Positions 1 through 64,000 of a stretch of 64,000 nt of DNA are shown here, in pieces. The DNA lies in assembly GCF_003148475.1 (NCBI RefSeq), contig NZ_QGGG01000013.1:62001-126000 (forward strand), given 5' to 3'. The notes under the pieces are model-generated. The model did not search any database and was not told the DNA's origin. It saw only the letters and a list, made by a program, of their open reading frames with translations. Source of the stretch: Pseudaminobacter salicylatoxidans. Its GTDB lineage: Bacteria > Pseudomonadota > Alphaproteobacteria > Rhizobiales > Rhizobiaceae. Position numbers and translations under genes: made by a program. Position 1 is the first letter of the stretch, and each line of letters begins with the position of its first letter.

Positions 1-1
1 G

Positions 2-598
2 GCGCTGCTTTTGCCGGGCGGCCGCATGCCGCTCAATATCTTCGAGCCGCGCTATCTGCAGATGGTCGATGAGGCCATCGGCGGGGGCCGGCTTCTGGGC
101 ATGATCCAGCCGGCGCTGGACGGAGCGTTGCGCGCGGACGGCGAGCCCGAACTGAGCGAGGTCGGGTGCCTCGGACGCATCACCTCCTTAACCGAGACCG
201 GCGACGGCCGCTATCTGATCTCGTTGCAGGGTGTGTGCCGGTTTCGCATCGTGCAGGAAGTGAGCGCGAAAGGCCCGTTCCGGCAATGCCGGATCATGCC
301 GTTCGTGGCCGATCTGTCCGAAGACCCGACGGGCACGGAAATCAACCGCCTGGCTTTGCTGAAGGCGTTTCGCGCCTATCTTGAGGCCAACGATCTGGAA
401 GCCGACTGGGACAGCGTCAGCCGGGCCGAGAACGCCATGCTGGTCAATGCGCTGTCGATGATGGTTCCCTACGGCGCTGCTGAAAAGCAGGCGCTGCTGG
501 AAGCCCCCGACCTGAAGACACGGGCCGACACGCTGATCGCGATCACCGAAATGACGCTGGCGCGCGAAAATGACGAGTTCGGCTCCGGCCTGCAGTGA
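2..598 (+). CDS. LON peptidase substrate-binding domain protein (5' end outside window)
   Basis: The reading frame is open from base 2, so the true start lies before the window and at least 199 residues are visible. The segment [13 protein letters not shown] near the beginning is the signature of the Lon N-terminal substrate-binding fold when it occurs as a stand-alone protein; no AAA+ or protease domain follows, and the gene stops at 598. Stand-alone LON-domain proteins are common in alphaproteobacteria and their function is not firmly known. The stop overlaps the GTG start of the Trm112-like gene by four bases, so the two are probably co-transcribed. Confidence 0.85.
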
Positions 599-825
599 GG
601 ACGCCCGTGAGACAGGACAAGCCCACGGTCGATGTGAAACTGCTGGAACTGCTCGCCTGCCCCCTGACCAAGGGGCCATTGACCTGGGATGCGGAAAAGC
701 AGGAGCTGGTGTCGCGCCTTGCCAGGCTCGCCTATCCCGTCCGTGACGGCATCCCGGTGATGCTGCCCTCGGAGGCGCGATCGATCGATGCCGACGACGA
801 CGCGCTCCGCCCCGGCACGAAATAG
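595..825 (+). CDS. Trm112 family protein
   Basis: A 76-residue protein with the Trm112 pattern [17 protein letters not shown] followed by [13 protein letters not shown]. In other organisms Trm112 proteins are small partners of SAM-dependent methyltransferases; the bacterial targets are mostly undefined. Only one of the usual zinc-ligand cysteines is visible (in the ACP motif), as in many proteobacterial members. Two in-frame GTG starts are possible: 595, which overlaps the upstream stop as GTGA, and 607. The 595 start is favoured because of the coupling. Confidence 0.85.
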
Positions 826-863
826 CACCCCCTGTTACGATGGCCGCCGGCAGCGGCGGCGTG

Positions 864-1154
864 TCAGACGACCAGCCGCAGCACCGTCGTCAGCAGGAAC
901 TGACGCAGGAAGAAAATGACCAGCAGCACGACGATGGGAGAGATGTCGATGCCGCCGAGATCGGGCAGGGCGCGACGGATCGGCCCCAGCACGGGCTCGG
1001 TGGCGCGGAACAGGAAATTGCCGATCGCGCCGACGAACTGGTTGCGCGAATTCACGACATTGAACGCGTAGAGCCAGGAATAGATGGCCGCGGCGATGAT
1101 AATCCACCAGTAGATGTCCAGCGCCAGAACGAGGGTCTGTATGAGGGCGATCAT
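864..1154 (-). CDS. YggT family membrane protein
   Basis: A 96-residue integral membrane protein. One hydrophobic segment spans about residues 4-28, followed by a short polar stretch with [19 protein letters not shown], the conserved YggT linker, and a second hydrophobic segment ([18 protein letters not shown]). The ATG at 1154 was chosen because the longer frame upstream adds a polar Arg/Cys-rich stretch not seen in the family. YggT proteins are implicated in envelope or osmotic functions, without a defined biochemical activity. The gene converges with the Trm112 gene; a GC-rich inverted repeat at about 842-859 lies between them but has no U-tract. Confidence 0.85.
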
Positions 1155-1294
1155 GCCGTTCTCCGTTGAATTGGCGAGATGTAGCGACTGGAAGCGCGGG
1201 CGACAAGTCCTGCGGCAGGTCTCGTTTCGTGTGGCCCAACTACCTGCTTGACAGAAAGCGGCCGTCAACCCTAAATGCCCGCCATCCGCTGAAT

Positions 1295-1370
<76 letters not shown>

Positions 1371-1517
1371 GCGGATTTATTTTTTCTACGAAATCCCGAC
1401 TATATGCAGCAATTCTTCTTTCTATTATTATCCCGCAATCAAAATAATTCACCTTGCGCTCAGTTTGAGTAAGCTTATATCTCGCTCGCTCAATTATGGG
1501 CTGGGGATATTAATACT

Positions 1518-1853
1518 ATGAAACTTTATATGTTCGCTGCAGCTTTTGCAGTGGCGGGAATTGCTTCGGTGGGGACTGCGAACGCCGAAGATCTGGTATT
1601 CACCCTCAAGAACGGCACCAATTCCGTGATGACGCGTTTCCACACCTCGCCGATCAATGTCGGCGAATGGGAGGAAGACGTTCTGGGCCGCGATGTGCTC
1701 GAGCCGGGCGAAAGCGTTCGCGTGACGATCGCCGACGGTCGTGACGTGTGCAAATACGACATGAAGTTCGAGTTCGACGAGGATTCCGACCTCGACACGA
1801 CCACCGACATGCAGGACCTGTGTGAACTGGGCGAATACACGATCACCGAATAA
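1518..1853 (+). CDS. Small secreted protein of unknown function
   Basis: 111 residues with a clear Sec signal peptide: a short basic start, the hydrophobic stretch MFAAAFAVAGIASVG, and a probable cleavage after TANA. The mature part is acidic, carries two cysteines (DVCKYD and DLCELG) that could form a disulfide, and is probably periplasmic. I do not recognise a functional family. The upstream 150 bases are markedly AT-rich compared with the rest of the window and contain a possible promoter (TTGCGC at 1454, TATATC at 1476, 16-base spacing). A terminator follows. Confidence 0.8.
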   Translation: MKLYMFAAAFAVAGIASVGTANAEDLVFTLKNGTNSVMTRFHTSPINVGEWEEDVLGRDVLEPGESVRVTIADGRDVCKYDMKFEFDEDSDLDTTTDMQDLCELGEYTITE

Positions 1854-1873
1854 CGGATCGGCTCTCATGTCCG

Positions 1874-1900
1874 AAGGGTCGCCTCAAGCGGTCCTTTTTT
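1874..1900 (+). terminator. Rho-independent terminator after the small secreted protein
   Basis: Stem AAGGGTCGC pairs with GCGGTCCTT (two G-U wobbles), loop CTCAA, followed directly by a T run. Confidence 0.75.
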
Positions 1901-1940
1901 CATGGCCGTTGCAGCCATGCGGCGGCGCCACAACGCAAAC

Positions 1941-1964
1941 GGCGCGCGGATCATTCCGCGCGCC
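1941..1964 (-). terminator. Strong hairpin downstream of the purine permease gene
   Basis: A perfect 10-bp inverted repeat (GGCGCGCGGA / TCCGCGCGCC, 4-base loop) 39 bases beyond the stop of the minus-strand permease. There is no good U-tract, so it may block 3' exonucleases or act only partly as a terminator. Confidence 0.45.
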
Positions 1965-2002
1965 GCCCTTGTCGGCTTCGACCTGGCACGAACGCGCAGC
2001 CT

Positions 2003-3307
2003 CTATGCAAAGAAAGCGAACCGTATCACGAACAGCGCCGCCACCAGCCAGGTGGCCGGATGCACCTTGCCCGGCTGGCCGGTAATGGCCTTCAGCACGG
2101 CGTAGCTGATGAAGCCGAAGGCCAGGCCGTTGGCGATCGAATAGGTGAACGGCATCATCAGCGCGGTAAGGGCTGCCGGCGCGGCCTCGGTGACATCGCC
2201 CCATTCCACATCCACCAGTTCGCGCAGCATCAGACAGGCGACATAGAGCAGGGCAGGCGCGGTGGCATAGACAGGCACGGCGCCCGCCAGCGGCGAGAAG
2301 AACAGCGCGGCCAGGAACAGCACGGCCACCACCAGCGCGGTGAGGCCGGTGCGGCCGCCCGCCTGCACGCCTGAAGCGCTCTCGACATAGGCCGTGGTGC
2401 TGCTGGTGCCCAGCACCGAGCCGGCGACGATTGCGGTGCTGTCGGCAAGCAGGGCGCGACCGAGACGGTTCGGCTTGCCTTCCTCGATCAGGCCGGCGCG
2501 CTTGGCCACGCCGATCAGCGTGCCGGTGGCGTCGAACACCTCGACCAGCACGAACACCAGGATGACATGGACAAGACCGCCGTGCAGCGCGCCGACGATG
2601 TCGAGCTGGAAGAAGGTGGGCGCGATGCTCGGGGGCATCGACACGACACCGCCGAACTGGCTGACCCCGAGCGCCATGGAAAGCGCGGTGATGATGAGGA
2701 TGCCGATCAGGATGGCTCCGCGCACCTTGAGCCCATCAAGGGCGGCGATGATGAAGAAGCCGAGGATCGCCAGCAGCGGCCCGGTCTGGGTGACGTCGCC
2801 CATCGCCACGAGGGTGGCTTCATTCCCGACCACGAGGCCCGAGCTTTTCAGCGCGATGATGGCCAGGAACAGGCCGATACCGGCGGCCACCGCACTGCGC
2901 ATCGAATGGGGAATGCCTGCGACCAGCCAGCTTCGCACGCCGGTGACGGTGAGCACCACGAAGATGACGCCCGAGATGAACACGCAGCCCAGCGCCTGCT
3001 GCCAGCTGAAGCCCATGGCGCCAACCACGGTGAAGGCGAAGAACGCGTTGAGCCCCATGCCCGGCGCCATGCCGATCGGCCATTTCGCCACCAGCGCCAT
3101 GATGAGTGAACCGAGCGCCGCAGCCAGGCAGGTGGCGACGAACACCGCATTGCGATCCATGCCCGTAGAGGACAGGATCTCCGGATTGACGAAAATGATG
3201 TAGGACATCGTCAGGAACGTGGTGATGCCGGCGATCACTTCCGTGCGCACCGACGTGCCCTGTTCCTTCAGGTTGAAGTAGTTTTCCAGCACTCGCTTCC
3301 CTCCCAT
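2003..3307 (-). CDS. NCS2 family purine (guanine/hypoxanthine/adenine) permease
   Basis: 434 residues with about 12 predicted membrane helices. The N-terminal motif LENYFNLKEQGTSVRTEVIAGITTFLTM is typical of the AzgA/PbuG branch of nucleobase-cation symporters, as are GMAPGMGLNAFF, and the later segments LVEVFDATGTLIG and GTSSTTAYVESASG. It should import purine bases across the inner membrane by proton symport. The start at 3307 (MGGKRVLENYF) fits the family better than the ATG at 3325. The gene is monocistronic, with a long 5' intergenic region holding inverted repeats that may regulate it. Exact substrate is inferred. Confidence 0.93.
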   Translation of the reverse strand: MGGKRVLENYFNLKEQGTSVRTEVIAGITTFLTMSYIIFVNPEILSSTGMDRNAVFVATCLAAALGSLIMALVAKWPIGMAPGMGLNAFFAFTVVGAMGFSWQQALGCVFISGVIFVVLTVTGVRSWLVAGIPHSMRSAVAAGIGLFLAIIALKSSGLVVGNEATLVAMGDVTQTGPLLAILGFFIIAALDGLKVRGAILIGILIITALSMALGVSQFGGVVSMPPSIAPTFFQLDIVGALHGGLVHVILVFVLVEVFDATGTLIGVAKRAGLIEEGKPNRLGRALLADSTAIVAGSVLGTSSTTAYVESASGVQAGGRTGLTALVVAVLFLAALFFSPLAGAVPVYATAPALLYVACLMLRELVDVEWGDVTEAAPAALTALMMPFTYSIANGLAFGFISYAVLKAITGQPGKVHPATWLVAALFVIRFAFFA

Positions 3308-3752
3308 GCGGCCCGCGGCCGACATATGGCGGCCCCACCTTCACGACCCCCGCAGGCACACAATGGCCGCCTGCGCGGGATCGCCAGCCCAACGCCGCAA
3401 ATGGCGTCCTCTTCCCGGCCGGTACGGAACCGCAACTTTCGCGTGCAAACTGGCGCTTGCACAAACCGCGCTAACTTCTGCCCATTGTTTTGACGGCACA
3501 AGTACCGTCATTACTGCTTCTTCTAAAAGCAGTTTATCAATTTGCTGAACAATCCATGATGCCGGCGCAGCCAGTCCGGCATTCCGGAAAGCAGCGGGAA
3601 CTCTTCGGCTTCAGAAGTCTTATCGCCTTGAATATTGCCTCGGTTTCCCTCGGGAAGCCGCATGTTTTACGGCGTGGCCTGACGGGTTTTGCCCCGGCCT
3701 CTCCACCCTGATTTCCGACCCGCATAATGCTGAAACAGGAGGTGCTTTGGCA
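3308..3752. other. Intergenic region between the permease and the small membrane ORFs
   Basis: 445 bases with no convincing gene. It holds two clear inverted repeats: GTGCAA/TTGCAC at 3443-3462 and TGACGG/CCGTCA at 3491-3510. Both lie upstream of the minus-strand permease and could be operators. The part from about 3480 to 3560 is less GC-rich than its surroundings. I looked for a purine riboswitch core and could not recognise one. Confidence 0.5.
3443..3462. promoter_or_regulatory. Inverted repeat upstream of the purine permease
   Basis: Perfect 6-bp arms GTGCAA and TTGCAC separated by 8 bases, about 136 bases upstream of the permease start. This is the size and symmetry of a dimeric repressor operator. 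The regulator is unknown. Confidence 0.3.
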
Positions 3753-3896
3753 ATGCGACCCTTGCTGCTGGTGCTGGCTGTCTACACGATCCATCGCATC
3801 ATCGCCGAGAACACCATTCGAGAAGCGGCGGCTCCCGTACTGCTCCTGCCGCCGCCCCGCCGAACGACGGCCCGACGCCGGAGCCCGGGGACATGA
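3753..3896 (+). CDS. Small hydrophobic protein, 47 residues
   Basis: Begins MRPLLLVLAVYTIHRIIAE after a strong ribosome-binding site (AGGAGG at 3738-3743, ten bases from the ATG). One possible membrane segment at the start is followed by an alanine/proline stretch and an Arg-rich tail (RRTTARRRSPGT). Its stop overlaps the start of the next small ORF as ATGA, which supports translation of both. I do not recognise the family. The strong Shine-Dalgarno and the coupling are the evidence that it is real. Confidence 0.45.
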   Translation: MRPLLLVLAVYTIHRIIAENTIREAAAPVLLLPPPRRTTARRRSPGT

Positions 3897-4054
3897 ATGC
3901 GCTGGCCTTCGGCGGCTGCCTCGCGGCATGTTCGCTGGTGGGCCTTGCCATCGGCGCCTGGATCGGCCGGCCGGTACAGGGCCTGCTGATCGGCTTTGCC
4001 GCGGGTGCCGCTATCGCCAGCGTGCTGATTGCCCTGGACGACAGGGCGAACTGA
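3893..4054 (+). CDS. Small two-helix membrane protein, 53 residues
   Basis: The protein reads MNALAFGGCLAACSLVGLAI, then a basic turn (WIGRPVQG), then a second glycine/alanine-rich hydrophobic segment ending with a polar tail (LDDRAN). Two glycine-rich helices joined by a short turn recall small AtpZ/AtpI-like or glycine-zipper proteins, but no family assignment is secure. The ATGA overlap with the upstream ORF suggests translational coupling. The MFS gene starts 136 bases downstream. Confidence 0.5.
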   Translation: MNALAFGGCLAACSLVGLAIGAWIGRPVQGLLIGFAAGAAIASVLIALDDRAN

Positions 4055-4190
4055 GAAGACGGAGCCTCCACCCGGTAGCCGCAAAAGCGGGGCGCATGGC
4101 AAAAAAGCCGCACAAGGCGAAAAACTCGTTTATGGTCGCGGCCGCGAAGCGCAGAAAGCCGTCAATCGCCAGTTCAAACGAAGCTTCCCC

Positions 4191-5432
4191 ATGCCCGCCG
4201 CAGCCGATCCGGACGCTTATCAACGATACGCCGCTTTTCGCCACGGGGCCTTCCTCCGTTTCTGGGCGGCGCGTTTTCTGACCACCTTCGCCACGCAGAT
4301 CGTGTCCGTGGCCGTCGGCTGGCAAATCTACGACCTGACACGCGATCCGTTCGATCTCGGCCTCGTCGGCATCATCCAGTTCGCGCCGGCATTGCTTCTG
4401 GTGCTGATCACCGGCGTGGTCGCCGACAAGTTCGGCCGCCGCCTCATCATGGGGCTGGCGGCGATGCTGGAAGCTTTGTGCGCGCTGGCGCTGCTGTTTC
4501 TCACATGGCACGGTCTTGCCGGGCCTCTCCCCGTCTTTGCGGTGCTGGTCGTATTCGGCACGGCACGCGCCTTCTTCGGCCCGGCCTCCGCCTCGCTGGT
4601 GGCCAATCTCGTTCCGAGCGAGGATTTCGCCAACGCGGTGGCCTGGAATTCCTCGGCCTGGCAGACGGCAACGATCGTCGGCCCCGTCGCGGGCGGCCTG
4701 CTCTACGGGCTTTCGTCCGAGGCCGCCTATGGCACGGCCGTTCTCCTCATGCTGGTGGCGAGCCTGCTGGTGCTGTCGATCCCCAAGCCCGCGCAAACCA
4801 GCGCCGCGCAGAAGGCGACGCTGGAAACGCTGTTCGCCGGTTTCCGCTATATATGGGGTGAAAAAGTCGTTCTCGGCGCGATCTCGCTCGACCTGTTCGC
4901 GGTTCTGCTGTCCGGCGCCACCGCGCTGTTGCCGGTCTATGCGCGCGACATTCTCGATCTCGGGCCCTGGGGGCTCGGCCTGCTGCGTTCGGCCCCCGGT
5001 GTCGGCGCACTGACGGTCGCCGTGTGGCTGGCCGGCCATCCGATCCGCGACCATGCCGGCGCGATCATGCTGTTTTTCGTCGCGCTGTTCGGCGCCGTCA
5101 CGGTCGTCTTCGGCCTGTCGACGGTAACCTGGCTGTCGATCGCGGCGCTTGCGTTGCTCGGCGCAACCGACATGATCAGCGTCTATGTGCGCGAAACGCT
5201 GATCCAGTTGTGGACGCCGGACGAGGTGCGCGGGCGCGTCAACGCCGTCAACGGCGTCTTCGTCGGCGCATCCAACGAGCTTGGTGAATTCCGCGCCGGC
5301 ACCATGGCCGCCTTCATCGGCACCGTGCCTGCGGTTGTGGTGGGCGGCGTGGGCGCGGTAGCCGTGGCCGGCCTGTGGGCGGTCATCTTTCCCGAGCTGC
5401 GCAAGGTGCGCCATCTTGGCGGCAGGCACTGA
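4191..5432 (+). CDS. MFS transporter
   Basis: 413 residues with about 10-12 predicted membrane helices. The motif GVVADKFGRRLIM between helices 2 and 3 is the MFS signature (motif A), and the N-terminal pattern FLRFWAARFLTTFATQIVSVAVGWQIYDLTRDP matches the enterobactin-exporter-like (MFS_3) group. It is probably a drug or metabolite exporter in the inner membrane; the substrate is unknown. The ATG at 4191 was chosen because the longer frame adds a lysine-rich stretch without family similarity. Confidence 0.88.
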   Translation: MPAAADPDAYQRYAAFRHGAFLRFWAARFLTTFATQIVSVAVGWQIYDLTRDPFDLGLVGIIQFAPALLLVLITGVVADKFGRRLIMGLAAMLEALCALALLFLTWHGLAGPLPVFAVLVVFGTARAFFGPASASLVANLVPSEDFANAVAWNSSAWQTATIVGPVAGGLLYGLSSEAAYGTAVLLMLVASLLVLSIPKPAQTSAAQKATLETLFAGFRYIWGEKVVLGAISLDLFAVLLSGATALLPVYARDILDLGPWGLGLLRSAPGVGALTVAVWLAGHPIRDHAGAIMLFFVALFGAVTVVFGLSTVTWLSIAALALLGATDMISVYVRETLIQLWTPDEVRGRVNAVNGVFVGASNELGEFRAGTMAAFIGTVPAVVVGGVGAVAVAGLWAVIFPELRKVRHLGGRH

Positions 5433-5516
5433 GCACGTTGCAGCCGGGTGGAATCACCTAGCATCGCATACATGCGGTAAAATCAATCAGTTAGACCATG
5501 ATCCCACCCGAAGAAA

Positions 5517-6239
5517 TCAGCGCGGCTCCGGCCGGCCGAATACGGTGTGCAGGAATTCCGTCAGCCAGCGTTTCAGATGCATGTCCCAGATCAGCCGGCC
5601 GCCGAGATGATCGCGGCCGGGCTGCGCGCCGGGCAATTCGAAGCGGTGCGCTCCATGCACGACCCAGCGATGCATCATCATGCGCGTCAGCTCCGCATGG
5701 AACTGGATGCCCCAGGCGTTATCGCCATAGCGGAAGGCCTGGTTCGGGTAGGTTTCGGCGGTGGCCAGAAGCTTTGCACCGGAGGGCAGCGAAAAACCTT
5801 CGCGATGGAACTGGTAGACCATCTCCGGCCAGTGCATCATCCTGCGGCCTTCCTCGGTCGCCCTGAGCGGATACCAGCCGATCTCGACCTGACCCTCGCC
5901 ATGGCCCTCGACCTTGCCGCCGAGATGATTGACCAGCATCTGCGCGCCCAGGCAGATGCCGAGAAAGGGCCGGTTTTCCTTGAGTGGCACCGCCAGCCAC
6001 TCGGTTTCGCGCCGCACGAATTCATCCGTGTCGTTGGCGCTCATCGGACCGCCGAACATCACCGCTCCGGCATGACCGGCAAGGGTTTCCGGTAGCGGGT
6101 CGCCAAGCGGCGGCCGTCTGATGTCGAGGTCGAAACCGCTTTCCAGCAGGAGATGGCCGACGCGGCCGGGGCTGGAGGTTTCCTGGTGCAGGACAACGAG
6201 GATTTTCGGCCGATGGGCTGGCGGCATGGATGGCATCAA
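5517..6239 (-). CDS. Class I glutamine amidotransferase-like protein
   Basis: 240 residues. The nucleophile elbow FLGICLGAQML places the catalytic cysteine at residue 96 and the His-Glu pair is in GIQFHAELT, so the GATase triad is intact. The oxyanion-site segment MFGGPMSAND is also present. It belongs to the GuaA-like/YfeJ group of free-standing amidotransferases, whose acceptor is usually unknown. Its start overlaps the stop of the TerB-like gene by four bases, so the two form an operon. Confidence 0.87.
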   Translation of the reverse strand: MMPSMPPAHRPKILVVLHQETSSPGRVGHLLLESGFDLDIRRPPLGDPLPETLAGHAGAVMFGGPMSANDTDEFVRRETEWLAVPLKENRPFLGICLGAQMLVNHLGGKVEGHGEGQVEIGWYPLRATEEGRRMMHWPEMVYQFHREGFSLPSGAKLLATAETYPNQAFRYGDNAWGIQFHAELTRMMMHRWVVHGAHRFELPGAQPGRDHLGGRLIWDMHLKRWLTEFLHTVFGRPEPR

Positions 6240-6721
6240 ACCTGTTCGTCGGAGGCGTCACCGGTTTTCGCGCCGGCGACCTGGCGGCGCATGGCTATAC
6301 GGTCGTGCCGGGCGACGCCCAGAAGCTCGGCCACGCGCCAGATGATGTTGTCTTCCAGTTCGTGCACCTCACCGTCGGCATAGACGATTTCCCACATCAG
6401 ACGGATGAACTCGACGCGCGCCGGCTCGTCGAGGCGACGCATGAGGACGCTGGTGAAGGCATAAAGGTCGATGGCCTCGCGCTCCGCCTTTTCACCCGCC
6501 GTGACGAGCGCGTCCAGTTCCGTGCCACTGGCGCCATAGGCCTGCGAAAGGACGTCTTTCAACCGCTCCCATTCGGCGTCCTGACGCACCCCGTCGGCAT
6601 TCATGACATGATAGAGCAGGGCGGTGGCGGCCACGCGCGGGTCATCGGCATGCAGCGTGCCCGCACCCGTCATGCCGGCGGGGAGGTCCCTGAAAAAGGA
6701 CAGAACGCGGTCGAACATCAC
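6236..6721 (-). CDS. TerB-like (tellurite resistance TerB family) protein
   Basis: 161 residues. Two helical repeats carry the TerB-type acidic signature: HVMNADGVRQDAEWERLKDVL near residue 38 and EIVYADGEVHELEDNIIWRVAELLGV near residue 110. Such proteins are cytoplasmic, all-helical and may bind metal ions through the DG/E motifs; in most alphaproteobacteria they are single copies outside ter operons. The gene is translationally coupled to the downstream amidotransferase. No role in tellurite resistance should be assumed. Confidence 0.85.
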   Translation of the reverse strand: MMFDRVLSFFRDLPAGMTGAGTLHADDPRVAATALLYHVMNADGVRQDAEWERLKDVLSQAYGASGTELDALVTAGEKAEREAIDLYAFTSVLMRRLDEPARVEFIRLMWEIVYADGEVHELEDNIIWRVAELLGVARHDRIAMRRQVAGAKTGDASDEQV

Positions 6722-6837
6722 TGCACTCCCTCACTTCGCGACAAAACTATCGCGTCGCGGTTGCGCCTGTCCATCGCGGCAGGACAGGCGAAAGCCGAAA
6801 TCTGCGCCGGCACGACTTTCCGGTGGTCAGCCACCCG

Positions 6838-8433
6838 TCAGAACAAACGGAAGCGGCTTTGGCTTTGTTCCGAAGCCTCTTCCTCCTGCACGCCGGGGTC
6901 GTCCGGCAAGCGCGGCGATTGCCATTTTTCTTCCGCCACCGCATCCGTCACCGCCGTTTCAGGCGGATTGGATGCAGGCTCCCTGGCCTCCGCGGGCCTG
7001 GTTGCCTCAGCCGGCTTTTCGCTGGCGACAGGCGCAAGGGGCCGGATCACTTCGACCTCTTCGACCTCTTCAGCCTTTTCCGGCGCTTCGATGGCCGGGC
7101 GGACCGTGGCGGCGATTTCCTCGTCAGATTCGATCATCTGGCCAAGCCTTTCGACCGGCGCACGCCATTCAAAGGCATCGACCTTGCCGGTGACCGGCGA
7201 GGCGGGCGCCCAGCGCTGGGAGACAAAACCGTCAGCCACCCAGGCCGGATCGCGCGGCGCGCGCATCGCCTTGCCGAGAAGCTGGCGCACCTTGCCCTGA
7301 TCACCGGTCTCAGCCTCCTCTATGTCGGCAAGGAGCAGATAGGCGCTTTCGGTCGGCCGCATGCGGATGGCTGCCTCGACCGCGTCGCGCGCGATCTTGT
7401 ACTCGCCCGCATCGAGCGCGGCCCGCGCCACCGCGAGCGAGGATTCGGGATTGTTCTGCTTGAGCGACTGCAGGCGCTGCGCGCGCGCCAGACGATCCAG
7501 CGCGGCATCGGCCGGCCGCGCGCGGATATAGAGATCCGCGATTTCCGGATGCGGCTCGGCCCTCCATGCCGCCTCGAGGATTTTGGAACCCTTGCGGATA
7601 TCGTCCTGCCGGAACAGCGCGCGGGCGGCGACCAGTGCCGCCGGCGCGAAGCCGGGCGCCAGCCGGTCGGCCTCGATGCCCGCCTGCTTGGCCGTGGGAA
7701 GGTCGGTGTCGAGAACGGACATGGCCTTGGCCGTCAGCAGCACGGCGCGGCGGCGGTTGGCGGCGGCGGCATCGACCTGACGGGTGGATTTCTGCGTCTC
7801 GACGATCTTGAGTGCGCCGTCCCAGTCGCCGCGCTCGACCTTTTCCTCCAGCGTCGATTCCGATGCCCAGCCAAGTTGCGGCGCAACATCGGCGGCGCGG
7901 CTGGCATAGTGGCGGGCCGCTTCGCGATGGCCAAGGCGCTCGGCCTCGAGATAGAGCCCGCGCAAACCCAGCAGCCGCATTTCCGGATCGTCCAGCATGG
8001 CTTCGAACTTGCCGCGCGCGGCCTCGTGATCGCCTTCCAGCAGGGAGGCCTGCGCATCGAGCAGGTTGATCAGCGGTTCCTGATCGGAGCGGATCAGCTT
8101 GGCCGCCTGCTTGTTCATCTTGCGCGCCAGCGCCGCATCGCCGGCACCCGCCGCGATCATGCCGGTGGACAGCGCCTGATAGCCCCGGTCGCGCTGGCGC
8201 ACGCGGAAATAGCGGGCAATGGTGTAGGGACTGTTCCAGATCGACTTGGTCAGCCACCACAAAAGCATGATGGCCGCCACGATGGCCGTGACCGCAACGG
8301 CGGCAGTGATGAGCTTGACCTCATATTCATAGCCGTTGAAGGTCACCACCATGTCGCCGGGACGGTCGGCCAGCCAGGCAAAGCCGAGCCCGAGCAGGAA
8401 AACGACGAGCAGGAAGAAAAGAATGCGGATCAT
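6838..8433 (-). CDS. hemY: HemY-like heme biosynthesis-associated protein
   Basis: 531 residues. The N-terminus has two membrane segments (about residues 2-20 and 40-62) with the HemY_N pattern MIRILFFLLVVFLLGLGFAWLA, then TPR-like helical repeats, then a proline/glutamate-rich low-complexity tail. This is the proteobacterial HemY family of the inner membrane, which is unrelated to Gram-positive protoporphyrinogen oxidase HemY. Its molecular function is undefined but it is consistently linked to hem genes. It is the last gene of the hemC-hemD-Mic60-hemY cluster and starts 15 bases after the preceding stop. Confidence 0.9.
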   Translation of the reverse strand: MIRILFFLLVVFLLGLGFAWLADRPGDMVVTFNGYEYEVKLITAAVAVTAIVAAIMLLWWLTKSIWNSPYTIARYFRVRQRDRGYQALSTGMIAAGAGDAALARKMNKQAAKLIRSDQEPLINLLDAQASLLEGDHEAARGKFEAMLDDPEMRLLGLRGLYLEAERLGHREAARHYASRAADVAPQLGWASESTLEEKVERGDWDGALKIVETQKSTRQVDAAAANRRRAVLLTAKAMSVLDTDLPTAKQAGIEADRLAPGFAPAALVAARALFRQDDIRKGSKILEAAWRAEPHPEIADLYIRARPADAALDRLARAQRLQSLKQNNPESSLAVARAALDAGEYKIARDAVEAAIRMRPTESAYLLLADIEEAETGDQGKVRQLLGKAMRAPRDPAWVADGFVSQRWAPASPVTGKVDAFEWRAPVERLGQMIESDEEIAATVRPAIEAPEKAEEVEEVEVIRPLAPVASEKPAEATRPAEAREPASNPPETAVTDAVAEEKWQSPRLPDDPGVQEEEASEQSQSRFRLF

Positions 8434-8448
8434 CTGCGTCTTTTCCCC

Positions 8449-9897
8449 TTAACCCTTCATCGCGCCGGCAACCGCCTGATCGACCAGCTTCTGCGCCTCG
8501 ACACGGGCGCGGATCTTGTCGGCAAGCCCGGCGCCGGCGGTCTTTGCCGCCTCGGGCAGCGTCTCGAATTCGGCGAGCGCCTTGTCCAGTTCACCCGACT
8601 TGATCGCATATTCGATGCGTGCGGTGGTTTCCGGCACGCCCGCACCCTCGACGGGCCCGACCGGGCGCACTGCCACCAGCGACTGCGCGCTGGTAACCAG
8701 CCTGTCGAGCACGCCCGCCTTCTCGTCCACCGGCTTCGCGGCGGCGATCATTGCCTGGATGGCCGGCTTGGTTTCGGCCTGGATGTCGGCGAGCGTGGGA
8801 ACGCCGCTCTGCGCATAGGTCCGCAATTGCGCGATGCCGGATGCATCGGGCGCGATGGCCGCGAATGTCTCGAGTTCGGCCTCGAAGGGCGCGCCGCGCT
8901 CGACCGCCGACTTGAGCGCCGACGACGCGATGGCCAGCGCCACCTTGGGCTGGCCGGCCTGCGCCTCCACCTTGCCCGACAGGTCGTTCACCTTCTGCTC
9001 GAGCGCGGAAATCTTGCCATCCGCGGCGGTCATGGCTTCGCCGCCGCTCCTGGCCAGCGCCTCGACGCCGGCAATGCGCTCGCCAAGGGCGGCAAGATCG
9101 CCGGAAGCGGCCTGGCTTGCCCCCTGCTGCTCGCGCAGCGCGGCGATCGCCGCCTCGGTTTCCCTGACGCGGCCATCCAGCGCCTGCAGCCCGGCCTCGT
9201 CGCCGGTGGCGGGTGCCGCGCTCTCGCGCAGATTGGCAAGGTCGGCCTTCACCGCGTCGAGCGACTTCGTCACCGTCTCGACCTGGCCGGCAAGCTGCGT
9301 GTCGGGCTGGCTGCCGGCGTTCTTCAGCGCCGTGATGTCCTGTTGCATGCCCGAAAACTCGGCGCGCAGCGAATCGATCTGCGACTGCGCCACCCCGCCA
9401 TTCGAGCCGGGAGCCGGCAGGACACCGGAATATTGCAGCGCGCCCGCACCCGCCAGCGCGATCACCCCACCGACAATGCCGGCGGCAAGCGGCGGAAATC
9501 CGCTGCGGCGCGGCTGCGGCGCGGCCGCGGGCGATGCAGGCTTCTGCGGCGGCTGCCGGTCGGAAGCGGTGGCCGCGGATTGCGGTTTCCGGGCCTCGGA
9601 GGAGGGGGCGGAAGCGCTCTCCGGTTTCTTGCCGGCATCGGACGTTCCAGTCTTCGGCTGCTCTGAAGCTGCCTTGGGCTTTTCTTCCGGTTTGGCCGAA
9701 GCGGCCGGCGTTTCGACGGTCTTTTCGGCCATTGCGGGTTCCTGCGGCTTTGACGATTGGGAAGAAGCTTTCGCTTCGGTCGGCTCGGATTGCTTCTTTT
9801 CCGGGTCCGAAATGCGTGAAACCGCGCCCGGTTCCAGTTCTATCGTCACCGGTTCCCGATGTGTCCTGGAGTGCCGCGCGCTCGGCGTCTTGACCAT
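8449..9897 (-). CDS. Mitofilin/Mic60-like inner membrane protein
   Basis: 482 residues from the ATG at 9897. A disordered Pro/Ala/Lys-rich N-terminal region (about 130 residues) precedes a single membrane helix at about 134-155, then a long coiled-coil-prone periplasmic region and a C-terminal helical part ending ARVEAQKLVDQAVAGAMKG, which fits the mitofilin signature domain. Alphaproteobacterial Mic60 homologues sit between hemD and hemY, as here, and have been linked to membrane curvature and outer-membrane contact. Assignment rests on architecture, position and the C-terminal pattern. The ATG at 9912 is an alternative start. Confidence 0.8.
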   Translation of the reverse strand: MVKTPSARHSRTHREPVTIELEPGAVSRISDPEKKQSEPTEAKASSQSSKPQEPAMAEKTVETPAASAKPEEKPKAASEQPKTGTSDAGKKPESASAPSSEARKPQSAATASDRQPPQKPASPAAAPQPRRSGFPPLAAGIVGGVIALAGAGALQYSGVLPAPGSNGGVAQSQIDSLRAEFSGMQQDITALKNAGSQPDTQLAGQVETVTKSLDAVKADLANLRESAAPATGDEAGLQALDGRVRETEAAIAALREQQGASQAASGDLAALGERIAGVEALARSGGEAMTAADGKISALEQKVNDLSGKVEAQAGQPKVALAIASSALKSAVERGAPFEAELETFAAIAPDASGIAQLRTYAQSGVPTLADIQAETKPAIQAMIAAAKPVDEKAGVLDRLVTSAQSLVAVRPVGPVEGAGVPETTARIEYAIKSGELDKALAEFETLPEAAKTAGAGLADKIRARVEAQKLVDQAVAGAMKG

Positions 9898-9997
9898 AAG
9901 AGAACTCCGCAATGAGTGTCGCTGTCAGAAATTCCCGGAAAGAGGAACCGTGAAGGGGATCAGTAGCACACCAGCCTCGCGTGAAAAAAGACAAGCG

Positions 9998-10723
9998 TCA
10001 TGAAACGGCCGGAGATGCTGCCGCCAGGCGCGCCAGAAGCGCATCCTCGTCGGGCGTGGCGGCGGTGAAGATATGTGCCCCCTCAAGCCCCTGCAGGCTG
10101 GCGGCGACACGCGGCGAAAGGCACAGCAGCGCGCCTGCGGCAAGACGCGGATGGGCGTGCGCAAGCATGGCGAATGCCTCCGCAGCCTTTGCCGAATAGA
10201 GCAGCACCGCATCCGGTGCGTCATTTTCGAGCAGGTCGCGCAACGCCGTTTCGGAAGGCTGCAGCCGGTCGGTGTCATAGGTTTCGATCGCCTGCAGCGC
10301 AAACCCGGCCTCGCGCATATGCCTCTCGAAATCCGGCATGCGCACGCGCCCGGCCAGATAGGCGATGCGCGCGCCTGCGGGCAGCTCGGCGACGATCGCC
10401 TGCGCCAGCCCGGCGGCATCGCCCGGCCCATTGTCCACGGCGGCAAAGCCGGCATCGCGCGCGGCCTTCGCCGTTCTGGCGCCGACAGCGAGGCACCGTG
10501 TCCGGGACAGCATGTCGATCAGCTCGCGCGGCGCATGGGAAAGCGCATTGGCGCTGGTGACGGCAACTGCATCGAAAGGACCGTGAACCGCCTCAAGGTC
10601 GACCGGCAGCGCAACGGTGCGCGACAGCGGCAAAAGCACCGCTTCATAGCCCGCCTGCTTCAGCCGCGCGGCAGTAGCCGACGCCCCCGGTTCGGGGCGC
10701 GTCACCAGCACGCGGCCGGCCAT
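9998..10723 (-). CDS. hemD: Uroporphyrinogen-III synthase
   Basis: 241 residues starting [21 protein letters not shown], the usual HemD N-terminus. HemD closes and inverts ring D of hydroxymethylbilane to give uroporphyrinogen III. The family is poorly conserved, but the bilobed pattern (LVTRP at the start, [12 protein letters not shown] in the middle, [14 protein letters not shown] in the second lobe) is present. The ATG immediately follows the stop of hemC, so both are one transcription unit. Confidence 0.92.
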
Positions 10724-11653
10724 TCAGCCCCACGCCTCGAAGAACTTGGGGCCGGCTCTGCCGCGCACATCCTCGCCGGCGGCGCGGCCGATGGCTTCGG
10801 CGTCCGAAACCTTGCCTTCGCGCTCCACCTCATGCGCCTCCTGTCCGTCGAGCGACAGGATGATGCCCTTGAAGAACAATCGGTCGCCGTCGACCACCGC
10901 GTGGCCGGCAATCGGCGTGCGGCAGGACCCGTCAAGCGCCCGCAGATAGGCGCGCTCGCAAGTCAGCGCATGGCCGGTCGGGGCATCATGGATGGCCGAC
11001 AGCATTTCCCTGATCGACCTGTCGGCCGAGCGAAACTCGATGCCGATGGCGCCCTGGCCGGGCGCCGGCGGGAACATATCCAGCGGCATCAGGTCCGTGA
11101 TGATGTGGGTGAGGCCCAGCCGGCGCAAGCCCGCATAGGCAAGCAGGGTGCCGGCGGCGATGCCTTCATCCAGCTTGCGCAGGCGCGTCTGCACGTTGCC
11201 GCGAAAGATGATGACGTTGAGGTCGGGTCGCATGCGGCGGATCAGCGACTGCCGGCGCAGCGACGAAGAGCCAACGGTTGCGCCATGCGGCAGCTCGGCG
11301 ATGGAAGGCGCGAGCTTGCCGATGAAGGTGTCGCGCACGTCCTCGCGCGGCAGGAAGACGGTAGCCTCCAGGCCATCCGGCAGCACCGTCGCCATGTCCT
11401 TGGAGGAATGGACGGCGATATCGATGCGCCCGTCGAACAGCGCATCCTCCAGTTCCTTGGTGAACAGCCCCTTGCCGCCGACTTCCGACAGCGGCTTGTC
11501 CAGGATCTGGTCGCCTGTGGTGGTGAGGGGCACGATCTCGAACGCGTCTTCGCTCAGGCCATGCGCGGCCATCAGCCGGTCGCGCGTCTCATGCGCCTGT
11601 GCCAGCGCCAGCGGGCTGGCGCGCGTTCCGATTTTCAAGGCTTTTGTTTGCAT
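10724..11653 (-). CDS. hemC: Hydroxymethylbilane synthase (porphobilinogen deaminase)
   Basis: 309 residues, normal length. Family signatures are [14 protein letters not shown] at the start, VHSSKDMAT with the catalytic region, and [12 protein letters not shown] with Cys244, which carries the dipyrromethane cofactor. The enzyme polymerises four porphobilinogen units. It is the first gene of the minus-strand hemC-hemD-Mic60-hemY cluster and is divergent from tsaD across 96 bases that must hold both promoters. Confidence 0.97.
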
Positions 11654-11749
11654 GGCGCTCCGTCCGTGATACCCACCCGGCGAGCGGGGAATTCTCCCCT
11701 ATTCTCCTATCGGGGAAATGACGGCCGGGCAATGGAACGAAATGACGCC

Positions 11750-12835
11750 ATGATCCGCATACTCGGGATCGAGACAAGCTGCGACGAAACCGCCGCCAGC
11801 GTGGTGGCGCTGGGCGAGGACGCGCCGCACATCCTGTCCAATGTCGTGCTGAGCCAGATCGAGGATCATGCCGCCTTTGGCGGGGTGGTGCCGGAAATCG
11901 CAGCGCGCGCCCATGTCGAAGCCCTCGACGGCATCGTGGAAGCAGCCCTAGCCGACGCAGGCACAAAGCTCTCGGACATCGACGCCATTGCCGCCACCGC
12001 CGGGCCGGGCCTCGTGGGCGGGCTGATCGTCGGGCTGATGACGGCCAAGGCAATCGCCGCCGCTGCCGGCAAGCCACTGATTGCCGTCAACCATCTGGAA
12101 GGCCACGCGCTGACGGCGCGGCTGACGGATGGGCTCTCCTTCCCCTACCTGCTGCTGCTCGTTTCCGGCGGCCATACGCAGATCCTGCTCGTGCGTGGCG
12201 TCGGCGACTATCAGCGCTGGGCGACGACCATCGACGATGCGCTGGGCGAGGCCTTCGACAAGACGGCGAAGATGCTCGGCCTGCCCTATCCGGGCGGCCC
12301 GAGCGTGGAAAGGACGGCTGCCGCCGGCGATGCAACCCGCTTTGCCTTTCCGCGCCCGATGAAGGGCGAGGCGCGCCCCGATTTCTCCTTCTCCGGCCTG
12401 AAGACCGCCGTGCGGCAAGCGGCGACCGCGATCGCGCCGCTGAGCGACCGGGACGTGGCCGATATCTGCGCCTCGTTCCAGACGGCGGTTTCGGATGCGC
12501 TGGGCGACCGGGTGGCGCGTGCGCTGGCCCGCTTCCGCGAGGAATATCCGGCGGTGGACGCCCCCGCGCTGGTGGTGGCGGGCGGCGTCGCCGCCAACAA
12601 GACGATCCGCGCCACGCTGGAAACGCTGTGCACCGACAACGGCTTTGCCTTTGTCGCGCCGCCGCATGCGCTGTGCACCGACAATGCGGCGATGATTGCC
12701 TGGGCAGGCATCGAGCGCATGCGCGCCGGGCTGCTCGACCCCGATGCGATGGATTTCGTGCCGCGCTCGCGCTGGCCGCTGGATAGCGTCTCGGTGCCGG
12801 TGGTCGGCTCGGGCAGAAGAGGGGCAAAGGCATGA
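11750..12835 (+). CDS. tsaD: tRNA N6-threonylcarbamoyladenosine transferase TsaD
   Basis: 361 residues. It contains [14 protein letters not shown], the metal-binding NHLEGH motif, LLVSGGHTQ and the [10 protein letters not shown] segment. TsaD transfers threonylcarbamoyl to A37 of ANN-decoding tRNAs, in complex with TsaB and TsaE; a TsaE domain is encoded elsewhere in this window (58265-59776). The ATG at 11750 gives the standard start [10 protein letters not shown]; an in-frame ATG at 11732 is possible. The stop overlaps gpsA by four bases, making tsaD the head of a plus-strand operon. Confidence 0.96.
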
Positions 12836-13815
12836 GTGGCTATCGCGTAACCGTTCTCGGCGGCGGCGCATGGGGCACGGCGCTCGGGCTGACGGCGGCG
12901 CGCGCCGGCCATGACGTGCGGCTGTGGGCGCGCGATCCCGAAATGGTCGAGGCGCTGCGGCGCGGCGAGAACCCGCGCTATCTGCCCGGCATCGCGCTTG
13001 AACCCGCGCTCGAAGCAACGACGGATCTAGCGGGAGCGCTCGACGGCACGGATTGCGTCCTCATCGTCACGCCGGCGCAAGTGCTGCGCTCGGTTCTCAC
13101 GGCAGCGAAACCGCATCTGCCGGCCGGTGCGCCGCTGGTGCTGTGCGCCAAGGGCATAGAGCGCGAAACCGGCACGCTGCTGTCGCAGATCGCCGACGAG
13201 ATCGTGCCGAACCATCTGGTCGCGGCCCTGTCCGGTCCGAGCTTTGCCTCCGATGTTTCGCGCGGCCTGCCGACGGCGGTGGTGATCGCCGCGCGCGAGG
13301 AAGAACTCGCGGCGGGACTGGCGCAGCGCTTCTCCACCAGCAGCTTCCGCTGCTATTCGACCGACGATCTCATCGGCGTCGAGATCGGCGGCGCACTGAA
13401 GAATGTATTTGCCATCGCGGCCGGCGCAGTCACCGGGGCCGGGCTCGGCGCCAGCGCGCAGGCCGCCACCGTCACGCGCGGCTTTGCCGAACTGCGGCGC
13501 ATCGGGGAAGCCTTCGGCGCGCGGCCCGAAACGCTGATGGGGCTTTCCGGCTTCGGCGACCTGATGCTGACCTGCTCGTCCCCGCAGTCGCGCAACTTCG
13601 CCTATGGGCTGGCGCTGGGGCGCGGCGAGCCGCTGGAAGGCCGGCCGCTGGCCGAGGGCGTGGCCACAGCCGCGATTGCCGCCCGCATCACGCGGGAACG
13701 CGGCATCCGCGCGCCCATCATCACCACGGTCTCCGAAATACTCGCGGGATCGATCACCGTTCAGGAAGCGGTGACGGCGCTGATGACGCGCCCACTGCGC
13801 CACGAAGCCGAATAG
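12832..13815 (+). CDS. gpsA: NAD(P)H-dependent glycerol-3-phosphate dehydrogenase
   Basis: 327 residues. The Rossmann motif [14 protein letters not shown] is at the N-terminus, CAKGIE and ALSGPSFA are in the middle, and the catalytic-lysine region [16 protein letters not shown] is intact. It makes sn-glycerol-3-phosphate from dihydroxyacetone phosphate for phospholipid synthesis. The start overlaps tsaD (ATGA). The tsaD-gpsA pairing is frequent in alphaproteobacteria. Confidence 0.97.
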
Positions 13816-13840
13816 ATTTTCAGACAGGAGCGGAAATTCC

Positions 13841-14137
13841 ATGCTGTTTGCGTTCATCTGCAAGGACAAGCCCAATCATCTTCAGCTGCGCATGGAGGTG
13901 CGGCCGAACCACGCCGCGTTCCTGAACGGCCTGAACGCCGAAGGAAGGTTGAAATTCGCGGGACCCTTCCTGGATGACGACGGCAATCCTTGCGGCAGCC
14001 TGGTCGTGATCGAGGCAAGGGACAGGCAGGCGGCCGCCGATCTTGCCGCGAGCGATCCCTATGCCAGGGCGGGTCTGTTCGAATCGGTCGAAATCCGCCC
14101 GTGGAACTGGGTGTTCAACAATCCGGCAAGTGCCTGA
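13841..14137 (+). CDS. YciI-like protein
   Basis: 98 residues starting MLFAFICKDKPNHLQLRM, followed by RPNHAAFLNGL, FAGPFLDDDGNPCGSLVVIEA and AASDPYARAGLF. This is the YciI/YCII fold, a dimeric ferredoxin-like protein with a conserved His and Asp; no enzymatic role is firmly established. It sits 25 bases after gpsA, with GACAGGAG upstream of its ATG, and 11 bases before the EVE gene. Confidence 0.88.
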   Translation: MLFAFICKDKPNHLQLRMEVRPNHAAFLNGLNAEGRLKFAGPFLDDDGNPCGSLVVIEARDRQAAADLAASDPYARAGLFESVEIRPWNWVFNNPASA

Positions 14138-14148
14138 GGACCTGCGAC

Positions 14149-14574
14149 ATGAATTACTGGCTGTTCAAATCCGAGCCGTTCAAATTCTCCTTCGAGGACC
14201 TCAAGGCGCTCGGCAGGAAGGGCTCGCAATGGGACGGCGTGCGCAACTATCAGGCCCGCAACAACATGCGCGCCATGCAGATCGGCGATCTCGGCTTCTT
14301 CTACCACTCCAATGAGGGGCTGGCGGTCGTGGGCATCTGCGAGGTCTGCGCGCTCGCCCATCACGACACGACGACCGAGGACCCGCGCTGGGAATGCGTG
14401 GATGTGCGCGCCGTGCGCGACATGCCGCGTCCGGTGACGCTGGCCGATGCGAAGGCCAATCCGAAGCTCGAGAAAATGTCGCTGGTCACCTCGATGCGCC
14501 TTTCGGTGCAGCCGGTGACCCCCGACGAGTGGCAGGAGGTCTGCCGCATGGGCGGGCTCGATCCGGCGCCGTGA
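14149..14574 (+). CDS. EVE domain protein
   Basis: 141 residues. The EVE (PUA-like) fold pattern is clear: MNYWLFKSEP at the start, WDGVRNYQARNNMRAMQIGDLGFFYHSN in the middle and the closing MRLSVQPVTPDEW. EVE proteins bind modified nucleobases in DNA or RNA, and this stand-alone housekeeping form is common (thymocyte nuclear protein 1-like). The stop overlaps a GTG start of a methyltransferase, which makes a functional link possible but unproven. Confidence 0.92.
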   Translation: MNYWLFKSEPFKFSFEDLKALGRKGSQWDGVRNYQARNNMRAMQIGDLGFFYHSNEGLAVVGICEVCALAHHDTTTEDPRWECVDVRAVRDMPRPVTLADAKANPKLEKMSLVTSMRLSVQPVTPDEWQEVCRMGGLDPAP

Positions 14575-15218
14575 CGCCCGAAGACGCAAAGCGCTTCATC
14601 CGCACCAATACCGCGCTGATGGCGCCGCCGCATGTGCCGGAAATCCGGCTCTATCTGGCCGATGAAGCGCATGAACTGTGGGAGAAGACCGAGGAAGAAC
14701 TGGCCGAGATCGGCCTGCCGCCGCCCTTCTGGGCCTTCGCCTGGGCGGGCGGGCAGGGGTTGGCCCGCTATATAATGGACAACCCGCAAACCGTGCGCGG
14801 CAAGCGCGTGCTGGATTTTGCGTCGGGATCCGGCATGGTTGCGATTGCGGCGGCAATGGCCGGCGCGCGCGAGGTGATCGCCGCCGATATCGATCCGTTT
14901 TGCGAGGCGGCGGTGACGCTGAACGGCGAGGCCAATGGCGTTTCGCCGGGGTTCACCGGCACCGATACGATCGGCACGGATGACGGCTGGGATATCGTGC
15001 TGGCCGGGGATGTTTTCTATCAGAAAGACTTTGCCGAAAGGCTGGTCGGCTGGTTTTCCAATCTCCGCCGGCGCGGCGCGGATATTCTGGTCGGCGATCC
15101 CGGCCGTTCCTACCTGCCGAAGGAACGGCTTGCCGAACTCGCCGTTTATCAGGTTCCGGTCACTCGCGCCCTTGAGGATGCCGAGGTCAAGCGCACCACG
15201 GTGTGGCGCTTCGGTTAA
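14571..15218 (+). CDS. Class I SAM-dependent methyltransferase (ETF-beta lysine methyltransferase-like)
   Basis: 215 residues starting at a GTG that overlaps the EVE gene stop (GTGA). Motif I is VLDFASGSGMVAIAAA, followed by VIAADIDPFC and the post-I segment DIVLAGDVFY. The N-terminal block FWAFAWAGGQGLARYI is characteristic of the COG3897 group (Nnt1/ETFBKMT-like). Members methylate protein lysines; in alphaproteobacteria the electron-transfer flavoprotein beta subunit is a known target of this family. The precise target here is inferred. Confidence 0.87.
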   Translation: MTPEDAKRFIRTNTALMAPPHVPEIRLYLADEAHELWEKTEEELAEIGLPPPFWAFAWAGGQGLARYIMDNPQTVRGKRVLDFASGSGMVAIAAAMAGAREVIAADIDPFCEAAVTLNGEANGVSPGFTGTDTIGTDDGWDIVLAGDVFYQKDFAERLVGWFSNLRRRGADILVGDPGRSYLPKERLAELAVYQVPVTRALEDAEVKRTTVWRFG

Positions 15219-15313
15219 GGCCGACGACGTTTCCCTGTTATTGTCCTCGGGGTCTATCTATTCGTTCGAGCCGATCTTTTCCGAAATCCGGTTTCCGCTT
15301 TTCGCTGACGCTT

Positions 15314-15892
15314 TCAGCGTACCACTTTCAGCACCGTCCGTTCGTTGAGATAGGGCAGCAGCCGCGCCATGGTGCGCGCGCTGACCGCCACGCAGCCCTG
15401 TGTCGGCGAGAAATCCGGGCGGGCGAGATGGAAGAAGATCGCGCTGCCGCGCCCGCGCCGGCGCGGGCTTATGTTCCAGTCGAGCACCAGGCAGGCGTCA
15501 TAAAGCCGGTCGTTGCGACGCATATATTCGTGGCTGGCCGCATAGGGCAGCCTTACCGGCCGGTTGTAGTTGCGGTCGCCGGGCACTTCGCACCAGCCGA
15601 GCGCGGCGTCGATCTCGCGCATGGGAAGCCGCGTGCGGTTTACCGTGAACTGATCGCGCCGGAAATAGCCCGAAAGAATGCGCATGGCCGCCAGCGGCGT
15701 GCGGCCATCGCCCTCGCGCTTGTTGGCGGTTATCCCGCCACGCCCCAGCGCGCAGAAGAAAACGGTTCCGCCTACATTCATGAAACCTTGCGTGGGGTGG
15801 CCGGGACGCGCCCGAACCGTCAATATCCTCAGGCTTTTGCGGTTTTTTGCAACCGCCTCATTGCGCTCGTGTTTTTTAGAGTATGATCGCAT
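15314..15892 (-). CDS. L,D-transpeptidase family protein
   Basis: About 192 residues from the ATG at 15892; a GTG at 15904 is an alternative. The catalytic block FFHLARPDFSPTQGCVAVS has the family Cys in a TQGCV version of the SHGC motif, with the upstream His of the active site. This is the short COG3786-type YkuD domain. No clear signal peptide is visible, only a basic N-terminus (SKKHERN), which is common in this subgroup. The gene is divergent from the adjacent response regulator across about 96 bases. Confidence 0.85.
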   Translation of the reverse strand: MRSYSKKHERNEAVAKNRKSLRILTVRARPGHPTQGFMNVGGTVFFCALGRGGITANKREGDGRTPLAAMRILSGYFRRDQFTVNRTRLPMREIDAALGWCEVPGDRNYNRPVRLPYAASHEYMRRNDRLYDACLVLDWNISPRRRGRGSAIFFHLARPDFSPTQGCVAVSARTMARLLPYLNERTVLKVVR

Positions 15893-15988
15893 GGAACAAA
15901 TCACTGTGATCGGCTTTTCTGGAGATCAGCTTGGCCATAAACCGGCAACGGTCAACAGAATAACGCATGTAAAACAACGGATTGATCT

Positions 15989-16672
15989 ATGAGTTCACGC
16001 ACCATCCTGATCGTCGACGACGACGAAGACCTGCGTTCCACGCTTGTCGAGCAACTTTCCCTCTATGAGGAGTTCGACGTGCTGCAGGAAGCCAGCGCCT
16101 CCAAGGGCGTGGCGGTTGCGCGCGGCGGCCTCGTGGATCTCCTCATCATGGATGTCGGCCTGCCGGACATGGACGGCCGCGAAGCGGTGAAGATCCTGCG
16201 CAAGGGCGGCTACAAGGCCCCCATCATCATGCTCACCGGCCACGACACCGATTCGGACACGATCCTCGGCCTCGAGGCCGGCGCCAACGACTATGTCACC
16301 AAGCCGTTCCGCTTCGCGGTGCTGCTTGCCCGCATCCGCGCCCAGCTTCGCCAGCATGAACAGAGCGAGGACGCGACCTTCGCGGTCGGCCCCTACACCT
16401 TCAAGCCCAGCCAGAAGCTGCTTCTGGATCAGCGCGGGGCCAAGGTGCGCCTGACCGAAAAGGAGGCCTCGATCATCAAATATCTCTATCGCGCCGACCA
16501 GAAGGTGGTGACCCGCGACGTGCTGTTGGAAGAAGTCTGGGGCTACAATTCAGGCGTCACCACGCATACGCTGGAAACACATGTCTACCGGCTGCGCCAG
16601 AAGATCGAGCGTGATCCTTCCAATGCTGAAATTCTTGTGACAGAAAGCGGCGGATACAAGCTGGTTCCCTGA
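15989..16672 (+). CDS. OmpR-family response regulator (CenR-like)
   Basis: 227 residues: receiver domain 1-120 with phospho-acceptor Asp55 in LLIMDVGLPDMDG and acidic pocket VDDDED, then a winged-helix DNA-binding domain (about 125-227) with LTEKEASIIKYLYRA and HVYRLRQKIERDP. The FKPSQKLL and GLEAGANDYVTKPFRFAVLLARIRA segments resemble the essential envelope regulator CenR of alphaproteobacteria, but I cannot confirm this by alignment. No cognate kinase is adjacent. An L,D-transpeptidase is divergently placed, which fits a cell-wall role. Confidence 0.9.
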   Translation: MSSRTILIVDDDEDLRSTLVEQLSLYEEFDVLQEASASKGVAVARGGLVDLLIMDVGLPDMDGREAVKILRKGGYKAPIIMLTGHDTDSDTILGLEAGANDYVTKPFRFAVLLARIRAQLRQHEQSEDATFAVGPYTFKPSQKLLLDQRGAKVRLTEKEASIIKYLYRADQKVVTRDVLLEEVWGYNSGVTTHTLETHVYRLRQKIERDPSNAEILVTESGGYKLVP

Positions 16673-16735
16673 CCGGTTTGCGGTTCGGGGGGACCGCATA
16701 GGGGAGGGGTGCCAGACCAAGCAGTCGGGGACACC

Positions 16736-17191
16736 ATGGCGCTGGATGACGACATCCGGATACTGTCCGGCGTGAGACTCTTCGAGGGTTTCAGCCAGGA
16801 ACAGTTGCGTCTGCTCGCCTTCGGCACGGAAACGATGCGTCTACCGGCCGGGCGCAAGCTCTATCTCGAGGACGACGAGGCCGATTCAGCCTATGTCGTC
16901 ATCAGCGGCGGCATCATATTGTTCCACGAACATGACCAAAACAGGACGCCGATCGCAATCATCCCTCCCGGCGCGATTCTCGGCGAACTGGCGCTCATCG
17001 CCGACACGCGCCGGCTGACCAGCGCCGCCGCCGAAAGCGATTCGGAAGTGATGCGCCTGAACCGCAGGATGTTCCACCGCATCCTCGAGGAATATCCCGA
17101 TCTTGCGGTGCGGCTGCATCAGCGCATCACCGAAGAATTGCAGGCGCTGATCCGTCGCATCGAGGCGATGGCGCCGCGTTTCACGCCCTGA
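16736..17191 (+). CDS. Cyclic nucleotide-binding domain protein
   Basis: 152 residues. A single cNMP-binding (Crp-like) domain covers nearly the whole protein: LFEGFSQEQLRLLAFGTE, LYLEDDEADSAYVVISGG and IIPPGAILGELALIADTRRLTSAAA. There is no helix-turn-helix. The phosphate-binding cassette GELALIADTRR keeps Glu and Arg in positions compatible with cNMP binding, so it may sense a cyclic nucleotide or act as a partner protein. It follows the response regulator by 63 bases in the same direction. The partner is unknown. Confidence 0.85.
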   Translation: MALDDDIRILSGVRLFEGFSQEQLRLLAFGTETMRLPAGRKLYLEDDEADSAYVVISGGIILFHEHDQNRTPIAIIPPGAILGELALIADTRRLTSAAAESDSEVMRLNRRMFHRILEEYPDLAVRLHQRITEELQALIRRIEAMAPRFTP

Positions 17192-17579
17192 TTTTTCCGT
17201 CCGGCGCCCCGTAACCCTGACGAAGCCTGTTGCTACAACGCTTGGTCTTCCCGCCATGAGGCGTATGGCGGTTTCCTGATGCAGCATCCGGTTTCCGCGT
17301 CTTTGCCCCAGGCGGCGGAAATGTGCTATCTCCGATCACAAAGTGGCATCAGAAAATTATTTGAAAACAATAGGTTAGATAATAAAGTGTTCGCCGTTAC
17401 GATGAAGCGGCGGCACGCGCGCCCCATCGTTCTTACAATCCGATCCCGCCCATCGGACCTGCCCGAACAAGCAGTTTTTCCACGCCTTGTCTGCGCCTGA
17501 CATACGAGTGGCCGCCGCGAAGGCGGCCGTATCGCTATCCAAAAATATGATCCCGAAAAGACGTTGCGCGCTGGCGCTC
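17192..17579. other. Convergent intergenic region
   Basis: 388 bases between two genes that converge. The segment from about 17338 to 17400 is AT-rich. A stable hairpin with perfect 7-bp arms GGCCGCC/GGCGGCC and loop GCGAA lies at 17510-17528, without a U-tract on either side. A short frame exists at 17279-17500, but it lacks recognisable similarity and I do not call it. A small RNA or transcript-end structure is possible. Confidence 0.4.
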
Positions 17580-18455
17580 TCACGCTTTGAGACGCCGGCA
17601 CAAATCGTCGAGTTGCTCCAGCGTGCGATAGGAAATGCGGATTTCCCCACCCTTGGCCTTGTGCGCGATCGCCACCCGCATGCCGGTGACATCCGACAGC
17701 AGCTTTTCCAGCGCAATCGTGTCGGCATCCTTCTCGACCGGCGCGGAAACCTTGCTTTCCTGCACCGCCTCGGCCGGCAATTGCGCCAGCATCTCGGCCT
17801 GACGCACGGACAGGCCTTCCTCGACAATGCGCTTGGCAAGGCCGACCGGATCGGCCGCGCTGACCAGAGCCCGCGCGTGGCCTGCTGAAAGCTGGCCGTC
17901 CACCAGCATGTCGCGGATCACGTCCGGCAGCTTGAGCAGGCGCAGCGTGTTGGCGACATGGCTGCGGCTCTTGCCGATGACCTGGCCGAGGTCGGCCTGT
18001 GTGTAGCTGTGCTCGTCGATGAGCTGCTGATAGCCCAGCGCCTCTTCGACCGGATTGAGATCGGTGCGCTGGACGTTCTCGATGATGGCGAGTTCCAGCG
18101 CGGTACGGTCGTTGACATCGCGGATGATGACCGGAATTTCGGTGAGACCGGCCCTTTGCGCAGCGCGCCAGCGCCGTTCGCCGGCGATGATTTCATAACG
18201 CCCCGACTGCGCGGGCGACGGGCGCACCACCACCGGCTGCACGACGCCATGTTCGCGGATCGATTGGGCCAGATCGGTCAGTTCCGCATCACCGAAGCTG
18301 CGACGTGGATTCTTCGGATTGGGGGATACGAATTCGATCGGAACGTGCCTGTCGGACGACGCCACCGGCTGCGCGGGTGCTGCCGGCTTGTCGATTTCCC
18401 CGATCAATGCTGCGAGACCACGCCCCAGCCGTTTTTTCGAAATGTCTTCGTTCAT
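17580..18455 (-). CDS. parB: Chromosome-partitioning protein ParB
   Basis: 291 residues. The N-terminal KKRLGRGLAALIGE motif contacts ParA, VSPNPKNPRR starts the CTPase region, and GERRWRAAQRAG (Box II) binds the nucleotide. The helix-turn-helix TQADLGQVIGKSRSHVANTL reads parS, and a C-terminal dimerisation domain ends the protein. ParB loads at the parS sites at 19898-22009 and slides as a CTP-dependent clamp. The start at 18455 is preferred over a longer frame. It is the second gene of parAB. Confidence 0.97.
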   Translation of the reverse strand: MNEDISKKRLGRGLAALIGEIDKPAAPAQPVASSDRHVPIEFVSPNPKNPRRSFGDAELTDLAQSIREHGVVQPVVVRPSPAQSGRYEIIAGERRWRAAQRAGLTEIPVIIRDVNDRTALELAIIENVQRTDLNPVEEALGYQQLIDEHSYTQADLGQVIGKSRSHVANTLRLLKLPDVIRDMLVDGQLSAGHARALVSAADPVGLAKRIVEEGLSVRQAEMLAQLPAEAVQESKVSAPVEKDADTIALEKLLSDVTGMRVAIAHKAKGGEIRISYRTLEQLDDLCRRLKA

Positions 18456-18484
18456 GATCCGTCCAGACTGTTTCGGAGCCGTTC

Positions 18485-19288
18485 CTATGCCGCGCGCAGC
18501 TTGCGTTCCTGCCGGATGACTTCGGAGGCAAGTTGCAGATAGGCCTGGCTGCCAGAGCATTTGAGATCGTAAAGGATGGCCGGCTTACCGTGAGACGGCG
18601 CTTCCGACACCCGCACATTGCGTGGGATGATGGTCTCGTAGACCTTCTCGCCCATATAGGACCGCACGTCTTCCACTACCTGGTTTGCGAGATTGTTGCG
18701 ACCATCATACATCGTCATGACGATACCCTGGATCACCAGATCCGGATTGATCGAGTTGCGCACCTGATCGACGGTTTCCAGAAGCTGGCTCAGGCCCTCC
18801 AGCGCGAAGAACTCGCACTGCAACGGCACCAGAACGGAATCCGCCGCCGCCATCGAATTCAGGGTCAGCAGATTGAGGGAAGGGGGGCAATCGATCAGCA
18901 CGTAGGAAAAATTCGCCGCACGCTGCGAGGAGGCGCGCACGGCATTGCGCAGGCGCAGCACCCGGTCCGGTGCCCCGGCGATTTCCATTTCCACGCCCAG
19001 AAGGTCGAGCGTCGACGGTACGATCGACAGTCCGGGTACTGCGGTCGGGACGGCCGCATCCTCCAGCATCATCTTGCCGGTCAGGACATCATAGGAAGAA
19101 ACCGAGCGGTCACGGCGATCGATGCCCAGCCCGGTGCTGGCATTGCCCTGCGGATCGAGGTCGACAATGAGAACCCGCTCGCCAATCGCGGCGAGCGCGG
19201 TGGCGAGATTGATGGCGGTGGTGGTCTTGCCGACGCCGCCCTTCTGGTTTGCCACGGTGATGATACGGGGTCCGGTCATCATGATCAT
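18485..19288 (-). CDS. parA: Chromosome-partitioning ATPase ParA
   Basis: 267 residues. The deviant Walker A motif ANQKGGVGKTTTAINL, then LIVDLDPQGNASTGLG and LIDCPPSLNLLTLN, define a ParA/Soj ATPase. It moves ParB-parS complexes along the nucleoid. The ATG at 19288 was chosen from several in-frame starts (GTG 19327 overlapping rsmG, and ATGs at 19282 and 19279). It sits between rsmG and parB in the conserved mnmG-rsmG-parA-parB order. Confidence 0.97.
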   Translation of the reverse strand: MIMMTGPRIITVANQKGGVGKTTTAINLATALAAIGERVLIVDLDPQGNASTGLGIDRRDRSVSSYDVLTGKMMLEDAAVPTAVPGLSIVPSTLDLLGVEMEIAGAPDRVLRLRNAVRASSQRAANFSYVLIDCPPSLNLLTLNSMAAADSVLVPLQCEFFALEGLSQLLETVDQVRNSINPDLVIQGIVMTMYDGRNNLANQVVEDVRSYMGEKVYETIIPRNVRVSEAPSHGKPAILYDLKCSGSQAYLQLASEVIRQERKLRAA

Positions 19289-19323
19289 GCTTCTGTTGTG
19301 ATCCTTGTTCGGTGGAACGCAAT

Positions 19324-19956
19324 TCACATTCGACGCAGATTGGAGATCTCGAGGATGACGCTCTGCGGATCGATCATGCTTTTATGTTCTACCAGTTCGA
19401 ACGACCACAGTTGAGCGCTTTCTTCCACCTCGGTCCGGTAATCCCGGCCTTTATGGAACAATGCCTTGGCACCGGCCTGCAGCCAGGGAGCCGAAAGCTG
19501 CAAAAGCAGCGGCAGGGGCGCCAGAGCCCGCGCCGTCACCACCTCGACATCGCGAATCATCTGATAGGTATCCTCGATGCGTTTGGCATGAATGCGGGCA
19601 GGCAAGCCGAATTCACCACAAACCATCTGCAGGAAACCGGTTTTCTTGCGGTTGCTCTCGACAAGATCGATGCTCGCCCCCGGCCTTTCCATGAGCAGAA
19701 AGGCCATAACCAGTCCCGGAAAGCCCCCGCCGGAACCAAGATCGACCCATCGCAGGGCCTTCGGTTCGATTCGCCCGAGTTGCGCGCTGTCCAAAATATG
19801 CCTGCGCCAGACATCGTTCAGCGTCGAAGATGCGGAGAGATTGATCCGCGCCGCCCATTTGCCGAACAGGTTTTCGAAGGCCTGAAGGCGATCGAAAGTT
19901 TCACGTGAAACAGGCCCGGCCAGTTCACACAGCTCATCAAACCCGATCTTGCTCAC
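19324..19956 (-). CDS. rsmG: 16S rRNA (guanine527-N7)-methyltransferase
   Basis: 210 residues with the RsmG signatures [22 protein letters not shown] and the SAM-binding loop [13 protein letters not shown], followed by [14 protein letters not shown]. It methylates G527 of 16S rRNA. The start overlaps the mnmG stop by four bases. The codons for Val-Ser-Arg-Glu-Thr near residue 17 contain a perfect parS core, so the coding sequence also serves as a ParB-binding site. Confidence 0.96.
19898..19911. other. parS site (ParB loading site), inside rsmG
   Basis: GTTTCACGTGAAAC, the perfect 14-bp parS palindrome, located in the 5' coding part of rsmG about 1.4 kb upstream of the parB start. Confidence 0.93.
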
Positions 19957-21827
19957 GCCGCCCCCTTGCGCAACGCTTCTTCCGCCTGTCGCACATGTGC
20001 GACGATGATGGCCAGGGCAGCCGGGGTCATTCCGTCTATGCGCTGCGCCTCGGCAACCGAGCGCGGCCGCCGGTCCCGCAGCTTCTGTTTCAACTCGTTG
20101 GAAAGACCGGGAACCGAATCGAAACTGATATCCAAAGGGATAAGCCGCTCTTCTTCCCGCCGAATTTGTATCGCATCGGCCTTCTGGCGTTCCAGATAGA
20201 CAGCATAGCGCGCCTCGATTTCGAGGGCCTCGGCGGTGCGGGCATCCAGTGCACCCAGCTCGGGCCAGATCGTTGCCAGTTGTTCAAGGCTGGTGTCAGG
20301 ATAGGAGAGCAGGTCATAGGCGCTTCGCCGGACGCCGTCCATATTCACATGCAAGCCGTGCCGCCGCGCTTCGTTCGGCGTCATCCCGAGCGATTTGGCA
20401 AGCCGCCGCGCCTCCTCAAGGCGCGCGGCAATCTTCCCGAACCGGGCGGTTCTGGCCTCGCTCACAATGCCCAATTCAATGGCCATCGGCGTCAAACGTT
20501 CATCGGCATTGTCGGCGCGCAGCGACAGGCGAAACTCCGCCCGCGATGTAAACATGCGATAGGGCTCGGTGATGCCGCGACTGGTGAGATCGTCCACCAT
20601 CACACCGATATAGGCATCGGTGCGGCTTAGCGTGATTCCGTCGGATCCCCCGGCGCGCCGGGCCGCGTTGAGCCCGGCCAGCAAACCTTGTGCGCCGGCC
20701 TCCTCATAGCCTGTCGTGCCATTGATCTGACCTGCAAGAAACAGCCCGGCAACACGACGGGTTTCGAGGGTCGTCTCCAGCTCACGCGGATCGATATGAT
20801 CATACTCGATCGCGTAACCCGGCTGCAGCATCTTTGCCTGCTCAAGCCCCGGAATGGTTTTCAGCAGCTCAAGCTGAACATCCTCAGGCAGGGAAGTGGA
20901 AATACCATTGGGATAGACCGTGTGATCGTCCAACCCTTCCGGCTCGAGAAATATCTGGTGCCCCTCACGGTCGCCGAACTTGACGATCTTGTCCTCGATC
21001 GACGGGCAATAGCGCGGCCCGATGCCCTCGATCGATCCCGAATACATCGCCGAGCGCCCGAGATTCTGACGGATCAATTCGTGGCTTGCGGGGGTTGTGC
21101 GCGTGATACCGCAGTTGATCTGCGGGTTCGTTATCGCATCCGTCATCAGGGAGAACGGAATCGGATGGTCGTCCGCGGCCTGGCTTTCCAGGCTCGCCCA
21201 GTCAATGGTGCGGCCATCCAGTCGCGCCGGTGTCCCGGTCTTGAGCCGCCCGAGCCGAAATCCGGCACGTGTCATAGTCTCTGAAAGACCCAGCGACGCC
21301 TGCTCATTCATTCGCCCGGCGGGAAACTTTCGCTCCCCGATATGAATGAGACCGCGCAGGAAGGTACCGGTCGTCAACACAACCGCACCGCAGTCGAGGC
21401 GGCGACCATCGGCAAGAAGAACCCCAGTTATACGGTCATCGACGATCGCGAGGTCGAAGACTTCGCCTTCGATCACATCGAGCCCGGCTTGTTCCTCTAT
21501 CGCCGCCTGCATGGCAAGTCGGTAAAGCTTCCGGTCCGCCTGGGTGCGGGGACCACGCACCGCAGGCCCTTTCTTGCGGTTGAGCAGTCGAAACTGGATT
21601 CCTCCGGCATCCGCAATGCGCCCCATCAGCCCGTCCATGGCGTCGATCTCGCGAACCAGATGTCCTTTCCCAAGTCCGCCGATTGCCGGATTGCAGGACA
21701 TGACGCCGATCGTGTCCGCGCGCAGAGTCACCAGCGCAGTGCGTGCACCAGCGCGCGCGGCAGCGCTTGCTGCCTCGCACCCGGCATGACCGCCACCAAC
21801 AACGATGACATCATAATTGCTGTTCAT
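19953..21827 (-). CDS. mnmG: tRNA uridine-5-carboxymethylaminomethyl modification enzyme MnmG (GidA)
   Basis: 624 residues, normal length. The FAD-binding motif [14 protein letters not shown] is at the start, followed by the family motifs [19 protein letters not shown] and [12 protein letters not shown]; the C-terminal helical domain ends with [15 protein letters not shown]. With MnmE it modifies U34 of tRNAs reading NNA/NNG codons. It heads the mnmG-rsmG-parA-parB run, and the parS cluster lies directly upstream of its start. Confidence 0.98.
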
Positions 21828-21899
21828 CTATCTGCTCCGAACGATCGGTCTTCCTTGTTGCTGTTCGCCGCCTCTGTCAAGACGATGTCCGGTCACATT

Positions 21900-21913
21900 G
21901 TTTCACGTGAAAC
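21900..21913. other. parS site 2 (perfect)
   Basis: GTTTCACGTGAAAC, flanked by T and A so that the full 16-bp TGTTTCACGTGAAACA palindrome is present. It lies 73 bases upstream of the mnmG start. Confidence 0.95.
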
Positions 21914-21934
21914 AAGCTGTTTACAATCCCGGGC

Positions 21935-21948
21935 GTTTCACGTGAATC
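21935..21948. other. parS site 3 (one mismatch)
   Basis: GTTTCACGTGAATC: the left half is perfect and the right half differs at one base from the consensus. It is centred 35 bases from site 2. Confidence 0.8.
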
Positions 21949-21968
21949 ATTTGACAGGGTTTTGGCAT

Positions 21969-21982
21969 GTTTCACGTGAGTC
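21969..21982. other. parS site 4 (two mismatches)
   Basis: GTTTCACGTGAGTC: perfect left half, right half altered at two bases. It is centred 34 bases from site 3. Confidence 0.7.
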
Positions 21983-21995
21983 ACGCCCGGACAGT

Positions 21996-22009
21996 GTTTC
22001 ACGTGAGTC
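21996..22009. other. parS site 5 (two mismatches), overlapping the mnmE stop
   Basis: GTTTCACGTGAGTC, identical to site 4 and 27 bases further on. Its right end runs into the TGA stop of the minus-strand mnmE gene (22008-22010). Confidence 0.7.
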
Positions 22010-23336
22010 ATTTTCCGATACAGAATTGGGAAAAGATCACGTCGAGCAAATCTTCGGTATCCACAGCGCCCGAAATACGCCCAAGGCGGTCGGACGCCAG
22101 TCTCAGATTTTCCGAGCGCAATTCCAGCATATCGCTTGGAAGGGCGAGGCAGGCTTCAATATGCTCAATCGTTTCGGCCAGCAGTCTGGTGTGCCGGTGC
22201 CGGGTGGGCAGGATGTCGCCCATATCACCAATCGCTCCGCTGGATCGCGCGATGATGATTTGGATCAGTTCGTCCATTCCCATTCCGGTCGTGGTCGATA
22301 CGATCAGATCATAGTTCCCTTTTCCCTCAGCAGCCGGTTCGCCCGCCAGATCGCACTTGGTTCCGATCCGCAACATCGGTCGATCCTCAGGCAACTCGGG
22401 GAGGGGTTCCGGCTGTGACATATCTTCAAGATAGAGGATGAGATCAGCCGAAGCCGCACGACCCAGAGCCCGCCCGATACCGATCGCTTCCACTTTTCCC
22501 GTAGTTTCACGTATGCCGGCCGTGTCGGTGAGCCGCACTTTCATGCCCTCCAGGTCGAGCACGATTTCGACCAGATCACGCGTCGTTCCGGGTTCGTCGG
22601 TAACGATCGCCACTTCACGTCGTGCAAGTGCATTGAGCAGGCTGGATTTACCGGCATTGGGAGCGCCAAGAATAACGATGTCAAAGCCATCGCGGATCAT
22701 CTCCGCACGATGGAACCCTTTGATATGGCTTTTGATCTCCTCCACCATAAGCCGAATGTCAGGCCATATCGTTGCCGAAACGGAACCGGGAATGTCGGAT
22801 TCGTCGGCGAAATCCATCTCCGCCTCGATCATCGCGCGGCCATGGATCAGCCGCCTGCGCCATTCCAGATAGAGCCCGCTCTGCCGACCTTCGGCATTCA
22901 ACATGGCGAAGCGTCGTTGCGCCTCGGTTTCAGCCGTCACCAGATCGGCAAGTGATTCCGCTTCGACCAGATCGACCTTGCCGTTGAGGAAAGCGCGCCG
23001 GGTGAACTCTCCCGGTTCCGCGAGGCGCAATCCGTCAAGGTCGGTCAGCGCGTCGATCACAGCCTGAACGACGGCGCGGCCGCCATGAACATGAAGCTCG
23101 GCCGAGTCCTCGCCGGTAAAGCTGTTGGGGCCCGGAAAGAACAACGCAATGCCCCGGTCCAGCAATGAGCGATCGGCTTTACGCAGGGAGGTATAGCGCG
23201 CCTGGCGTGGCGCTGGCACGAATCCAATAATCGTTTCGAGGACGAATCGAGTTTGCGGCCCTGATATACGAATGACCGCGATGCCGGAGGGAAGGCGACC
23301 GCTCGATAGCGCCACGATCGAATCCTGGAATATCAT
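22008..23336 (-). CDS. mnmE: tRNA modification GTPase MnmE (TrmE)
   Basis: 442 residues. The N-terminal folate-binding domain carries IFQDSIVALSSG and the GIAVIRISG strand. The central GTPase domain has G1 GAPNAGKSSLLN, G2/G3 region DEPGTTRD and DTAGIRET, and G4-like GTKCDL. The protein ends FCIGK, the catalytic Cys-x-Gly-Lys motif. It partners MnmG in U34 modification. The ATG at 23336 gives the family start MIFQDSIVAL. It is divergent from the DUF255 gene. Confidence 0.97.
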   Translation of the reverse strand: MIFQDSIVALSSGRLPSGIAVIRISGPQTRFVLETIIGFVPAPRQARYTSLRKADRSLLDRGIALFFPGPNSFTGEDSAELHVHGGRAVVQAVIDALTDLDGLRLAEPGEFTRRAFLNGKVDLVEAESLADLVTAETEAQRRFAMLNAEGRQSGLYLEWRRRLIHGRAMIEAEMDFADESDIPGSVSATIWPDIRLMVEEIKSHIKGFHRAEMIRDGFDIVILGAPNAGKSSLLNALARREVAIVTDEPGTTRDLVEIVLDLEGMKVRLTDTAGIRETTGKVEAIGIGRALGRAASADLILYLEDMSQPEPLPELPEDRPMLRIGTKCDLAGEPAAEGKGNYDLIVSTTTGMGMDELIQIIIARSSGAIGDMGDILPTRHRHTRLLAETIEHIEACLALPSDMLELRSENLRLASDRLGRISGAVDTEDLLDVIFSQFCIGK

Positions 23337-23397
23337 TTGCTCGCTACCTTCCATCGCCCTAAGTTCGGGTGCCTGTACTCTTGCCGGGGCCGAAATC

Positions 23398-25416
23398 GTG
23401 ATACTTCCCGCCGAAAATCTGCTTTCCGACCAAACCAGCCCCTATCTGCGCCAGCACAGCGGCAATCCGGTTCACTGGCGGCCGTGGTCGCCGCAATCGC
23501 TTGCGGAGGCGCGGCAGACGCAGAAGCCGATTCTGCTGTCGGTCGGCTATGCGGCCTGCCATTGGTGCCACGTAATGGCCCATGAAAGCTTCGAAAACGA
23601 AGATGTGGCCGCCGTCATGAACCGTCTGTTCGTCAATATCAAGGTCGACCGCGAGGAACGGCCCGATATCGACCAGATCTACATGGCGGCACTTACGGCG
23701 ATGGGCGAGCAGGGGGGCTGGCCGTTGACCATGTTTCTCACGCCCGACGCAAAACCCTTCTGGGGTGGAACCTATTTTCCGAGGGAAACGCGCTACGGCC
23801 GGCCGGGCTTCATTCAGGTTCTGGAAGCCGTGAACAAGGCCTGGCAGGAAAAGCAGCAAAGCCTTGCCGAGAGCGCCGAGCAGCTCAGCGCGCATGTCGA
23901 AACCCGGCTTGCCGCCACTCATACCCCAACAGAACTTGATGGAAAGCTCCTGACTGCCCTGGCCGACGGCATTTTCGGCATGATGGATCGGCAAGCCGGC
24001 GGATTGCGCGGCGCGCCAAAGTTTCCCAACGCCCCCTTCATGCAAACGCTGTGGCTGAACTGGCTCGTCAACGGCGCCGCAACACACCGCGATGCCGTCA
24101 TCGACAGCCTCGCGCATATGCTGCGCGGCGGCATCTACGACCATGTCGGCGGCGGTCTGGCACGCTACGCGACGGATGCCGAATGGCTGGTGCCGCATTT
24201 TGAAAAAATGCTCTACGACAACGCACAGCTGTTGCGTCAGGCCAACTGGGCGCTTGCCGCAAACGGCAATGAGTTGTTTCGTGTCCGAATCGAAGAGACC
24301 GTGATCTGGCTTCTGCGGGAAATGCGGATCGAAGGGAGCGGCTTTGCCTCCAGCCTGGATGCGGACAGCGAAGGCGAAGAGGGCCTGTTCTACACCTGGA
24401 ACAATGCGGAAGTCGCCGAGGCCCTGGGGGAGGATTCTGCAAAGTTTGCCAGCAGTTTCACCCTTTCGGCGCCGGTGAATTGGGAGGGAAAACCCATTAT
24501 CCACCAGACACCGGCCCAAACCGCCCATGAGGTGGAGCACCGCGAGGAAACCACCCGTCTCAAGAAGGCGCTGCTGACAGCGCGCGCACATCGCGTGCGG
24601 CCGGGTCGCGACGACAAGGTGCTGGTCGACTGGAACGGTCTTCTGATCGTCGCCCTGGCCGAAACAGGGCGAACTCTAGGCAAGCCGGAATGGATTGAAG
24701 CGGCCGAAGCGGCCTGTGCCTTCATCGTCGATCATCGGGACGAGGATGGTCGCCTGCCGCATTCCATTCTGGGCGATCGCGCACTCTATCCCGCACTTTC
24801 CAGCGATTATGCGTCCGCTATCAATGCAGCGATCGCGCTTTATGAAGCCACCGGAAAGACGGACTATCTGAAAACGGCGCGGCAGTTTGTGGACATGCTC
24901 GACCAATGGTATGCGGACACGGACGGCAATGGCTATTTTCTTACCGCGTCCGACAGCAACGATGTGCCGATCCGCATCCGCGGCGATGTGGACGAGGCCA
25001 TTCCTTCCGCGACAAGCCAGATCATCGAGGCGCTTGTGCGTCTGGCAAACGTCACCGGGTCGATCGAACTGCAGGAGAAGGCCTGGCGGGTAGCCGAACA
25101 CGCGGCCGGTCGCAGCAGCAGGCAGCAATATGGGCAGGCCGGCATCGTCAATGCCTGCACGCTGGCAATGAACCCGATGAAGCTGGTGATCGTCGAAGAC
25201 AGGAACGCCCCCGAATTTGTTCCGGTGGCGAATCGATACCCTGACCCAAGACGGGTTGACATCATTATCGCGCGCGATGCGGCAAACGAATTGCCGGCGC
25301 TCCCCGGCGGAGCCTATCCATCGACGGAAAAGGCCGGCGCATATCTGTGCACCGGCCTGAGCTGCCTGCCGATCATCACCGATCCGGATGAACTGACCCG
25401 CGTGCTTGGCGGCTGA
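23398..25416 (+). CDS. DUF255/YyaL thioredoxin-domain protein (spermatogenesis-associated protein 20-like)
   Basis: 672 residues from a GTG start, which gives the family N-terminus ILPAENLLSDQTSPYLRQHSGNPVHW. A thioredoxin-like domain carries a Cys-His-Trp-Cys motif (Cys54 and Cys57) in ACHWCHVMAHESFEN, then a large alpha/alpha-barrel domain similar to N-acylglucosamine 2-epimerases follows. The family is widespread and conserved from bacteria to animals, but its reaction is unknown. It is transcribed alone, divergently from mnmE with only about 60 bases between starts. Confidence 0.92.
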   Translation: MILPAENLLSDQTSPYLRQHSGNPVHWRPWSPQSLAEARQTQKPILLSVGYAACHWCHVMAHESFENEDVAAVMNRLFVNIKVDREERPDIDQIYMAALTAMGEQGGWPLTMFLTPDAKPFWGGTYFPRETRYGRPGFIQVLEAVNKAWQEKQQSLAESAEQLSAHVETRLAATHTPTELDGKLLTALADGIFGMMDRQAGGLRGAPKFPNAPFMQTLWLNWLVNGAATHRDAVIDSLAHMLRGGIYDHVGGGLARYATDAEWLVPHFEKMLYDNAQLLRQANWALAANGNELFRVRIEETVIWLLREMRIEGSGFASSLDADSEGEEGLFYTWNNAEVAEALGEDSAKFASSFTLSAPVNWEGKPIIHQTPAQTAHEVEHREETTRLKKALLTARAHRVRPGRDDKVLVDWNGLLIVALAETGRTLGKPEWIEAAEAACAFIVDHRDEDGRLPHSILGDRALYPALSSDYASAINAAIALYEATGKTDYLKTARQFVDMLDQWYADTDGNGYFLTASDSNDVPIRIRGDVDEAIPSATSQIIEALVRLANVTGSIELQEKAWRVAEHAAGRSSRQQYGQAGIVNACTLAMNPMKLVIVEDRNAPEFVPVANRYPDPRRVDIIIARDAANELPALPGGAYPSTEKAGAYLCTGLSCLPIITDPDELTRVLGG

Positions 25417-25514
25417 GCCCCGGCGAACGTTGTTTCCGAAACAGAAGCGGTTACAGCGGTTTTGGGCCGCTGCAACGAACTATCTCATTGTTTTAAAAAG
25501 ATATTTTCTGAAAC

Positions 25515-25533
25515 CGGGCGTGAGACACGCCCG
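25515..25533 (-). terminator. Hairpin downstream of rho
   Basis: Perfect 8-bp arms CGGGCGTG/CACGCCCG with a 3-base loop, 39 bases past the rho stop. The T-rich stretch on the minus strand comes about 20 bases later, so intrinsic termination is uncertain. Confidence 0.4.
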
Positions 25534-25572
25534 ATTCGACCGGTATCCCCGATAACCTGCCTGACCGATCGC

Positions 25573-26838
25573 TCAGGTGTTCATCGAATCGAAGAAATCG
25601 GAATTCGTCTTGGTCTGCTTGAGCTTGTCGATGAGGAATTCGATCGCGTCGGTCGTCCCCATCGGCGCCAGGATGCGGCGCAGCACGAAGATCTTCTGCA
25701 GGTCCTGACGTGGCACCAGCAGGTCTTCCTTGCGGGTGCCGGACTTGAGGATGTCCATTGCCGGGAAGATGCGCTTGTCGGCCACCTTGCGGTCGAGCAC
25801 GATTTCGGAGTTGCCGGTGCCCTTGAACTCTTCGAAGATCACTGCGTCCATGCGGCTGCCGGTGTCGATCAGCGCGGTGGCGATGATGGTGAGCGAGCCG
25901 CCTTCCTCGATGTTGCGCGCCGCACCGAAGAAGCGCTTCGGGCGCTGCAGGGCGTTGGCGTCGACACCGCCGGTCAGCACCTTGCCGGAGGATGGCACGA
26001 CGGTGTTGTAGGCGCGGCCGAGACGCGTGATGGAATCGAGCAGGATGACCACGTCGCGGCCATGCTCGACAAGACGCTTGGCCTTTTCAATGACCATTTC
26101 GGCCACCTGCACGTGGCGCGCGGCCGGCTCGTCGAAGGTCGAGGACACGACCTCGCCCTTCACCGAACGCTGCATGTCGGTCACTTCTTCGGGACGCTCG
26201 TCGATCAGCAGCACGATCAGGTAGCATTCGGGGTGATTGGTAGTGATCGAATGGGCGATGTTCTGCAGCAGCACCGTCTTGCCGGTGCGCGGCGGCGCCA
26301 CGATCAGCCCGCGCTGGCCCTTGCCCAGCGGCGCCACCAGATCGATCACGCGCGGCGAGATGTCCTTGGTGGTCGGGTTGTCGACTTCCATCTTCAGCCG
26401 CTCGTTCGGATAAAGCGGCGTCAGATTGTCGAAGTGGATCTTGTGCCGGATCTTTTCCGGATCGTCGAAATTGATGGTGTTGACCTTGAGAAGGGCGAAA
26501 TAGCGCTCGCCTTCCTTCGGGCTGCGGATCGGTCCTTCAACCGTGTCGCCGGTCTTCAGCGAGAAACGGCGGATCTGCGAGGGCGAGATATAGATATCGT
26601 CCGGACCCGGCAGATAGTTGGCGTTGGCCGAGCGCAGGAAGCCGAAGCCGTCCTGCAGCACCTCGACGACACCGTCGCCGATGATCTCGACGTCCTGCGC
26701 GGCCAGCTTCTTCAGGATCGCGAACATCAGCTCCTGCTTGCGCATGACGCTGGCATTCTCGACCTCAAGCGATTCGGCGAACGCGACGAGATCGGTCGGC
26801 TTCTTGTTCTTGAACTCCTGGAGTTTCATTTCCTGCAT
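25573..26838 (-). CDS. rho: Transcription termination factor Rho
   Basis: 421 residues, typical of alphaproteobacteria. The N-terminal [20 protein letters not shown] helical domain, the RNA-binding cold-shock-like domain ([22 protein letters not shown]), Walker A APPRTGKT and Walker [12 protein letters not shown] are all present. Rho is a hexameric RNA helicase that ends transcription. The ATG at 26838 begins [11 protein letters not shown], the family start. The rho-hemJ-hemE order near the origin is conserved in the order. Confidence 0.98.
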
Positions 26839-26999
26839 GGACGGACTCTGCCTGGGGCTTTGGGAAAAATATCGGCAAATGCGATTAAGCGCCGCGCGCG
26901 ACCTGTGCAACGGCAAGAGGTGGCGTGGACGAAAAGGAAGGACCCCCTTTTAGCTGCCCGCGCAGCAAAGAGCAAGGTCCCTTTTTGCCGGGCAGGCCG

Positions 27000-27539
27000 T
27001 CAGAAGGGTTTCACGACCACCAGAATGACGATGAGGACCATCAGAACGGTCGGAATCTCGTTGACGATGCGCCAGTGCCGGGCCGGCTTGGTGTTGCGAT
27101 CTTCCGCAAAACGGCGCACCGAGGCGGAAAGATAGCCGTGCACGCCCGACATCAGGACCACCAGGGCAATCTTGCCGTGCAGCCAGCCGCCCTGGAAGGC
27201 AAAGCCCTTCCAGGCGAGCCACAGGCCGAACACCCAGGTGACGATCATGGCCGGATTGATGATGGCGCGCAGCAGGCGGCGCTCCATCACCTTGAAGGTC
27301 TCGGACTGCACCGAGCCCTTTTCGGCATCCGCGTGATAAACGAACAGCCGCGGCAGATAGAGCATGCCGGCCATCCAGGAAATGACCGCGATGATGTGGA
27401 TCGCCTTGGCCCAGGGATAGAAACCGTCGGTGCCGAGCCAGAACAGGAGGCCCGTCAGTACCAGAAGGATGACGATGGCGATCACGGCCCGCTGCATGGC
27501 CTTGCCGCCGCTCGATTGTGGCGTGTTCGTTGCGTTCAT
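27000..27539 (-). CDS. hemJ: Protoporphyrinogen IX oxidase HemJ
   Basis: 179 residues with four or five membrane helices. The HemJ signature [27 protein letters not shown] contains the conserved histidine, and a second conserved region is [21 protein letters not shown]. HemJ oxidises protoporphyrinogen IX to protoporphyrin IX in the inner membrane, the penultimate step of heme synthesis. Its start overlaps the hemE stop by four bases, so both are one unit. Confidence 0.94.
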
Positions 27540-28570
27540 TTGCCCGAATAGCTCCTCACCTGGCGGATCATCGCCTCGACATGCTCGATCGGCGTTTCCG
27601 GCGTGATGCCGTGGCCGAGATTGAACACGAAGGGACCGTCGCCGAGCGCCCGCAGAATGTCGTCCACGCCTTCGCGCAACGCCCGTCCGCCGGCCACCAG
27701 CCTCAGCGGGTCGAGATTGCCTTGCACCGCCCCTTGCGCCTGCAATCGGCGCGCCTGCGAGAGCGGCACGGTCCAGTCGAGGCCGAGCCCCGTCACGCCC
27801 GTTTTCGAACGATAGGCGTCATAGCGGCTGCCTGCTCCTCGCGGGAAGCCGATCACCGGCACGTCGGGATATACGGCATGCACTTTGCGCACGATCTCGG
27901 CGACCGGCTTCACGCAGAAGGCGTCGAACGAGGCTTCATCGAGAATGCCTGCCCAGGAATCGAAGATCTGCACCGTGTCGGCACCCTGTTCGATCTGCCG
28001 GATCAGATATTGCGCCGAGTAGTCCGCAAGGATCGACAGCAGCCGTTCCATCGCTTCCGGGTTGCGATAGGCAAACAGCCGCGCCGGTCCCTGATCTGGC
28101 GTGCCGTGGCCGGCGATCATATAAGTGGCCAGCGTCCATGGCGCGCCGCAGAAACCGATCAGCGTCGTCTCGGCCGGCAGTTCGCCGCGCAGCCGCTTTA
28201 CCGTCTCGTAGACCGGCGCGAGATGCTGATGGAAATCGGAACCGTCCAGCCGTTCGACATCGTCGGCCGTCATCGGTGTCATCAGCGGGCCTCGGCCCTC
28301 TTCAAAGCGCAGGTCACGGCCGAGCGCATGCGGTACGACGAGAATATCCGAAAACAGGATCGATGCGTCGAAACCGAAGCGCCGGATCGGCTGCAGCGTC
28401 ACTTCGACGGCAAAATCGGGATTGTAGCAAAGGTCGAGGAACCCTCCCGCCGTCTTGCGCGTTTCCCGATACTCCGGAAGGTAGCGGCCGGCCTGACGCA
28501 TCATCCAGAGCGGCGTCGGGGAAACGGTCTGGCCCTTCAGAACATCCAGCATGGCGCGTCTTGCGGTCAT
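27536..28570 (-). CDS. hemE: Uroporphyrinogen decarboxylase
   Basis: 344 residues. The first signature [17 protein letters not shown] and the second, [14 protein letters not shown], are intact, as is the catalytic [12 protein letters not shown] segment. HemE converts uroporphyrinogen III to coproporphyrinogen III. It is the first gene leftward of the putative origin and is transcribed away from it, together with hemJ. The hemE-origin arrangement is classical in alphaproteobacteria. Confidence 0.98.
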
Positions 28571-28972
28571 GGTCGCGTCGTTCTCCCAGTTTGTCCTGAA
28601 AATATAATTCTCAAGGAAAAGAGTCTTTTGATTCTTAGACTCTGTTGGAATCGAGAATTGTCACTTATCCACGCAGCCCAACCCGTCGCCAGAAAGCATA
28701 TTGTCGCGCTTGGCTGGCTGTGGATTGGGGAATTATGGGGATTATCTCAATTCGATTAGGAATTACAAGCGCTTGCGTAGAAGCTTGTTTAAGGCTCTCG
28801 GGTGGCCGCGATATGGCGGCTTGCCTTATCCCCATTTCCATCCACGGCCGGGCTGCGAAACTGACAGCGGGGTGAATTGTGGACAAGTCGCCATCTGATA
28901 CAGTCGCCGGCGACCGCCATCGGCAAAACGCCACCCTTATCCACATTTGACCACAGAGACCGGGCAAAGCTT
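28571..28972. other. oriC: Putative chromosomal replication origin (oriC)
   Basis: A 402-base gap between hemE and the PPDK/PEPS regulator gene, the same neighbours as the Caulobacter and Rickettsia origins. It holds a perfect DnaA box TTATCCACA (28937-28945) and near matches: TTATCCACG (28665-28673), TTATCCCCA (28826-28834), TTGTCCACA on minus (28879-28887) and TTGTTCACA on minus (28972-28980, overlapping the next start codon). Four GANTC sites cluster at 28621-28652. An AT-rich stretch at about 28731-28770 could be the unwinding element. The call is by position and motif, not by experiment. Confidence 0.85.
28621..28652. promoter_or_regulatory. Cluster of four GANTC (CcrM-type) methylation sites in the origin
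   Basis: GAGTC at 28621, GATTC at 28630, GACTC at 28638 and GAATC at 28648, starting 9, 8 and 10 bases apart. The first and third lie in a 7-bp inverted repeat AGAGTCT/AGACTCT (28620-28626 and 28637-28643). Confidence 0.75.
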
Positions 28973-29794
28973 GTGAACAAACCCCAGAGCTTCTTCCATC
29001 TGCACCTGATTTCGGACGCCACCGGCGAAACGCTGCTGGCGGCCGGCCGGGCGGCGTCGGCGCAATACAAGGATGCGCGCGCCATCGAACACATCTACCC
29101 GCTGATCCGCACCGAAAAGCAGCTCATGAAGGTGTTCGAGGACATAGAGGAGGAGCCGGGCATCGTGCTCTACACGATGGTGGACCAGAGCCTTGCGCGC
29201 ATGATCGACAGCCGCTGCGTGGCCATGGGCCTGCCTTACGTCTCGGTGCTGGAGCCGGTGCTTGGCGTGTTCCAGTCTTATCTCGGCACGCCGGCCGGGC
29301 GTCGCGTCGGCGCGCAGCATGTGCTCAACGCCGAATATTTCCGGCGCATCGACGCGCTGAACTTCACCATGGAGCATGATGACGGGCAATTGCCCGACGA
29401 CGTGGACGATGCCGACATCGTGCTGATCGGCATTTCGCGCACCTCCAAGACGCCGACCAGCATCTATCTGGCCAATCGCGGCATCAAGACAGCCAATATC
29501 CCTATCGTGCTCGGCGTGCCGCTGCCCGAGAGCCTCGCTTCCGCGACCAAGCCCCTGATCGTCGGGCTTGTCGCCACCGCCGAGCGCATCTCGCAGGTGC
29601 GCCAGAACCGGTTGCTCGGCACGACGCCCGGCTTCGAGGGGCAGAGCTACATCGATCGCGCGACGATCAGCGAGGAACTGGCCTATGCAAGGCAGATCTG
29701 CACACGCCATGGCTGGCCGATGATCGATGTCAGCCGCCGCTCCATCGAGGAAACCGCGGCGGCAATCGTTGCCCTGCGGAACAAGACGCGATAA
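28973..29794 (+). CDS. Pyruvate, phosphate dikinase / PEP synthase regulatory protein (DUF299)
   Basis: 273 residues from a GTG start ([15 protein letters not shown]). The P-loop-like motif [17 protein letters not shown] is the family nucleotide-binding site. These bifunctional kinase/pyrophosphorylases switch PPDK or PEP synthase on and off by phosphorylating the catalytic Thr. The gene flanks the origin, as does its homologue RP001 in Rickettsia. A DnaA-like box overlaps the start codon, so origin activity and transcription could interfere. Confidence 0.95.
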
Positions 29795-29880
29795 CGCGTC
29801 GTTTCGGAGATTATCGCGCACGCAAAACGCGCGGATGAACCTCGTTTGGCGGAACGAACAGGGTCTGGAGGATTCAGGCG

Positions 29881-30477
29881 ATGGACAGGATCATACTTGC
29901 GTCGGGAAGTCCGTTTCGCAAAACCTTGCTCACCAATGCCGGCATCGATTTCACCGTCGCAACGGCCGATCTCGATGAGCGCGCCCTTGAGGCGCCGCTG
30001 GAAAACAGCGGCACCGGCCCCGAGGACGTGGCGTTGATCCTGGCGGAAGCCAAGGCGCTCAATGTCAGCGAAAGTCACCCGGATGCGCTGGTCATAGGCT
30101 GCGACCAGACGCTGTCGCTTGACGACCGCATTTTCCACAAGCCGCGCGACATGGAGGATGCGCGCCGCCATCTGCTCGACCTTTCGGGCAGGACGCATCA
30201 GCTCAACAGTGCGGTCGTGCTGGCCAGGGGCGGCAACACATTGTGGAGCGACGTGCCCATTGCACGCCTCACCATGCGCAAGCTCGACCCCGCCTTCATC
30301 GGCCGCCACCTGGCGCGTGTTGGCGACAAGGCGTTGATGAGCGTCGGCGCCTACCAGATCGAAGGCGAAGGCATCCAGCTTTTCGACAGGATCGAGGGCG
30401 ATTATTTCACCATCGTCGGCCTGCCGCTGTTGCCGCTGCTCAAGAAGCTGCGCGAACTTGGAGCCATCGATGGCTGA
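29881..30477 (+). CDS. maf: Maf-like nucleoside triphosphate pyrophosphatase
   Basis: 198 residues. The N-terminal [13 protein letters not shown] motif, GCDQTLSLD (catalytic Asp region) and [13 protein letters not shown] are typical of Maf. The enzyme hydrolyses non-canonical or pyrimidine nucleotides to monophosphates. It starts 86 bases after the PPDK regulator, with GGAG upstream of the ATG, and overlaps aroE by eight bases, starting a maf-aroE-coaE-dnaQ run. Confidence 0.94.
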
Positions 30478-31306
30478 ACGCAAGGCTTTCGTCTGCGGAC
30501 ACCCGATCGCGCATTCGCGTTCGCCGAAGATTCACGGCTTTTGGCTGAGACAATACGGCATCGACGGCAGCTATGACGCCATCGATGTGGAGCCGGAGGT
30601 TTTCGATGATTTTCTGGCGCGGCTGGCCGCGAACGGGCTGGTCGGCGGCAATGTCACCATTCCGCACAAGGAAGCGGCCTTCCGCCTGGTTCAGCGGCGT
30701 GCCGCGGCCGCCGAGGCGATCGGCGCGGTCAACACGCTGTGGTTCGAGAACGGCCATCTGTGGGGCGACAATACGGATGCCTATGGTTTTGCCGCCAATC
30801 TCGATGAATATGCGCCCGACTGGGACAAGGCCGAAATCGCGCTGGTACTGGGCGCGGGCGGAGCGGCGCGCGCGGTGGTCCATGCGCTGAAGATGCGCGG
30901 GTTCAGGCATATCCGCATCGTCAACCGCACCGCGGAGCGCGCGCTGGCGCTGGCGGATGCGTTCGGTGAAGGGGTTTCGGGCCATCCGCTTGCGGCAAGC
31001 GGCGAATTCCTGCCCGACACCGGGCTCCTCGTCAACACGACCTCGCTCGGCATGCATGGCAGTGGCGAATTGCCGGTCGATCCGTCGGCCTTGCCCGCCC
31101 ATGCCATCGTCACCGACATCGTCTATGTGCCGCTGGAAACGCCGCTGCTTGCGGTGGCAAGGGCGCGCGGGCTGAAGACCGTGGACGGCCTCGGCATGCT
31201 GCTGCATCAGGCCGTGCCGGGCTTCGAGCGCTGGTTCGGCGTGCGGCCCGAGGTGACGCGGAAGCTGCGCGAGCTGATCGTGGCCGACCTGGGTGTGGCG
31301 GCATGA
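30470..31306 (+). CDS. aroE: Shikimate dehydrogenase (NADP+)
   Basis: 278 residues. The shikimate-binding motif [13 protein letters not shown] and [12 protein letters not shown] (with catalytic Lys) are intact, and [16 protein letters not shown] is the NADP Rossmann loop. It reduces 3-dehydroshikimate in aromatic amino acid synthesis. The ATG at 30470, inside the end of maf, gives [19 protein letters not shown]. The stop overlaps the coaE start. Confidence 0.97.
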
Positions 31307-31908
31307 TCGTGCTGGGGCTCACAGGGTCGATAGGCATGGGCAAATCGACTGCCGGCAGGATGTTTTCGGAAGCCGGCGTGCCGGTGCATGATTCGGACGA
31401 GGCCGTGCATCGGCTCTATGCCGGCAAAGCCGCTCCGCTGGTGGAAGCTGCATTTCCCGGCACTGTTCGCGACGGCGTCGTCGATCGCGCCGAGCTTTCC
31501 AGGCGGGTGCTCGGCAAGCCCGAGGCGTTGAAAAAGCTCGAGGGGGTCATCCACCCTCTGGTGCGTGCCGATGCCGAAGCCTTTCTGGCGCAGAGCCGCG
31601 CGTCCGGAGCACCGCTGGCCGTGCTCGACATACCGCTGCTGTTTGAAACCGGCGGACGCGACCGCGTCGACAAGGTCGTCGTGGTCAGCGCCTCGGCCGA
31701 AGCGCAGCGCGAGCGCGTGCTTGCCCGCCCGGGCATGACCGAAGAAAAATTCGCCAGCATTCTGGCGCGTCAGGTGCCTGACGCCGAAAAGCGCCGGCAG
31801 GCCGATTTCGTTATCGACACGAGCGGCTCGTTCGATCGCACGAGGCAGGCGGTGCAGCGGCTGATCGCCTCGCTCGTCGGGGAAAAGCCGCATTCTCCTG
31901 CCAACTGA
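31303..31908 (+). CDS. coaE: Dephospho-CoA kinase
   Basis: 201 residues beginning [21 protein letters not shown] with Walker A at about residues 8-16. The [23 protein letters not shown] stretch is typical. It phosphorylates dephospho-CoA in the last step of CoA synthesis; the first-step kinase coaA is also in this window (45269). It is coupled to aroE by a 4-base overlap. Confidence 0.97.
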
Positions 31909-32079
31909 CCCTTGCGGCCTCAGGCGGTCGCGGTCATGATTCATGAGGTTTCCGCCGGTCGACGGCGGTGACCGGCACCAGCTTCGAGAGAACCGGCAAG
32001 CCTTCGGGAAGCCACTCAGCATCGTAACTACTGCGCCAGTCCGCCCATGTGCGAGAATGGCGCTGAATGGAGTGATTCG

Positions 32080-32808
32080 TTGCGCGAAATCATCTTCGAT
32101 ACGGAAACCACCGGCCTCGACGCGCGCGAGGATCGCATCATCGAGATCGGCGCGGTGGAGATGGTCAACCGGTTTCCGACCGGAAACACGTTCCATGTCT
32201 ACATCAATCCGCAGGGCAGGCAGGTCCATCCCGACGCGCTTGCCGTCCACGGCATCAGCAATGAACGCCTTGTCAACGAGAAAACCTTCCCTGAGATCGT
32301 TGATCAGTTCCTGGCTTTTTTCGATGGCGCGAAGCTGATCGCGCACAATGCCAATTTTGACATCGGCTTCATCAATGCCGAACTGGCGCGGCTCGATTTC
32401 CCGGCGGTGGACAATGAGCGGGTGGTGGATTCGCTGGCGCTCGCGCGCCGCAAGCACCCGATGGGGCCGAATTCGCTCGACGCGCTGTGCCGGCGCTACG
32501 GCATCAACAACAGCCACCGCACATTCCACGGCGCCTTGCTCGACTCCCAGCTTCTGGCCGAAGTCTATATCGAGTTGGTCGGCGGCAGGCAGGCGGCGCT
32601 CATCCTCGACGCGGGCAGCCAGTCGGGCGGCGAGGATTTTGGCGGCCAGGCTACGGTCACCATCGGCCAGCGTCCGGTGCCGTTGGCTCCGCGCATCACG
32701 GATGCCGAGCGCGCGGCCCATGCGAAACTGGTCGAGAAACTGGGCGAGAAATCGATCTGGCAGCGTTTCGGCGCATCGGACGAAGAGCGCGAAGCCGCTC
32801 TTGGATAA
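32080..32808 (+). CDS. dnaQ: DNA polymerase III epsilon subunit (3'-5' proofreading exonuclease)
   Basis: 242 residues. ExoI (FDTETTGLD), ExoII (HNANFDIGF) and ExoIII (HGALLDSQLLA) carry the catalytic acidic residues, so proofreading should be intact, and a C-terminal segment should bind the polymerase alpha subunit. The TTG at 32080 is favoured: GGAG lies 8 bases upstream and the protein would begin REIIFDTETTGLD after the start. An ATG at 32047 is the alternative. A terminator follows. Confidence 0.95.
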   Translation: MREIIFDTETTGLDAREDRIIEIGAVEMVNRFPTGNTFHVYINPQGRQVHPDALAVHGISNERLVNEKTFPEIVDQFLAFFDGAKLIAHNANFDIGFINAELARLDFPAVDNERVVDSLALARRKHPMGPNSLDALCRRYGINNSHRTFHGALLDSQLLAEVYIELVGGRQAALILDAGSQSGGEDFGGQATVTIGQRPVPLAPRITDAERAAHAKLVEKLGEKSIWQRFGASDEEREAALG

Positions 32809-32834
32809 GGGTCGCTTGAAGTTCTTCTATCAGA

Positions 32835-32866
32835 CAAAAAACCCGGCACGAGGCCGGGTTTTTCAT
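32835..32866. terminator. Bidirectional terminator between dnaQ and secB
   Basis: AACCCGGC pairs with GCCGGGTT around a short loop (positions about 32840-32860), with an A run before and a T run after, so it can serve both converging genes. Confidence 0.85.
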
Positions 32867-32889
32867 GAAAAGTCGCTGCTGCGCTGGGC

Positions 32890-33390
32890 TTAGCTGACCT
32901 GCACCTTGGCAGCCGCCTGGTCCTCGGCGATCTTCTGCTGGAACATCTGCGCGAAGTCGATCGGGTCGAGCATCAGCGGCGGGAAGCCGCCATTGCGGGT
33001 GGCGTCGGCGATGATCTGGCGCGCGAAGGGAAACAGCAGGCGCGGGCACTCGATGAAGAGCAGCGGCAGCATGTGCTCCTGCGGGAACCCTTCGATCTTG
33101 AAGACGCCGCCATAGACCAGCTCGACGTTGAACAGCACTTCCTTGTCGAAAGCCGCCTTGGCCGAGAGCGTCAGGTTGACGTCGAATTCCTTGTCCGAAA
33201 GCGGATTGGCGTTGACGTTGACGTTGATGTTGATGCCGGGCGCCTTGTCGCGGCCGCGCAGCGAGTTGGGCGCGCCGGGGCTCTCGAAGGAGAGGTCCTT
33301 CACATATTGTGCAAGCACGTTGAGCGAAGGCTGCGCACCGGCGGCATTGCCGTTTCCGTTGCCGACCGGCTGGTTCTCGTCATTGGCCAT
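32890..33390 (-). CDS. secB: Protein-export chaperone SecB
   Basis: 166 residues. A polar Asn/Gly-rich start precedes the SecB core: [27 protein letters not shown] and [16 protein letters not shown]. SecB holds presecretory proteins unfolded and hands them to SecA. The length is normal for alphaproteobacteria. The gene is monocistronic, with a possible promoter upstream and the shared terminator downstream. Confidence 0.97.
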
Positions 33391-33440
33391 GAGCCATCTT
33401 CCTCTTTGCGTTCAGCCGCCGGGCGGCCCCGATTGAAATC

Positions 33441-33470
33441 GAGCGTTGGCTAGCATGGCCTTCATGTCAA
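33441..33470 (-). promoter_or_regulatory. Possible secB promoter
   Basis: On the minus strand a perfect -35 element TTGACA (33470-33465) is followed at 17 bases by the weak hexamer AACGCT. Alphaproteobacterial -10 elements are often poor, so the call relies on the -35 match. Confidence 0.3.
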
Positions 33471-33515
33471 GACAAGGTTTTGGCCGGGCTGCCGTCGCGG
33501 GCGGGTTTTGCGTCT

Positions 33516-34004
33516 CTAGTCGTCGCCAAGACGCCGCCAGGGCGAATTCGGATCGGCGTCGCGCGAATAGTCGGCTTCGTCGAGGTCGATGGTCCGGCTT
33601 TGACCCTGCCGGCGCGAAAAGCCGCCCATGCCGCCATAATTCACCGTGAAATCCACGCGCTTGCGCAAAAAATTCCAGCCGAAATCGCGCACCGGCGGCA
33701 GGAACAGCAAAATGCCGAGAATATCGGTGAAGAAGCCCGGCAAAAGAAGCAGGATGCCTGCCAAAAGGATCATCACGCCATGGGCGAGGTCGCGGCTGGG
33801 GTCGCGCCCGGCCTCGATCTCATTGCGGATGCGCGCCATCACGCCAAAACCCTGATGTCGCAAAAGCATGCCGCCGGCGATGCTGGCGGCGATGGTGAGC
33901 CCCAGCGTCGGAAAAACGCCGATCTGCCGGCCGACGATGACGAAGCCGGCGATTTCGATCAGCGGAAGCAGCAAAAGAAGGGAGGGAATGAGGGAAACGC
34001 GCAC
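33516..34004 (-). CDS. FxsA family membrane protein
   Basis: About 162 residues from a GTG start. Three or four membrane segments carry the FxsA pattern LPLIEIAGFVIVGRQIGVFPTLGL and LLLLPGFFTDILGILLFLPPVR. In E. coli, FxsA overproduction relieves exclusion of phage T7 by the F plasmid; the normal role is unknown. The N-terminus is uncertain: ATGs at 34043 and 34073 extend a basic tail, but the GTG matches the usual family start. The tail is polar and Asp/Arg-rich. Confidence 0.86.
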   Translation of the reverse strand: MRVSLIPSLLLLLPLIEIAGFVIVGRQIGVFPTLGLTIAASIAGGMLLRHQGFGVMARIRNEIEAGRDPSRDLAHGVMILLAGILLLLPGFFTDILGILLFLPPVRDFGWNFLRKRVDFTVNYGGMGGFSRRQGQSRTIDLDEADYSRDADPNSPWRRLGDD

Positions 34005-34104
34005 GAACCAGCCTGTTTTTCGGGTTTTTGACCTGGGTTGCATCAAAATGTCCAGCGGCCAACGCTGGCGCATCCTACATTAGATAGGTAAGCATGGCTT
34101 TCAT

Positions 34105-34133
34105 TTGAATGATGGCAGCATGCGTTCTATATG
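34105..34133 (+). promoter_or_regulatory. Possible promoter for the Tim44-like gene
   Basis: TTGAAT (34105-34110) and TATATG (34128-34133) with 17-base spacing, 73 bases upstream of the start codon. Confidence 0.35.
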
Positions 34134-34206
34134 CATTGGAACAGAGGGCGCTGAAATGCCGGAGCGGTGAGAGTGCCGTTTCGGCACGGCCGAAGACAAG
34201 GGATTG

Positions 34207-34923
34207 ATGGCGGAAGATATGGAATTTTTCGACTTCGGCACATTGTTCTTTCTGATCGCGGCCGTCGTGATCTTCTTTCAGCTGCGCAACGTGCTGGGGC
34301 GCCGCACCGGCAATGAGCGTCCGCCGTTCGATCCCTATACGGCCGCCCGCACCGGCGACAAGGATGCCGCCCAAAAATCCGAAAATGTGGTGTCCCTGCC
34401 GCGCAAGCGTGGTCCGGCCGACAATGACGATGCCTATGCGGCCATTGATGCCGTCGCCAAGCCCGACACCGATCTGAACAGGGGCCTGCGCGCCATCAAG
34501 GATGCCGATGCGAGCTTCGAGCCCAAATCCTTCGTCGACGGCGCCAAGATGGCCTATGAGATGATCGTCATGGCCTATGCCGACGGCGACCGCAAAACGC
34601 TGAAGAACCTGCTTTCGCGCGAGGTCTATGACGGTTTCGTCGCCGCCATCTCAGACCGCGAGGCGCGCTCGGAAAAGATCCAGTCCTCCTTCGTCGGCAT
34701 CGACAAGGCCGATATCGTCGCCGCCGAAGTGAAGAACGGCGAGGCCCACATCACGCTGCGGATCATCAGCGAGCTTATTTCGGCCACCCGCGACAAGGCC
34801 GGCGAGGTGATCGACGGCGATCCCGAAACGGTGGCCGAGGTCAAGGACGTATGGACTTTCGCGCGCGATGCACGCTCGCGCGACCCGAACTGGAAGCTCG
34901 TCGCGACCGAAGAAGAAGAGTGA
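34207..34923 (+). CDS. Tim44/TimA family protein
   Basis: 238 residues with one N-terminal membrane segment (FFDFGTLFFLIAAVVIFFQL) followed by a linker and a Tim44-like domain from about residue 95 (AYEMIVMAYADGDRKTLKNLLSREVYDGF ... DVWTFARDARSRDPNWKLVAT). Bacterial TimA relatives are anchored inner-membrane proteins with a probable role in membrane-protein assembly, by analogy with mitochondrial Tim44. It lies beside secB, fitting an export-related role. Start ATG 34207; a TTG at 34204 and an ATG at 34219 are alternatives. Confidence 0.9.
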   Translation: MAEDMEFFDFGTLFFLIAAVVIFFQLRNVLGRRTGNERPPFDPYTAARTGDKDAAQKSENVVSLPRKRGPADNDDAYAAIDAVAKPDTDLNRGLRAIKDADASFEPKSFVDGAKMAYEMIVMAYADGDRKTLKNLLSREVYDGFVAAISDREARSEKIQSSFVGIDKADIVAAEVKNGEAHITLRIISELISATRDKAGEVIDGDPETVAEVKDVWTFARDARSRDPNWKLVATEEEE

Positions 34924-34945
34924 CCGTCGTTCAGGGGCCGGTCCG

Positions 34946-36043
34946 GTGGCGCTGTCGCCTGTCTTCCGCATCGTCTCCTTCGGCGATCTTCCCGGCTGGC
35001 GCCAGGACGACCAGACCGATGCCTACGCAGCCTTTCGCCGCTGCGCCTTCCATGTGCTGACCAAACCCTATCGCACCGGCGCGCTGGGTGTGGAGTTTTC
35101 CGCTTTCGCGGATGCCTATGCGGATGCGCGCGCATCCGGGCGGCAGGATGCCCGTGCCTTCTTCGAGCGCCATTTTGTGCCGGCGCGCGTCGCGCCGGAC
35201 GACAGACCGTCGGGCTTCGTGACCGGATTCTACGAGCCGGAAGTGGTGGCCTCTCTTGTAAGAACGGATCGTTTCACCGTGCCGCTGCTCGCGCGGCCGG
35301 ACGATCTGCTTGATGTGGACGATGGCAATCGGCCGGACGGGATGGACCCTTACCTTGCCTTTGCGCGCCAAACGCCTGACGGGCTCGCCGAATATTTCGA
35401 CCGGCAGGCCATCGAACGGGGCGCGCTGGAAGGGCAGGGGCTGGAAATCGCCTGGCTGACCGATCCGGTGGATGGATTCTTCGTCCATGTGCAGGGTGCT
35501 GCACGGCTGAAAATGACGGACGGCTCGCTGCGGCGTGTGACCTATGCGGCGAAATCCGGCCAGCGTTTCACCGGGCCTGGCGGGGTGCTGGCCGAACTGG
35601 GCGAAATCCCGCTGGAAAAGATCACCATGCAGTCGATCCGGGCATGGTTCAAAGCCAATCCGGGGCGGGTGAACGAGATATTGTGGCGCAACCGCTCCTA
35701 TATCTTCTTCCGCGAGGCTGCGGTTGAACGAGCCGAGCTGGGGCCGATCGCGGCGGCAAAAGTGCCGCTGACGCCCGGCCGTTCCATGGCGGTGGACCGG
35801 CTGCTGCATACATTCGGCACGCCGTTCTTCATTGACGCCCCGAAGCTGACGGCCTTCGGCGGCGCTGGCTTCCGCCGGCTGATGATCGCGCAGGACACCG
35901 GCTCGGCCATCACCGGTCCGGCGCGAGGCGATCTTTTCGCCGGTTCCGGTGATGCTGCCGGCGAGATCGCCGGTGTGGTGCGCGCCGATGCCGATTTCTT
36001 CGCGCTGGTCCCGCGCGGCCTCATCGGCGGGGCCGCGTCATGA
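34946..36043 (+). CDS. mltA: Membrane-bound lytic murein transglycosylase A (MltA)
   Basis: 365 residues from a GTG start with AGGGG upstream. The MltA barrel (PSGFVTGFYEPEV ... DPYLAFARQTPDG) precedes the C-terminal 3D domain (MIAQDTGSAITGPARGDLFAG) with the catalytic Asp. It cleaves the glycan strand of peptidoglycan to anhydromuropeptides. I see no lipobox near the chosen start, so anchoring differs from E. coli MltA or the true start is not visible. It overlaps the Smr gene by four bases. Confidence 0.93.
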   Translation: MALSPVFRIVSFGDLPGWRQDDQTDAYAAFRRCAFHVLTKPYRTGALGVEFSAFADAYADARASGRQDARAFFERHFVPARVAPDDRPSGFVTGFYEPEVVASLVRTDRFTVPLLARPDDLLDVDDGNRPDGMDPYLAFARQTPDGLAEYFDRQAIERGALEGQGLEIAWLTDPVDGFFVHVQGAARLKMTDGSLRRVTYAAKSGQRFTGPGGVLAELGEIPLEKITMQSIRAWFKANPGRVNEILWRNRSYIFFREAAVERAELGPIAAAKVPLTPGRSMAVDRLLHTFGTPFFIDAPKLTAFGGAGFRRLMIAQDTGSAITGPARGDLFAGSGDAAGEIAGVVRADADFFALVPRGLIGGAAS

Positions 36044-36588
36044 GCAAGGCCCCCAAGACACTCAGCGACGAGGATCGCATCCTCTGGAGCCTGGTTGCCC
36101 GCTCGACCAAACCGTTGAAGGGTCGAGCTGCGGTCGAAGTCCCGCCCGAACCGGCGATGACCATGGAACAGGCCATGGCCGCGACGGAAAAGCCCACTCC
36201 GAAGCCGGCATCCCCGCAGCGCCAGGCCAGGCCCGGGCAGGCCGTCACCACTTCGCTCGATGCGCCGACGCACGAAAAGCTCGCCAGGGGCCGCTTGCCG
36301 ATAGAGGGCAGGGTCGATCTGCACGGGCTGACGCAGGAGGAGGCCTATTCGCTGCTTTTGTCCTTCCTCGGCCGCGCACATGCCGGCGGTGTGCGCTATG
36401 TGCTCGTCATCACGGGCAAGGGGTCTTCGTCGGGCGGCGAGGGGGTGTTGCGGCGGGCCGTGCCCGGCTGGCTTGCCACGCCGCCTTTCCGCATGCTGGT
36501 CAGCAGCCACGACCATGCCGCGCGCCACCATGGCGGCGGCGGGGCTCTCTATGTGCGGCTGCGCCGCCACGCGGCGCGACGCCCATGA
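36040..36588 (+). CDS. Smr/MutS2 C-terminal domain protein
   Basis: 182 residues. A polar N-terminal half with proline-rich linker (residues about 40-85) precedes the Smr domain: VDLHGLTQEEA, VRYVLVITGKGS and the final HGGGGALYVRLRR. Smr domains are nucleic-acid nucleases or binding modules; the DLHG and TGKG motifs are intact. It is overlapped by both mltA and the downstream regulator, so it belongs to a mltA-smr-regulator operon. Confidence 0.92.
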   Translation: MSKAPKTLSDEDRILWSLVARSTKPLKGRAAVEVPPEPAMTMEQAMAATEKPTPKPASPQRQARPGQAVTTSLDAPTHEKLARGRLPIEGRVDLHGLTQEEAYSLLLSFLGRAHAGGVRYVLVITGKGSSSGGEGVLRRAVPGWLATPPFRMLVSSHDHAARHHGGGGALYVRLRRHAARRP

Positions 36589-36953
36589 CGCCGCTGGGGG
36601 AAAGGCTGCGGGCGCTGCGGCGCGAGCGCGGCGTCAGCCAGAAGGACATGGCCGCCGCAATCGGCGTCAGCGCGGCCTATCTGTCGGCGCTCGAGCATGG
36701 CCGGCGCGGCGCGCCGACCTGGGCGCTCCTGCAGAAGATCATCGGCTATTTCAACGTCATCTGGGACGATGCGGAAGAGCTTCAGCATCTGGCCGAAACA
36801 TCGCATCCGCGCGTGGTGATCGACACCTCCGGCCTGTCGCCGGCCGCGACCGCGTTGGCCAATCATCTCGCCGCCAGCATAGGCCGGCTGGCCGAGGATG
36901 ACATCAAGGGCCTGATCGCGCAGGTGGAGAAGGCGCGCAAGCGCCGGCGCTGA
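36585..36953 (+). CDS. Cro/C1-type helix-turn-helix regulator
   Basis: 122 residues. The N-terminal 65 residues form an HTH_XRE domain: LGERLRALRRERGVSQKDMAAAIGVSAAYLSALEHG. The C-terminal part is helical (SPAATALANHLAASIGRLAEDDIKGLIAQVEKAR) with no known ligand domain. It starts within the smr stop codon (ATGA). The regulated genes are unknown; a local role at the mltA-smr operon is a reasonable guess. Confidence 0.9.
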   Translation: MTPLGERLRALRRERGVSQKDMAAAIGVSAAYLSALEHGRRGAPTWALLQKIIGYFNVIWDDAEELQHLAETSHPRVVIDTSGLSPAATALANHLAASIGRLAEDDIKGLIAQVEKARKRRR

Positions 36954-36964
36954 GGCCAAAAGCC

Positions 36965-37924
36965 CTAAAACAGCGCCTGCAATTCGGGTAGCTTCTCATT
37001 GACCAGCCAGCCGTAATAGTTTTCTTCCGGCAGCTTTTGTTCCCGCCCTTCGGCCTGCCGGCGCAGGTTTTCGGCTTTCAGCGCATAGGCGCGCGCTTCC
37101 GGGCCGCCGACATTGTAGAGCGTGGCGGTGATGCCGGGATTCCGCGAAATGTCGAAGCCGGCGATGTCGCGATAGGCGTCGATGGAGGTTTTCAGGATCG
37201 CGGCCACATAGGGCAGCGTCAGGTCGGGGTCCATGATCGTCTCATAGACCTTGTTGGGATCCGCCGCATCGAGCTTCGGCAGGCCAGAGACGCGCTGCAC
37301 CATGTCGCTCACCTCCAGCGCGGTCAGCGGATTGAGCTGGCCGATGCCGAAGGTCTGCCCGGCATAGAGCGGCTGGAAGAAGGTGGCGCTGAAACGGTCG
37401 TCGGGAAAGCTTGTCCCGCCCACCGCCCTGCCGCGGAACTGTCGGTTCCAGACCGTCTCGCGGCAGGCCCACAGGTCGTAGCTGTCGGTCTTGGCCGCGC
37501 AGGACGCGAATTCCGGCCGTTTGACGAAATCCGTCACGTTCTCGCCGCGGTAGCTGAAGGTCAGGCCGCTGGAGAGATAGGACGCGGCCTTGACGTAATA
37601 GGTCTGAAGCCGGTCGTAGGCGTCGACATTGTAGGTGTGCTCGCCGACGATCGCGCCGACCATGTGCATCGGGTCGATGCGGTAGGCGGCGGCCGTCTCG
37701 CGGATCTTGGCGCGCAGCTTGCCGTCATTCTTCAGAAGTGCATAGACCTTGCGGTATTTGGCGTCGAATGTGGTGTTGCTGGCCTTGGTGCGGCGGGTCG
37801 AGGCGCCGGGCACGGCGGGTTGCGCGATATGGCGGTTGCCGGGCGGCACCAGCGTCGACGCGTGCGCCTGCGGGGTGCTCCACGCGAGTGCGAGCGCAAT
37901 TGCCGGAATGGATCGTTTTTTCAT
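36965..37924 (-). CDS. DUF1402 family secreted protein
   Basis: 319 residues from the ATG at 37924 with a Sec signal peptide (KKRSIPAIALALAWSTPQAHA). The mature protein contains the conserved segment IDPMHMVGAIVGEHTYNVDAYD, and GQTFGIGQLNPLTALEVSDMV and NVGGPEARAYALKAENL. The Glu in GAIVGEHTYN followed by GIGQLNP recalls the catalytic Glu and GxxQ pattern of lysozyme-like transglycosylases, which is my inference; the family itself has no assigned function. It probably acts in the periplasm. Confidence 0.85.
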   Translation of the reverse strand: MKKRSIPAIALALAWSTPQAHASTLVPPGNRHIAQPAVPGASTRRTKASNTTFDAKYRKVYALLKNDGKLRAKIRETAAAYRIDPMHMVGAIVGEHTYNVDAYDRLQTYYVKAASYLSSGLTFSYRGENVTDFVKRPEFASCAAKTDSYDLWACRETVWNRQFRGRAVGGTSFPDDRFSATFFQPLYAGQTFGIGQLNPLTALEVSDMVQRVSGLPKLDAADPNKVYETIMDPDLTLPYVAAILKTSIDAYRDIAGFDISRNPGITATLYNVGGPEARAYALKAENLRRQAEGREQKLPEENYYGWLVNEKLPELQALF

Positions 37925-37966
37925 GCGCCGCCGCGTCTCGGGATAGCCATAAGGCCGGCAAATTAG

Positions 37967-37992
37967 AAAAAGCACCCGACGGAGTCGAGTGC
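37967..37992 (-). terminator. Rho-independent terminator of the hslVU operon
   Basis: On the minus strand a 9-bp stem (GCACTCGAC with GTCGGGTGC, one G-U pair, 3-base loop; 37992-37972) runs into a run of five T at 37971-37967. A second, GC-rich hairpin (11-bp arms, 38001-38031) lies just upstream of it. Confidence 0.75.
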
Positions 37993-38038
37993 AATTCTGT
38001 CACGCCCGCCGCTGGGATGCCGGCGGGCGTGAATCGCA

Positions 38039-39349
38039 TCAGAGAATGAAGCGCGACAGGTCGGTGTTGCGCGACAGGTCGCCGACATGCTTCTGCACAT
38101 AGTCGGCATCAATGGTGATCGTCGTGCCGGAACGGTCGGGCGCGTCGAAGGAGATTTCATCGAGCACGCGCTCCATCACCGTCTGCAGGCGCCGCGCGCC
38201 GATATTCTCGACGCTCTCGTTGAGATCGACGGCAATGCCGGCCAGCGCGTCGATGGCGTCGTCGGTGAAGTCCAGCTTCACGCCTTCCGTCTCCATCAGG
38301 GCGATGTACTGCTTGATCAGGCTGGCTTCCGTTTCCGTCAGGATGCGGCGGAAGTCGTTCTTGTCCAGCGCACGCAATTCCACGCGGATCGGCAGGCGAC
38401 CCTGAAGCTCGGGCAGCAGGTCCGACGGCTTGGAGACATGGAACGCGCCCGAGGCGATGAACAATATGTGATCGGTCTTCACCGGCCCGTATTTGGTCGC
38501 AACGGTCGTGCCTTCCACCAGCGGCAGCAGGTCGCGCTGCACGCCCTCGCGCGAGGGGCCGCCCGAAATGTCGCTGCGGGCCGCGATCTTGTCGATTTCG
38601 TCGAGGAAGACGATACCGTCATTTTCGGCCGATTCCATTGCGCGCCGCACCACCTCGTCCTGGTCGAGCAGCTTGTCGGATTCGTCGGCGATCAGCAGTT
38701 CGTAGGACTCCTTCACCGTGGTCTTGCGCATCTTCGTGCGCCGCCCGCCCATCGCCTTGCTCAGCATGTCGTTGATGTTGAGCACGCCGATATTGGCGCC
38801 CGGCATGCCGGGTATGTCGAAGCCGGGCATGCCGCCGGTGCCGGTGTCGGCCACCTCGATCTCGATTTCCTTGTCATCGAGTTCGCCGTCGCGCAGCTTC
38901 TTGCGGAAGGAGTCGCGCGTCGCGGGGCTTGCCGTCTTGCCGACCAGCGCTTCCAGAACGCGTTCCTCGGCGTTCAGGTGGGCGCGCGCCTTGACGTCCT
39001 CGCGCATCTTTTCGCGCGTCAGGCCGATGGCCACCTCGACCAGATCGCGCACGATCTGCTCGACGTCGCGGCCGACATAGCCCACCTCGGTGAACTTGGT
39101 CGCCTCGACCTTGACGAAGGGCGCGGCGGCAAGCTTGGCCAGGCGGCGCGAAATCTCGGTCTTGCCGACGCCGGTGGGGCCGATCATCAGGATGTTCTTG
39201 GGCATCACCTCTTCGCGCATCTGGCCGTCGAGCTGCTGGCGGCGCCAGCGGTTGCGCAGGGCGATCGCCACGGCGCGCTTGGCCTCCTTCTGGCCGATGA
39301 TGAAGCGGTCGAGTTCCGAAACGGTTTCGCGGGGAGAGAAATTGCTCAT
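38039..39349 (-). CDS. hslU: ATP-dependent protease ATPase subunit HslU
   Basis: 436 residues. Walker A is [17 protein letters not shown], Walker B is [11 protein letters not shown], the pore loop region has [14 protein letters not shown] and the C-terminal tail LSRFIL inserts into HslV. The I-domain between the Walker motifs contains a Gly/Met/Pro-rich stretch ([16 protein letters not shown]), typical of the family. It unfolds substrates for HslV. It starts 4 bases after the DUF2585 stop. Confidence 0.97.
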
Positions 39350-39353
39350 GTTG

Positions 39354-39956
39354 CTACAACCCATTTTGCCACTGCTTGATGAACTCGAACGGATGCAGCA
39401 GCATGATCACGTTGAGTGTCAGATTGTCCCGGATGAGGTAGCCGACGCCGATCTCGAAAACGAGGGCGAGGCTCACGATCACCCATATAGGTAGCCGCGC
39501 GGCCATCACAAATCCCAGTACCATCGCCAGCGTGTCCGAGACCGAGTTGATGATGCTGTCGCCGTAATAGTCGAGCGAGATCGTGCCTTCCCGGTAGCGG
39601 TTGATGATGAAATCGCTGTTTTCGACGATTTCCCAGGCGCCTTCGACGAAGATCGCCAGACCCAGCCTGAGCCAGATCGAGCGACCCGGCAGCACCAGCC
39701 ATGCCAGGAGATAGAACAGGAAGCCGTGGATGATGTGCGAGAAGGTGTACCAGTCGGCGATGTGCTGGGAGTTCTCCGAACTCTGCACGATGCCGTGCCA
39801 CAACTTCACATAGCCGCATTCGCAGATCGGCGTGCGCCCCATCAGATAGAGGATCAGCGCCTGTGCCGCGATCAGCCCGGCCGCGATGGCGAGCCCCACC
39901 GGCCATGAAATGCGCCAGCCTTTCTCTGTGACGTCCTTCGCAGCCGTGTCGCTCAT
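39354..39956 (-). CDS. DUF2585 family membrane protein
   Basis: 200 residues with about five membrane helices. Conserved segments are [36 protein letters not shown] and [19 protein letters not shown], with several buried charged and His residues. The function is unknown; the His-rich and acidic membrane core would suit a metal- or lipid-modifying enzyme but this is inference. It is inserted between hslV/GNAT and hslU with overlaps on one side and a 4-base gap on the other. Confidence 0.88.
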
Positions 39957-40474
39957 GGTTCCTCCTCCATGTCGTCATTGTCGATGGCCATCAGCAGGAC
40001 TTCGCCGTGCTCGCCCGCCCTGCGCCCGATCGGTCGGAAGCCGGCTTTCTCATAGGCGCGGATGGCGGCCGCATTGGCCGGGTCCGGATCGACGATGACG
40101 CGCGGCGCGCCCTCCTCGAACAGCATTTCGAGGAACGCACCGATCAGCCGGGTGCCGTGACCCTTTCCGATCAGGTCAGGCTCGCCGATGAACTGGTCGA
40201 TGCCCAGCGTGCCGCTGGGTTGGCCCTGATAGGGGTTTTCGTCTTCCAGATGCGGATCGTAGCTCTGGATGTAGCCGATCGGCCTGCCGTCGAGCTCGAT
40301 GATGAAGGGCTCGACGGAAATGCTGTCGATGTGGCTGCCTATGCCTTCCAGCTCGCTTGCCTTGTCGCCCCACCAGGCCGCGACATGCGGCTCGGCGAGC
40401 CAGCGGGCAAGAAGCTTCATGTCCTTGCCCGTCAGCGGACGGAACGCATAATCGTGCGGCACCTCAGGCGGCAT
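39953..40474 (-). CDS. GNAT family N-acetyltransferase (AAC(6')-like)
   Basis: 173 residues. The acetyl-CoA motif A is [19 protein letters not shown], preceded by IGYIQSYDP and [14 protein letters not shown], a pattern shared with AAC(6')-Ib-type and siderophore-related acetyltransferases. The substrate is unknown, and an aminoglycoside-resistance role should not be assumed. Its start overlaps hslV by 11 bases and its end overlaps DUF2585 by four, so it is embedded in the hslV-hslU unit. Confidence 0.9.
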
Positions 40475-41012
40475 CCAGCGCTTCGACGGTGAAGCTGTGA
40501 TTGGTGTAGACGCAGATGTCGGCCGCGATCTCCATCGCCTTGCGGGCGATTTCCTCGGCGTCCTTGTCCGTGTCCATCAGCGCGCGCGCGGCGGCCAGCG
40601 CATAGTTGCCGCCCGAGCCGATGGCCATCACGCCGAATTCGGGCTCCAGCACGTCGCCCGTGCCGGTCAGAGCCAGCGACACGTTCTTGTCGGCCACCAG
40701 CATCATCGCTTCCAGCCGGCGCAGGTAGCGGTCGGTGCGCCAGTCCTTGGCGAGTTCCACGCAGGCGCGCGTCAACTGGTCGGGATATTGCTCGAGCTTG
40801 GTTTCGAGGCGTTCCAGAAGCGTGAAGGCATCGGCCGTGGCGCCCGCGAAGCCGGCGATGACATTGCCCTTGCCGAGCCTGCGCACCTTGCGCGCATTTC
40901 CCTTCATGATGGTCTGGCCGAGGCTTACCTGGCCGTCACCGGCGATGACGACCTTGCCGCCCTTGCGCACGGTCACGATCGTGGTGCCGTGCATGATCAA
41001 TTCATTGGACAT
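40464..41012 (-). CDS. hslV: ATP-dependent protease subunit HslV
   Basis: 182 residues. The segment [29 protein letters not shown] contains the catalytic N-terminal Thr, exposed after removal of a short leader (MSNELIMHG), as usual in alphaproteobacteria. [17 protein letters not shown] and [14 protein letters not shown] complete the proteasome-like fold. It forms the proteolytic core with HslU. It is the first gene of the minus-strand unit and divergent from hisB. Confidence 0.97.
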
Positions 41013-41209
41013 ATATGGCTCCGATTCGCGCCATCCCCTGAAGGCAATTGGCGCGGTACGAGTAATGTTGCGACCTTATGTATGTCGACGGATTTCGAAT
41101 GCAAAGGGTGTAGGCTTCGTTGCTGCAGCGCAGCGCGATGCAACTGGAAATCGCCCGGCCATGCTGTTAGAACGCACCCGTTCTTTCAAAGTACCGCAAG
41201 GATAGCTCC

Positions 41210-41809
41210 ATGAGCGCTCGCGCCGCAAAAGTCAGCCGCCAGACGAAGGAAACCGAAATTGCCGTTTCCATCGACATCGATGGCGCCGGCCGGTCAGATA
41301 TGTCGACGGGTGTCGGCTTCTTCGACCACATGCTCGACCAGCTTTCGCGCCATTCGCTGATCGACATGACGGTGCGCGCCAAGGGCGACCTGCATATCGA
41401 CGACCACCACACGGTGGAAGACACCGGCATCGCGCTTGGCCAGGCGCTGGCCAGGGCGATGGGCGACCGGCGCGGCATCATGCGCTACAGTTCGATTGAC
41501 CTTGCCATGGACGAGACGCTGACGCGGGCGGCAATCGACGTGTCCGGCCGGCCGTTCCTGGTCTGGAACGTTGACTTTTCGGCGCCCAAGATCGGCACGT
41601 TCGACACCGAACTGGTGCGCGAATTCTTCCATGCGCTGGCGCAGAATGCCGGCATCACGCTGCATGTGACGAACCACTACGGCGCCAACAACCATCACAT
41701 CGCCGAAACCTGCTTCAAGGCAGTGGCGCGCGCGCTGCGCATGGCGCTGGAGACTGACCCGCGCCAGCCGGATGCGGTGCCTTCCACCAAGGGTTCGCTG
41801 AAAGGCTGA
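41210..41809 (+). CDS. hisB: Imidazoleglycerol-phosphate dehydratase
   Basis: 199 residues, the monofunctional HisB. The metal-binding motifs [30 protein letters not shown] and [11 protein letters not shown] are intact. It dehydrates imidazoleglycerol phosphate in histidine synthesis. It heads a plus-strand his operon with several small unrelated genes interspersed, and the next gene starts 4 bases after its stop. Confidence 0.97.
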
Positions 41810-41813
41810 CGCC

Positions 41814-42302
41814 ATGGCCATCTATGTCGTGATGGAACCGCCGTTCGGGAACGCCGCCGCCGCGTCGGAGCGCGCCGTCCTGGTGCGCGATGGTTTTTCG
41901 CTGGTCGCCTTCCTCGTGCCGCCGTTCTGGCTGCTGTGGCATCGGCTGTGGATCGAGGCCGTGCTGGCTTTCGCGGCAGCGCTTCTGCTGACGGCGCTGG
42001 GCGAGGCGGTGGGCTTTGGCGTGACGAGTGCGCTGCTTTCCCTGCTGGTGTCGATCTATGTCGGCCTCGAAGGACCCGCCCTGCGGCTTGCGGCGCTGCG
42101 CCGCCGCGGCTGGCGCGACTGGGGCGCCGTGGAGGCGCGCGACCGGCAGGATGCCGAAATCCGCTATCTCTCGGAAGTCGATCTGCCCGAACGCGCCGAC
42201 GTTTCTCCGCCATTTGCGGACCAGCCGGCAATGCCGGTCGCCGCCGCGCCCGCCCGCAAGGGTCCGGCGCTCGGTCTGCTCGATTATCCCGGAAGGGCCT
42301 GA
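41814..42302 (+). CDS. DUF2628 domain membrane protein
   Basis: 162 residues starting [14 protein letters not shown], followed by [22 protein letters not shown] and further hydrophobic segments (three membrane helices in total), then a cytoplasmic tail ending [10 protein letters not shown]. The family is of unknown function and commonly lies between hisB and hisH in Rhizobiales. It is probably co-transcribed with the his genes. Confidence 0.88.
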
Positions 42303-42303
42303 T

Positions 42304-42954
42304 ATGCGCGTTGCCATCATCGATTACGGCTCGGGCAATCTGCGCTCGGCCACCAGGGCGTTCGAACGTGCCGCCCGCGAAAGCGGGATCGACGCCGGGA
42401 TCGAGCTGACAGCGGACGTCGAACGGGTGCGTACAGCCGACCGCATCGTGCTGCCGGGCGTGGGCGCCTATGCAGACTGCCGCGCCGGGCTCGATGCCGT
42501 GCCGGGCATGGTGGAGGCCATTGAGGACGTCGCCATCAGGAATGGCCGGCCGTTCCTCGGCATCTGCGTCGGCATGCAGCTCATGTCCGAACGCGGGCTG
42601 GAAAAGACCGTCACACGGGGGCTCGGCTGGATACCCGGAGATGTGAGGGAAATGCAGCCGGCCGATCCGTCGCTGAAGATCCCGCAGATCGGGTGGAACA
42701 CGATTCACGTGAAACATTCGCATCCGCTGTTCGATGGAATCCGCACGGGCGAGGGCGGTCTGCATGCCTATTTCGTGCATTCCTACCACCTTGCCGCGGC
42801 CAATCCGCAGGATGTTCTGGCCGAAGCCGACTATGGCGGCCCGATCACTGCGGCGGTGGCGAAAGACAATGTCGCCGGCACGCAGTTCCATCCCGAAAAG
42901 AGCCAGGCGCTGGGCCTTGCTCTGATTGCCAATTTCCTGAGGTGGAAGCCATGA
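42304..42954 (+). CDS. hisH: Imidazole glycerol phosphate synthase glutamine amidotransferase subunit
   Basis: 216 residues. The catalytic Cys is at residue 88 in [19 protein letters not shown] forms the oxyanion region and [10 protein letters not shown] carries the His-Glu pair. It supplies ammonia to HisF. Its codons for Thr-Ile-His-Val-Lys at 42700-42714 contain a parS-like sequence. The stop overlaps the DUF1330 gene by four bases. Confidence 0.97.
42702..42715. other. parS-like sequence inside hisH
   Basis: GATTCACGTGAAAC matches the parS core at 13 of 14 bases (second base differs). It is the mirror image of site 3 and lies about 21 kb from the main cluster. It may be a weak ParB site or chance. 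Confidence 0.4.
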
Positions 42955-43241
42955 GCAAGAAGGGCTACTGGATCGCGATGGTCGATATTACCGACCCGGA
43001 GGTCTATTCGCGCTATGTCGCTGCCAATGCGGCGGCCTTCGAAAAATACGGCGCGCGCTTTCTCGCGCGCGGCGGCCGCCACGAAGACCCCGAAGGCCCG
43101 ACCGGCCTGCGTCACGTCATCATCGAATTCGACAGCTATGCGCAGGCGCTGGCCTGCTACAATTCGCCCGAATATCAGGAAGCGCTGAAGCACCGGCTTG
43201 CCGCCTCGACCGCGCATTTTTCCATCGTCGAAGGGGTTTAG
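42951..43241 (+). CDS. DUF1330 domain protein
   Basis: 96 residues starting [22 protein letters not shown], with [38 protein letters not shown] and [14 protein letters not shown]. This is a small dimeric ferredoxin-like family; no reaction is established. It is embedded between hisH and hisA with an ATGA overlap upstream and a 4-base gap downstream, so it is expressed with the his operon. Confidence 0.92.
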
Positions 43242-43245
43242 CCTC

Positions 43246-44010
43246 ATGATCCTTTTCCCGGCCATCGACCTCAAGGACGGCGAGTGCGTGCGCCTCAAGC
43301 TCGGCGATATGGAGCAGGCGACCGTTTACAACACCGATCCTGGCGCGCAGGCGCGCGCTTTCGAAGAGCAGGGTTTCGAGTGGCTGCATGTTGTCGATCT
43401 CAACGGCGCCTTTGCCGGCGAGAGCGTCAATGGCGCGGCGGTCGAAGCGATCCTGAAGGCGACGAAGAACCCGGTGCAGCTCGGCGGCGGCATCCGCACG
43501 CTCGCCCATATCGAAGGCTGGCTGGACAAGGGCCTGGCCCGCGTCATCCTCGGGACGGTGGCGGTGCGCGACCCTGAGCTGGTCAAGGAAGCCTGCCGGC
43601 TCTTCCCCGGCAAGGTCGCCGTCGGCATTGACGCCAAGGGCGGCAAGGTGGCGGTCGAGGGCTGGGCGGAAGCCTCCAGCCTCGGCGTCATCGAGCTGGC
43701 GAAGAAATTCGAGGGCGCGGGCGTGGCGGCCATCATCTACACCGACATCGACCGCGACGGCGTGCTGGCCGGCATCAACTGGAATTCCACCATCGATCTT
43801 GCCGAAGCCGTTTCCATCCCCGTCATCGCCTCGGGCGGCCTTGCTTCAATTGCCGACATCGTGCGCATGACCATGCCGGACGCGCAAAGACTCGAAGGCG
43901 CGATCTCCGGCCGCGCGCTTTATGACGGCCGCATCGACCCGGCCGAGGCGCTGGCGATATTGCGCGGCGAGCTGAAGCCTGAGCCCGCTCTGTTCGAGGA
44001 CCGCCCATGA
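43246..44010 (+). CDS. hisA: Phosphoribosylformimino-5-aminoimidazole carboxamide ribotide isomerase
   Basis: 254 residues starting [20 protein letters not shown]. The (beta-alpha)8 barrel has the phosphate-binding halves VQLGGGIRT and VIASGGLAS and the catalytic Asp residues near the starts of strands 1 and 5 ([16 protein letters not shown]). It performs the Amadori isomerisation in histidine synthesis. Its stop (TGA 44008-44010) overlaps the start of the duplicated hisF fragment. Confidence 0.97.
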
Positions 44011-44117
44011 ACCTCGAAGCCCGCGTAATCCCGTGCCTGGACGTCAAGGACGGCCCGCGTCGCCCGCAGCCGCGCAGCGGCGAGGACGCGCAAATGGAAA
44101 AGGAGACCGTCCTTTGA
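44007..44117 (+). pseudogene. Partial duplication of the hisF 5' end (36-codon relay ORF)
   Basis: An ATG overlapping the hisA stop (ATGA) opens a frame that begins like hisF ([15 protein letters not shown]) and then diverges into [21 protein letters not shown] 36-base block (44019-44054) is identical to 44126-44161 in the real hisF, offset 107 bases; homology continues briefly after a one-base insertion. The frame ends at a TGA that overlaps the TTG start of hisF (TTGA), so the fragment may be translated as a coupling peptide between hisA and hisF. Confidence 0.7.
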
Positions 44118-44899
44118 CCCTCAAAGCCCGCGTAATCCCGTGCCTGGACGTCAAGGACGGCCGCGTCGTCAAGGGCGTCAACTTCGTCGATCTGATCGAT
44201 GCCGGCGATCCGGTCGAGGCGGCGAGGGCCTATGATGCGGCCGGCGCCGACGAGCTTTGCTTTCTCGACATCACCGCCTCGTCCGACAATCGCGAGACCA
44301 TTTTCGATGTCGTCGCCCGCACGGCCGAACAGTGCTTCATGCCGCTGACGGTCGGGGGCGGGGTGCGCCAGGTGTCCGACATCCGCAAGCTGCTTCTGGC
44401 CGGCGCCGACAAGGTGTCGATCAATACGACCGCCGTGAAGAACCCGGATTTCGTCGCCGAAGCCGCCGACAAGTTCGGCAACCAGTGCATCGTCGTTGCC
44501 ATCGACGCCAAGAAAGTGTCTGCGCCGGGCGAAGCCGACCGCTGGGAGATTTTTACGCATGGCGGCCGCGAAAGAACCGGCATTGATGCGATCGAGTTCG
44601 CCAGAAAAGTCGTCGATCTCGGCGCCGGCGAGATCCTGCTCACCTCCATGGACCGCGACGGCACCAAGGCCGGCTACGACATCACGCTGACCCGCGCGGT
44701 GGCCGATGCGGTGCGCGCGCCGGTGATCGCCTCGGGCGGCGTCGGCACGCTCGATCATCTGGTCGAAGGCATCCGCGACGGTCATGCCAGCGCCGTTCTG
44801 GCTGCCTCGATCTTCCATTTCGGCACTTATACCATTGCACAGGCCAAGGCCTACATGGCAAAAGCGGGTCTGCCGATGCGGCTCGATCCGGCCGCCTGA
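44114..44899 (+). CDS. hisF: Imidazole glycerol phosphate synthase cyclase subunit
   Basis: 261 residues from a TTG start with AAGGAG upstream. It begins [23 protein letters not shown] with the first catalytic Asp, and LTVGGGVRQ and [13 protein letters not shown] bind the phosphates; [15 protein letters not shown] holds the second catalytic Asp. It makes imidazole glycerol phosphate and AICAR with ammonia from HisH. A truncated copy of its 5' end lies directly upstream. Confidence 0.97.
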
Positions 44900-44927
44900 T
44901 CCATTTGCCGAGGCGCGAAGAACGCGA

Positions 44928-45251
44928 ATGACCGGTTTTTCCCTCAACGATCTCGAACGCATCATTTCGGAGCGCGCCCGCTCGGGCGACGCCAATTCCT
45001 GGACCGCCAGGCTCTATGCGTCGGGCATGGAGCGCGCCGCCAAGAAACTGGGTGAAGAGGCGGTTGAAACCGTCATCGCCGCGGTCAGGGGCGACACCGG
45101 GGAACTCGTTTCCGAAAGCGCCGATCTTCTTTATCATTGGCTCGTCGTGCTGACGGTTGCCGGGGTGCCGCTGTCTGATGTGCTTCAGGAACTCCAGCGG
45201 CGAACGGGCCAGTCCGGCATCGCCGAGAAGGCATCGCGCAACCAGGGCTGA
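44928..45251 (+). CDS. hisE: Phosphoribosyl-ATP pyrophosphatase
   Basis: 107 residues. The MazG-like acidic motif is [14 protein letters not shown], followed by [16 protein letters not shown]. HisE hydrolyses phosphoribosyl-ATP in the second step of histidine synthesis; HisI is not in this window. It begins 28 bases after hisF and precedes coaA by 17 bases. Confidence 0.95.
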
Positions 45252-45268
45252 CTTTGGAAGGGCAGGCG

Positions 45269-46228
45269 ATGGATCAACTCGCTGCGACCGTCAAATATTC
45301 CCCATACCGGTTCTTCACGGCGGAGCGATGGGCGGAATTTCGTGCCGATACGCCGCTGACGCTGACCGAGGACGAGGTCCAGCGGCTGAGTTCGCTCTAT
45401 GATCCGATCGATCTGGACGAGGTGCGCCGCATCTATCTGTCGCTGTCGCGGCTTTTGTCGGCCCATGTCGAGGCAAGCCAGCTTCTCTATCGCCAGCGCA
45501 AGACCTTCTTCAATGGCGACGAGGCCAACAAGACCCCTTACATCATCGGCATGGCGGGCTCGGTGGCGGTGGGGAAATCCACCACCGCGCGCGTGCTGAA
45601 GGAGCTTCTGGCGCGCTGGCCGTCCAGCCCCAAGGTCGATCTGGTCACCACTGACGGCTTCCTGCTGCCCAACGAGGTGCTGCGCCGCGAAAACCTGATG
45701 GAGCGCAAGGGCTTTCCCGACAGCTATGATGTCGGCGCGCTCCTGCGTTTCCTCTCGGCGATCAAGTCGGGCGAGCCCAATGTGCGGGCCCCGCTCTATT
45801 CGCACCTGACCTATGACGTGATGCCGGGCGAATATATCACGGTCGACCGGCCCGACATCCTCATCTTCGAAGGCTTGAACGTGCTGCAGCCGCGCGACCT
45901 GCCGAGGGATGGCAAGTTCGTGCCGTTCCTGTCTGATTTCTTTGATTTTTCGATCTATATCGACGCCAGGGAAGAGCTTATCCATTCCTGGTATATCAAG
46001 CGTTTCATGAAGCTGAGGGAGACGGCCTTCCGCAATCCGGAATCCTTCTTCCATCGCTACTCGCAGCTTTCGGAAGATGCCGCCCGCGCCATCGCGGAGG
46101 GCCTGTGGGGCAACATCAACCTGAAGAACCTGCGCGAAAACATCCTGCCCACGCGCCCGCGTGCCGATCTCATCCTGCGCAAGGGGCCCGACCACCGCGT
46201 CGAGGAAGTGGCGCTGCGGAAGCTTTAA
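45269..46228 (+). CDS. coaA: Pantothenate kinase (type I, CoaA)
   Basis: 319 residues. Walker A is [18 protein letters not shown]; the substrate region [12 protein letters not shown] and GFPDSYDV are typical of bacterial type I PanK. It starts coenzyme A synthesis by phosphorylating pantothenate and is usually inhibited by CoA. The ATG at 45269 is preceded by GGAAGGG; a TTG at 45254 is possible. It is the last gene of the his operon, a common arrangement in Rhizobiales. Confidence 0.97.
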
Positions 46229-46235
46229 GCCGTAC

Positions 46236-46856
46236 TTACGCTACGGGTTTCGTCACCCGCCGCATCGTCAGGTTGATGCGCCCGCCATTTTTCAGCAGCG
46301 TTGAGGTTGCCGGATAGATGCGGTCGACGCCGTGAAAGCTCAAGCGGCTTTCGCCGCCCAGCACGACCAGATCGCCGCTTTCAAGCCGGAATGACACCGT
46401 GGGGGCCGCGCGCGTTGTGCCGCCGATGCGGAACAGGCAGGCGTCACCCAGTGAAATGGAGACCACCGGGGCGGCGAATTCCGCCTCGTCGCGGTCCTGA
46501 TGCAGGCCCATTTTGGCGGTTTCGCCGTAGAAATTGACGAGACAGGCTTCTGGCGGCAGCGGATAGTCTGCCACCGCGCGCCAGATGGAAAGCAGCGCCT
46601 CGGGGATCGGCGGCCAGGGCTTTCCGGTTTCCGGGTGCGTGGGCTGGTAGCGATAGCCGCGCTCGCGGTCCGTCACCCAGCCGAGCGTGCCGCAATTGGT
46701 CATGCGCACGCTCATTTCCTTGCCGCTGCCGGGCATGGTCGGCACATAGAGCGGCGCGGCGCGCACCACGGCGCGAATATCCTCCACCAGCGCCTCTTGT
46801 GCGGAGCGGTCGAGGAAGCCGGGAATGTGTCTGACGCCGGGCGGCAGCGCGAGCAT
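46236..46856 (-). CDS. alkB: Alpha-ketoglutarate-dependent dioxygenase AlkB
   Basis: 206 residues. The iron-binding HxD is in MGLHQDRDEAEF, the distal His in SFHGVDRIYP, and the 2-oxoglutarate-binding RxxxxxR is RINLTMRR. TNCGTLGWVTDRERGYRYQ forms the nucleotide lid. It directly reverses N1-methyladenine and N3-methylcytosine in DNA and RNA. It converges with coaA, separated by only 7 bases. Confidence 0.95.
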   Translation of the reverse strand: MLALPPGVRHIPGFLDRSAQEALVEDIRAVVRAAPLYVPTMPGSGKEMSVRMTNCGTLGWVTDRERGYRYQPTHPETGKPWPPIPEALLSIWRAVADYPLPPEACLVNFYGETAKMGLHQDRDEAEFAAPVVSISLGDACLFRIGGTTRAAPTVSFRLESGDLVVLGGESRLSFHGVDRIYPATSTLLKNGGRINLTMRRVTKPVA

Positions 46857-46900
46857 GGGCTTGTCCGGTATGGTTGCGGGAAGCGTGAAAACGTCGCCGA

Positions 46901-46929
46901 AAAGAAAACGGCGGCATCGCGCCGCCGTT
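46901..46929 (-). terminator. Terminator downstream of the BON-LysM gene
   Basis: AACGGCGGC pairs with GCCGCCGTT around a 5-base loop (46907-46929), followed on the minus strand by TTCTTT. A T run also lies on the plus side (46931-46938). Confidence 0.8.
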
Positions 46930-46951
46930 CCGTTTTTTCAGGTCCCGGGCC

Positions 46952-47473
46952 TCAGGCCTGGTCGATGTCGGGGATGCGCAGCACCTGGCCCGGATAGATC
47001 TTGTCGGGATGGCTCAGCATCGGCTTGTTGGCCTCGAAGATGATGTTGTTCTTGGCGCCCTTGCCCTTGCCATATTGCGCCTCGGCGATCTTCCAGAGAT
47101 TGTCGCCCTTCTTGACCGTATAGAACACCGGCGCCTTGGCTGGCGTCGAGGCCGCCACCACCGCTGTCATGTCGACATTGCTGTCGAGCTTGAGGCCGCT
47201 TTCCGGCGGTACGATCTTCAACTCGTCGGCCTCGACCTTGGAGATGCCGAGCGTGTTGCCCACCGCAATCACCGCCTTTTCGAAGATCGACTGGTCCGCG
47301 ACCACGCCTTTCAGGACCGCCTTGTCACCCTGAACCTCGACCTGCACCTTGTCGGTGCCGAGCTTGTGCGAATCCAGTTCCTTTTTCAGCGCATCCGCCT
47401 GCGGCGCCTGCTCTTCCTCGCCGCCGAAGCCAAGTTTCTTGCCGACGCTCTTAACGAAATCGAACATTCCCAT
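46952..47473 (-). CDS. BON and LysM domain protein (Kbp/YgaU-like)
   Basis: 173 residues. The start MGMFDFVKSVGKKLGFG precedes a BON domain (about residues 25-90: VQVEVQGDKAVLKGVVADQSIFEKAV) and a C-terminal LysM domain (FYTVKKGDNLWKIAEAQYG ... IYPGQVLRIP). There is no signal peptide, as in E. coli Kbp, a cytoplasmic potassium-binding protein. Potassium binding here is inferred from the family. It is a single gene with a terminator. Confidence 0.9.
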   Translation of the reverse strand: MGMFDFVKSVGKKLGFGGEEEQAPQADALKKELDSHKLGTDKVQVEVQGDKAVLKGVVADQSIFEKAVIAVGNTLGISKVEADELKIVPPESGLKLDSNVDMTAVVAASTPAKAPVFYTVKKGDNLWKIAEAQYGKGKGAKNNIIFEANKPMLSHPDKIYPGQVLRIPDIDQA

Positions 47474-47570
47474 TGATGCCTCCTTGATGCTGCCGCTGTT
47501 GTGACGAGCGAATTTCGCATCCGCCACCCGAAATTGGAAGCGGCGATTGAAACCGGCCGTTGCAAATCGT

Positions 47571-48008
47571 TCAGTCGCTCTCGACCCTGCCGCGCAGTTT
47601 CTTCACCGTCGAGCGTCCGGCCTTGGCTTTCAGCCGCCGCTCGATCGCGCCCTTGGAAGGCTTTGTCTTCTTGCGCGGCGGGGGTGGCGGTTCGGCCGCG
47701 CGCGCGACGAGGGCCGTCAGGCGGGCGCGCGCGTCGGCGCGATTCTGTTCCTGCGTGCGGAAGCGTCCGGCCTCGATGACGATCACGCCGTCCTTGGTCG
47801 CCCTCTGCCCGGCAAGCTTGAGCGTGCGTTCGCGCACGCGCTCGGGCAGGCCCGGCGCGTTGCGCGCATCGAAGCGCAACTGCACCGCCGTGGCCACCTT
47901 GTTGACGTTCTGCCCGCCGGGGCCGGAGGAGCGTATGAAGCTCTCCTCGATGTCGTCGGGATGAATGACGACGTCGTTGGCGATGATGATCTTTTCGTCC
48001 GAACTCAT
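47571..48008 (-). CDS. arfB: Alternative ribosome-rescue factor ArfB (peptidyl-tRNA hydrolase, YaeJ/ICT1-like)
   Basis: 145 residues. The GGQ motif is in SSGPGGQNVNKVATAV, and the Lys/Arg-rich C-terminal tail (PRKKTKPSKGAIERRLKAKAGRSTVKKLRG) is the segment that enters the empty mRNA channel of stalled ribosomes. No codon-recognition domain is present, as expected. It frees ribosomes from non-stop mRNAs. It lies downstream of pckA, separated by a terminator. Confidence 0.95.
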   Translation of the reverse strand: MSSDEKIIIANDVVIHPDDIEESFIRSSGPGGQNVNKVATAVQLRFDARNAPGLPERVRERTLKLAGQRATKDGVIVIEAGRFRTQEQNRADARARLTALVARAAEPPPPPRKKTKPSKGAIERRLKAKAGRSTVKKLRGRVESD

Positions 48009-48034
48009 CGCCTAGAGATGCCGTGCATCCGCGC

Positions 48035-48065
48035 AAAAGAAAAGACCCGGCGTTTCCACCGGGCC
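48035..48065 (-). terminator. Rho-independent terminator of pckA
   Basis: On the minus strand GGCCCGG pairs with CCGGGTC (one G-U) around an 8-base loop (48065-48044), then TTTTCTTTT. Confidence 0.8.
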
Positions 48066-48092
48066 TTTCCGCGTCCGTCCCTGCCGTAAAGC

Positions 48093-49703
48093 TTATTCGG
48101 CGGCAGCCGCAACGCGCGGTGCTGCTCCCAGCACGCTGGCATCGACGTGGGATTCGAATTTGGCGAAATTGTCGATGAACATGCCCACCAGCTTGAGCGC
48201 TTGGCGATCATAGGCTTCCTTGTCGGCCCATGTCGAGCGCGGATCGAGGATCGACGTTTCCACGCCCGGCACCGCCACCGGCACGGCGAAGCCGAAATTC
48301 GGATCGGTACGGAACTCGACATTGTTGAGCGAGCCGTCGAGTGCTGCCGAAAGCAGGGCACGCGTGGCCTTGATCGGCATGCGCTTGCCGGTGCCGTGGG
48401 CGCCGCCGGTCCAGCCGGTGTTGACCAGCCAGCAATCGACATTGTGCCGGGCGATCAGTTCGCGCAGCAGATTGCCGTATTCCGATGGATGCCGCGGCAT
48501 GAAGGGCGCGCCGAAGCAGGTCGAGAAGGTCGCTTCCGGCTCGTTCACGCCCTTTTCGGTGCCGGCCACCTTGGCGGTGTAGCCCGACAGGAAGTGATAC
48601 ATCGCCTGCGCCGGGGTGAGCTTGGCGATCGGCGGCATCACGCCGAAGGCGTCGGCGGTCAGCATGATGATGTTCTTCGGATGGCTGGCGCGGCCGGTGG
48701 CGCTGGCGTTGGGAATGAAATCGAGCGGGTAGGCGCAGCGCGTGTTCTCGGTCAGCCGGCCATCGTCGAAGTCCGGAATGCCGTTCTCGTCGAGGATGAC
48801 GTTTTCCAGCACGGTGCCGAAGCGCCGGGTGGTGGCGAAGATTTCCGGCTCGGCCTCGGCCGAGAGGCGGATGGTCTTGGCGTAGCAGCCGCCTTCGAAG
48901 TTGAAGATGCCGTCGGGGCCCCAGCCATGCTCGTCGTCGCCGACCAGCGTGCGCGCCGGATCGGCCGACAGCGTGGTCTTGCCGGTGCCCGACAGGCCGA
49001 AGAACACGGCCGCGTCGCCCTTCGGCCCTTCATTGGCCGAGCAGTGCATGGGCATCACGCCCTTTGCCGGCAGCAGATAGTTGAGGGCGGTGAACACCGA
49101 CTTCTTCATTTCGCCGGCATAGGAGGTGCCGCCGATCAGCACGATCATGCGGGTGAGATCGACCGCGATCACGGTTTCCGAGCGGCAGCCGTGGCGGGCA
49201 GGGTCGGCGCGGAAGGAGGGCAGGTCGATGATGGTCATCTGCGGCACGAAACCGGCAAGTTCGTCCGCTTCGGGGCGGCGCAGCAGCGTGCGGATGAACA
49301 GCGAGTGCCAGGCATATTCGCCGATCACGCGCACCGGCAGGCTCTGGCGCGCATCCGCTCCGCCCACGAGATCCTGCACGAACAGGTCCTTGTCGGCCGC
49401 GTGGGCCACGAAGTCGGCCAGCAGCACCTCGAAATGTTCGGGCGAAATCGGCTTGTTGTTGTCCCACCACACATGCGGTTCAGTGGCCGCGTCGCGCACC
49501 ACGAACTTGTCCTTGGCCGAGCGTCCGGTGTGCTGGCCGGTCTCGGCGACCAGCGCGCCATGGGCCGTCAGCTTCGCCTCGCGGCGCCGGATGGCTTCTT
49601 CGTAAAGTGCTGCCGTGCCGAGATTGTAGTGCACGGTTCCCGAGGTTTTCAGGCCGCTCTTGTCAATTCCGTGGGAAGGATTGCGTTTGCCGGTTTCACT
49701 CAT
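48093..49703 (-). CDS. pckA: Phosphoenolpyruvate carboxykinase (ATP)
   Basis: 536 residues, the ATP type. Walker A is [13 protein letters not shown] (about residues 235-246), the kinase-1a region [15 protein letters not shown] and MHCSANEG contact substrate and metal. It converts oxaloacetate to PEP, the first committed step of gluconeogenesis. It is divergent from chvI, a conserved rhizobial arrangement, with an AT-rich regulatory stretch between. Confidence 0.97.
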
Positions 49704-50081
49704 ACGGCGTTCCTCCAGATAGGATCGTTGCTGCTGGGTGCTCGGGTCGGTTTGCCGAACGTCTATCGTCCGGATTTTGAAGGACGAAATTGGTCAAAAT
49801 CAGAAAAGATTAGCAATTTCAAATATATAATCGATTTAAAGATTTTGAAAAATTTTTAAATCGTTTAAAGGGAGACTTTCCGCCGCAGGGGGTGCATGGC
49901 CGGCGTGCCATTTCCTATCTCGGGGCGGGTTCGCAGCCGAAAAACGGGTGCGGATCTGGAAAATGCGGGTGTCGGTGTGACAAGGGCCTGTTTCTATGCC
50001 ACATTTTGTACCCAATTTGTCCTGCAAAAGCCCTTTCCGCTACAGGACAGGGACAAGAAGCCCATGAGGGAGCCGCTGGAT
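49704..50081. other. Divergent regulatory region between pckA and chvI
   Basis: 378 bases with no gene called. The part at about 49790-49870 is strongly AT-rich and carries a perfect 9-bp inverted repeat CGATTTAAA/TTTAAATCG (49832-49840 and 49855-49863). The part from 49890 to 50063 is open in the chvI frame but resembles no ChvI N-terminus. Confidence 0.6.
49832..49863. promoter_or_regulatory. AT-rich inverted repeat upstream of pckA
   Basis: Arms CGATTTAAA and TTTAAATCG, 14 bases apart, centred about 144 bases upstream of the pckA start. It could be an operator for pckA or the chvI operon. Confidence 0.4.
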
Positions 50082-50783
50082 ATGGCAACAATCGCGCTTG
50101 TCGACGATGACCGCAACATTCTGACTTCGGTTTCGATCGCGCTGGAATCGGAAGGTTACCGCGTCGAGACATATACCGATGGTGCCTCGGCGCTGGAGGG
50201 GCTGGCGGCACGGCCGCCGAATCTTGCGATCCTCGACATCAAGATGCCGCGCATGGACGGCATGGAACTGCTGCGCCGCCTGCGCCAGAAGACCGACCTG
50301 CCGGTGATCTTCCTGACCTCCAAGGACGACGAGATAGATGAACTGTTCGGGCTCAAGATGGGCGCCGACGATTTCATCCGCAAACCGTTCTCGCAGCGCC
50401 TGCTGGTCGAGCGGGTCAAGGCGGTGCTGCGCCGGGCCAGCGCCCGCGATGCCGCCGCCAAGACGCCGAGCCAGCAGTCGCGCTCGCTCGAACGCGGCCA
50501 GCTCGTCATGGATCAGGAACGCCACACCTGCACCTGGAAGGGCGAGCCGGTCACGCTCACGGTCACGGAGTTTTTGATCCTGCACGCCCTTGCCCAGCGC
50601 CCCGGCGTGGTGAAAAGTCGTGATGCGCTGATGGATTCGGCCTATGATGAGCAGGTCTATGTTGACGATCGCACCATCGACAGCCACATCAAGCGCCTGC
50701 GCAAGAAGTTCAAGGCGGTCGATGAGGAGTTCGAGATGATCGAAACCCTCTATGGTGTCGGCTACCGTTTCCGCGAGGCGTGA
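50082..50783 (+). CDS. chvI: Response regulator ChvI
   Basis: 233 residues. The receiver domain begins [25 protein letters not shown] with phospho-acceptor Asp52 in [16 protein letters not shown]; the C-terminal winged helix carries [25 protein letters not shown] and [15 protein letters not shown]. ChvI, phosphorylated by ChvG, controls exopolysaccharide, envelope and acid responses and host interaction in rhizobia, Agrobacterium and Brucella. The ATG at 50082 matches the family start; 50064 is an in-frame alternative. Confidence 0.95.
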
Positions 50784-50827
50784 AGCGCGGCGCAGCGCCA
50801 CGACGCGTCTCAGGAGTTTGTGCCTGA

Positions 50828-52612
50828 ATGGCAATGGAATTGGATCTGAAGAAACCGGGTGCGGCCGCGCGCAAGTCGCGCACGGCCATGCCCGCATTTC
50901 TCTCGAAGATCACCGTGCCGCTGCGCCGTTTCCTCGGCCACCACATCTTTTCCAGCCTGACGCGGCGCATTCTTTTCCTCAACCTGGCCGGGTTGGGGGT
51001 GCTGGTGGTCGGTATCCTCTATCTCAACACCTTCCGCGACGGCCTGATCGACGCGCGGGTGGAAAGCCTGATGACGCAGGGCGAGATCATCGCCGGCGCC
51101 ATCGCCAGTTCCGCCACGGTGGAAACGGATTCGATCAGCATCGATCCTGAAAAGCTGCTTGAGTTGCAGGCCGGCGAAAGCCTCGGCCCGGGTTCAGACC
51201 AGCTTGACAGCCTCGATTTCCCGATCAACCCCGAGCGCGTCGCGCCGGTGCTGCGCCGGCTGATTTCGCCGACGCGCACGCGCGCCCGCATCTATGACCG
51301 CGATGCCAATCTGCTGCTGGATTCGCGCCATCTCTATTCGCGCGGCCAGATCCTGCGTTACGACCTGCCATCTGTGACCGAGGAAGAGCCGAGTGTCATG
51401 GAGCGGGTCGAGAAGTTCGTCTTCGACCTGTTCCGCAGCAATGAGCTGCCGGTCTACAAGGAGCAGCCCGGCGGCAACGGCGCGGCCTTTCCGGAAGTGA
51501 TGAGCGCGCTCACTGGCAGCCCCTCCACGGTGGTGCGCGTCAGCGAGCAGGGCGAGCAGATCGTCTCGGTCGCCGTGCCCATCCAGCGTTTCCGCGCCGT
51601 GCTCGGCGTGCTGATGCTGTCCACCGAGGGCGGCGATATCGACAAGATCGTGGCGGCCGAGCGCAAGGCCATCCTGCGCGTCTTCGGCGTGGCAGCACTT
51701 GTCATGGCGATCCTGTCCATGCTTCTGGCCTCCACCATTGCCAATCCGCTGCGCCGCCTGTCGGCCGCCGCCGTGCGGGTGCGCCGTGGCGTCAAGAACC
51801 GCGAGGAAATCCCGGACTTCTCCGATCGGCAGGACGAGATCGGCAATCTGTCTGTGGCGGTACGCGACATGACCAATGCGCTCTATGCGCGCATCGAGGC
51901 CATCGAGAGTTTCGCCGCCGATGTCAGCCATGAGCTGAAGAACCCGCTCACCTCGCTGCGCAGCGCGGTGGAGACCTTGCCGCTTGCCAAGACCGATGCC
52001 TCGCGCTCGCGGCTGATGGAGATCATCCAGCATGACGTGAAGCGGCTCGACCGTCTGATCACCGACATTTCCGACGCCTCGCGGCTCGATGCCGAACTGG
52101 TGCGCGAGGACTCCGCCAGGATCGATCTGAAGAAGCTGATCGGCGATCTGGTCGCCCTTTCGCTGGACCCCGGCCGCCACAAGCGCAAGGTCGAGATCGA
52201 ATACAAGCCGCACAAGCTGCCGCAGGGCGCGAAGGGCTATTTCGCCCTCGGCCACGACCTGCGCATCGGTCAGGTCATCACCAATCTGATCGAGAATGGG
52301 CGCTCCTTCGTGCCGGAGGAGGGGGGCCGCATCACCGTCTCGCTGGAGCGGGCCGGCAAGTTCAACATCGTCACCGTCGAGGACAACGGCCCCGGCATCC
52401 GCGCCGACAATATCGACCGCATCTTCGAGCGCTTCTACACGGACCGTCCGGCAAGCGAGGCTTTCGGCCAGAATTCCGGCCTTGGCCTGTCCATCAGCCG
52501 CCAGATCGTCGAGGCGCATGGCGGCACGCTGTCGGCCGAAAACATGGTCGGCGGCAAGCCCGGCGACATCAAGGGCGCGCGTTTCGTCATGACGCTCCCG
52601 GCCGAAAGCTGA
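50828..52612 (+). CDS. chvG: Sensor histidine kinase ChvG (ExoS/BvrS)
   Basis: 594 residues. Two membrane helices (about 48-66 and 283-303) enclose a large periplasmic sensor domain; a HAMP region follows (NPLRRLSAAAVRVRRG). The H-box is SFAADVSHELKNPLTSL with His368, and the ATP-binding domain has IGQVITNLIENG, VEDNGPGIRADN and FGQNSGLGLSISR. It senses acidic or periplasmic stress and phosphorylates ChvI. It is 44 bases downstream of chvI. Confidence 0.96.
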   Translation: MAMELDLKKPGAAARKSRTAMPAFLSKITVPLRRFLGHHIFSSLTRRILFLNLAGLGVLVVGILYLNTFRDGLIDARVESLMTQGEIIAGAIASSATVETDSISIDPEKLLELQAGESLGPGSDQLDSLDFPINPERVAPVLRRLISPTRTRARIYDRDANLLLDSRHLYSRGQILRYDLPSVTEEEPSVMERVEKFVFDLFRSNELPVYKEQPGGNGAAFPEVMSALTGSPSTVVRVSEQGEQIVSVAVPIQRFRAVLGVLMLSTEGGDIDKIVAAERKAILRVFGVAALVMAILSMLLASTIANPLRRLSAAAVRVRRGVKNREEIPDFSDRQDEIGNLSVAVRDMTNALYARIEAIESFAADVSHELKNPLTSLRSAVETLPLAKTDASRSRLMEIIQHDVKRLDRLITDISDASRLDAELVREDSARIDLKKLIGDLVALSLDPGRHKRKVEIEYKPHKLPQGAKGYFALGHDLRIGQVITNLIENGRSFVPEEGGRITVSLERAGKFNIVTVEDNGPGIRADNIDRIFERFYTDRPASEAFGQNSGLGLSISRQIVEAHGGTLSAENMVGGKPGDIKGARFVMTLPAES

Positions 52613-52618
52613 TCTCCC

Positions 52619-53065
52619 GTGACCCCGCCCAACCTGCATGGCACCGCGCTGGTGCTCGGGTCTCGCGGCGTGCTGGTCCTTGGGCCATCCGGCTCGGGCA
52701 AGAGCACGCTGGCGCTCGCGGCGGTCAGCCGGTTTCGCGATGTTGGCCGCCTTGCCTGCCTCGTCAGCGACGATCAGGTCTTGGTTGCCGTGCATGGCGC
52801 CCGGCTGGTTTGCAGCGCGCCGCGGACGATCAGCGGGCTGGTCGAGGTGCATGGCGTGGGGCCGCGACCGTCGGCCGTTCAGCCGCGGGCGGTCATCGAT
52901 CTTGCGGTGCGGCTGGTGCCGGTAGGCGAGATGCAGCGTCTGCCCGAGGAGGAATTCGAGGACGTGGCCGGTTGCCGCCTGCCGGTGCTGAAGGTGCCGC
53001 AGCGCGACACCCGGCCGGCGCTGATGGCGATCGCCGCGCGGCTTTCATTGCCGCCGTTCGCGTGA
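52619..53065 (+). CDS. hprK: HPr kinase/phosphorylase, short form
   Basis: 148 residues. Only the C-terminal kinase domain is present: HGTALVLGSRGVLVLGPSGSGKSTLALAAVSR with Walker A, and LVSDDQVLVA. The short form lacking the N-terminal domain is normal in alphaproteobacteria. It should phosphorylate the regulatory Ser of HPr, encoded two genes downstream. It lies 6 bases after chvG, linking ChvGI to the PTS-like relay. Confidence 0.93.
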   Translation: MTPPNLHGTALVLGSRGVLVLGPSGSGKSTLALAAVSRFRDVGRLACLVSDDQVLVAVHGARLVCSAPRTISGLVEVHGVGPRPSAVQPRAVIDLAVRLVPVGEMQRLPEEEFEDVAGCRLPVLKVPQRDTRPALMAIAARLSLPPFA

Positions 53066-53236
53066 AAGTGTCGAAGACAGGTGACACTGTGCGGCAAAAT
53101 GGTCTTGGCCAAAGCGTTTTAGGGCTTGTAAACGCCACTCGCCTCGACAAGATAGCGCTCCATTGCCCGGCAAACCGGGCTAGGCGGGCGTGGCGGAGAG
53201 CGTTCGCGAACAGGTCATGACGGGAGCCAAAGCAGA

Positions 53237-53638
53237 ATGATCGGACTCGTGCTCGTGACGCACGGTCAGTTGGCCATGGAGTTCCGCAACGCCGTGGAGC
53301 ACGTCGTCGGACCCCAGGACCATTTCGAGACCATCGCCATCGGCCCGGACGACGATATGGAGCAGCGCCGCCGCGACATCGTCGAGGCGGTGGCGCGCAG
53401 CGATACCGGCACCGGCGTGATCCTGCTGACCGACATGTTCGGCGGCACGCCCTCCAACCTTGCCATTTCCGTCATGGAGGCCGGCCGCGTCGAGGTCATC
53501 GCCGGCATGAACCTGCCCATGCTCATCAAGCTCTCCAGCGTGCGCAAGAGCGACGACATGACGCTGGCGCTCGATGAGGCGCAGACCGCCGGGCGCAAAT
53601 ACATCAATGTCGCCAGCCAGCTTCTGAGCAGCAAATGA
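53237..53638 (+). CDS. PTS EIIA component, mannose-type
   Basis: 133 residues. The phospho-acceptor His9 is in GLVLVTHGQLAMEF; LTDMFGGTPSNLAI is the EIIA-Man signature. No cognate EIIB/EIIC genes are present, so it belongs to the regulatory PTS of alphaproteobacteria, which controls rather than transports. It lies 171 bases after hprK and overlaps HPr by four bases. Confidence 0.94.
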   Translation: MIGLVLVTHGQLAMEFRNAVEHVVGPQDHFETIAIGPDDDMEQRRRDIVEAVARSDTGTGVILLTDMFGGTPSNLAISVMEAGRVEVIAGMNLPMLIKLSSVRKSDDMTLALDEAQTAGRKYINVASQLLSSK

Positions 53639-53937
53639 ACGGCCTGTCCTCCCCGGCTTCCGAAGGCGGCACGTCCCGCGAATTCCAGATCGTCAATCAG
53701 CGCGGCCTGCATGCCCGCGCTTCGGCCAAATTCGTCCAGGTGGCAAGCAGCTACGAGGCCTCGATCGAGGTCGAGAAGGACGGCGTCAAGGTCGGCGGCA
53801 CCTCGATCATGGGCCTGATGATGCTGGCCGCCAGCCCAGGCTCCAACATCCGCGTCACCGCCACGGGGCCGGATGCCGATGATGTTCTCGAGGCGCTCGG
53901 CACGCTCATCGCCGACCGTTTCGGCGAGGAAATCTGA
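53635..53937 (+). CDS. ptsH: Phosphocarrier protein HPr
   Basis: 100 residues. The active-site His is in NQRGLHARASAKFV, and the regulatory Ser is in GTSIMGLMMLAAS, consistent with control by HprK. It has a 14-residue N-terminal extension rich in Ser. It passes phosphate from EI (not in this window) to EIIA. It completes the chvI-chvG-hprK-EIIA-HPr set. Confidence 0.94.
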   Translation: MNGLSSPASEGGTSREFQIVNQRGLHARASAKFVQVASSYEASIEVEKDGVKVGGTSIMGLMMLAASPGSNIRVTATGPDADDVLEALGTLIADRFGEEI

Positions 53938-53966
53938 GCGCTGCCGCTTTCGGCGGATATGCACGA

Positions 53967-53982
53967 ATAAGGATTTCTTTAT
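53967..53982. promoter_or_regulatory. Imperfect inverted repeat upstream of ahcY
   Basis: ATAAGGATTTCTTTAT, an imperfect palindrome 117 bases upstream of the ahcY start. It resembles the AT-rich operators described for methionine/SAH-cycle regulators such as SahR (ArsR family) in alphaproteobacteria. The regulator gene is not in the window. Confidence 0.4.
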
Positions 53983-54098
53983 ATCCCATTGTCGACCGCG
54001 CGGCGATCTGCTAGTCAGCGCGCATCCGCAATGGCGTCCGCGCCCCGTCCTTCGGGCGTGTGCAGGCGCTTTCACGAACCCGAACGGGAGCACTGCCA

Positions 54099-55496
54099 AT
54101 GTCTGGTAAGGACTACATCGTCGCCGATCTTTCGCTTGCCGGCTGGGGCCGCAAGGAAATCGAGATCGCTGAAACCGAAATGCCCGGCCTGATGGCCTGC
54201 CGCGAGGAATTCGGTGAAAAGCAGCCGCTCAAGGGCGCGCGCATCACCGGCTCGCTGCACATGACCATCCAGACGGCGGTGCTGATCGAGACCCTGAAGA
54301 CGCTCGGCGCCGACATCCGCTGGGCCTCCTGCAACATTTTCTCCACGCAGGACCACGCCGCCGCCGCGATCGCCGATGCCGGTATTCCGGTCTTTGCCGT
54401 GAAGGGCGAGACGCTGGAGGAGTACTGGCAGTACACCGACAAGATCTTCCAGTGGGCCGATGGCGGCACTTCCAACATGATCCTCGACGATGGCGGCGAC
54501 GCCACCATGTACATCCTGCTGGGCGCCCGCGCCGAAGCCGGCGAGGACGTGCTGACCAATCCCGGCAGCGAGGAGGAAGAGATCCTGTTCGCGCAGATCA
54601 GGAAGCGCATGGCCGAGACGCCGGGCTTCTTCACGAAGCAGCGCGAGGCGATCCGCGGCGTCACCGAGGAGACGACCACCGGCGTCAACCGCCTCTACCA
54701 GCTCCAGAAGAAGGGCTTGCTGCCCTTCCCGGCGATCAACGTCAACGACTCCGTCACCAAGTCCAAGTTCGACAACAAATATGGCTGCAAGGAATCGCTG
54801 GTCGACGGTATCCGTCGCGGCACCGACGTGATGATGGCCGGCAAGGTCGCCGTGGTCTGCGGCTATGGCGACGTCGGCAAGGGCTCGGCCGCGTCGCTGA
54901 AGGGCGCCGGCGCGCGCGTCAAGGTCACGGAAGTCGATCCGATCTGCGCCCTGCAGGCGGCCATGGACGGCTTCGAAGTGGTGACGCTGGAAGATGCGGC
55001 CCCGACCGCCGACATCGTCATCACCACCACCGGCAACAAGGACGTCATCACGCTCGACCATATGCGCGCGATGAAGGACATGGTCATCGTCGGCAATATC
55101 GGTCATTTCGACAACGAGATTCAGGTCGCCGCACTGCGCAACCTGAAATGGACCAACGTGAAGCCGCAGGTCGATATGATTTCCTTCCCGGATGGCAAGC
55201 GCCTGATCCTGCTGTCGGAAGGCCGTCTGCTCAATCTCGGCAACGCCACCGGCCATCCGAGCTTCGTCATGTCGGCATCCTTCACCAACCAGGTGCTGGC
55301 GCAGATCGAGCTGTTCACCAAGGCTGGCCAGTACAAGAACGAGGTCTATGTGCTGCCCAAGCATCTGGATGAGAAGGTCGCGCGCCTGCATCTCGACAAG
55401 CTGGGCGCCAAGCTGACCGAGCTGAGCAAGGAACAGGCTGCCTATATCGGTGTCACGCCGCAGGGCCCGTTCAAGCCGGAACACTACAGATACTGA
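54099..55496 (+). CDS. ahcY: Adenosylhomocysteinase
   Basis: 465 residues. The NAD-binding motif is [27 protein letters not shown]; catalytic and substrate segments include [32 protein letters not shown] and the C-terminal [21 protein letters not shown] ... HYRY. It hydrolyses S-adenosylhomocysteine to homocysteine and adenosine. The ATG at 54099 with GGGAG upstream gives [22 protein letters not shown] terminator follows; an operator-like repeat precedes. Confidence 0.98.
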
Positions 55497-55526
55497 TCTG
55501 GGTTAACCAAACTACCAGATGTTGAA

Positions 55527-55561
55527 GTCGGGCAATTGACTTTTTGCCCGGCTTTGTTTTT
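55527..55561 (+). terminator. Rho-independent terminator of ahcY
   Basis: GTCGGGCAA pairs with TTGCCCGGC (one G-U) around an 8-base loop, followed by TTTGTTTTT. Confidence 0.85.
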
Positions 55562-55696
55562 GCGCGCCGCGCTTCTTCACGGGGATTCGAGCAACCTGTA
55601 TTGTATCCATGATTCGCGACGTTCGCGCTCCGAGGCGGGGATGCGAAGAGCCGGCGTCGAGGCAGTCTGCGATCAGGCGGCGGAGAGGTACAGGAC

Positions 55697-58264
55697 ATGC
55701 CGGGGGATAACCCGCTCGATGCGGGACGGGCCGTTTCCGGCGGCCACAGGGATTCGAACGGCAATGCACCCGCAACAGCGGGCTGGCGGCAGCGTAGGCT
55801 GACGCGGCCTTTCGGCCGGCTGCTTCTGGCCGCGACATCGCTGACCGCTCTTGCCCTTGTCGATCCGGCGCTGGCCCAGCACACCCCGCAGCGCGGCATT
55901 GCCGGGCTGCCGATGGGCGCGTTCGAGGTCATCCAGATGGCCGTCTTCCTGGGCGTCATGGGAGCCGCCCTGCTTTCGGCCGTGGCGCTCATCCGCGAAC
56001 GCGCCCGCACCTCGGCCGAGAATGTGGAACTGCGCGCGCATATTGCCGATCTCAACGCAACGCTGCAGCGCTCCGATGCGCTGCTCAACCTGCGCGACCA
56101 GCGCATCGTCGTCTGGGCCAACGACAATCAGAAGCCGGAACTGGTCGGCGCGCTGCCGGCGGAGGCCGCCGCGCCGGAAGACCGTGCCGCCTTCCTCGCC
56201 TTTGGCCGCTGGCTTGCCCCGCGCTCGGCGGCCGCGCTTGATCGCGCGGTGGCGGGCTTGCGTGAAAAGGGCGCGCAGTTCGATCTGATGGTGGAAACCC
56301 ACAGCGCAACCCCGCTGGAGGTGCAGGGCCGCAAGACGCCTTCGCACACGCTGCTGCGCTTCGTCTCCCTGTCGCAGACGCAGCGCGAGCACGCGCAGCT
56401 GAAACTGGAAAACCAGCGCCTTGCTGTCGATTACGACAATATGGTCGGGCTCGCCGACGCGCTGAAGATGCCGTTCTGGCTGCGCAGCGCCGATGGCCGC
56501 CTGCGCTGGGTCAACCGCGCCTATGCCGAGGCGGTGGAAGCGGCGACGCCCGAGGCCGTGTTGCGCGAGGGCAAGGAGTTCCTGGGCTCGGCCGCGCGCG
56601 AGACGATTGCCCGGCAGCACGCCGCGCATCCCGTTTTCGAACAGACGCTTTCGACCGTCATCGGCGGCGACCGGCGCAAATTCACCGTCACCGATTTCGC
56701 CAGTACCGAAGGCGCGGCCGGCATTGCCGTGGACGCCAGCGGCATCGAGGCCATCCGCGAGGAATATGAGCGGCTGGTGCGCAGCCATGCCGACACGCTG
56801 GACCAGCTCACCACGCCGGTCGCCATTTTCGACGAGCAGCAGAAGCTGCGCTTCTTCAACCAGGCGTTCCAGAAGCTCTGGGACCTCGATGCCGGCTTTC
56901 TTGACAGCGCGCCCGACAATGCGCTGCTGCTCGACCGGCTGCGCAGCGAAGGCAAGCTTGCCGAGCAGCCGGAATGGCGGCGCTGGAAGGAAAACCTGCT
57001 CGAAGCCTATCGCGCTGTCGAATCGCAGGAGCACTGGTGGCACCTGCCCGATGGCCGCACGCTGCGCGTCATCGCCAATCCGCAGCCCAAGGGCGGCGTC
57101 ACCTGGGTGTTCGAGAACGTCACCGAGCGCATCAATCTCGAAAGCCGCTACAATGCCGCCGTGCGCGTGCAGGGCGAGACGCTCGACAATCTCACCGAGG
57201 GCGTGGCCGTGTTCGGGCCCGACGGGCGCATCCGTCTCTCCAACCCGGCTTTCGTCAGCCTGTGGGGTCTGTCGTCCGATCTGGTGCAGGGCAACATGCA
57301 TATCTCGGCGATCCGGGCGCAATGCGACACCCAGGCCAAGGACAGCCCCTGGGCCAATTTCGTTGCCGCCGTCACCGGCTTCGATGAGGAACGCCGCGAC
57401 GGACGCGGCCAGACCGAGCTGAACAACGGCACGGTGCTGCGTTATGCGGTGATCCATCTGCCCAACGGGCAGGTGATGATCACCTTCGTCGACGTCACCG
57501 ACAGCGTGAATGTCGAACGCGCGCTGAAGGACAAGAACGAGGCGCTGCAGCGCGCCGACCAGCTCAAGAACGATTTCGTCCAGCACGTGTCCTATGAGCT
57601 GCGCTCGCCGCTCACCAACATCATCGGCTTCACCGAGCTTCTGGCGCTGCCGGCCACGGGGCCGCTGGCGCCGCGCCAGCGCGAATATCTGGAACATATC
57701 GGCTCGTCCTCGGCGGTGTTGCTGACCGTCGTCAACGACATCCTCGACCTGGCAACCGTCGATGCCGGCATCATGGAGCTCGAGGTCGGTGAGGTGCGCG
57801 TGGACCAGACCATCGCGGCCGCCGCCGAACTGGTGTCCGATCGCATGGACGAGCACGGCATCCGCCTGACCATCGACACCGGGCAGGCGCCGCAAAGCTT
57901 CCACGGCGATGAAACGCGCATCCGCCAGATTCTCTACAACCTGCTCAGCAACGCGGCCAATTACGCGCCCGAGGCAAGCACCGTCTCGCTCGCCTGCCGT
58001 CAGGTAGGGCAGGGCGTGGAATTCGCCGTGCATGACGACGGCCCCGGCATGCCGCCGGAAATCCTCGACACCGTGTTCCGCCGTTTCGAGCCGCGGGTGA
58101 ATGGCGGCCGCCGCCGTGGCGCGGGCCTTGGCCTGTCCATCGTCAAGAGCTTCGTGGAACTGCATGGCGGCTCGGTGCGGATCGAAACCGGCCAGGATCG
58201 CGGTACGACTGTGATATGCCTGTTTCCCAACGTGCCGACCGGCGTTCGCCAGGCGGCGGAGTAG
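55697..58264 (+). CDS. divL: DivL-type sensor kinase homologue with Tyr in the H-box
   Basis: 855 residues. One strong membrane helix lies at about 78-99, after a signal-like stretch at about 38-60; PAS-like domains fill about 240-600. The dimerisation helix reads NDFVQHVSYELRSPLTNII, with Tyr633 where histidine kinases have the phospho-accepting His. The catalytic domain keeps the N-box (NLLSNAANYAPEA), DDGPGMP and GAGLGLSIVKS. In Caulobacter, DivL works with CckA and DivK in the CtrA pathway rather than as a simple kinase. It precedes tsaE directly, as in other alphaproteobacteria. Confidence 0.93.
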   Translation: MPGDNPLDAGRAVSGGHRDSNGNAPATAGWRQRRLTRPFGRLLLAATSLTALALVDPALAQHTPQRGIAGLPMGAFEVIQMAVFLGVMGAALLSAVALIRERARTSAENVELRAHIADLNATLQRSDALLNLRDQRIVVWANDNQKPELVGALPAEAAAPEDRAAFLAFGRWLAPRSAAALDRAVAGLREKGAQFDLMVETHSATPLEVQGRKTPSHTLLRFVSLSQTQREHAQLKLENQRLAVDYDNMVGLADALKMPFWLRSADGRLRWVNRAYAEAVEAATPEAVLREGKEFLGSAARETIARQHAAHPVFEQTLSTVIGGDRRKFTVTDFASTEGAAGIAVDASGIEAIREEYERLVRSHADTLDQLTTPVAIFDEQQKLRFFNQAFQKLWDLDAGFLDSAPDNALLLDRLRSEGKLAEQPEWRRWKENLLEAYRAVESQEHWWHLPDGRTLRVIANPQPKGGVTWVFENVTERINLESRYNAAVRVQGETLDNLTEGVAVFGPDGRIRLSNPAFVSLWGLSSDLVQGNMHISAIRAQCDTQAKDSPWANFVAAVTGFDEERRDGRGQTELNNGTVLRYAVIHLPNGQVMITFVDVTDSVNVERALKDKNEALQRADQLKNDFVQHVSYELRSPLTNIIGFTELLALPATGPLAPRQREYLEHIGSSSAVLLTVVNDILDLATVDAGIMELEVGEVRVDQTIAAAAELVSDRMDEHGIRLTIDTGQAPQSFHGDETRIRQILYNLLSNAANYAPEASTVSLACRQVGQGVEFAVHDDGPGMPPEILDTVFRRFEPRVNGGRRRGAGLGLSIVKSFVELHGGSVRIETGQDRGTTVICLFPNVPTGVRQAAE

Positions 58265-59776
58265 ATGACCGAAACGGTTTTCGAGCGTTTCCTGCCGGAT
58301 GAACCGGCGACCCTTCGTCTGGGCGAGGATCTGGCGCTGGCCTTGCGGCGCGGCGACGTGCTGGCGCTGCATGGCGACCTCGGCACCGGCAAGACGACGC
58401 TGGCGCGCAGCCTCATCCGGGCGCTGGCCGGCGATCCTGAACTGGAAGTGCCGAGCCCCACCTTCACGCTGGTGCAGGTCTATGAGGGGCGGCTGCCGAT
58501 CCAGCATTTCGACCTCTACCGCCTGTCGTCGGAGGAGGAACTGGACGAACTCGGCTTCGATGACGCGCTGGAGCAGGGTGCGGCTCTGGTGGAATGGCCG
58601 GAAAAGGCGGGCAACCGCATGCCGGCGAGCGCCACCCGCGTCGAGTTGACCGAGGAAGGCACCGGCCGCCGCGTCCGTATCGTCGTGCCGGATGCCGGTG
58701 CTGCTACGCGTTTTGCGCGTTCCTTCGCCATCCGTGATTTTCTGGAACGTTCCGGCTGGGGCGAGGCCGCGCGCTCCTATTTCACGGGGGATGCCTCGGC
58801 GCGCGCCTATGAGATCGTTGCGCGCGAAGGCCATGCGCCGCGCGTGCTGATGAACTCACCCGAGCTGCTGCTGGGGCCGCCCGTGCGCGACGGCAGGGCC
58901 TATGCCGAGATCGCCCACACCGCACGCACCGTCGCGGCCTTCGTCGCGCTTGATCGCGCGCTGCACGAGGCTGGCGTCAGCGTGCCGGAAATCCATGCGC
59001 AGGATCTTGAAAATGGTTTCCTGCTGATCGAGCATCTCGGCGCGCAAGGCTTTCTGCTCGATGGCAAGCCGGTTGCGGAGCGCTATGTGGCCGCCGCCGA
59101 ACTGCTCGCCATGTTGCACGGCAAATCATGGCCGGATCGCATCGAGGTTGCGCCCGGCGTCGTACACACGGTGCCGCCTTTCGACCGCGACGCCATGCTG
59201 ATCGAGGTCGAACTGCTGCTCGACTGGTATGTGCCGGCGGTAACGGGCAAGCCGGCCGATGCCGGATTGCGCAAGGAATATGTGCGCCTCTGGAATGCGG
59301 TGATCGACCGGCTGGAACACGCCGAGAAAGGCCTCGTGCAGCGCGACTTCCATTCGCCCAATATCATCTGGCGTGCCGAGCGCAGCGGTTTCGACCGGCT
59401 CGGCATCATCGATTTCCAGGACGCGCTGATCGGCCCCGCGGCCTATGACGTCGCCTCGCTCGCCATGGACGCGCGCGTGACCGTGCCCGAGAAGATCGAG
59501 GCGGCCGTGACAAAAACCTATGTCGCGGCGCGGCAGGCCGCTGGCGGGTTTGACGCGGAAAGCTTCGCCGAGGCCTATGCCATCATGGCCGCGCAGCGCA
59601 ATTCCAAGATCCTCGGCATCTTCGTGCGGCTCGACCGGCGCGACGGCAAGCCGGACTATCTGAAACACTTGCCGCGCATCCGCGACTATCTGCGCCGTGC
59701 ACTTGCCCATCCCGCCCTTGCCGAACTGCGCGATTTCTATCAGGTTCACGGCTTCATCGAGGACGCAAAGCTTTGA
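58265..59776 (+). CDS. tsaE: TsaE-AmgK fusion: tRNA t6A synthesis ATPase fused to an aminoglycoside phosphotransferase-like sugar kinase
   Basis: 503 residues. Residues 1-150 are TsaE (YjeE): GDLGTGKTTLARSL (Walker A) and SPTFTLVQVYEG. Residues about 165-503 are a choline kinase/APH fold: YFTGDASARAYEIV, LVQRDFHSPNIIW (catalytic Asp and Asn) and LGIIDFQDALIGPAAYD (metal-binding Asp). The second half matches AmgK-type N-acetylmuramate/GlcNAc anomeric kinases, supported by the adjacent murU. TsaE pairs with TsaB and TsaD for t6A. The start abuts the divL stop. Confidence 0.9.
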   Translation: MTETVFERFLPDEPATLRLGEDLALALRRGDVLALHGDLGTGKTTLARSLIRALAGDPELEVPSPTFTLVQVYEGRLPIQHFDLYRLSSEEELDELGFDDALEQGAALVEWPEKAGNRMPASATRVELTEEGTGRRVRIVVPDAGAATRFARSFAIRDFLERSGWGEAARSYFTGDASARAYEIVAREGHAPRVLMNSPELLLGPPVRDGRAYAEIAHTARTVAAFVALDRALHEAGVSVPEIHAQDLENGFLLIEHLGAQGFLLDGKPVAERYVAAAELLAMLHGKSWPDRIEVAPGVVHTVPPFDRDAMLIEVELLLDWYVPAVTGKPADAGLRKEYVRLWNAVIDRLEHAEKGLVQRDFHSPNIIWRAERSGFDRLGIIDFQDALIGPAAYDVASLAMDARVTVPEKIEAAVTKTYVAARQAAGGFDAESFAEAYAIMAAQRNSKILGIFVRLDRRDGKPDYLKHLPRIRDYLRRALAHPALAELRDFYQVHGFIEDAKL

Positions 59777-60504
59777 CCGATCGCATGCCCAAAAACGCCA
59801 TGGTTCTTGCCGCAGGGCTCGGCAAGCGCATGCGGCCGCTGACCGAGACCATGCCCAAGCCTCTGGTGCGTGTGGCCGGCAAGACGCTGCTGGACTGGGG
59901 GCTGGACAGCCTCGCCGAGGTCGGTGTGGCGAAGGCGGTGGTGAACGTCCATTATTTTCCGGAGCAGATTGTCGCCCATGTGGCCGGTCGCAGCCGGCCG
60001 GCCGTCGTGATTTCGGATGAAAGCGGGGGCTTGCTCGATTCGGCCGGGGGCATCGTCAAGGCGCTGCCGCAACTCGGCGCCGACCCCTTTCTGGTCATTA
60101 ACGCCGATACCTTCTGGATCGACCGCGACCGGCCGAATCTCGAGCGCCTCGCCCTTGCGTGGGACGCGGCGAGTATGGATATTCTGCTTATGCTTGCGGA
60201 TTTCTCTTCGGCAACTGGCCACAGCGGCGGCACGGATTTCCTGGCCGACCCCGACGGCAGGCTGCGTCGCGCGGCCGGTGATCCCGCCGGCATGATCTAT
60301 GCCGGCGCCGCCATCATGCACCCGCGTGTCTTCGCCGCCGCCGACGCAGCGCCGCATTCGCTCAACCTTTACTTCGACCGCGCCATCGCCGCGGGCAGGC
60401 TCCATGGCATGAAGATGGAAGGCCGCTGGATCACCGTCGGCACCCCCGATGCCATCGCGCCCGCGGAAGCGGCGGTCGCCGATGCCGTGGCGCAGGACGC
60501 ATGA
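59773..60504 (+). CDS. murU: MurU-like sugar-1-phosphate nucleotidyltransferase
   Basis: 243 residues. The nucleotide-binding motif is MVLAAGLGKRMRPLTETMPKPLV with the Lys of MPKP; LVINADTFWID carries the metal-binding Asp. With AmgK it converts N-acetylmuramate-1-phosphate to UDP-MurNAc in the recycling bypass. Start by TTG at 59773 would overlap the fusion gene (TTGA); ATG 59785 is an alternative. Specificity for MurNAc-1-P is inferred from the context. Confidence 0.88.
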   Translation: MTDRMPKNAMVLAAGLGKRMRPLTETMPKPLVRVAGKTLLDWGLDSLAEVGVAKAVVNVHYFPEQIVAHVAGRSRPAVVISDESGGLLDSAGGIVKALPQLGADPFLVINADTFWIDRDRPNLERLALAWDAASMDILLMLADFSSATGHSGGTDFLADPDGRLRRAAGDPAGMIYAGAAIMHPRVFAAADAAPHSLNLYFDRAIAAGRLHGMKMEGRWITVGTPDAIAPAEAAVADAVAQDA

Positions 60505-63500
60505 GCGGGCACACCGTCCTCCCCCGCCTGTTTTCCATTCCGCCTGCTGCCGCCTTTTTGCCGACGCTGGCGCAGAGCCTGATCGACGGCCGTCTGATCC
60601 CCGATTTCCGTTTCGACGGCGATCCGCTGGCGCTGGCAGATGTCACCATCTATGTGCCGACGCGCCGCGCCGCGCGCGAACTGCGCAGCGTTTTCGTCGA
60701 AAAGGCGAAAGGCGGCTCGGCCATCCTGCCGACGATCCGGCCGCTCGGCGAATTCGACGAGGACGAGGCTCTGTTCGCGCCCGAAGGCGCTGGCGAGTTG
60801 GACTTCGCGCCGCCGATTGCGGCCATCGACCGGCTGCTTCTCCTGGCTCCTCTGGTGCGCAACTGGAAGCGGCGGCTGCCGGCCCATGTCGCAAGCCTGT
60901 TCGAGGAGGAAATCGTCGTCCCGGCCTCGGCCGCCGATGCGGTGTGGCTGGCGCGCGATCTGGCCGGGCTGATGGACGAGATCGAGACCGAGGGCTCGGA
61001 CTGGTCGCGGCTACATGATCTGGTGTCCGGCGACCTCGCCAACTGGTGGCAGGTGACGCTGGATTTCCTCGAAATCGTCATGACCGCCTGGCCCAACCTC
61101 CTGGCCGAGCTCGACCGTTCCAATCCGGCCGCGCACCGCAATGCGCTGATCCGGCTGGAGGCGGAGCGGTTGCGGCAAAGGCCGCCGCGAGGGCCGGTCA
61201 TCGCCGCCGGCTCCACCGGCTCCATCCCCGCCACCGCCGAGCTTTTGGCGGCCATCGCGCGGCTGCCGCGCGGCGCGGTGGTGCTGCCCGGCCTCGACCG
61301 GAGCATGGACGAGCGCTCCTGGTCGGTCGTTTCGGCGGAAACCTTGCCTGCCGCCGTGCTCGGCCACCCGCAATATGGCCTGGCCAAGCTGTTGAAAAAG
61401 ATCGGCATTTTGCGTGGGGACGTCGAGGAGATCGGCGCGGTCTCGCCGGCACAGGCGCTTCGCGATGCGCTGGTCGCGCAGGCCCTGCTGCCGGCAGAAA
61501 CCACCGACGCCTGGGCCGGCCGGCGGGCAGGGGTTTCGGAGACGGATGTTGAAAGCGCCTTTGCCGGCGTGACACTACTCGAAGCCGCCAGCGAGCGCGA
61601 CGAGGCGGTGGCGATCGCGCTTGCCTTGCGCAAGGCGATTGCCGATCCCGGCCACAAGGCGGCGCTCGTCACCGGCGACCGCAACCTCGCCCGCCGCGTC
61701 TCGGCCGAGCTTTTGCGCTTCGGCATCCAGGCCAATGATTCCGGCGGCACGCCGCTCGCCAACACGCCGCCCGGCGCGCTGCTGCGCATCATGCTGCAGG
61801 CGGCATTCCGACCGGGCGATCCGGTTTCGGTGCTGTCGCTGCTGAAGCATCCGCTGCTGTCGCTCGGCTTGGAGCGTCGGCACGTTCGGCACGCCGCCGA
61901 GACCATCGAACTGGTGGCACTGCGCGGCGGCACCGGCAGGCCGGATGTCGCCCATCTCGGAACCCTGTTCGAAGAGCGCCTTGCGGGACTGGCCGGGGAG
62001 GCACGAAAACCGTTCTGGGAAACGCGCCTGACCGAAAGGCGGCTCACCGACGCCCGCGCCGTGCTCGCCCGGCTCGACGAGGCGCTGGCCCCGCTGGTCG
62101 CCTTCCGGGGTGAGAGCGAGGTGGAGCTTTCGGCCATCGTCCGCGCCACCGTCATCGTGCTCGAAGCGCTTGGCCGCAGTGCCGATGGCAGCCTGACCGA
62201 ACTTTACGGCGGCGAGGCGGGCGAAAAGCTGGCCGACTTGCTGCGCGGGCTGGTGGCCACCACCGCGCCCTTTTCCTTCGCGGCCGACGAATGGCCCGAT
62301 ATTGCCGAGGCGCTGGTCGCGCCGGAGGTGGTAAAGCCTGCGCATGGCGGCGATGGCCGCGTCTCGATCTGGGGCGCGCTGGAAGCCCGCCTGCTCAGCG
62401 TCGACACGCTTATCGTCGGCGGACTGAACGAGGGCGTGTGGCCGCGCAAGGCGCAGGCCGACCGCTTCATGTCGCGGCTGATGAAGACCGGCATCGAGCT
62501 GGAGCCGCCGGAACGGCGCATCGGCCAATCGGCGCATGATTTCCAGATGGCGCTGGGCACGCCGCAAGTGATCCTGACGCGCTCGGCGCGATCGGGTGAT
62601 GCGCCGGCTGTGCCCTCGCGCTGGCTGCAGCGCATTTTGACCTTCGCAGGACCGGCCACGGCTGCCGCCATGCGCGCGCGCGGCGAGGAGTTGCTAGGCT
62701 GGGCGCGCGCGCTGGATGCCGGCCCGCAGATCCCCTTCGCCGAACGCCCGCAGCCGACCCCCCCGGTGGACGCCCGACCGCGTCATTTCTCTGTCACCGA
62801 GATCGAGACGCTGCGCCGCGATCCCTATGCGATCTATGCCAAGCGTATCCTCAGGCTGATGAAGCTGGAAGAGTTGGTGCGCGATCCCGGCGCGGCCGAG
62901 CGCGGCACGCTGTTCCACGACATCATGCAGCGTTTCACGAGCTCAGGCATCGATCCGAAGGCGGACACCGCGCTCGATGTGCTGCTCGACGCCGGCCGCG
63001 CCGCCTTTGCCGAGGCCGCGCTGCCGGAAGACGTGCGCGCCGTGTGGTGGCAGCGCTTCGAGAAGCTGGCGGAAAACATCATCGTGTGGGAGCGCAGCCG
63101 CGCGCTGGGGACAAAGGCCCGCCACCCGGAAGCACGCGCCGAAAAGACACCCGTGGGCGCTTCGGGCGTGACGCTGTCCGGCTATGCCGACCGCGTCGAC
63201 CTGCTTGCCGCCGGCATGGCCGACATCATCGACTACAAGACCGGCTCCTCGCCCTCCAAGGCGCAGGCGCACACGCTGCTGGCCCCGCAGCTTGCGCTGG
63301 AAGGCGCGCTCCTGAAGCGCGGCGCGTTCCATGACCTTGGATCGCTGCAACCGGCGGACCTCGCCTTCGTGCGCTTTAAGCCCAATGGCGAGGTGTTCGA
63401 GGAATCGATCCTCGACTACAACCGCAAGCCCCGCCCGGCCGGCGATCTGGCGGAGGAAGCCTGGCATCGGCTGGAGGAGCTTCTGCAGCACTACAACCGC

Positions 63501-63635
63501 GCCGGGACCGGCTATCTGTCGCGCGCGCTGCCGTTCCGCGAGGGTGAAACGGATGGCGACTACGACCATCTGGCGCGGGTGCTGGAATGGTCTGCCGGCG
63601 GCGACAATGCGGGCGAATCCGGGGGCGAGGAATGA
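60501..63635 (+). CDS. addB: Double-strand break repair protein AddB
   Basis: 1044 residues, normal for the alphaproteobacterial AddB. The N-terminal half is an inactivated helicase-like region (YVPTRRAARELRSVF, and VLPGLDRSMDERSW), and the C-terminal end is a RecB-type nuclease domain with DIIDYKTGSSPSKAQAHTLLAPQLALEG (about residues 905-935), Asp and Lys retained. With AddA it processes DNA ends for RecA recombination at Chi-like sites. It overlaps murU and addA by four bases each. Confidence 0.96.
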   Translation: MSGHTVLPRLFSIPPAAAFLPTLAQSLIDGRLIPDFRFDGDPLALADVTIYVPTRRAARELRSVFVEKAKGGSAILPTIRPLGEFDEDEALFAPEGAGELDFAPPIAAIDRLLLLAPLVRNWKRRLPAHVASLFEEEIVVPASAADAVWLARDLAGLMDEIETEGSDWSRLHDLVSGDLANWWQVTLDFLEIVMTAWPNLLAELDRSNPAAHRNALIRLEAERLRQRPPRGPVIAAGSTGSIPATAELLAAIARLPRGAVVLPGLDRSMDERSWSVVSAETLPAAVLGHPQYGLAKLLKKIGILRGDVEEIGAVSPAQALRDALVAQALLPAETTDAWAGRRAGVSETDVESAFAGVTLLEAASERDEAVAIALALRKAIADPGHKAALVTGDRNLARRVSAELLRFGIQANDSGGTPLANTPPGALLRIMLQAAFRPGDPVSVLSLLKHPLLSLGLERRHVRHAAETIELVALRGGTGRPDVAHLGTLFEERLAGLAGEARKPFWETRLTERRLTDARAVLARLDEALAPLVAFRGESEVELSAIVRATVIVLEALGRSADGSLTELYGGEAGEKLADLLRGLVATTAPFSFAADEWPDIAEALVAPEVVKPAHGGDGRVSIWGALEARLLSVDTLIVGGLNEGVWPRKAQADRFMSRLMKTGIELEPPERRIGQSAHDFQMALGTPQVILTRSARSGDAPAVPSRWLQRILTFAGPATAAAMRARGEELLGWARALDAGPQIPFAERPQPTPPVDARPRHFSVTEIETLRRDPYAIYAKRILRLMKLEELVRDPGAAERGTLFHDIMQRFTSSGIDPKADTALDVLLDAGRAAFAEAALPEDVRAVWWQRFEKLAENIIVWERSRALGTKARHPEARAEKTPVGASGVTLSGYADRVDLLAAGMADIIDYKTGSSPSKAQAHTLLAPQLALEGALLKRGAFHDLGSLQPADLAFVRFKPNGEVFEESILDYNRKPRPAGDLAEEAWHRLEELLQHYNRAGTGYLSRALPFREGETDGDYDHLARVLEWSAGGDNAGESGGEE

Positions 63636-64000
63636 GGAAGATCTTTTCCGTTCCCACCGAAACCGTCGAGCGGCAGGCCAAGGCCGCCGATCCGCGAAAT
63701 TCCGTCTGGGTGTCGGCCAATGCCGGCTCGGGCAAGACGCATGTGCTGTCGCAGCGTGTCATCCGGCTTTTGCTGGAGGGCACGGACCCGTCGAAGATCC
63801 TGTGCCTTACCTATACGCGCGCGGCCGCCGCCAACATGTCCAACCGCGTCTTCGGCAATCTGTCGAAATGGACCATGCTGGATGACGAGGCCCTGCGCGC
63901 CGAGATCGAGAAGCTGGAGGGCCGCGCGCCCAGCGCCGAAAAGCTGCGCCGCGCGCGCCGGCTGTTTGCCGAGGCGCTGGAAACGCCGGGCGGGCTGAAA
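63632..64000 (+). CDS. addA: Double-strand break repair helicase AddA (3' end outside window)
   Basis: The first 123 codons of a much longer gene. Walker A is SVWVSANAGSGKTHVLSQRVIRLLL (residues about 25-49) and motif Ia is ILCLTYTRAAAANMSNRVF, typical of UvrD-family helicases. It should continue for about 1000 residues beyond the window. The ATG overlaps the addB stop (ATGA), confirming the addBA order. Confidence 0.95.
   Translation, partial: MRKIFSVPTETVERQAKAADPRNSVWVSANAGSGKTHVLSQRVIRLLLEGTDPSKILCLTYTRAAAANMSNRVFGNLSKWTMLDDEALRAEIEKLEGRAPSAEKLRRARRLFAEALETPGGLK

Follow-up and report, generated by a model that had tools for sequence, protein, structure and literature searches.

The gap between hemE and PPSR in the alphaproteobacterial DNA examined here holds four GANTC sites within 32 bp, and the question is what keeps them there: methylation by CcrM, the opening of a replication origin, the control of a neighboring gene, or chance. 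An earlier note on this DNA had proposed a dense GANTC cluster in a probable oriC that could act like a hemimethylation switch. We followed up this proposal in the window (the whole stretch of 64,000 nucleotides that was analyzed, to which all coordinates refer) and in related genomes. The four starts that had been given, 28621, 28630, 28638, and 28648, are exact, and all fall in the 402-bp hemE/PPSR gap (Table 1).

Table 1. Features of the hemE/PPSR locus, in window coordinates
Feature	Position	Strand	Basis
hemE, uroporphyrinogen decarboxylase	27536..28570	-	NCBIfam TIGR01464, 416.6 bits
Intergenic gap with probable oriC	28571..28972	.	gene order, DnaA boxes, skew switch in relative G302
Least stable 60 bp, probable DNA unwinding element	28599..28658	.	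nearest-neighbour energy
GANTC site 1 (GAGTC)	28621..28625	.	GANTC in 109/153 family-level gaps
Conserved core TTNTGATTCTNNGASTCTGT	28626..28645	+	<=4 mismatches in 153/153 family-level gaps
GANTC site 2 (GATTC)	28630..28634	.	GATTC in 113/153 family-level gaps
GANTC site 3 (GACTC)	28638..28642	.	153/153 family-level gaps
GANTC site 4 (GAATC)	28648..28652	.	GANTC in 43/153 family-level gaps
DnaA box TTATCCACG	28665..28673	+	1 mismatch
DnaA-box-like CAATCCACA	28719..28727	-	2 mismatches
DnaA-box-like TAATCCCCA	28736..28744	-	2 mismatches
DnaA box TTATCCCCA	28826..28834	+	1 mismatch
DnaA box TTGTCCACA	28878..28886	-	1 mismatch
DnaA box TTATCCACA	28937..28945	+	perfect
DnaA-box-like TTGACCACA	28947..28955	+	2 mismatches
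PPSR, pyruvate phosphate dikinase regulatory protein	28973..29794	+	NCBIfam NF003742, 339 bits

The hemE/PPSR gap as a probable origin

The 402-bp gap is very probably the chromosomal oriC, because gene order, DnaA boxes, and a skew switch beside PPSR in the complete relative G302 all agree. hemE and PPSR, the latter of which we take to be the DUF299 or RP001 gene of hemE-type origins, diverge around the gap, the arrangement that marks an origin of this type. Five DnaA-type boxes had been claimed to the right of the cluster, without positions; the gap contains seven matches with up to two mismatches, four of them with at most one, in line with the several boxes expected of an origin. In G302, which was sampled as 20 stretches of 20 kb and has PPSR at 599 kb, the stretches at 0.00, 0.24, and 0.48 Mb have a negative GC skew and the one at 0.59 Mb a positive one; the skew then stays mostly positive up to 2.88 Mb (with one negative stretch at 1.44 Mb) and is negative in every sampled stretch from 3.12 to 4.40 Mb. 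The sign thus switches at the PPSR/origin site, the point on which the assignment had been made to depend. The skew of the window itself, taken from a genome in 43 contigs, has its cumulative minimum at about 24 kb and a second dip at about 30 kb, which is compatible with an origin but not sharp.

The density of the cluster is real. None of 5,000 shuffles of the 402-bp gap produced four GANTC in 32 bp, whereas at least four anywhere in the gap occurred in 485 of 5,000. The window as a whole contains 90 GANTC, or 1 per 711 bp, versus 310 expected from dinucleotide shuffles; given this rarity, the random rate of 1 in 256 quoted earlier understates the contrast. When the 90 sites were placed at random, 17 of 20,000 placements gave four in 32 bp. 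Likewise, in a 400-kb sample of G302 (the 20 stretches, with 530 GANTC), the sole cluster of at least three sites in 32 bp is at its origin. Among 139 overlapping AT-rich 100-bp segments (GC content of at most 47%) from the window and these 400 kb, 5 hold at least three GANTC; four of them lie at the two origins and one elsewhere, at L246:1051-1150 (G302, about 3.36 Mb), where three sites occur.

All four sites are inside the least stable 60-mer of the gap, and only 59 of the 63,941 60-mers in the window are less stable by nearest-neighbor energy. Several sites of the resident solitary methylase thus share the stretch that would be expected to melt most readily, and the cluster, flanked by hemE on one side and the DnaA boxes on the other, probably sits in the DNA unwinding element. 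Among relatives, 148 of 153 family-level gaps have the conserved core inside their least stable 60-mer (margin, 5 bp). The core, placed by best match, a procedure that favors its own letters, has T at offsets 0, 3, 6, and 9 and C at offset 8 in all 153, and a T at every third base is a triplet pattern that resembles DnaA-trios. The unwinding arm of Escherichia coli also carries a triplet pattern.

Conservation of the GANTC row

The comparison covers 219 loci with both hemE and PPSR, the window among them, drawn from 80 named genomes plus further genomes. They yielded 206 distinct gaps, of which 153 have a PPSR identity of at least 66% (family level) and 53 a lower one (order level, outside the family). 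Loci L067, L113, L115, L157, L158, L164, and L170 were dropped for want of a hemE match, L141 to L143 are not origin loci, and L001, which is the window itself, was left out of the counts. A PPSR match (E value, 0.001) was missing from 65 of 297 family genomes, and the 20 of these that were listed are 88 to 100% complete.

The cluster is present in close relatives, and the comparison of spacings that the earlier note had called for shows sites 1, 2, and 3 recurring at unchanged offsets, in 109, 113, and 153 of the 153 family-level gaps, respectively. Site 3 is the constant member of the row and reads GAGTC in 115 gaps and GACTC in 38, never with A or T in the middle. Site 1 is more varied (GAGTC in 42 gaps, GAATC in 33, GATTC in 31, and GACTC in 3). 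In the 22 gaps with a PPSR identity of 66 to 74%, site 3 is found in all 22, with CTATTTCTTAGAGTC as the reading in 17, and sites 1, 2, and 4 are found in only one or two each. We regard sites 1 and 2 as gains of the Mesorhizobium-like clade and site 4 as probably incidental. On the right-hand side of the core, at roughly +124 and +137 from its start, a further GANTC pair with a spacing of about 13 bp occurs in 65 of the 153 family-level gaps and in 50 of 77 named loci, e.g., at gap positions 182 and 195 of L063; it is absent from the window.

Several details of the cluster that had been emphasized fare less well across the family. The distances of 9, 8, and 10 bp match a helical turn loosely, and with site 4 present in so few gaps a helical-turn array finds no support as the key feature. 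The inverted repeat that includes two of the sites exists (AAAAGAGTCT/AGACTCTGTT), but complementary middle bases at sites 1 and 3 are seen in only 18 of the 109 family-level gaps with both sites, and the repeat was discarded as a functional unit. One site of each variant is a true description of this DNA, but it applies to only 13 of the 153 family-level gaps, the window's included, and hence is no general property.

Conservation of a word does not by itself identify what is selected, and we counted changes per column on a PPSR tree (FastTree) of the 131 gaps with a PPSR identity of at least 74%. At site 3 the G, A, T, and C columns never change, the middle base changes 13 times and only between C and G, and presence of the site does not change at all. 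At site 1 the counts for the same four columns are 14, 12, 6, and 14, against 26 for the middle base, the latter matching the neighboring columns (22 to 28 each at offsets -18 to -8). At site 2 all rows with GANTC share one middle base, and most gaps that have lost GA still have TC, so that something else accounts for this site at least in part. The columns of site 4 change 7, 12, 8, 25, and 4 times in order, which does not follow the GANTC pattern and does not look selected as GANTC. Repeated loss and gain is seen at sites 1, 2, and 4, with 18, 9, and 16 presence changes, respectively. On balance, we consider it fairly likely that sites 1 and 3 are under selection for GANTC as such. Site 3, however, lies in the nearly invariant run GASTCTGT, and some other protein may be what fixes its letters. 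Its middle base (28640) is only ever G or C over some 13 swaps; a free middle base should also yield A and T.

Outside the family, the first 130 bp of the 53 order-level gaps hold GANTC at 2.4 times expectation (84 versus 35.2; z, 9.2), the rest at 1.2 times, and eight control words range from 0.57 to 1.59 times in the same 130 bp. In 9 of these 53 gaps, the first 130 bp contain at least three GANTC within 60 bp. In the first 130 bp of the family-level gaps GANTC reaches 4.26 times expectation, with the control words AGNCT, GTNAC, and CTNAG at 2.16, 2.13, and 1.81; since three control words stand at 1.8 times or more, shared descent inflates the family-level figure. In one family of the order, f4, two genomes (L123 and L129) have RAMA, the CcrM-type domain, but their gaps lack GANTC over the first 260 bp.

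Genomes devoid of CcrM appeared to offer a natural control. Within the order 194 of 199 genomes have RAMA, and the contrast was therefore drawn in the class, where 57 of 70 loci were usable (12 lacked a hemE match and 1 had a gap of 1,612 bp). There, 21 genomes have a PPSR over the cut-off and no RAMA hit; 20 were used (G666, with the gene at a contig start, was skipped), giving 14 usable gaps. GANTC stands at 2.1 times expectation in the first 130 bp of these 14 RAMA-negative gaps (13 versus 6.3; z, 2.9) and at 1.45 times in the 43 RAMA-positive ones (30 versus 20.6; z, 2.3), one of which (L258) was included on a hit that falls short of the family cut-off; the numbers are small, and a missing RAMA hit is no proof of a missing GANTC methylase. 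The groups are not separated, the excess in RAMA-negative genomes being no smaller. An excess that also occurs without RAMA speaks against the idea that it follows CcrM. The excess in other orders is weak. At four class loci from other orders (L260, L261, L271, and L284), an array of TAG, TTG, or TGG triplets leads into a CCTGT stretch, with GAATC immediately in front of this stretch or inside it.

Chance, a promoter, or DnaA alone

Chance clustering in an AT-rich stretch is highly improbable. Such stretches do favor GANTC, shuffles of the AT-rich segment 28591-28665 containing 0.8 sites on average, but only 2 of 5,000 shuffles of this segment reach four in 32 bp, and for sites 1 to 3 chance is ruled out by their recurrence at the same offsets. 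We also think it improbable, although less so, that the cluster serves as a promoter region under GcrA/CcrM control, for hemE or for an origin RNA, with the origin merely its host. The GANTC sites do lie 51 to 82 bp upstream of the hemE start, methylated GANTC is described as a target of GcrA in an excerpt of PMC8116508, and transcription of hemE in Caulobacter is said to matter for replication (PMC8959179, in excerpt). What argues against a promoter is the distance to the flanking genes. Over 164 gaps, 11 of them outside the family, the core starts a median of 348 bp from the PPSR start (standard deviation, 8 bp), whereas anything from 23 to 410 bp separates it from hemE, and in 13 family-level gaps the core is 144 to 410 bp from hemE yet 347 to 350 bp from PPSR. 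No in-frame upstream ATG or GTG that might be the true hemE start exists in 12 of these 13, nor in 12 of the 15 gaps with more than 90 bp to hemE. A distance fixed to PPSR and variable to hemE indicates that the element is part of the origin and not of a hemE promoter. Furthermore, the only match in a sigma-70-like scan is at 28768-28741, with none at the cluster, although a simple consensus may miss alphaproteobacterial promoters, and no Rfam family reaches threshold in the gap. Extra DNA of about 90 to 350 bp between hemE and the core was noted in 13 Mesorhizobium-like loci (L035, L042, L060, L066, L070, L074, L090, L092, L095, L098, L101, L104, and L105).

A substantial possibility, if somewhat short of an even one, is that DnaA and duplex opening suffice to explain the letters, with methylation a bystander. 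The core would then be the strand-capture part of the unwinding element, a triplet array with T in every third place and a spacer after it, and the GANTC in TTCTGATTCTTAGASTCTG would be incidental. This fits the invariant T and C positions of the core, the arrays of TTG or TAG triplets at the same place in several relatives outside the family, the fixed middle base and retained TC of site 2, and the GANTC excess without RAMA. On the box-reading strand, moreover, a box with up to 3 mismatches together with at least five NAN triplets is found in 51% of the 53 order-level gaps versus 6 to 7% of shuffles. The same type of test is weaker in the family (at least four triplets, 44% versus 14% of shuffles; at least five, 10% versus 3%), and DnaA alone explains neither the stronger retention of GA and TC than of the middle base at site 1 nor the restriction of site 3 to swaps between C and G. 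Membership in the DnaA-trio class proper was considered and rejected. The rule for the basal unwinding system, as excerpted from PMC8287927 (section 13), asks for a DnaA box with up to 2 mismatches, a spacer of 0 to 16, and at least three NAN triplets. The cluster shares with this system an AT-rich arm, a base fixed at every third position, and a DnaA-box-like sequence alongside, but the nearest box needs 4 mismatches and strand and register are unsettled, so we do not class it there. In Clostridioides difficile the trios are placed on the strand opposite the box-reading strand (PMC7561715, in excerpt); the test was run on both strands, and the canonical strand gave at most a weak excess.

Methylation and the relation to known origins

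The explanation we put forward, tentatively and with a little less than even confidence, is that the cluster consists of CcrM sites built into the unwinding element on the hemE side of oriC, beside the DnaA boxes, where they may serve as a safeguard of initiation. Its location part, the unwinding element on the hemE side of oriC, is highly likely to be correct; a role of methylation in initiation is possible but doubtful. The source genome encodes CcrM (L141, 377 amino acids; best solved structure, CcrM 6pbd; E value, 2e-171) and GcrA, which makes methylation of the GANTC sites in the host likely on the strength of gene content. A second, partial GcrA-family match of 51 residues lies in the same genome at G000:C12:125727-125879 (L143). 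A hemimethylation reader of the SeqA type was looked for in the source genome, with no match to PF03925.

By analogy with the Dam sites of E. coli oriC, hemimethylation might delay reopening. The GANTC sites would be fully methylated before firing, departure of the fork would leave them hemimethylated on both daughters until CcrM acts late in the cycle, and the hemimethylated element might open less readily or bind DnaA, GcrA, or another reader differently. The outcome would be a mild safeguard against early refiring. In Bacillus subtilis, DnaA contacts the amino group of a captured adenine (PMC10721633, in excerpt), and it is conceivable that nearby methyl groups matter; the more specific possibility, that the very adenine contacted by DnaA at its N6 is the one methylated by CcrM, was dropped, as there is no settled register. 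A stronger version, in which CcrM methylation directly gates origin opening in the Mesorhizobium-like clade, seems unlikely to us. N6-methyl groups would then lie on the very segment that DnaA has to capture as a single strand, and only the fully (or only the hemi-) methylated element would open efficiently. Published tests of a CcrM effect on DnaA-driven initiation in alphaproteobacteria were found for two species, and both were negative: initiation control in Caulobacter was normal without CcrM (excerpt of PMC3973325), and neither depletion nor overexpression of CcrM had a significant effect on Agrobacterium ori1 (excerpt of PMC11514494). These results argue against a strong role of CcrM in initiation. 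Agrobacterium ori1, reported to be insensitive to CcrM, may be among the relatives that keep site 3 alone.

We read the arrangement, CcrM sites in an unwinding element, as a variant of a known one. In E. coli oriC, too, sites of the lineage's solitary adenine methylase, Dam, recur in the AT-rich arm beside a DnaA box. The 451 bases around that origin (L251) contain 18 GATC, and those at 95, 111, 126, and 139 are in the AT-rich arm to the left of TGTGGATAA, where GATC heads the 13-mers. GATC follows TTATTA by one base there, and here site 3 comes directly after TTCTTA (TTATTA in L027 and L029). In contrast to E. coli, methylase and motif are different, SeqA has no match, the spacing is 8 to 10 rather than 13 to 16 bp, and sequestration is not proven for the GANTC cluster.

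Cori of Caulobacter and other hemE-type alphaproteobacterial origins share the gene neighborhood of the hemE/PPSR gap. The present locus differs from them in that the 402-bp gap contains no TTAAN7TTAA CtrA site with fewer than two mismatches; the fixed 9-8 bp row, found here in the Mesorhizobium-like clade, may be a further difference. For Caulobacter and its close relatives, GANTC motifs within the origin have been described (PMC3973325, in excerpt, citing Shaheen 2009). Origins of the repABC type likewise are alphaproteobacterial replication regions rich in CcrM sites, and a hemimethylation block has been proposed for ori2 of this type (excerpts of PMC11514494 and PMC6090056), but those are RepC-driven secondary replicons and this is a DnaA-driven chromosomal origin. 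Searches of an open-licence library brought up no description of the four-GANTC cluster; an earlier mention elsewhere is possible.

With this cluster, the Mesorhizobium-like clade would be a second lineage that carries the sites of its own methylase in the unwinding arm. Since three recurrent CcrM sites occupy a defined stretch of 22 bp (28621-28642), the question of their function is testable with a few point mutations, and the cluster would be a good place to test whether methyl marks control the timing of replication start. Direct gating, if true, would amount to a once-per-cycle licence for replication without SeqA.
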